A DNA stretch of 22,426 nt from a virus. Below, in pieces: positions 1 through 22,426 of the stretch. The first letter of the stretch is position 1. Each line of letters begins with the position of its first letter. Location: positions 1-22,426 of the IMG/VR virus record IMGVR_UViG_3300046328_000462. The stretch is one strand, 5' to 3'. Under the pieces are notes generated by a model. It saw only the letters and a program-made list of their open reading frames with translations. It had not been told where the DNA came from and did no database searches. The position numbers and the translations under genes were made by a program.

Positions 1-277
1 CAGGGTCTTTTCTATCTTCAGGTCTTGCATAGTAAGCATAATATTCTTTTGGAATACCTTCTATTTCATCACCTAAATCTTTTATAGAAGCATCTACTGA
101 AAAAGATGATTTTTCTAAATCTTTAGTTTTTCTATATTTATCTTTTCCTTCTTTCCAACTAAATTCTGTTTGCTCATAAAAGTATAATTTTACACCTTTT
201 AATTCAGCATACATTTTCTGTGCTTCTAAAGAAAGACTAAATCCTCCATAACAAGCATTATAAGCTATTTTTTTCAT
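1..277 (-). CDS. Hypothetical phage protein with N-terminal ACYGGFSLS motif (partial)
   Basis: The reading frame opens with an ATG at 277 on the minus strand and runs off the left edge of the window after 92 codons, so the C-terminus is missing. It begins MKKIAYNACYGGFSLSLEA, a Cys-Tyr-Gly-Gly-Phe motif that I recall at the N-terminus of many Bacteroidetes phage proteins of unknown function. The rest of the visible part is charged (K, E, D) with no membrane segment. The copy of the AAACTTTAAA element at 288-297 lies 10 bases before the ATG. A terminator separates it from the upstream gene at 350-994, so it probably starts its own transcript. Function unknown. Confidence 0.8.
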   Translation of the reverse strand, partial: MKKIAYNACYGGFSLSLEAQKMYAELKGVKLYFYEQTEFSWKEGKDKYRKTKDLEKSSFSVDASIKDLGDEIEGIPKEYYAYYARPEDRKDP

Positions 278-287
278 TGTTTAATTG

Positions 288-297
288 TTTAAAGTTT
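288..297 (-). promoter_or_regulatory. Upstream AAACTTTAAA element
   Basis: The minus strand reads AAACTTTAAA, ten bases before the ATG at 277. The same element recurs before at least five other leftward genes at similar spacing. It is either a phage promoter box giving a very short leader or a translation-associated element; the sequence alone does not decide. Confidence 0.5.
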
Positions 298-301
298 ATA
301 A

Positions 302-330
302 AATAAAAAAGGGTAGTATTAATACTACCC
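302..330 (-). terminator. Rho-independent terminator
   Basis: A perfect 20-base palindrome at 311-330 (GGGTAGTATT / AATACTACCC) is followed on the minus strand by TTTTTTATT at 302-310. It sits 20 bases after the stop of the 214-residue gene and before the gene at 277, as expected for a terminator of leftward transcription. The palindrome could also act on the plus strand, but no T-run follows there. Confidence 0.85.
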
Positions 331-349
331 TATCATTACTAACTAATTA

Positions 350-994
350 CTAAAATGGTATTTCTGTTTTCTCAAATTCTAAATTAACAGGTTCTGTCAA
401 TACTGTAATTTTAGTTTCTACTGTGTCATAAGACTTAACAACTCTTAAATTTTGGTCTTCTTTAGCTGTTTCACTAAAGTAAGTAGATTTATATTGTTTA
501 AGACCATTCCACAAGATAGGACTACCAGCATTTGTATCTTTTTCACCATAACATACTAATTGTTTTTTAGCAATAGCTTCTAAAGTAGTTAAACCAGCAG
601 CTATACCTTTCTTTTGATTATCTGTCAAAATAGGTTCTGTACTCAAAATCTTGTAAATACAAGCCTCTGGTTTAGATTGCAAATATTGTTGAAATAAAGC
701 CAATATTTCAGAATCTGATTTACCTGGAAAATTATCTCTGTTTACATCTACCCAAGTAACTCTCTTTTCTGAAGAGAAATACTCATTTTGCTCATTAACT
801 TCTTGACCAAAACTAATGTTGGTAAAGTTGTTATTCATTTGTTTAGTAGGATAATAACTTGTAGTAGTTATTTCTTGAATAATTTGAATACTTGCATTAC
901 CTTTCTTTAATGAATCTTGAATTTCTGGTCTGTTACCTGAATCATAAGTTTTTACTTTGCTTTTTGAAATGCTTTTTAAAATTGCGTTATACAT
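350..994 (-). CDS. Hypothetical protein, 214 aa, with SSB-like C-terminal tip
   Basis: This is a soluble, mixed-charge protein without signal peptide or membrane segment; I do not recognise a domain. The start at 994 is the only good ATG (MYNAILKSIS) and follows a T-rich leader. The last residues, FEKTEIPF, resemble the acidic Ile-Pro-Phe tip that bacterial single-stranded DNA-binding proteins use to recruit repair and replication proteins. A role in DNA metabolism is therefore possible, but no OB-fold signature is evident by eye. It is followed by a strong terminator, so it may be the most highly expressed gene of its block. Confidence 0.8.
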   Translation of the reverse strand: MYNAILKSISKSKVKTYDSGNRPEIQDSLKKGNASIQIIQEITTTSYYPTKQMNNNFTNISFGQEVNEQNEYFSSEKRVTWVDVNRDNFPGKSDSEILALFQQYLQSKPEACIYKILSTEPILTDNQKKGIAAGLTTLEAIAKKQLVCYGEKDTNAGSPILWNGLKQYKSTYFSETAKEDQNLRVVKSYDTVETKITVLTEPVNLEFEKTEIPF

Positions 995-1063
995 TTGTTT
1001 TTTTATTTAATTTTGAATGTTCCTTTTCTAAGATAAAGGACACTTATCTAACTATACTAATAT

Positions 1064-1333
1064 CTAATTAAACTCTACCAATGATATTTCTTCTGTTACA
1101 TACCTGTAATTACCATAACCATATCTAAGATTAAGAGATAAATTGTTATTAATGTCTTTTATATCTTCATCTTTCCATTCTATCCAATACCCTGATGATT
1201 TCATTTCCTCATCAAGTTTACTTATAAGAAATTCAATAACTTTTTCTCTTGATAGAAATGCTTTTTTATATGGTGTATAATACTTCTGATTTTGATAATT
1301 TGAATAATAACTTACTACATATACTTTTTCCAT
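1064..1333 (-). CDS. Hypothetical protein, 89 aa
   Basis: A small protein rich in Tyr, Lys and Glu (starts MEKVYVVSYYSNYQNQKYYT) with no recognisable domain. The N-terminus resembles the many small phage proteins that open with a short beta strand (VYVVSYY) and end in an acidic tail. It begins one base downstream of the stop of the neighbouring 69-residue gene, which implies translational coupling in a leftward operon covering at least 1064-1773. Between its stop and the next gene a small hairpin (1031-1036 pairs with 1044-1049) lacks a T-run. Confidence 0.75.
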   Translation of the reverse strand: MEKVYVVSYYSNYQNQKYYTPYKKAFLSREKVIEFLISKLDEEMKSSGYWIEWKDEDIKDINNNLSLNLRYGYGNYRYVTEEISLVEFN

Positions 1334-1334
1334 A

Positions 1335-1544
1335 TTATTTCTTTTTTACAAAACAGTATAACGGTTTACTATACAATATTTCACCTTCATCTCTTAGAAC
1401 TATGTGTTGTCCTATATACTCAAATAGATGTTTAAATTCATCATAAGCAAATTCACTGGTTTCTGATGTAGCATGTATAAATATTTTTTTACCATTAATA
1501 TAAGTGTATAATGTACTTTGTTTTTTATTACCACTCATTATCAT
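1335..1544 (-). CDS. Hypothetical protein, 69 aa
   Basis: Small soluble protein of unknown function, lysine-rich at both ends (C-terminal VKKK). Two starts are possible: the ATG at 1544 (MIMSGNKK) or the internal one at 1538 (MSGNKK). The upstream neighbour stops at 1546, so either start is coupled to its termination. The opposite strand carries longer open frames here, but the minus frame is kept because it packs tightly with both neighbours in the same direction. Confidence 0.65.
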   Translation of the reverse strand: MIMSGNKKQSTLYTYINGKKIFIHATSETSEFAYDEFKHLFEYIGQHIVLRDEGEILYSKPLYCFVKKK

Positions 1545-1545
1545 A

Positions 1546-1773
1546 TTACTTCAATGTTTTCTTAATGGTAGCTTGCTTTATGATTTCATTAAGTACTGTA
1601 GTCTTACCTTTGAGATTATTCAAGCAATGGTATATTACACTACTTAGAGTTATTTCATTGGTAATTGGCTTCACACATTCCTGTAAGACATATCTTTTAT
1701 GCTCTTCAGGTAAATCACTAAATACTTCTATATCAGTGATATTAACTTCTGGTTTCTTTTTAAATAAATTCAT
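1546..1773 (-). CDS. Hypothetical protein, 75 aa
   Basis: Small protein opening MNLFKKKPEVNITDIEVF, then a helical C-terminal half (LSSVIYHCLNNLKGKTTVLNEIIKQA in outline) with several Leu/Ile heptad-like positions. No known motif. It starts four bases after the stop of the lipoprotein gene and ends one base before the start of the 69-residue gene, so the three are probably co-transcribed. An overlapping plus-strand frame of 91 codons is hydrophobic antisense and was not accepted. Confidence 0.7.
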   Translation of the reverse strand: MNLFKKKPEVNITDIEVFSDLPEEHKRYVLQECVKPITNEITLSSVIYHCLNNLKGKTTVLNEIIKQATIKKTLK

Positions 1774-1777
1774 TTTG

Positions 1778-2218
1778 TTATTTTAATATTTCTGTATAGT
1801 AAGCATCTTTGACATTCTTTACATCAATTATCAAGACATCATTCCTGTATAACTTATAGTAGTTAATATGACCATTAGTCATATTAACGCCTGTCTCATA
1901 CTTCCCTGTAACATTACTACTATAACTATCAGTTTTATCAATTCTGATAAGTAAATTAAGATTCCCCATATTCTTACCAGAATGTTTAACTACTCTTTCA
2001 AGAATACAGTTATTGTTATTAAAATTACAGGCATCAAATTCAAATGAGTTTTCTACCCAAGAATAATAACCTGTAGGATATAGCACAATAGCTGCTTCTT
2101 CTCTAAATGTAACACCATTACTTTCAGGTGATATATCTCCTTCACAAGACCACATAATCATTACTAACATTACGGCTATTAGATAATGATACCATTTATA
2201 AACTGACATTTTTTTCAT
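1778..2218 (-). CDS. Putative phage-encoded lipoprotein, 146 aa
   Basis: The N-terminus has positive residues (K2, K3, K8), a hydrophobic stretch at about residues 12-23 and then MIMWSC with Cys25 followed by E-G-D. This looks like a type II signal peptide with Cys25 as lipidated residue. The acidic residues just after the cysteine fit the lipoprotein surface-export signal of Bacteroidota. The mature part has two further Cys and an Asn-rich stretch; no domain is recognised. Phage lipoproteins commonly block superinfection by masking a receptor (T5 Llp is an example), which is a plausible but unproven role. A start at codon 4 would also work. The lipobox is imperfect (Trp at -2). Confidence 0.75.
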   Translation of the reverse strand: MKKMSVYKWYHYLIAVMLVMIMWSCEGDISPESNGVTFREEAAIVLYPTGYYSWVENSFEFDACNFNNNNCILERVVKHSGKNMGNLNLLIRIDKTDSYSSNVTGKYETGVNMTNGHINYYKLYRNDVLIIDVKNVKDAYYTEILK

Positions 2219-2230
2219 TTTATTGTTTGT

Positions 2231-2392
2231 TTAATGTATTTTATTAAATATTTCTTCACTTACTACCCAAGCTACTTCTACTATATGCTTTACAGTTCTA
2301 AAAAATGTAAATATTGCTAACAAAGGTAATGCTACAAATATAAACATAATAGTCATATAAGCATACCATAAATAAAGTTTAATTGTTTTCAT
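2231..2392 (-). CDS. Small single-pass membrane protein, 53 aa
   Basis: Translation from the ATG at 2392 gives MKTIKLYLWYAYMTIMFIFV and continues with a hydrophobic segment through about residue 30, then an amphipathic, mostly helical C-terminus. A longer frame beginning at 2428 exists but would overlap the upstream gene by 50 bases; the 2392 start overlaps it by only 14 and has an A/T-rich leader like its neighbours. It lies just upstream of the lipoprotein gene, so the two may both act at the cell envelope. Function unknown; too short to be a canonical holin but topology would allow it. Confidence 0.65.
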   Translation of the reverse strand: MKTIKLYLWYAYMTIMFIFVALPLLAIFTFFRTVKHIVEVAWVVSEEIFNKIH

Positions 2393-2672
2393 TTTGTTTA
2401 AATTTATAATATTGTTCAAATAATGCAATTTTCTCTTTTAATTCAAAATATCTATCTACATCATTATCCCATGCTTCTTCAACAGAATATTGTGCCATAT
2501 CTCCTTGTAAGCCACAAGGATAACAGTCTAATGGGCTTGGGGTAGAATTAAATTTCCTTTTAAGCATATTAACAATATTTCCTAAATGGTTTATTGTTAA
2601 ATCTTTAATTTTAATTTCATTTTTTTCTTTTGTAGTCCAATGCTCTTGTTTAAAATCTTCAAAGTTATTCAT
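2379..2672 (-). CDS. Conserved hypothetical protein, 97 aa
   Basis: Begins MNNFEDFKQEHWTTKEKNEI and contains IKIKDLTINHLGNIVNMLKR, which matches a pattern I recall in many phage and prophage small proteins (WTTKDGKxIxIxDMxxxHLxNxIxML). Two cysteines occur in a C-Y-P-C arrangement near the middle and could bind metal. It has a copy of the AAACTTTAAA-type element (one mismatch) ten bases upstream. Its ATG overlaps the stop of the orphan frame at 2669-2809. Role unknown; the family is usually found among early accessory genes. Confidence 0.8.
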   Translation of the reverse strand: MNNFEDFKQEHWTTKEKNEIKIKDLTINHLGNIVNMLKRKFNSTPSPLDCYPCGLQGDMAQYSVEEAWDNDVDRYFELKEKIALFEQYYKFKQNENN

Positions 2673-2809
2673 TTGTTTAATATTAAAAGTTTATAAATTT
2701 CTTCTATTTCTTTACCTGTTAAACTATCAGGATGTCTATCAGTTACATTTAATTCTTGCCATTTTAACCATTCTATTACTTTGTAGGATTTATTTTCTGT
2801 TTCATTAAC
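2669..2809 (-). pseudogene. Start-less 46-codon frame next to helicase remnant
   Basis: An open frame runs from just after an in-frame TAA (2810-2812) to a TGA at 2669-2671 that overlaps the ATG of the next gene. Its composition is protein-like (YKVIEWLKWQELNVTDRHPD, then KEIEEIYKLL), but it contains no ATG, GTG or TTG. The only nearby ATG (at 2804) is in the next frame and stops after nine codons. The stop of the helicase fragment falls inside its first codons. The simplest reading is a gene that lost its 5' end at a recombination junction; use of an unusual start cannot be excluded. Confidence 0.45.
2683..2692 (-). promoter_or_regulatory. Upstream AAACTTTTAA element (variant)
   Basis: The minus strand reads AAACTTTTAA, ten bases before the ATG at 2672, one mismatch from the element at 288-297. 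It lies inside the 3' end of the start-less frame. Confidence 0.4.
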
Positions 2810-3257
2810 TTATTCCATATACTAACACTAATATTTTACTGTCTGTAGTAATATCATCCATACCTGATATACACAAATGTTTGAAATCTTGAATATTGAA
2901 TTTATTTTCTCTTACTAATTGAGATATTTCTAATATTTCAGATTCTTTAGTTCGCATAATAGTAGATAATGCTGACTTAGAGAAACTAAAACATTTACTA
3001 ACATTTTCTTGATTTACAGGTTTTAATTGTGAACTATCACCTACAAATAAGATTTTAGTATTACTAATTTGTTCAATGTATTCTAATAGTTTATCATTTA
3101 ACATACTACATTCATCAATGATGATAAGGTCATAATAGTTAAGTAATGGTTTACCTATCATATTGAATATAGGATTATTTGGTGTAAATTCTTTTAAATC
3201 TACATCAGGTTGCCACTTACTTGTAGCAACCTCTTGCAAAATGTCTTGTTTTGTCAT
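2805..3257 (-). pseudogene. Internal fragment of a Dda/RecD-like SF1 helicase
   Basis: The 150-residue product carries SF1 helicase motifs in order: Walker B LIIIDECSML (D48, E49), motif III ILFVGDSSQLKP (G73 to P80) and the following IMRT with Arg102. The region before Walker B (EFTPNNPIF, then PLLNYYD) is the typical Dda-type linker. What is absent is decisive: there is no Walker A (GxGKT) domain in front and no second RecA domain behind. The chain ends ILVLVYGIS where intact helicases continue into domain 2 (roughly ILVYTNK). With no P-loop it cannot hydrolyse ATP alone. It is probably a remnant of a replaced or rearranged helicase, or a retained fragment with another role. Confidence 0.75.
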
Positions 3258-3270
3258 AGATGTATTAAGT

Positions 3271-3546
3271 TTAATCGTAAATTTCTATTTCTTTTACAAA
3301 AAGTAATTCCCATAAAATAGGATTTTTCCCATTTCTATCAACAGAAAAATACGCTTTATTTTCCCAAATAAGATTTGCTTTTATTTCATTTTTTTCTTTT
3401 TGACTTAATCTTGCTAACTCATCTTTTATGAAATTATTAGCAGAAATGGAATTAGAAAATAATCTTAATTGTTCTTCTTCTACCCAATATGCCCAACAAT
3501 CTGAATCATTAGCTTGGGTATTTTTCATTACAGCATATATAATCAT
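3271..3546 (-). CDS. Hypothetical protein, 91 aa
   Basis: Starts MIIYAVMKNTQANDSDCWAY, with a beta strand followed by an acidic, Trp-containing middle (CWAYWVEEEQLRLF) and a helical segment rich in Lys/Glu. Similar short proteins with an N-terminal strand and a helix are common among phage accessory genes, but I cannot name a family. A variant of the AAACTTTAAA element (3556-3565) lies nine bases before the ATG and overlaps the end of the upstream 49-residue gene, which suggests its own transcription or translation signal. Confidence 0.75.
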   Translation of the reverse strand: MIIYAVMKNTQANDSDCWAYWVEEEQLRLFSNSISANNFIKDELARLSQKEKNEIKANLIWENKAYFSVDRNGKNPILWELLFVKEIEIYD

Positions 3547-3555
3547 AGTTTTATG

Positions 3556-3565
3556 TTTAGAGTTT
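3556..3565 (-). promoter_or_regulatory. Upstream AAACTCTAAA element (variant)
   Basis: The minus strand reads AAACTCTAAA, nine bases before the ATG at 3546, with the TTTTT extension on its 5' side that is also seen at 4055 and 5142. Confidence 0.4.
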
Positions 3566-3713
3566 AAAAATCTTTTTCTAAAAATATCATATTGTTACAA
3601 TTTATCACAAAATTATACCGATATATAGCACATTCAAAATCATCTACTACAGTAATATATCTTATAGGGATGTAGATATTTCTGTATTTATAGCTTATTC
3701 TGTAGTATGTCAT
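3564..3713 (-). CDS. Small protein, 49 aa
   Basis: A complete minus-strand frame from the ATG at 3713 to TAA at 3564 fills an otherwise empty gap between two accepted genes. The peptide begins MTYYRISYKYRNIYIPIRYI, so it is Tyr/Ile/Arg-rich, probably a small beta protein, and ends LEKDF. It starts four bases after the stop of the 108-residue gene, the same spacing as other coupled genes here. No family is recognised. An overlapping plus-strand frame of 66 codons was judged antisense. Confidence 0.6.
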   Translation of the reverse strand: MTYYRISYKYRNIYIPIRYITVVDDFECAIYRYNFVINCNNMIFLEKDF

Positions 3714-3717
3714 AATT

Positions 3718-4044
3718 TTATTCTAAATAATCATCATAAATTGTAATAGTAGGCAATTTAAAATCATATTTTTTCATTTTGTCTACAACAACAGAATGAT
3801 GTAATTCAAATACTTCTGAAATATCATTTATCTCAATAGTCCAGCAAAGATTATTTACTGTTCTATATAATATAGTATGACCAAATTCATTAACATAAGA
3901 ACTATGGTTATAACCTTCTGTATACCATAATTCAGGGATTCTTTTTTCAAGTCTTATTTCAACACAATCTACATACTCTAAAACAGCTTTAGGATGAGGA
4001 GTTCTGTTATCCTGATTAGAGGCTCTTTTTAGTCTAAATTTCAT
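3718..4044 (-). CDS. Hypothetical protein, 108 aa
   Basis: Soluble protein beginning MKFRLKRASNQDNRTPHPKA, with alternating hydrophobic residues through the middle (AVLEYVDCVEIRLEKRI; HTILYRTVNNLCWTIEI) that suggest a mostly beta fold, and an acidic C-terminus (YDDYLE). No catalytic motif is evident. It is the first gene after a 190-base intergenic region and has a perfect copy of the AAACTTTAAA element ten bases upstream (4055-4064), so it likely heads a leftward unit that includes the 49- and 91-residue genes. Confidence 0.75.
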   Translation of the reverse strand: MKFRLKRASNQDNRTPHPKAVLEYVDCVEIRLEKRIPELWYTEGYNHSSYVNEFGHTILYRTVNNLCWTIEINDISEVFELHHSVVVDKMKKYDFKLPTITIYDDYLE

Positions 4045-4054
4045 TGTTGTATTA

Positions 4055-4064
4055 TTTAAAGTTT
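4055..4064 (-). promoter_or_regulatory. Upstream AAACTTTAAA element
   Basis: Perfect copy ten bases before the ATG at 4044. The 18 bases CAATTTTTAAACTTTAAA are identical to the copy before the gene at 5129, the longest shared match between two leaders. Confidence 0.55.
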
Positions 4065-4080
4065 AAAAATTGTGGGCTAA

Positions 4081-4197
4081 TAACCCTTACTTTTTACAGT
4101 ATTACCATTGCCTATTTCTCACACTTAGGTTGGATTTTATGCACGTCTTTTACTTATAGTACAATCACAAGACAGGGTTACTACAGTGTATGTAGCT
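4081..4197 (-). other. Intergenic region with nested complementary arms
   Basis: Within the 190-base gap between the genes at 4044 and 4236, TAACCCT (4081-4087) pairs with AGGGTTA (4174-4180). Immediately inside, GTCTT (4145-4149) pairs with AAGAC (4169-4173), and outside CTACA/TGTAG forms a small hairpin (4181-4185 with 4191-4195). This arrangement looks like a small branched RNA or a leader structure. A hydrophobic plus-strand frame of 86 codons crosses it but points against all neighbours. Strand and function are uncertain. Confidence 0.35.
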
Positions 4198-4235
4198 TTT
4201 TAGGATTATCCTGTATCCTTTACATTATATTTTTA

Positions 4236-5129
4236 TTATTTCTTTATATCATCAGATTCATAATACCATTGCCCTTCTTGAATTTCATTGTTATACAAAG
4301 ATAGCTGATATTTCTGTTCTTCTATTTGAGCTAATATAACTTCTCTTTCATATTCAGCATTTTCTTGTTCTATTAATTGAAGTCTCTTATCTTTGGTTTT
4401 ACCTCCAAAATAGATTAATAAGACTATTACAATACCAAAGAAAGTTAAACCATCCCCTTTTTTCCTATCACATACTTCCCAAATACTTCTTTCTTTTTGT
4501 GATCTTTTAGGTGTGTGGTTACTTTCAGTATTAACACTCCAATCAGGTTTAGACATTACTCTGATGTAAGTATATTTCTTAATTCTCTTCCATTTACCTT
4601 GTTTTAATTCAGATAATACTTCCTCGTCAGAAAGTAAAATATCTTTATTAATAACAATGTTAGGAGCAAATTTAGACTTACCTAAGATAAGAGTATCACC
4701 AAAGGTAATTACTTTTTTCTTGAAAGTCAAAGGTTTGATGATAAGAGAAAAGGAAATAGTATTTATAAAAGAAATTTTAGCTACATTATTTACTCTTGAT
4801 GCTGGTATATCAAAGATAGATTTTACTTGGTTATCATACTTTCTAATACCCATATACTGTTGCAATGGAGTTTTAATGACTTGTGCTTTCTTATAAGCCT
4901 CAAACATTTCCCAATAGTTAGCATAGTTAGTGCCTCTTTCAGCATTGATTTTATTCATGCCTTTGATATTACCTACAAGAGTATAATCACCACCATTATT
5001 AATAGTGAAAGCATTAAACTCTGCATTTTTTGTTTGGGCATTAACAGATACTGCAATAAATGCAAGTATAATGATAATAGCTAAAATAAGGAAAAAGAAT
5101 TTTTCTACGACTTTGATTAAATTGTTCAT
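4236..5129 (-). CDS. Membrane-anchored protein with C-terminal coiled coil, 297 aa
   Basis: The N-terminus (VEKFFFLILAIIIILAFIAV, ending V-N-A at residue 31) is either a cleavable signal peptide or an anchor. Residues of about 32-225 would then be outside the inner membrane. A second hydrophobic segment at about 227-243 (LTFFGIVIVLLIYFGG) is followed by positive residues and a Glu/Gln-rich helix of about 40 residues that probably forms a coiled coil in the cytoplasm. This gives a single-pass topology with a long external part and a short internal one. No enzyme motif is seen. A perfect AAACTTTAAA element lies 12 bases upstream. Possible roles include superinfection exclusion or envelope remodelling; both are guesses. 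Confidence 0.75.
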   Translation of the reverse strand: MNNLIKVVEKFFFLILAIIIILAFIAVSVNAQTKNAEFNAFTINNGGDYTLVGNIKGMNKINAERGTNYANYWEMFEAYKKAQVIKTPLQQYMGIRKYDNQVKSIFDIPASRVNNVAKISFINTISFSLIIKPLTFKKKVITFGDTLILGKSKFAPNIVINKDILLSDEEVLSELKQGKWKRIKKYTYIRVMSKPDWSVNTESNHTPKRSQKERSIWEVCDRKKGDGLTFFGIVIVLLIYFGGKTKDKRLQLIEQENAEYEREVILAQIEEQKYQLSLYNNEIQEGQWYYESDDIKK

Positions 5130-5141
5130 TGTTTTATTAAT

Positions 5142-5151
5142 TTTAAAGTTT
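5142..5151 (-). promoter_or_regulatory. Upstream AAACTTTAAA element
   Basis: Perfect copy 12 bases before the ATG at 5129, with the same CAATTTTT extension on its 5' side as the copy at 4055. Confidence 0.55.
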
Positions 5152-5181
5152 AAAAATTGTTTTCAGCTAAATTTCGTAAGC

Positions 5182-5236
5182 ACTCTATACCACGTAAAGG
5201 TATTAGCTATTATAGAGTATTTTGCTCAATTAAGAG
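5182..5236 (-). other. Intergenic hairpins upstream of the membrane-protein gene
   Basis: ACTCTATA (5182-5189) pairs with TATAGAGT (5211-5218), and an alternative smaller hairpin uses ATACC (5187-5191) with GGTAT (5199-5203). A second hairpin, TGCTC/GAGCA, follows at 5223-5237. The two folds of the first element share bases and exclude each other. No T-run follows on either strand, so it does not look like a plain terminator. Confidence 0.3.
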
Positions 5237-5249
5237 CAGGTATTTCAAC

Positions 5250-5570
5250 CTATTGTAATCCTTGTAAAATAAATTTAGACATAAAGTACAATTCTTTATA
5301 ATCTAACTCTGGGTTAACTTTCCAAAGAGATAATGCTAAGTTAGCTTGTTCTTCAGAATCATAAGCTCCTTGTGGAAATCCTGTATAAATTTTACCTCCA
5401 CTTACAGACATTCCCCAAAAAGTTACATCACAACGAGTAATTTCTTCAAAAGGATGATTAAGAGAATATAGTTCTTTTTCAAGATTTCTACTAATTCTTT
5501 CATCAAGTTTTTCTTTTGTTTCTTGATTTATTTCAAGACCAAAAAATAGAAAGTTGTTTTTTATTTTCAT
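5250..5570 (-). CDS. Hypothetical protein, 106 aa
   Basis: Begins MKIKNNFLFFGLEINQETKE and contains a Glu/Arg-rich helix followed by a central strand-rich stretch (CDVTFWGMSVSGGKIYTGF) and a helical end (EEQANLALSLWKVN). No family is recognised. Its ATG overlaps the stop of the upstream 135-residue gene by four bases (ATGA type), a clear sign of translational coupling, so the two products may work together. Confidence 0.75.
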   Translation of the reverse strand: MKIKNNFLFFGLEINQETKEKLDERISRNLEKELYSLNHPFEEITRCDVTFWGMSVSGGKIYTGFPQGAYDSEEQANLALSLWKVNPELDYKELYFMSKFILQGLQ

Positions 5571-5974
5571 TGTTTTTGTACTACTTCATCAATTCTAACA
5601 GTAAACTTCCCAATGTTATTTTCCATATCACTGTTAAGTTGAAAATAAGAACTTTCTGTTTTATTGTAAACAACAAAAATATTTTTCCCCCATAACGCAT
5701 ATTGAGCTTTCTTTCCATCAGCAACAGCTTCCATAGCTTCTGCAAATGTAAGATTGAACTCAATTAATGGTTCATTGACAATAGGCTGAAGAGGTTTTGT
5801 AGATAATGTGATATTGCTATCATAATATAATCTTCCTTCTGGTGTGCAGTATATATACTCACCATCTTTTAGTAAGACTACAACATTATAAGGTGGGTTA
5901 TCATCAATATCTTTTACAACTCCTTCACCATAAATTGCACACCATACAGACATACCTACTTTAAAATATTTCAT
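5567..5974 (-). CDS. Conserved small phage protein with SH3/KOW-like N-terminus, 135 aa
   Basis: The N-terminus FKVGMSVWCAIYGEGVVKDI followed by a segment ending EYIYCTPEGRLYY fits a family I recall from Bacteroidetes phages and prophages, in which a small beta-barrel-like domain (V-W....G-x-G-V-V) is followed by a variable C-terminus. The second half (FAEAMEAVADGKKAQYALWG) is reminiscent of the DUF2829-type MxFxxALxxLxxGxxVxR pattern, with QYALWG in the position of the usual arginine-tryptophan. The function of both is unknown. A near-perfect AAACTTTAAA-type element overlaps the stop of the upstream gene. Confidence 0.75.
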   Translation of the reverse strand: MKYFKVGMSVWCAIYGEGVVKDIDDNPPYNVVVLLKDGEYIYCTPEGRLYYDSNITLSTKPLQPIVNEPLIEFNLTFAEAMEAVADGKKAQYALWGKNIFVVYNKTESSYFQLNSDMENNIGKFTVRIDEVVQKQ

Positions 5975-5985
5975 AATTTTATTTG

Positions 5986-5995
5986 TTTAAAGTTC
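5986..5995 (-). promoter_or_regulatory. Upstream GAACTTTAAA element (variant)
   Basis: Reads GAACTTTAAA on the minus strand, 11 bases before the ATG at 5974. It is preserved although its middle forms the last codons and stop of the upstream gene, so it is not just unconstrained A/T-rich spacer. Confidence 0.45.
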
Positions 5996-6211
5996 AATTA
6001 CATTTTCAAGTGGTTTTAACACTGTGATTTCAGCATTACCACCATTATCAGTAATCCAAGTACATCTTGTAGCATACCAAGTATGGTTTTCAGAAGATGC
6101 AAAATAATACTTAGCATCTTTCTTATTGATAAATACAACTTGTTCACTATTTTTATGCTTCAACATAAGCATACCTTTGTTAGTGATTGACAAAGGTTTG
6201 AAATTTGACAT
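5987..6211 (-). CDS. Hypothetical protein, 74 aa
   Basis: Small protein starting MSNFKPLSITNKGMLMLKHK, with predicted strands alternating with Lys-rich turns and a Trp pair (HTWYATRCTWITDNGGNAEI). It is likely a compact beta domain of unknown function. An ATG nine bases upstream (6220) would add M-V-I; I prefer 6211 because it sits closer to the usual start context, but both are possible. It lies 13 bases after the stop of the 153-residue gene and ends within the regulatory element of the next gene. Confidence 0.7.
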   Translation of the reverse strand: MSNFKPLSITNKGMLMLKHKNSEQVVFINKKDAKYYFASSENHTWYATRCTWITDNGGNAEITVLKPLENVIEL

Positions 6212-6224
6212 TATGACCATAATC

Positions 6225-6686
6225 TTATTGGTTTAGTTTTTTGTGAGCTAAGTGGGCAAATGAACTACTGTTTTTTAAACAGTCAAAGAATAAAATGAAA
6301 TTTTTAAGTTTCATAGTATCTTCTGATTCTATACTGTCTTTTAAAATCTCTTTTGCTTCTTCAATAGTTACTTTCAACAAATCAAAATCTACTTGCTTAT
6401 CTGCTCTTTCTTGTTTTGTGCTAAATGGAGAATACTTTTCATTAATAGGGGTGATTAATTCTTTCTTTTTGTCAAGTAAAGATTGAAGAAAATCATCATT
6501 AAATGGAATATCATAATGGCAGCCCATATAAGCAGAAGTTTTTTTGATACTTTCAATGGTGTGGTCATTTCTTTCTATTTCCATACCAAGAATATTTGCT
6601 CTTATTAGGTCTGTATTATCAGTAACTCCTAACTCTTGTGCAAACATTAATGTAATAACATCAGATACTAAAAATGAATTTTTCAT
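6225..6686 (-). CDS. Hypothetical protein, 153 aa
   Basis: Soluble and mostly helical, with charged residues throughout. The N-terminus MKNSFLVSDVITLMFAQELG is followed by a long Lys/Glu-rich helical region (EEAKEILKDSIESEDTMKLK). No domain is recognised. An AAACTTTAAA element at 6692-6701 is only five bases before the ATG, the shortest spacing among the copies. The gene probably heads the leftward operon that includes the 74-, 135- and 106-residue genes, since only short gaps or overlaps separate them. Confidence 0.75.
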   Translation of the reverse strand: MKNSFLVSDVITLMFAQELGVTDNTDLIRANILGMEIERNDHTIESIKKTSAYMGCHYDIPFNDDFLQSLLDKKKELITPINEKYSPFSTKQERADKQVDFDLLKVTIEEAKEILKDSIESEDTMKLKNFILFFDCLKNSSSFAHLAHKKLNQ

Positions 6687-6691
6687 AAAAT

Positions 6692-6701
6692 TTTAAAGTT
6701 T
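6692..6701 (-). promoter_or_regulatory. Upstream AAACTTTAAA element
   Basis: Perfect copy, five bases before the ATG at 6686. Confidence 0.5.
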
Positions 6702-6762
6702 AGTTTAATTTCTTGGTAACTACACCTTGCTCTGTATTTCTACAGTCTTGTAAGAATCCCAT
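6700..6762 (-). CDS. Possible 20-residue micro-ORF
   Basis: A minus-strand frame from ATG at 6762 encodes MGFLQDCRNTEQGVVTKKLN and stops at 6700-6702, inside the regulatory element of the next gene. It occupies the only gap between the terminator at 6784-6807 and the 153-residue gene. It may be a leader peptide or chance; length alone gives little support. Confidence 0.2.
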   Translation of the reverse strand: MGFLQDCRNTEQGVVTKKLN

Positions 6763-6783
6763 ATCTAATTATTTAAGGTAAAT

Positions 6784-6807
6784 AAAGCCTCCTAAATAGA
6801 AGGCTTT
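6784..6807 (-). terminator. Probable Rho-independent terminator
   Basis: AAAGCCT (6784-6790) pairs with AGGCTTT (6801-6807) across a ten-base loop. On the minus strand the stem is followed by ATTTACC, a short T-run only. It lies 45 bases after the stop of the 49-residue gene at 6852, which fits termination of that leftward transcript. Confidence 0.55.
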
Positions 6808-6851
6808 AAGTGAATAATAATTGATTTGTCAGTATGCACTACTAATGAGAT

Positions 6852-7001
6852 TCATTTAACCTCAACAACAGTAATACTTTGAATGAATACTTGGACATCA
6901 TCAGCTTTGATAATGTCAATAACATCAGCTCTACAAGCAGCTTCAACTGTTGTGTGAGCAATAGTACCTTTGTACAAATAAACCACGAAGTAAACTTTCA
7001 T
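6852..7001 (-). CDS. Small protein, 49 aa
   Basis: A complete minus-strand frame from ATG at 7001 to TGA at 6852. The peptide begins MKVYFVVYLYKGTIAHTTVE and continues with AACRADVIDIIKADDVQVF, giving a strand-helix-strand pattern typical of small alpha/beta phage proteins. Its coding look is strong: no rare codons, good alternation and a terminator just behind. Upstream, TTAAGAGTTAAAAATT on the plus strand resembles the AAACTTTAAA element with one base missing. No function is known. Confidence 0.65.
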   Translation of the reverse strand: MKVYFVVYLYKGTIAHTTVEAACRADVIDIIKADDVQVFIQSITVVEVK

Positions 7002-7030
7002 TTGGGTAAAAATTAAGAGTTAAAAATTCA

Positions 7031-7059
7031 ATAAAAATAACAGACTATAACTGGTCTGT
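7031..7059 (-). terminator. Terminator-like hairpin ending the structured RNA
   Basis: ACAGAC (7040-7045) pairs with GTCTGT (7054-7059), and on the minus strand the stem is followed by TATTTTTATT. This fits a 3' end for leftward transcription of the structured region. The stem is only six base pairs, so strength is uncertain. The plus strand has no T-run after the hairpin. Confidence 0.45.
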
Positions 7060-7279
7060 AAGCAGCATCAACATATATTTTTGATGTTATTATGATGTAA
7101 CATCCTAAAGGCATTACCCTTTATTCTTTCGGAGAATAGCATTAATTGTAGCTTAAATTCAGCGAGCTTTATGTTTTCAGCAAAGCTACAATTACTCCTT
7201 ACTCAAATATAACAAGTTGATATTTGTTATATTATATACGCACACCTGTTTTGCAGGATTTCAAGATTGCATAATTCTA

Positions 7280-7368
7280 TGGTAGCAGATAAAGGAATTG
7301 AACCTCTTTTATACCACCCCTCACTATACTATTGTGATTAACTCTTTATGAGGAGTTCAGGAACTGCT
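7280..7368 (-). ncRNA. tRNA-like element with CCA end
   Basis: Read on the minus strand, 89 bases fold into four arms. The acceptor is AGCAG/CTGCT (7364-7368 with 7284-7288, two more pairs possible with one mismatch), followed by A and CCA at 7280-7283. The T-arm has a canonical TTCAATT loop (7296-7302) on a five-pair stem that needs a G-U pair. There is a D-like arm AACTC/GAGTT and an anticodon-like arm TCAC/GTGA. Unusual points: the D-like loop lacks the conserved GG, position 8 is C, and the anticodon loop is nine bases unless a mismatch is allowed. It is either a divergent or decaying tRNA, or a tRNA mimic inside the larger RNA. Confidence 0.4.
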
Positions 7369-7769
7369 ATTTAATGTTACCATATTTCTATGGTCTGCAC
7401 AATACAGTTATCAACTGCAAGCCGTGGTGATTAATTTATCCATAGTCTAAGAGTTTATGTTATTATCTCTTAGTTCAAACTATATAGTATTTCTACATAG
7501 TTCAAGCAAGTATCCAACTTGCTGCTTTCATTTGAGTTTCAGGATATTGTTTTTAGTGCGTTAGGGTAATTACATCATTTAAGACAACCTATTCTAAACT
7601 ACTAAAACAAATTAATTTAAAGTATATTCCAACTTTATTTCATTCCTAACTCAAATTTATCTCATTTAAGGGCTTACACTCTATATTTCTATGAGTATTA
7701 ATTGTTAATTTTATAGAAATATAACAAAAAGAAAATAGCCTTAACTTATATAGCTAATACTATTCAATA

Positions 7770-7913
7770 TTACTTTAAGGATTTTAACTGCCAGTCTTTA
7801 AATGACTTGTAGTCAGCAGAATATACTTGTTGTCCAAAAAGAAATAATACCACAAGGTTTCCTTCTACTGTGTAGTCATTGAAAGAATATCCTTTAAATT
7901 CACGTATAAACAT
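7770..7913 (-). CDS. Small protein, 47 aa
   Basis: A complete minus-strand frame from ATG at 7913 to TAA at 7770. It encodes MFIREFKGYSFNDYTVEGNL followed by VVLFLFGQQVYSADYKSFKD, an alternation of aromatic, charged and hydrophobic residues that looks like a real small domain. It ends WQLKSLK. It lies between a terminator (7959-7980) and the structured non-coding region, so the RNA could be processed from its 3' untranslated region. Family and function unknown. Confidence 0.6.
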   Translation of the reverse strand: MFIREFKGYSFNDYTVEGNLVVLFLFGQQVYSADYKSFKDWQLKSLK

Positions 7914-7958
7914 TGTTATAAAATTTAGAAATTATGTTAAAAAACTAAGAAGAATATA

Positions 7959-7980
7959 TAAAGGGTATTTCTACCCTTTA
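7959..7980 (-). terminator. Probable terminator
   Basis: A nine-pair perfect hairpin, TAAAGGGTA / TACCCTTTA with TTTC loop, starts 12 bases after the stop of the 96-residue gene. On the minus strand it is followed by TATATTCTTCTT, only moderately T-rich. The G/C core of the stem stands out in this A/T-rich genome. Confidence 0.6.
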
Positions 7981-7991
7981 CCTTGTGAGCC

Positions 7992-8282
7992 TTAGCACTC
8001 ACAAGTAACAGACATATTGCCTTCAACAGAAGCTCTTTTGGTAACAACTTGAATGTCATTATCATCAACATCGGCAACATCTAATGCACCATCAAAACCA
8101 CAAAGGATTACTCCCCTGTTGCCTTCTGTGATTTTATCTTCAGTTCTCAACACAACCATTGCTGCTGCAACAGTAGTAGGCTTGTGCAAGCTACCATTGA
8201 TAACAGCAAAAATTTTTTCATCAGCAGCATTGATGAGAATGAAATTACCTTTGTCTTTGGACTTAATTAATTTAAGTTTCAT
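7992..8282 (-). CDS. Hypothetical protein, 96 aa
   Basis: From the ATG at 8282 the product begins MKLKLIKSKDKGNFILINAA and is strand-rich, with a small Ala/Val-rich middle (TTVAAAMVVLRTED) and a Cys at each of the last positions but one (TCEC). A start at 8309 (MMPPLNF) is open but unlikely, because it would be translated from the G-run region and the internal ATG has the typical A/T-rich leader (AAATTTTAATCC). It is the first leftward gene after the strand switch and is closed by its own terminator, so it may be expressed as a single-gene unit. Function unknown. Confidence 0.75.
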   Translation of the reverse strand: MKLKLIKSKDKGNFILINAADEKIFAVINGSLHKPTTVAAAMVVLRTEDKITEGNRGVILCGFDGALDVADVDDNDIQVVTKRASVEGNMSVTCEC

Positions 8283-8528
8283 TGGATTAAAATTTAGTGG
8301 GGGCATCATTACCCCTAAAACTAATGGGGGTGTCTTTGACTGGCTACTTAGACAACATAGAAATACACATCACAAAAAATAATATATAATTTTTATAGGG
8401 GGGTTATTTTTCTACACATATTTCACTAATTAAATTCATAAATCTATACATATATAATATTATTTTTTCATAACTTGTTAATAATTAGGATACTATATAA
8501 ATAGTTTCTACATTTGCAATATAATTAG
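8283..8528. other. Divergent strand-switch region with G-runs
   Basis: No gene is seen here. Leftward transcription must start on one side and rightward on the other. Runs of five or six G occur at 8299-8303, 8326-8330 and 8398-8403, striking in such an A/T-rich sequence. ACCCC (8311-8315) can pair with GGGGT (8327-8331), and TGTCT with AGACA makes a second hairpin at 8331-8355. A long A/T-rich tract follows at 8404-8500. These features suit a promoter/operator region and possibly a replication origin, but no iterons were found. Confidence 0.5.
8509..8516 (+). promoter_or_regulatory. Bacteroidota-type -7 box (TAnnTTTG) before the rightward genes
   Basis: TACATTTG matches the TAnnTTTG -7 consensus of Bacteroides sigma factor promoters. 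No clear -33 TTTG box lies at the expected spacing, although TTG occurs at 8475-8477. Transcription from it would begin at about 8523, only some nine bases before the AUA proposed as start of the first rightward gene. Confidence 0.4.
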
Positions 8529-8531
8529 AAA

Positions 8532-8999
8532 ATAAATAACTATTATGTACCTGAAATAGAAGAGTTCTATGTTGGGTTTGAATTTGAATGTAGACACCAT
8601 TTAAATTCTGAATTTAAACATACAAATATAACAGGAAATTGGGGTTGGAACTCTTTTATAGATATAGAAGAAGAAATAGATGCGGGAGGGATAAGAGTAA
8701 AATATCTTGATAAAGAAGATATGGAAGAATTACTAAATAGAAAGCAATTAAAAGGAAATGATGTAGAATTAAATTTACAAATGAAAATAACTGATGAGTT
8801 AATTTATGAGTTTGATTATAATACAGATACTAAATTATTAGACATACAAAAAATTGTATTATATGTAAATGGGTTAATGGATACTTGTGAATATTTATTT
8901 CAAGGAATTATAAAAAATAAATCAGAATTGAAAAAACTATTAATTCAGTTAAATATTTTAACATCTGCTAAAAATATAAACATTAATTCTATAAATTAG
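8532..8999 (+). CDS. YYxPE-family phage protein with non-standard start (first paralogue)
   Basis: The open frame begins after a TAG at 8526-8528 and is coding-like from its first codons: NNYYVPEIEEFYVGFEFE aligns with TDKYYTPEKEEFHIGFEYE of the next gene. Alignment puts the start at ATA (8532-8534), where the paralogue has ATG. No ATG, GTG or TTG occurs in frame until the ATG at 8721, which would remove 63 residues including the most conserved part. The C-terminal motif KNKSELKKL is also shared with the paralogue. The family is common in Bacteroidetes phages and its role is unknown. It may be a pseudogene with a lost start, or use AUA initiation. Confidence 0.6.
   Translation: MNNYYVPEIEEFYVGFEFECRHHLNSEFKHTNITGNWGWNSFIDIEEEIDAGGIRVKYLDKEDMEELLNRKQLKGNDVELNLQMKITDELIYEFDYNTDTKLLDIQKIVLYVNGLMDTCEYLFQGIIKNKSELKKLLIQLNILTSAKNININSIN
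8691..8722 (+). repeat. 32-base direct repeat, copy 1
   Basis: Identical to 9245-9276. It encodes the I-R-V-K-Y-L-D-K-E-D segment shared by the two paralogues, so it reflects duplication or gene conversion. Confidence 0.85.
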
Positions 9000-9002
9000 A
9001 GC

Positions 9003-9039
9003 AGAAGTAACCTTCTTGCCTTATTACCCATAAGGGCAA
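9003..9039 (+). other. Two hairpins between the paralogues
   Basis: AGAAG/CTTCT (9003-9007 with 9012-9016) and TTGCCTTAT/ATAAGGGCAA (9016-9024 with 9030-9039, one bulged G) follow directly after the stop of the first paralogue. There is no T-run on either strand, so an intrinsic terminator is doubtful; an RNA-stability or processing element is possible. Confidence 0.35.
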
Positions 9040-9088
9040 AAATAAGCATTTCTGACCACATTTCCAAATTATTTAACATTTTTAACAA

Positions 9089-9499
9089 ATGATTAACATG
9101 ACAGATAAATATTACACTCCAGAAAAAGAAGAATTTCATATTGGTTTTGAATATGAATTATTGTATTTAGAATGGGAAAAAAGAACTTGGCAATTTCATA
9201 ATTTCTCTGATGGAAGAATTAATGCTATGATAGCAGCTAATGTAATAAGAGTAAAATATCTTGATAAAGAAGATATTGAAAGTTTAGGTTGGAAACTTAA
9301 AATTATTGATTTAGGACAAGATACTTCTCCTTATCCTGATATATTTAGTAAAGATAGTGATGCAAGTTGGGGAAAATATTATGATGATGAAACCTATGGG
9401 TATAATATTGAACTATTAGGTAGTTTATATAGAATAAAGAATAAATCAGAATTAAAGAAATTATGTGGGTTTTTAAATATAGTAACAAATGACAAATAA
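9089..9499 (+). CDS. YYxPE-family phage protein (second paralogue), 136 aa
   Basis: Contains the pattern KYYTPEKEEFHIGFEYELLY and later RVKYLDKEDIESLGWK, which I recall from many small Bacteroidetes phage proteins of unknown function. The acidic middle and the C-terminal KNKSELKKL are shared with the gene before it. An internal ATG at 9098 (MTDKYY) matches the usual start of the family better than the ATG at 9089 (MINM). It ends 11 bases inside the start of the nuclease gene (overlap at 9489), so it is coupled to it. Role unknown. Confidence 0.8.
   Translation: MINMTDKYYTPEKEEFHIGFEYELLYLEWEKRTWQFHNFSDGRINAMIAANVIRVKYLDKEDIESLGWKLKIIDLGQDTSPYPDIFSKDSDASWGKYYDDETYGYNIELLGSLYRIKNKSELKKLCGFLNIVTNDK
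9245..9276 (+). repeat. 32-base direct repeat, copy 2
   Basis: Exact match to 8691-8722, in the same position of the paralogous gene. Confidence 0.85.
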
Positions 9500-10178
9500 A
9501 ACTAAAGGTACTATATTATTCAATGAAGAGTTACATACTTATACTAATACAGAAGAGAATACTAAATATAAGTCTGTTACTAAATGGATAGAAAACTATA
9601 AAGATAAATTTGTAGCTAACAGTACTAATACTGCTAAGACTATGAAGAATCTTAATATGACTTATGAAGAAGTAGTAGAATACTGGAGATTGAATAATGA
9701 AAGAAGTAAAATAAGAGGTACTTTTATTCATAAAGGGATAGAAGATTATTTATTAAATGGTACTGTAATTAGTCATCCAGAAATACCTTTTGACTATTTA
9801 GATAAGATTCTAAAGAAGAGAGGAACTAAATATGTAGAAGATATACTGTATAATCATAATCTAAAGTTAGCAGGACAAACTGATTTAATTATTGAGTATA
9901 AGAACTGTTTTGACATTTATGATTGGAAGACTAATGAGAAAGATTTGCATAAATGTTATATGAATAATAAACTTAAAATTCCATTTAATTATTTACCTGC
10001 AAGTTCTTATAGTGAATATTGTATTCAATTAGGAATATATAGTATATTTGCAGAAATGTATTATAAGAAACCTGTAAGAAATGCTTATATATTACATATT
10101 TATAATGGTTCTACAGAGATTAATATAACTAAAGATTGTAAGAAAGTAATAAAAACATTAAAAGAGATATGGAAATAA
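9489..10178 (+). CDS. PD-(D/E)XK superfamily nuclease (RecB/Cas4-like), 229 aa
   Basis: Catalytic pieces appear in the expected order: an N-terminal helix with H81 and E85 (RGTFIHKGIEDYL), a strand with D132 (LAGQTDLIIEY), then D145-W-K147 (FDIYDWKT), and Q180-L-G-I-Y184, the QxxxY motif of RecB-like nucleases. Together these define a metal-dependent exo- or endonuclease of the RecB/Cas4 type. Phage members process DNA ends in recombination and replication or degrade host DNA. No helicase or Fe-S cysteine cluster is fused. Overlaps of 11 bases upstream and 10 bases downstream place it in the rightward operon. Confidence 0.85.
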   Translation: MTNKTKGTILFNEELHTYTNTEENTKYKSVTKWIENYKDKFVANSTNTAKTMKNLNMTYEEVVEYWRLNNERSKIRGTFIHKGIEDYLLNGTVISHPEIPFDYLDKILKKRGTKYVEDILYNHNLKLAGQTDLIIEYKNCFDIYDWKTNEKDLHKCYMNNKLKIPFNYLPASSYSEYCIQLGIYSIFAEMYYKKPVRNAYILHIYNGSTEINITKDCKKVIKTLKEIWK

Positions 10179-10414
10179 TAAGAATATATATCCCTAAACC
10201 AATAATAGAATGGTTTTTAATTAGACACTATGATTTTAAATTATATGGAGTAAGAATACACAAAGATTCTGTATCTTATAATGAAGATGGTTATATGGAA
10301 ATAGAGTATTCAGGAGATAACCTTGAATATTGGCATACAGATTTAGAAGATAAACTTAAAAACTGCATGTATTTATTTAATCATCCTAAAAATATAAAAT
10401 ATAATAGAAATTAA
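10169..10414 (+). CDS. Hypothetical protein, 81 aa
   Basis: Small protein starting MEIIRIYIPKPIIEWFLIRH, with strands in its first third and an acidic middle (NEDGYMEIEYSGDNLEYWH). No motif is recognised. It overlaps the nuclease gene by ten bases and ends six bases before the phosphoesterase gene, so it belongs to the same transcript. It might be a partner of the nuclease, but nothing in the sequence shows this. Confidence 0.7.
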   Translation: MEIIRIYIPKPIIEWFLIRHYDFKLYGVRIHKDSVSYNEDGYMEIEYSGDNLEYWHTDLEDKLKNCMYLFNHPKNIKYNRN

Positions 10415-10420
10415 TAAATT

Positions 10421-12304
10421 ATGAAAGAAAGAATAATTAAAGAACTCTTCACAAATCCTAATAGAAGTAATACTAATATAGCAAGAGAAATATTACCAAA
10501 TGGACTACATAGAGATATAGAGAAGTTAAGAAAACAAGTAGGTAAGTTAAGAAATAGTGAAGTTGTAAATAATAACTATTACACAAATGATACTTATTTA
10601 CCTGATGATGAGATATATACAGAGCCTATGATAGAAGCACTACAGAAGTCAGGGTATAATGTAACAGGAACTAATGATTATATTTGTAATAAAAACAATA
10701 TGATTAAATTACCTAACAATGTATTGGTTATACCAGACCTTCATCTACCTTTTTCTACAGACCAACATTTACAGCATTGTGTTAAAATGAAAGAGAAATA
10801 TAAATGTGGTAAAGTTATATTTATAGGAGATATTGTAGATAATCATTATTCATCATTTCATACAGCTAACCCAGATGAATTAAGTGCTGGACAGGAATTA
10901 GATTTAGTGAAGTTACAGATAAAGAAATGGTACTCTTATTTTCCTGAAGCTACTTGGGTAATGGGTAACCACGATTGCTATAGTGCTGATACTGAAGTAC
11001 TTACAGATAATGGTTGGAAGAATATTACAGAAGTAACTTTAGAAGATAAAGTAGCTGTTGAGAGTAATGGAATTAACTATGAAAATCCTACACATTTAAT
11101 TCATACTAAAAGTGATGAATGGTATGAAATAGAAACTCCTTATTCTAAACAGATAGTTACTCCTAATCATGACTGCTTATTATCACATAATGGAGAATTA
11201 ATAAAGAAGAAAGCTAAAGATATTACCACTGATGATTTAAAATACTTTATAGAATGTAGTAGTAAGGGTAATATAGAATATGATATTACAGATGAGATAT
11301 TAAGATTATTAGTACAAGTAATAACAGATGCTACATTAGTTAATTATGAAAAGTATAATGCTAAATCTAAGAAAAGAGTAGTACAGTTTAAATTAAGTAA
11401 AGAAAGAAAGATACAAAGACTTACTGAACTATTAGAAAAAGGTAATTATAACTATACTTTGAAACTTTGTAAGAAAGGAGAATTGAATAAATTACAACCT
11501 TACTACATTAGATTATATGGAGATATAGCAAGACAGATATTTACTCTGTTAGATAATGTAAAAGGGTTTCCTACTTGGTTTAGAAATTTATCAAGAAGAC
11601 AAGTTGAATTAGTAATTGAAGAATTAAGTTATACTGATGGTCATAAGAATATCAATAATATTAGTTGGAACACAATTAATAAAAGTGATGTTGATATAAT
11701 GCAAGAAATCTGTGTTACTAATGGTTATAAGTTTAAATGGCAACCAAAAGAAAATACTACAGGATTTGCTAATGGAAAATTACAATATGTTTGTAGTATA
11801 TTACCTTATAATATTAATGGTACAAAGTATAGTATTGAAAGACATAAGAAGATATATGATAAAGATTTCTATTGTTTAACAATGCCTTCTGGTAATTTTA
11901 TAACAAGAGTAGATGGTAAAACTTGTTTTTCAGGTAATTGCATACCACAAAGAAAGTTTGCTGAAGCTAAATTAAGTAAACAATGGTTAAAAGGATTTAA
12001 TGAAGTATTGGGAGTTAATTGGGATATAAAGAAGAGCTTAGTATATAATGGAGTATATTATGTCCATGGAGAAGCAATGGAAGCTAAAGCTATGGCAGGT
12101 AAAATAGGTATGCCTGTAGTACAAGGGCATAGACATTCTTCTACTTATATTCAATATTTAAGTCAGAAGATATGGGCAGTACAGACAGGCATATGTTTTA
12201 ATAAATATACTTATGCAAGTGATTATGCTAAAGAAAGTACAGAAACTTGGGTAGAGACAGTAATAGTAGTAGAAGATAAAACACCACATATAATTGCAAT
12301 GTAA
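10421..12304 (+). CDS. Calcineurin-like metallophosphoesterase interrupted by an intein, 627 aa
   Basis: The host protein (exteins, 306 residues after splicing) has the metal-binding motifs of calcineurin-like phosphoesterases: D106-L-H108 (VIPDLHLPF), G136-D137-xx-D140, G182-N-H184-D185, V548-H549-G550 and G569-H570-R-H572. An N-terminal part of about 90 residues (Lys/Arg-rich, with KELFTNPNRSNTNIAREI) resembles a helix-turn-helix domain and may target the enzyme to DNA. Such phage enzymes may act on nucleic acid or nucleotides; the substrate cannot be read from sequence. Residues 186-506 are the intein. The chain resumes at C507 with IPQRKFAEAKLSK, so activity requires protein splicing to join GNHD to the later His motifs. 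Confidence 0.9.
   Translation: MKERIIKELFTNPNRSNTNIAREILPNGLHRDIEKLRKQVGKLRNSEVVNNNYYTNDTYLPDDEIYTEPMIEALQKSGYNVTGTNDYICNKNNMIKLPNNVLVIPDLHLPFSTDQHLQHCVKMKEKYKCGKVIFIGDIVDNHYSSFHTANPDELSAGQELDLVKLQIKKWYSYFPEATWVMGNHDCYSADTEVLTDNGWKNITEVTLEDKVAVESNGINYENPTHLIHTKSDEWYEIETPYSKQIVTPNHDCLLSHNGELIKKKAKDITTDDLKYFIECSSKGNIEYDITDEILRLLVQVITDATLVNYEKYNAKSKKRVVQFKLSKERKIQRLTELLEKGNYNYTLKLCKKGELNKLQPYYIRLYGDIARQIFTLLDNVKGFPTWFRNLSRRQVELVIEELSYTDGHKNINNISWNTINKSDVDIMQEICVTNGYKFKWQPKENTTGFANGKLQYVCSILPYNINGTKYSIERHKKIYDKDFYCLTMPSGNFITRVDGKTCFSGNCIPQRKFAEAKLSKQWLKGFNEVLGVNWDIKKSLVYNGVYYVHGEAMEAKAMAGKIGMPVVQGHRHSSTYIQYLSQKIWAVQTGICFNKYTYASDYAKESTETWVETVIVVEDKTPHIIAM
10976..11938 (+). mobile_element. Intein with LAGLIDADG homing endonuclease domain (321 aa)
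   Basis: The first residue is Cys186 (CYSADTEVLTDNGWKNITEV, block A). Block B is VTPNHDCLL with T-x-x-H. The C-terminal blocks are FYCLTMPSGNFITRV (F) and DGKTCFSGN followed by Cys+1 (G). The middle has two degenerate dodecapeptides, residues 294-304 (LRLLVQVITDA, D303) and 397-407 (LVIEELSYTDG, D406). Each keeps an acidic residue, so the endonuclease may be active. The terminal Asn506 is preceded by Gly, not the usual His, which some inteins tolerate with slower splicing. Insertion falls directly behind the active-site motif GNHD, a conserved site typical of inteins. Confidence 0.92.
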
Positions 12305-12501
12305 TAAATATAATAAATGATTATATTGAATTAGCTAATGCTAAATTCTTAGAAGATAAAAGTAATCTGTATATTACAAGAAGATTTGTAGAAGAGTATA
12401 CAAGAAGAATGATACACTCTTCTCAATTTGTAGAATTTATAAATGGATGTTTCTATTATGAAGGTATGAAATTTAAGATAATAGATAATGATAATAAATA
12501 A
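12304..12501 (+). CDS. Small ORF lacking a canonical start, about 65 aa
   Basis: A reading frame runs from an upstream TAA through the phosphoesterase stop to TAA at 12499-12501, overlapping the HU-like gene by 14 bases. It encodes a protein-like sequence (NDYIELANAKFLEDKSNLYI, then RRFVEEYTRRMIHSSQF). No ATG, GTG or TTG precedes codon 36 or so. The candidates are ATA at 12304, 12310 or 12313. The nearby ATG at 12317 is out of frame and stops after five codons. Without it there would be a 183-base gap in an otherwise gapless operon, which supports translation. The start is uncertain. Confidence 0.45.
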   Translation: MNIINDYIELANAKFLEDKSNLYITRRFVEEYTRRMIHSSQFVEFINGCFYYEGMKFKIIDNDNK

Positions 12502-12853
12502 TAAAGTAGTAAAGGAAATAGTTGAAAAGACTAATGTAAAGGAGAGAGAAGTAAATCTTATATTAGAAGCTGTAAGTAAAAGACTTGACAGTCATATTAA
12601 GACTTATGATACTAATGCTTTCAGAGTACAATACCTTGGTAAGTTTATAGTTAAACCATTTAGGATATGGGCTATAAATAATAGAGAACAGGTAAAGGAA
12701 ATGAAGATAAAGAATATAAAGAAATATAGACCTAAGATTACTCCTACAGATGATGAAGATTATGTAATGGTAGTATATAGGAAGAATACTGCTATTATAT
12801 TAAAAAAGAATATAGGACATTTAATAAAACAAATAGATTTAGAAAATGACTAA
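12488..12853 (+). CDS. HU/IHF-like DNA-binding protein, 121 aa
   Basis: The first 60 residues show the HU/IHF pattern: two helices (VVKEIVEKTNVKEREVNLIL, then AVSKRLDSHI) followed by a strand with YLGKFIVKP, in the place of the usual GFGTF sequence. After that it diverges (Lys-rich KIKNIKKYRPKITPTDDE) and lacks the classical beta-arm Pro motif. HU-fold proteins bend DNA. Crassvirales genomes carry IHF-like genes near structural genes, which this position just before the terminase matches. It is probably involved in packaging or genome architecture. Overlaps with both neighbours show tight operon structure. Confidence 0.65.
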   Translation: MIINNKVVKEIVEKTNVKEREVNLILEAVSKRLDSHIKTYDTNAFRVQYLGKFIVKPFRIWAINNREQVKEMKIKNIKKYRPKITPTDDEDYVMVVYRKNTAIILKKNIGHLIKQIDLEND

Positions 12854-13385
12854 ACTAATTACATTAACAGAAGAAGGTATAAGTTATAGCAATGAAATAT
12901 TTGCATATAAAGAGTTTAAGAATATTACCAAAAGTAAACTTCATAAGTTACTTACTTATCTATATCTCAATTACAGTTCTCCTAACTTAGCTAAATGGAG
13001 TAAAGAAGAAAGAGAAGAAGAGGCTGTATATCAGAGTAAGATTACAGAAGAAGAGATAAAGGAATATAAAAAACAAATAGATTTATACACAAGATTAATA
13101 AGAACTCCTGTATCATCTGCTTTAGAATCTTCAAGAGAAACTTTATATGTTATTATTGATATGAATAATAAGATAGTAAAAGAACTAAAGAAACATATAG
13201 ATTCAGAAGAGATTAGTATTGAAGAAATAGGAAGTATTCAATCTATGATTAAAAGTACTATGGATAATATTAATAAAAGTCCAGCACTAATTAATACTTT
13301 AGTAGAATTAGAAGCAAGATATAATGCAGATATGGAAGAAGGTACAGGATTAAAAGGAACACAGCAAAAAGGATTTTTATCATAA
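12846..13385 (+). CDS. Hypothetical helical protein, possible small terminase, 179 aa
   Basis: The product is almost entirely helical and highly charged, with an N-terminal region (FKNITKSKLHKLLTYLYLNY) that could be a helix-turn-helix, a Glu/Lys-rich middle and a second helical region with repeated Ile/Met positions typical of oligomers. It ends with a short Gly-rich tail. The gene ends one base before the TerL start, the usual place of the small terminase subunit, and size and helicity fit. No sequence motif proves it, so the role is inferred from position. Confidence 0.5.
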   Translation: MTKLITLTEEGISYSNEIFAYKEFKNITKSKLHKLLTYLYLNYSSPNLAKWSKEEREEEAVYQSKITEEEIKEYKKQIDLYTRLIRTPVSSALESSRETLYVIIDMNNKIVKELKKHIDSEEISIEEIGSIQSMIKSTMDNINKSPALINTLVELEARYNADMEEGTGLKGTQQKGFLS

Positions 13386-13386
13386 T

Positions 13387-15513
13387 ATGGAATTAAATGA
13401 ACATATAGTAGATAGGTTAAAACATTATCAGCTATGGGTTAATGAAGAAGCAGCTACTAAGCTGCTTTCTTCTTATACTCCTATGGAGAGTAGTTTATAT
13501 CATTCACAACCTACACCTTCAGTATTTAAGAATACTCATCTATTAAGAGAAGCAGCTATTAAGAAAGAAAGTACAGGTAAATATTGTGAATATTTATTTG
13601 GTAGTAAAAGATATGTTGAATTTGCTGAAGAAGAAGTAAGAAGATGTAAAGAAGGATATACTATCAATGAAGGTACTGAATATGAATTAAGTATTACAGG
13701 CTATCATTATTTCTTTCTGAACTATAAGAATATAATGGCTAAGGATAAGTCTAAAAAGAATAAAGGTAGGGATTGGGGATTTCCAAGATTTGAACCTTTA
13801 CAATATAACTTCTTTTGGGCTTATGAAGAAGCTGTAGCATCTGGAGAACATCTCTCATTACTAAAAGCCAGAGGATTAGGAGCTTCTGAAATGCTTGCAA
13901 GTATAGCATCTTGTAATTATACATTATCTAAAGATAAGAATTTCTTCTTTGCAAGAGATGAAAAGAAACTTTTAGGTGATGGTGTATTTACTAAAGTGAA
14001 TGACCATTTAGGATTCCTTAATAGAAATACTGATAGAATGTTTCATCATAATAGAATTACTGACGGTGTATTACATAAGGTAGCTGGTGATAAGGTTCTT
14101 AATGGAAAAGATAAAAGAACAGGAGGAGAAATAATAGGAAGAATTATAAACTCTCCTGATGATACTAAAGGTAGTAGAGGTATGCTTATTGGTTTTGAAG
14201 AAGGGGGTTCTTTCCCTAATCTTATAAAAGCATACAATAGTGCAAGACCTTCTGTAGAAGAAATAGATGGTACTGTCTATGGAACTATAGTAGTATGGGG
14301 TACAGGGGGTACTCATAAAGCTGAAGACTTAGAAGGGCTTAAATCAATGTTTTATAATCCTAAAGGATTCAATCAAAAGGTATTTAAGAATAAATGGAGT
14401 TCACAAAACTATAATGAAGATTGTGGATTCTTTGCTCCTGCTTATTATTATGCTCCTAACTTTACAGATGAAGATGGTAATATAGATACTTTAGAAGCAT
14501 TTCTCTATATAATGGCTGATAGGTTTAAAATACAGAAAGATAGTAATAGTGATACTAACTTAGACCAAAGGATACAAGAATATCCTATTATACCAGAAGA
14601 AGCATTACAGAAAAGAGGTAAAGATAAATTTCCTACTAAAGAATTAGAGATGCAGTTACACTTTATAGAGAATGAAAAAGGTATGAAAGGTTTATGGGAT
14701 TATGGTTGGTTTCATAGAAGTAATGAAGGTAAACTTTACTTTAAGAGAGAAACTAATGCTAAACCTGTATTACAATATCCTATAAAGCCTGATGTTAGTG
14801 GTGGTCTTAAAGGTTGTGTAGCTATATTACAACATCCTAAGAAAAATGTAAATGACGTGATTTTACCTATATACTCTATCAGTGTAGATGGTTATTCAGA
14901 AGATACATCAGAATATTCTGATTCTGTAGGAGCTATATATGTGATGAAACAATATAGTAGACTTGTAGAGAAGGATAACCTTAGTGGAAACATAGTAGCT
15001 AACTATGTAGGTAGAATGGATAAGACTAAAGACTTTGCAAGACTGTTATTTGAAATAGCTGAATATTATAATTGTGTAAAACAAGTACATTTTGAAAGAA
15101 GAGGTGGTGGTAAGATTATATTAGATTATGCTAAAGATAGACCAAGGCTTTTACAATATTTAGCACCAACTCTACATATTCTTGACAAGAGTATAAAGAA
15201 AAGAGTAGCTACAAGTTATGGTAATCATTTTACTGAAGATGAAAACCAGAGGGGTGTAAACTATTTAGTAGATTGGCTTATGGAAGAAGTTGAAAATAAT
15301 GATGAAAATAAACTTACATATAAATATAGATTACATAATTTATATGATATAGGATTGATTAAGGAAATGATTAATTTTGTAGAAGGGAGAAACTATGACA
15401 GAATAAGTGCTATGAGGCAACTTATGTTTGTCTTGAAAGAAGAGATTAAAGATGACAAGATTATAAATATAAACCCATATAAACTATTGAAAACAAATGA
15501 ATGGTTTAAATAA
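13387..15513 (+). CDS. terL: Terminase large subunit (TerL), 708 aa
   Basis: Packaging ATPase and nuclease that translocates DNA into the prohead through the portal. In the ATPase half the P-loop reads LLKARGLGASE (residues 158-168): the Lys before the final Ser is replaced by Ala, and Lys160 lies at the front, like the displaced lysine of lambda gpA. Walker B is MLIGFEEGG (E271-E272), and the coupling motif is VVWGTGGT (G305-T309). The nuclease half has candidate catalytic acids D501 (SISVDGYSED), E570 (HFERRGGGK) and D671 (YDRISAMRQ). Length is typical of crAss-like and related TerL. The 17-base overlap with the portal gene shows coupling. Confidence 0.9.
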   Translation: MELNEHIVDRLKHYQLWVNEEAATKLLSSYTPMESSLYHSQPTPSVFKNTHLLREAAIKKESTGKYCEYLFGSKRYVEFAEEEVRRCKEGYTINEGTEYELSITGYHYFFLNYKNIMAKDKSKKNKGRDWGFPRFEPLQYNFFWAYEEAVASGEHLSLLKARGLGASEMLASIASCNYTLSKDKNFFFARDEKKLLGDGVFTKVNDHLGFLNRNTDRMFHHNRITDGVLHKVAGDKVLNGKDKRTGGEIIGRIINSPDDTKGSRGMLIGFEEGGSFPNLIKAYNSARPSVEEIDGTVYGTIVVWGTGGTHKAEDLEGLKSMFYNPKGFNQKVFKNKWSSQNYNEDCGFFAPAYYYAPNFTDEDGNIDTLEAFLYIMADRFKIQKDSNSDTNLDQRIQEYPIIPEEALQKRGKDKFPTKELEMQLHFIENEKGMKGLWDYGWFHRSNEGKLYFKRETNAKPVLQYPIKPDVSGGLKGCVAILQHPKKNVNDVILPIYSISVDGYSEDTSEYSDSVGAIYVMKQYSRLVEKDNLSGNIVANYVGRMDKTKDFARLLFEIAEYYNCVKQVHFERRGGGKIILDYAKDRPRLLQYLAPTLHILDKSIKKRVATSYGNHFTEDENQRGVNYLVDWLMEEVENNDENKLTYKYRLHNLYDIGLIKEMINFVEGRNYDRISAMRQLMFVLKEEIKDDKIININPYKLLKTNEWFK

Positions 15514-17842
15514 ACCTGAAAAGAAGGTATTATATAGAGAGAAAGTAAAAGATGATTTTGCATATTGTAAAGATTGGATAAAGTGGTGTATATCTGCAAG
15601 CAGATGGCATGCTACTTCTATTACTTCTTACAATGGTATGAATATTAATGCTGCTGCTTTATATGAAATAGCTAATGGTAGAATACCTGCTGACTGGTTT
15701 AAACAAGTTACTAATGCTTTTAATTATGGTGATGGTAAAGAATTACCTGCTAAGATAGATGACTTTAATTTAGTATATCCTTCACTACAGTATTTAGAAG
15801 GTAAGAAGATAGAACTTCTCTCATTATTTAATTATCAAGTAGAAAATATGAGTTCTGAATTTGCTACTAAGCAACAAGAAGAGCTTAATAAGTTTACACA
15901 AGAAGAACTACTTAAAGTATTCAATGAAGATGAAGATGCTGCACAAGGAGGTGTAGAGTTAGAAAAGAAAACTAAAGAGTTCTTGTTAAGTTATAAGGAT
16001 AACAAGGCTCTCCGAGGACAAGATATATTAGATGTAATCATAAGAGAAGAAGACTTTAAGGAAAAGATAATAGAATGCTTTAGACATTGGAATATAGTAG
16101 GAGAAGCTATTATGTATATGAATGTTGAAGATGATAGAATTAATATTTTACCTATTAGTCCTTTATATGTAAGTCAGAGTAAGATTAGTTATGATTTCAA
16201 AAATAGATATTTACAAGACCAAGATTGGATATGTGTTAGATATTATTGGAGTTCATCAGAGATTTTAGATAAGTTTAGATATACTTTCACTGATAAGCAG
16301 ATAGATGAATTAGAGCATGAAGGTAATCACAATAGTAGATTTGCTCTTATCTTTGGTACTGAATATTTACAAGAAAGATATAGGTCTTATAATGAAAATA
16401 TAGAATGTATTCATTGCCAATGGACAGTATATAAAAAGATAGGTAAAGTAACTTATCCTAATCCTCTTACAGGTGAAATGGAAGAGATGGAAGTAGGAGA
16501 AGATTTTAAATTAGATAGTTTTCTTAAAGACCAAGGTTGGACTATAGAATGGACTTGGGTAACAGAGAAATGGGAAGGATGGGAAATAGCTGGAAAACAT
16601 CATATAGGTATAAGACCTTTACCTGTGCAGAATGGCAAGTTAAATTATTATGGTAGAAAATACTCAAATCTACATTCAGCTAATACAAGTGTAGTACAAT
16701 TATCATTACCTTATGTAAAACTCTTTTGTGTACTATGGTTTCATTTAGAGAAAGCAGTACAGAAGACTAAAGGTAAGATGTTATTACTACCTATACAAGC
16801 AGTAGCTGGAGGAGAAGGTAGAGAAGAATGGGATTTTAAAGAAGCCCTTTACACTGCTGAATCTTTAGGTATTATGTTATATGATATGTCAAATCCAGCA
16901 CTACAAGGGCAGACATTAAATAATATAATGGGTACTGCAACAGTAAGTCAAGCAGAAGAAGCTATGTGGCTTATGCAGATGTTAGAATACATAAAGAAAT
17001 CTTGGTTAGATATGATAGGTATTAATCCTTCTTCATTAGCACAGAATATGACTGATAAAGGATTAGGAGTAATGCAAACAGAAATATATCAGTCAAGTGT
17101 AATTACAGAACCTATATTTTCACATTTTGAGTTCTTTGAAGAAAAGCTATTACAGAGTATATTAGATTACTCACAATATGCCTATATCAATGGGAAGAGT
17201 ATGACTGTAATCAGAGATGATAATTCAGTAGCTTTCTTAGAAGTAGATGGTATAGACCATCTTAATTCAGAGTATGGAGTATTTGTAACTAAGTCAAGAG
17301 ATGAAGCTAAAAGATTAGATGAATCAAGGAAATTAGCATTAGACTTAGCTTCACAAGGACAAGACCCAGCTAAATTAATAGAAATGGTATATGCTAAGAA
17401 TAGCAGTAAGCTCAAAGAAATATTATATGAATTAAAGAATAAAGAACTTGAAATAGCAAGACAGACAGCTAAAGATGAAGAAACAGCTAAACAAGAAACT
17501 ATACAAATGCAACAAGCATTTAAGCAATTTGAAGTAGAGTTAGATATTCAAAGAGCAGGTGGTATAATGGAAGCAGAGTTTCCATATAAGAAAGAATTAG
17601 AGTTAATAAAATTAGAAGCTAATCAATTAAGTTTCCAAGGAGAGACAGATAGTAATGCTAATGGCATACCAGATGTAAATGAAGTAGAAAAGAGGTCAAA
17701 TGAAAGATTAAAGATGGGAATAGAATCTACACTTAAATTAGCAGAACTTAAATTAAAGAATAAAGAGATAGAAACTAAAGAAAGAATAGAGAATAAAAAA
17801 GCAGAGGTTTCTTTAAAGAATAAAGTTGTTGGAGAAAAATAA
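15497..17842 (+). CDS. Portal protein, 781 aa
   Basis: Identified from its position directly after TerL, length, and pattern: a charged N-terminus, a core with Trp/Tyr-rich strands (WICVRYYWSSSEILDKFRYT), repeated helices and a long C-terminal Lys/Glu coiled coil from about residue 640 to the end (KELEIARQTAKDEETAKQ, ERLKMGIESTLKLAELKL). Portals form a dodecameric ring at one capsid vertex and serve as docking site for the terminase. The size and the long C-terminal helical tail resemble portals of crAss-like phages. I infer the role from context more than from a single motif. Confidence 0.8.
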   Translation: MNGLNKPEKKVLYREKVKDDFAYCKDWIKWCISASRWHATSITSYNGMNINAAALYEIANGRIPADWFKQVTNAFNYGDGKELPAKIDDFNLVYPSLQYLEGKKIELLSLFNYQVENMSSEFATKQQEELNKFTQEELLKVFNEDEDAAQGGVELEKKTKEFLLSYKDNKALRGQDILDVIIREEDFKEKIIECFRHWNIVGEAIMYMNVEDDRINILPISPLYVSQSKISYDFKNRYLQDQDWICVRYYWSSSEILDKFRYTFTDKQIDELEHEGNHNSRFALIFGTEYLQERYRSYNENIECIHCQWTVYKKIGKVTYPNPLTGEMEEMEVGEDFKLDSFLKDQGWTIEWTWVTEKWEGWEIAGKHHIGIRPLPVQNGKLNYYGRKYSNLHSANTSVVQLSLPYVKLFCVLWFHLEKAVQKTKGKMLLLPIQAVAGGEGREEWDFKEALYTAESLGIMLYDMSNPALQGQTLNNIMGTATVSQAEEAMWLMQMLEYIKKSWLDMIGINPSSLAQNMTDKGLGVMQTEIYQSSVITEPIFSHFEFFEEKLLQSILDYSQYAYINGKSMTVIRDDNSVAFLEVDGIDHLNSEYGVFVTKSRDEAKRLDESRKLALDLASQGQDPAKLIEMVYAKNSSKLKEILYELKNKELEIARQTAKDEETAKQETIQMQQAFKQFEVELDIQRAGGIMEAEFPYKKELELIKLEANQLSFQGETDSNANGIPDVNEVEKRSNERLKMGIESTLKLAELKLKNKEIETKERIENKKAEVSLKNKVVGEK

Positions 17843-17863
17843 CACACAAAATATTAATTAAAA

Positions 17864-19294
17864 ATGAATTATCAAACAAGATTAAGTGTAATACAACTTC
17901 TTGATATATTAGATAGAGAAGTAGGTAAAAAACAAGATAACACTTTTGAAATAAAAAAGCTATATACTATATTATGGGAATTAAACCAAAGAAGTACAGA
18001 TGCTTTTATACCAGAAGAATATACTTCTTATATAACTACGACTAATAGATTAACTTTAGTTTATGGTGCTACAGTAAATGGAATAGTAGTACAAGAAGGT
18101 ATAGTAGTAAATCAAGGAGGAGTAATATATACATTAACAACTAATGACCCTTCATTAACATCAAGTTGGGTTAATCTAAGTAATACAGGTACAGTTACAT
18201 TTCCTGATTTAGTAATACAAGGAGCAAGTAGTATTAATTATAATAATATATTTAATGCACCAAGTAATTATATAAGTGGGAATATAATTTATGTAGATAG
18301 ATTAAGTAACAAAGCTACAAATACAAGAGCAGGGATAAGTAAATATAGTAGAGATATTCCTTTTTCTACTATTCAAGCTGCCATTAATGCTTCTGTAGTT
18401 GATGATACTATAGTAATACTTCCAGGAATATATGATGAAAGACTTACTGTAATTTCTAATGCGAAATTAAATTTACTTCTATTTCCAAGTGTGTATATTA
18501 GAGGGAGTGATACTACCCCTATTATCACCCTTAATCCAGGAAGTTATTTAAAAATAGCAGGAATGGATAAACTTACCTCCCAAGTATTATCTGAAAATAA
18601 TTCAGGAGTTATATTTTTCTTTGCCTCTAATGCTTCATTTGGAAGTACTTTAATTTGTGAAAATATTACAATAAGAGGGATTGGAACATCTACAGCGTGT
18701 ACTTCAAGTAATTCTGGAACTCAAATAGCTAATAGGTTAACTTTAGATAATTGTATAAGTACTGAAGGTCAGTTTGCAGCTAATACTAATGTGTACAATA
18801 TTAATAACTCTACAATCAATAACTCTGGGGCTTGCATTGAAATAAGTGGAACTACCCCTAATGCTACTTCCATTACTTATAATATAAACAATAGTACTAT
18901 TATTTCTACTGCTGCTACTGCTATAAATGCTAACTATAACAATGCGATTGACCAAATAGTAAATTTAACTAATAGTAGAGTAACTGGACAAGGAAGTATT
19001 ATATTAGGTAATAGTCATGCTTCAGCAATACATATTACTTTTAACGCAAGAAACAGTAATATACATAGTTCAAATGCCACTATTCCTTTAACTTTTAGTT
19101 ACTTTTTAGGAGCAACTCAAACAGGTAATATACAAAATTGTATTTTTACTGGTAGTAATGCTGCAAGTATAACAGGAGCAGCAGCAGCAGGCTCTCTCTT
19201 TGCAATAAAAACAGTAGCACAAGGTACTTTAGGAGGAGTTAATGTAACTAAGGTAGATTGTGTAGAATCACAAACAGGTTTAACATCATTTTAA
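17864..19294 (+). CDS. Tail fibre/spike-like protein with beta-helix domain, 476 aa
   Basis: The N-terminal 60 residues are helical (RLSVIQLLDILDREVGKK), probably a virion-attachment region. A short beta module with a GIVVNQGGVIYTLTTNDPSL sequence, common in tail fibres, follows at about residues 60-110. From about residue 140, YVDRLSNKAT...DIPFSTIQAAINAS...DTIVILPGIYDE matches the entry of a pectin-lyase-like right-handed beta-helix, after which Asn/Ile/Thr-rich rungs repeat to the end. This suggests a receptor-binding or polysaccharide-binding tail protein. No catalytic acids stand out. It follows the portal by 21 bases. Confidence 0.7.
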   Translation: MNYQTRLSVIQLLDILDREVGKKQDNTFEIKKLYTILWELNQRSTDAFIPEEYTSYITTTNRLTLVYGATVNGIVVQEGIVVNQGGVIYTLTTNDPSLTSSWVNLSNTGTVTFPDLVIQGASSINYNNIFNAPSNYISGNIIYVDRLSNKATNTRAGISKYSRDIPFSTIQAAINASVVDDTIVILPGIYDERLTVISNAKLNLLLFPSVYIRGSDTTPIITLNPGSYLKIAGMDKLTSQVLSENNSGVIFFFASNASFGSTLICENITIRGIGTSTACTSSNSGTQIANRLTLDNCISTEGQFAANTNVYNINNSTINNSGACIEISGTTPNATSITYNINNSTIISTAATAINANYNNAIDQIVNLTNSRVTGQGSIILGNSHASAIHITFNARNSNIHSSNATIPLTFSYFLGATQTGNIQNCIFTGSNAASITGAAAAGSLFAIKTVAQGTLGGVNVTKVDCVESQTGLTSF

Positions 19295-19306
19295 ATAATT
19301 AAAAAT

Positions 19307-19702
19307 ATGACAACTGAATTACAAAATATATTAGTAACCATTAGTCCTGAAGCAGGATTGATTAGAAAAGTACAACCATTAGGATTAGGTAATGCTGATA
19401 GAGCATTTATAACTAAAAGAATGGGGTTTGTATTACAAGTAAAATACTACAGTACAGCAACAGGATTAGAAGTACCTTCTTTAGTAGCACCTTATGAAAT
19501 AAGTTTACTTATTGATAATGATACTTTAGTAAATGTAGATGGCAGCTATGCTGCTGAAAATGCAGTAGTAGGAGTAAATGGAGTAATAGGGGAATATGAT
19601 TGGATTATAACTATGTTTCAAACAGGTGGTATAGACTTTGAAACATTCTTTCCTTATGTGATATTAAGAGCAGATTCATTAAACAGATTTAACAGAGTAT
19701 AA
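19307..19702 (+). CDS. Structural-cassette protein, 131 aa
   Basis: Strand-rich protein starting MTTELQNILVTISPEAGLIR, with no long helix and an aromatic C-terminal part (DWIITMFQTGGIDFETFFPY). It resembles short beta proteins that separate fibre genes in Bacteroidetes phages. It lies 12 bases after the fibre gene and 4 before the next, so it belongs to the receptor-binding cassette. It may be a fibre accessory or adaptor; no specific family is recognised. Confidence 0.6.
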   Translation: MTTELQNILVTISPEAGLIRKVQPLGLGNADRAFITKRMGFVLQVKYYSTATGLEVPSLVAPYEISLLIDNDTLVNVDGSYAAENAVVGVNGVIGEYDWIITMFQTGGIDFETFFPYVILRADSLNRFNRV

Positions 19703-19706
19703 CACT

Positions 19707-20078
19707 ATGGCACTTGAAATAGCACCAATTTTAGATAGGATTAATAAATTAGTAGAAAAGATAGAAGCTGCTGGAGGTAATACTTTACTTACTGCTGTTA
19801 ATAATTCTGTAACTGAATTACAGCAAATAGAAGCATTACTAACTCCTCTTGCAGTTAATGTAATAGATATAGAGAATAATGTTTTAAGTAAGCTAAACAG
19901 AATAAAAGGAACTGCTGCTTACAGTAGAACTTTTGGTTACTATTTAACTACAGATAATGTTACATCAATAGTACATACAGGTACTACAGCATTAGGTGTA
20001 GAAACTGTAACAGAAACTATTACTTATGTAAATGCAGGTATAGGAGATTTTAGAGTTAATACTATAATTTACAGTTAA
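19707..20078 (+). CDS. Structural-cassette protein with N-terminal coiled coil, 123 aa
   Basis: The N-terminal 65 residues form a heptad-like helix (LEIAPILDRINKLVEKIEAA; LQQIEALLTPLAVNVIDIEN), probably a trimeric or dimeric coiled coil. The C-terminal half is beta-rich and Thr/Val-rich (VETVTETITYVNAGIGDFRV). A coiled-coil stem plus a beta head is the plan of small fibre or neck proteins. Unrecognised family; role inferred from neighbours. Confidence 0.6.
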   Translation: MALEIAPILDRINKLVEKIEAAGGNTLLTAVNNSVTELQQIEALLTPLAVNVIDIENNVLSKLNRIKGTAAYSRTFGYYLTTDNVTSIVHTGTTALGVETVTETITYVNAGIGDFRVNTIIYS

Positions 20079-20089
20079 TAAATAAAACA

Positions 20090-20995
20090 ATGTATAAATT
20101 TAATCCATTTACAGGTACATTTGATAATGCAGGAGATTTAGTATATGATGCTAATAGGCAAATAATATTAAATAGAAATACTGTACCTTCTGCATCTACT
20201 ATTAATTTAGATGGTCTTAGTGGAAATGTATTAGAAATAACAGGAACTACAACTGTAAATAATATAGAAGCACCTGTTCAAAGTACATTTTTATATTTAA
20301 TTGGGGGAGCATCTGCTAATTTTACAATTAGTAATACAGGTAATATTAGACCTGTTACATTACTTTCTTTTCAAGTAACTGAAGGAAATGTAGTTAAATT
20401 AATATGGAATACTACAGCAAATTATTGGGAACAAGTAAATGTACTTGCAAGTCAATTTGTAAATACAAGTGTATATAGAACAGGAAGGGCATATTCAATA
20501 GTAGGTAGAGGTAGTTACACACTTCAAACTGTTCAAATACCAACTACTGCAATGAGAGCTTATCCTTTTATTTTGGAAAACGACTTAGGTGTTTCTGAAA
20601 TGAGGATAAACGTAACTACAGGAGTTGCTTCATCTTTTCTTAGAGTAGGAATTTATGAATGTGATTCATCTTTTTATCCTACTACCCCTTTATTTTTAAG
20701 TGCAGAGATTGATTCTTCTGTAGTTATATTAAAAACAATTCCTACATCTTCTTTTTCTTTTATAAAGAATAAATACTATGCTTTTACAATACAATCAAGT
20801 TTACCAGGGGTTTCTGTTAGTGCTGTGGATGATAGTAATGTGAATATGATATTAGGTGTTGACCCCAATATGGGAACAAATGCTTTTAAGAATTGGACTG
20901 TCAATAGAGCATATGCAGTATTACCTAATCCATTTACAGCAGGAGGCACTTTAAACTCAACAGATTTACCTGAATTAATTGGTCTTAGCACATAA
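20090..20995 (+). CDS. Tail fibre/adhesin-like structural protein, 301 aa
   Basis: Beta-rich throughout, beginning MYKFNPFTGTFDNAGDLVYD, where the KFNPFTGxFD opening is recognisable from several phage tail-fibre or virion-attached proteins. A following stretch (GNVLEITGTTTVNNIEAPVQ) looks like the repetitive shaft modules with TGTTTIN patterns seen in fibres. A C-terminal jelly-roll-like part is suggested by SSFLRVGIYECDSSFYPTTP and by KYYAFTIQSS. The gene ends four bases before the preferred start of the spike gene. It probably contributes to host-cell binding. No enzymatic residues are apparent. Confidence 0.7.
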   Translation: MYKFNPFTGTFDNAGDLVYDANRQIILNRNTVPSASTINLDGLSGNVLEITGTTTVNNIEAPVQSTFLYLIGGASANFTISNTGNIRPVTLLSFQVTEGNVVKLIWNTTANYWEQVNVLASQFVNTSVYRTGRAYSIVGRGSYTLQTVQIPTTAMRAYPFILENDLGVSEMRINVTTGVASSFLRVGIYECDSSFYPTTPLFLSAEIDSSVVILKTIPTSSFSFIKNKYYAFTIQSSLPGVSVSAVDDSNVNMILGVDPNMGTNAFKNWTVNRAYAVLPNPFTAGGTLNSTDLPELIGLST

Positions 20996-20999
20996 TAAT

Positions 21000-22019
21000 A
21001 TGAGAATCAATACTAAATCATCTTTTGTAACAGTAACACAGGCTACTTATAGTTTTACACCTTCTGATGTTGTAGATATAAGAAACACAAGCAATTTTGT
21101 AGTAGAAAATTTAGAGATAGATGGAAGTTTATATGCTACCAACCAAGCTATTCAAATAGTTGATTGCAGTAATTTTACTATCAAAAAATTGATTATTAAA
21201 AATGCTACTGATGTAGCTATTCAGATAGAAAGATGTAGTAATTTTACTATTGATACCATTTTCATAGATACCCCTTTTTTGGGGGGAATGTATATCAGAC
21301 AAAGCCAAAATGGAATAGTTAAAAACTGCCTATTCAAAAATATAACAAGACAAGGAGAAAATGCAAGAGGGCAAGCAATTCAATGGCAGGATTGTAGAAG
21401 ATGTATTACTACAAATTGTGTAGCACACAATGCAGATGGATATATGCAAGAAGATATGTTCAGTCATTACAACTGCTCTAAAATGATTTTTGAATATTGT
21501 AGGGTAAGAACAGAAAATACAACAGTAAGACCAAATTCAACTTTTGGACTCTTAGGAGATGGCAGCCCTGAAGGACTAATAAGTGGAGATTATTGGGGAG
21601 AAATAGGTACAGAAAATTGCGATAATATATCAAGATACCATATTGGCGTTAATCCTGGAAGAAGTGGAGTGAGTATTAGTGGAGGCAATAGAAATCAACT
21701 ATACGGCAATAAAATGTATTCAACAGGTACAGCTATTAACATTACTGATACTAATACAAGACCTGGAGGCTGTACTGATAGTGCAGGAATTGGAACTATT
21801 GATAGTTGTATTTACAGAGATAATTTAAGTTATTGGCTTAAACCAAATGCAACACTTGCTATTTATAATTTTACATCTACTATTCCTGAAAAAGTACCCA
21901 CTAATTTCACACAGTTTAACAATCTGTATGATACTGAGCAAAGATTAGATATTTTAGGAACAGTAGAACAAATGGTTAATAGGACTTTATTTGAAAGAAT
22001 GTGTTTAGGAGTAAACTAA
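21000..22019 (+). CDS. Right-handed parallel beta-helix protein (tail spike-like), 339 aa
   Basis: Repeated rungs of about 22 residues are visible: NFVVENLEIDGS, NFTIKKLIIKNA, NFTIDTIFIDTP, NGIVKNCLFKNI, RCITTNCVAHNAD. These are the hallmark of the PbH1/pectate-lyase-like fold. A stretch rich in D, H and Cys (HNADGYMQEDMFSHYNCSK) could form a catalytic or metal site, so a glycan-degrading spike is possible. I chose the ATG at 21000, five bases after the previous stop, as for neighbouring genes; the ATG at 20979 would add seven residues. The C-terminus (VEQMVNRTLFERM) is helical. Confidence 0.75.
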   Translation: MRINTKSSFVTVTQATYSFTPSDVVDIRNTSNFVVENLEIDGSLYATNQAIQIVDCSNFTIKKLIIKNATDVAIQIERCSNFTIDTIFIDTPFLGGMYIRQSQNGIVKNCLFKNITRQGENARGQAIQWQDCRRCITTNCVAHNADGYMQEDMFSHYNCSKMIFEYCRVRTENTTVRPNSTFGLLGDGSPEGLISGDYWGEIGTENCDNISRYHIGVNPGRSGVSISGGNRNQLYGNKMYSTGTAINITDTNTRPGGCTDSAGIGTIDSCIYRDNLSYWLKPNATLAIYNFTSTIPEKVPTNFTQFNNLYDTEQRLDILGTVEQMVNRTLFERMCLGVN

Positions 22020-22020
22020 T

Positions 22021-22332
22021 ATGAAAAGAAAAATAAAATTACAATCCTCATTAGAACAAGCAATGATAGCAATAGCTGTAATTTGTTTAATAATAGTACA
22101 GACTTATGATGTAGTTATGTTTAATACCCCTATTCATGTAACTCCCTTGATTAATTCACTAAATATATTTGGATTAATAAGATTACATTATATGATAGGT
22201 AAACATGATGAAAAGAGAGAAACTACAGATAATGTAGTAGATAATGTAATAGAGAAATTACAAGGATTAGAAAAAGAGATACATCAGATAAAATTAATGA
22301 TAGACGAATTAGTACATAAATATATAAAATAA
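22021..22332 (+). CDS. Small membrane protein with C-terminal coiled coil (holin-like), 103 aa
   Basis: A charged N-terminus (MKRKIKLQSSLEQ) is followed by a hydrophobic segment at about residues 14-34 (AMIAIAVICLIIVQTY) and a second weaker one at about 40-57. The last 40 residues form a Glu/Lys-rich helix (VIEKLQGLEKEIHQIKLMID) suited to oligomerisation. Two segments, small size and a position at the end of the tail cassette fit a class II holin. Other small envelope proteins cannot be excluded. Its start lies one base after the stop of the spike gene. Confidence 0.6.
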   Translation: MKRKIKLQSSLEQAMIAIAVICLIIVQTYDVVMFNTPIHVTPLINSLNIFGLIRLHYMIGKHDEKRETTDNVVDNVIEKLQGLEKEIHQIKLMIDELVHKYIK

Positions 22333-22333
22333 T

Positions 22334-22426
22334 ATGGCTTGGTTATTTGAAAGATTAAGTAAAAGTAAATTAAAGATGACTGCTTGGTTACTAACCTTGT
22401 TTATGTTAGGTGCTTTCTTATGTCTT
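22334..22426 (+). CDS. N-terminus of a membrane protein (partial)
   Basis: An ATG at 22334, one base after the stop of the holin-like gene, opens a frame that runs to the window edge: MAWLFERLSKSKLKMTAWLL and continues with TLFMLGAFLCL. A basic stretch precedes a hydrophobic segment, as in a signal anchor or signal peptide. With the preceding gene it may form a lysis pair (for example a second holin or a spanin). Too little is visible to say more. Confidence 0.6.
   Translation, partial: MAWLFERLSKSKLKMTAWLLTLFMLGAFLCL

Follow-up and report, generated by a model that had tools for sequence, protein, structure and literature searches.

The gap and its genomic setting

The window, by which we mean the whole 22.4-kb IMG/VR fragment analysed here (22,426 nt), is divided into a leftward block of small genes of no assigned function, running from 8309 to 350, and a rightward block of structural genes that begins at 8721. 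Within the leftward block lies a 768-nt gap, whose ends are set by the stop of one minus-strand gene and the start of the next:

7770–7913, minus strand: upstream flanking gene (7913–7770), 47 aa, no family; an open reading frame (ORF) without a significant match in Pfam or PHROG
7002–7769, minus strand: non-coding structured region, ends corrected, 768 nt; no ORF of at least 36 aa, fold z of -4.0 and -5.3 on the two strands, three perfect stems of at least 10 bp
6852–7001, minus strand: downstream flanking gene (7001–6852), 49 aa, no family; an ORF followed by a terminator-like hairpin at 6808–6783 (terminator scan)

An earlier note on this DNA had described some 700 bases without a credible gene, and this description holds. 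No ORF of at least 36 aa lies wholly within 7002–7769 on either strand. When frames were read through in search of a decayed protein, four of the six in a comparison with PHROGs and two in one with Pfam, no protein family emerged beyond a single chance-level match (E 0.048); a protein-coding frame across the region, which the note had named as grounds for giving up an RNA reading, was found neither among the ORFs nor in these comparisons. The other long gaps in the window measure only 338 and 183 nt. The G+C content of the region is 0.289, against 0.284 for the genome.

The large terminase (13387–15513) matches the crAss-phage family phrog_6681 (E 3e-86) and the portal (15497–17842) the crAss-phage family phrog_6547 (E 9e-71). 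Because the best terminase identities are low, at 33% to named phages and 37–38% within IMG/VR, the phage is a remote and divergent relative of Crassvirales, and the collections searched, from which records very near the window may have been excluded, contain nothing closely related to it. The window requires no stop-codon recoding, whereas the terminases of the crAss-like loci L002, L003, L004 and L006 are read with TAG as glutamine; a suppressor tRNA with a CUA anticodon is present in the crAss-like loci L002, L004, L005, L006, L087–L090 and L094. Elsewhere in the window, the metallophosphoesterase gene at 10421–12304 is split by an insert of about 300 aa that resembles an intein: residues 78–627 of the protein are spanned by the phosphoesterase profile, yet with only about 260 profile positions, and PhoH and thymidylate synthase families, which may carry inteins, match the insert. 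A 150-aa piece of a superfamily 1 helicase (AAA_30/AAA_19) at 2805–3257 matches only the second half of the profiles and seems truncated.

Structured elements of the region

Read 5' to 3' on the minus strand, the modules follow one another in the order 11-bp hairpin, domain of about 190 nt, GAAA hairpin, tRNA-type segment, 10-bp hairpin, 12-bp hairpin and terminator. The individual elements, with two hairpins of related form from the neighbouring gaps, are these:

7958–7981, minus strand: terminator-like hairpin with a UA-GAAA-UA loop and a long perfect stem, after the gene 8309–7992 (terminator scan)
7682–7723, minus strand: perfect 11-bp hairpin, sharing bases with a competing UA-GAAA-UA hairpin at 7696–7678
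7430–7616, minus strand: multibranch domain of about 190 nt, enclosing three consecutive hairpins; possible closing helix AUUAAUUU/AAAUUAAU, and UAUCC (7546–7542)/GGAUA (7441–7437), in the centroid fold
7572–7603, minus strand: alternative tRNA 5' half (AGUAGUU, D-loop with GG), given by ARAGORN only at the 90% threshold and with a 228-nt intron
7505–7523, minus strand: hairpin AGCAAGU-UGGAU-ACUUGCU, pairing probability 0.91
7476–7504, minus strand: hairpin of 11–13 bp, with G-U pairs on the minus strand and a UA-GAAA-UA tip, probability 0.96
7447–7473, minus strand: hairpin CUAAGAG...CUCUUAG, probability 1.0
7379–7394, minus strand: 6-bp hairpin ACCAUA-GAAA-UAUGGU, probability 0.96
7362–7368, minus strand: possible acceptor 5' strand AGCAGUU (6 of 7 pairs) of an intron-less, D-arm-poor tRNA-like form, seen in the sequence; ARAGORN makes no call
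7280–7307, minus strand: tRNA-type 3' half, with T-arm AGAGG-UUCAAUU-CCUUU, acceptor strand AUCUGCU, discriminator A and CCA; the sole match in the window
7206–7233, no strand assigned: perfect 10-bp hairpin, 12 pairs with G-U when read as plus
7143–7194, no strand assigned: perfect 12-bp hairpin with a 28-nt loop (stem search)
7083–7104, no strand assigned: 7-bp hairpin, of low probability (0.14) in the whole minus-strand fold
7040–7059, minus strand: terminator-like hairpin ACAGAC(8)GTCTGT followed by TATTTTTATT (UAUUUUUAUU), pairing probability 0.96 (terminator scan)
6732–6745, minus strand: hairpin CUGUA-GAAA-UACAG in the next intergenic gap

The perfect hairpins of 12 bp (7143–7154/7183–7194), 11 bp (7682–7692/7713–7723) and 10 bp (7206–7215/7224–7233) that the earlier note reported are all present, and three or more perfect stems of at least 10 bp arose in none of 300 dinucleotide shuffles of the region. 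Its two nested long-range helices, 7530–7536/7650–7656 and 7561–7565/7645–7649, fared less well: the complementarity exists, and the outer helix extends to 9 perfect bp, but an equal or better long-range helix formed in 34 of 60 shuffles, and we rejected the pair as a significant feature on that chance level. The same comparison with shuffles yielded no significant helix linking the 5' and 3' parts of the region. At a more local scale, the domain 7616–7430 has a z of -3.5, and its best long-range helix was reached in 1 of 60 shuffles; its closing helix has a mean probability of 0.49 in the isolated domain and of 0.0 in the whole-region fold. The hairpin triplet inside it (7523–7505, 7504–7476 and 7473–7447) has a z of -5.0.

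Folded whole, the region has a z against shuffles of -4.0 as minus and -5.3 as plus, the strongest for each strand among the 768-nt stretches tested; the 17 other stretches range from +0.5 to -4.5 and lie mostly between 0 and -2.5, and a z of -4.5 belongs to 3162–3929 of the same window, which is largely coding. We calibrated this measure on crAss-like phages by folding 768-nt stretches in which hatchet and RAGATH RNAs are known; z ran from -0.2 to -4.8 and was often better on the wrong strand. The value of the region stands at the strong end, but fold z says little about whether a sequence is RNA and nothing about its strand, and we dropped it for strand assignment because the z of known arrays does not favour their true strand.

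Of the readings of the gap, structured non-coding RNA is the most likely. The likelier strand is minus, since it has the flanking genes and the tRNA-type T-arm as well as the GAAA-tetraloop hairpins and, at its 3' end, the terminator-like hairpin. The terminator-like hairpin, which the earlier note had placed at the minus-strand 3' end, was recovered there by the terminator scan at 7059–7040. Against the minus strand, the part 7028–7236 folds better as plus, and fold energy does not favour minus.

The GAAA hairpins form a recurrent set. The most frequent 8-mer of the minus strand in the non-coding sequence of 6687–7991 is UAGAAAUA (TAGAAATA), with 5 copies in 1011 nt where 0.12 are expected and 0 of 3000 shuffles reach that number; since it was chosen as the top 8-mer, and at least one 8-mer is present five times in 4 of 500 shuffles, its corrected significance is about 1%. 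All five copies sit at hairpin tips as a GNRA (GAAA) tetraloop, the UA-GAAA-UA tip sites on the minus strand being 6732–6745, 7379–7394, 7476–7504, 7678–7696 and 7958–7981. L017, the closest relative, also shows such a hairpin, of 10 bp, at about 1330–1355 between minus-strand genes.

At 7307–7280 on the minus strand, a T-arm of the form GUUCRAnnC with a 5-bp stem is followed by a 7-nt acceptor strand and CCA, as in the 3' half of a tRNA. In random sequence of matching dinucleotide content (845 million bases), this combination with five stem pairs occurs at a rate that predicts 0.0003 per window and 1e-5 per region; it was observed once, inside the gap. No tRNA cloverleaf was called by ARAGORN at default settings in the window, nor by the Rfam model RF00005 at E<=10. 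The intron-containing tRNA that ARAGORN builds at its 90% threshold was discarded as evidence, five more such calls being made elsewhere in the window; the sequence joined without the 228 nt is accepted at 95%. At a 60% threshold ARAGORN gave seven overlapping tmRNA calls, which are meaningless. The UUCAAUU arm can also be drawn as part of an ordinary extended hairpin, GGUGGUA/UGCUACC (probability 0.75), with CCA as simply the end of a stem. A degenerate tRNA, a tRNA-like module and a T-loop hairpin are all candidates for the segment.

Known RNA families and the arrays of crAss-like phages

The earlier note had raised GOLLD and ROOL as possible identities, and the Rfam search, which returned no family at threshold, gives them no support. 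The GOLLD model (RF02032) found no match in the region at its gathering score or at E<=10, and the ROOL model (RF03087) none at E<=10, a result that is weak alone, the model also being silent in all control genomes, and with which the full cmscan agrees. Also empty in the region at E<=10 were the hatchet, RAGATH-6 and RAGATH-7 models and the group I intron model RF00028, and a search of all Rfam at E<=5 produced two chance matches only, snoZ40 and mir-1175. As for the tRNA neighbourhood typical of GOLLD and ROOL, the window, itself a fragment, has no tRNA call, and the tRNA-type 3' half lies inside the region. There is thus no support for placing the region in a known RNA class.

Homologues of the region were found neither in 50,697 phage records, nor in 17 related virus records searched whole, nor in IMG/VR by four patterns, and two single-sequence covariance models gave nothing credible among 95 related loci. 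Relatives sought through the flanking proteins, or through the terminase alone, yielded none; aligning the terminase led to 80 loci, at best 37–38% identical, and to a similar region in none of them. Two apparent matches were set aside: a 21-nt exact match in L031 and L038, which is a chance match inside a coding gene, and a match of the hairpin-triplet model at 3802–3884 of L017 (E 0.27 over all loci), which is a short direct repeat beside a gene end.

Hatchet and/or RAGATH-6, -7 or -9 RNAs are encoded on the minus strand, 8–10 kb before a plus-strand terminase, in 6 of 13 other crAss-like loci from phage and MAG collections, two of which also have a tRNA-Leu. The RNA clusters are:

L004, 747–1981, minus strand: RNA cluster
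L088, 704–2110, minus strand: RNA cluster
L005, 447–1829, minus strand: RNA cluster
L002, 198–2110, minus strand: RNA cluster
L090, 731–2363, minus strand: RNA cluster
L095, 1836–2064, minus strand: RNA cluster

Along the minus strand of cr4_1 (L004), RAGATH-7 is followed by two hatchet RNAs and then by tRNA-Leu, with a small minus-strand gene on either side. The region studied here lies about 6 kb before the terminase, a position that, together with the strand of the neighbouring genes, is comparable with all six loci. A literature search found no paper describing hatchet or RAGATH RNAs in crAss-like phages.

Interpretation and comparison with known systems

Directly supported are the non-coding status of the gap and its excess of stems, together with a tRNA-type 3' half and, on the minus strand, tetraloop hairpins. 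The explanation that we think best accommodates them, at a probability of about 0.48, is an island of structured RNA modules encoded on the minus strand, with a tRNA-derived segment in their midst, resembling the arrays and belonging to no described family. Several modules are most likely, rather than one long fold. We counted against this island the lack of homologues in the searches above, and a G+C content equal to the background, structured RNAs of AT-rich genomes being in many cases richer in G+C. A more ambitious version, in which a deep-branching crAss-like lineage carries a new large class of phage RNA, with a tRNA-like CCA core and GAAA hairpins, independent of GOLLD and ROOL and replacing the hatchet/RAGATH arrays of its relatives, strikes us as distinctly unlikely.

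Other explanations account for part of the evidence. The gap could be what is left of a decaying tRNA gene, or of several, perhaps with an intron: a 3' half survives while the remainder is drifting DNA with incidental hairpins. The T-arm, acceptor and CCA motif is what such a relic would leave, tRNA-Leu occurs in the RNA arrays of crAss-like relatives, and ARAGORN at 90% does join a 5' half at 7603–7572 across 228 nt into a product accepted at 95%. We nonetheless hold a relic to be rather unlikely, as five other intron-tRNA calls appear in the window at that threshold, neither ARAGORN at default nor the Rfam model at E<=10 sees a tRNA, and decay should not preserve three perfect stems of at least 10 bp. 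A single large ornate RNA of a new class, built like GOLLD or ROOL as a self-assembling cage with a tRNA in its linker, would suit the size, the phage context and the embedded tRNA-type segment. It seems improbable given that the GOLLD and ROOL models do not match, that the stable elements are local and that the 5' and 3' parts are not linked by any significant helix; we prefer the RNA island mainly because the arrays in crAss-like phages share its place and layout.

Two readings do without RNA. On either strand the longest perfect stems look alike, and the plus fold is no worse than the minus fold, as would be expected if the inverted repeats served in DNA as a replication, packaging or regulatory site, but the T-arm with CCA and the GAAA tetraloops are meaningful on one strand only and an iteron-like array was not noticed in the region, which leaves structured DNA a poor prospect. 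An ordinary AT-rich intergenic spacer, its hairpins a chance excess, is equally hard to credit: the mostly coding 3162–3929 does reach a comparable z (-4.5) and the G+C content is that of the background, yet this is by far the longest gap of a compact genome, its stem excess is matched in 0 of 300 shuffles, and it contains the T-arm motif. As for a group I intron, free-standing or within a tRNA, an R-like AGACUAUGG (7448) and an S-like AUAGUCUG (7050) are pairable by inspection and UAUCC/GGAUA could be P3. RF00028 is empty at E<=10, and the 400 nt that separate R from S include the tRNA-like part, an arrangement at odds with the tRNA reading; an intron is extremely improbable.

If the gap is an island of RNA modules, it would be transcribed with the small leftward genes, ending at the hairpin 7059–7040. 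The tRNA-type segment, if still recognised, could be cut by the tRNA-processing nucleases of the host, and the GAAA hairpins might protect or mark the RNA ends. The stable RNAs released in this way would work in trans in the infected cell.

In the human gut, Crassvirales rank with the most abundant phages; there is apparently little literature on their non-coding RNAs. Were the island equivalent to the arrays, an RNA-rich stretch before the structural operon would be a recurring feature of the group, its contents exchanged between lineages, and the function of such orphan RNAs could be tested in cultivable crAss-like phages.

Among known systems, a tRNA (class II-like) has the T-arm, acceptor strand, discriminator A and encoded CCA in common with the region; unlike a tRNA, the continuous sequence offers no acceptable D-arm or anticodon arm, the acceptor has a U-U mismatch and default programs are silent. 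GOLLD RNA (RF02032) is comparable in phage origin, in size (700–900 nt) and in the tRNA that sometimes occupies its linker, but the region has no match to the model, no domain-scale pairing and no intact tRNA. ROOL RNA (RF03087), also large, phage-encoded and often near tRNAs, shares origin and size with the region, which differs in lacking a model match and in lying in a window without a called tRNA gene. The group I intron (RF00028) finds pairable R- and S-like motifs here, but at the wrong spacing and with no model match at E<=10. Compared with the hatchet/RAGATH arrays, the region has no hatchet, RAGATH-6 or RAGATH-7 match at E<=10 and no significant Rfam family, and its phage is remote (terminase about 33% identical); the likeness is one of place and layout, not of homology. 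In those arrays, for example of NC_055893 cr4_1, NC_055892 cr109_1 and MT835839, structured RNA is interspersed with small genes of the minus strand and precedes the plus-strand operon of terminase and portal by several kb, as it seems to do here.
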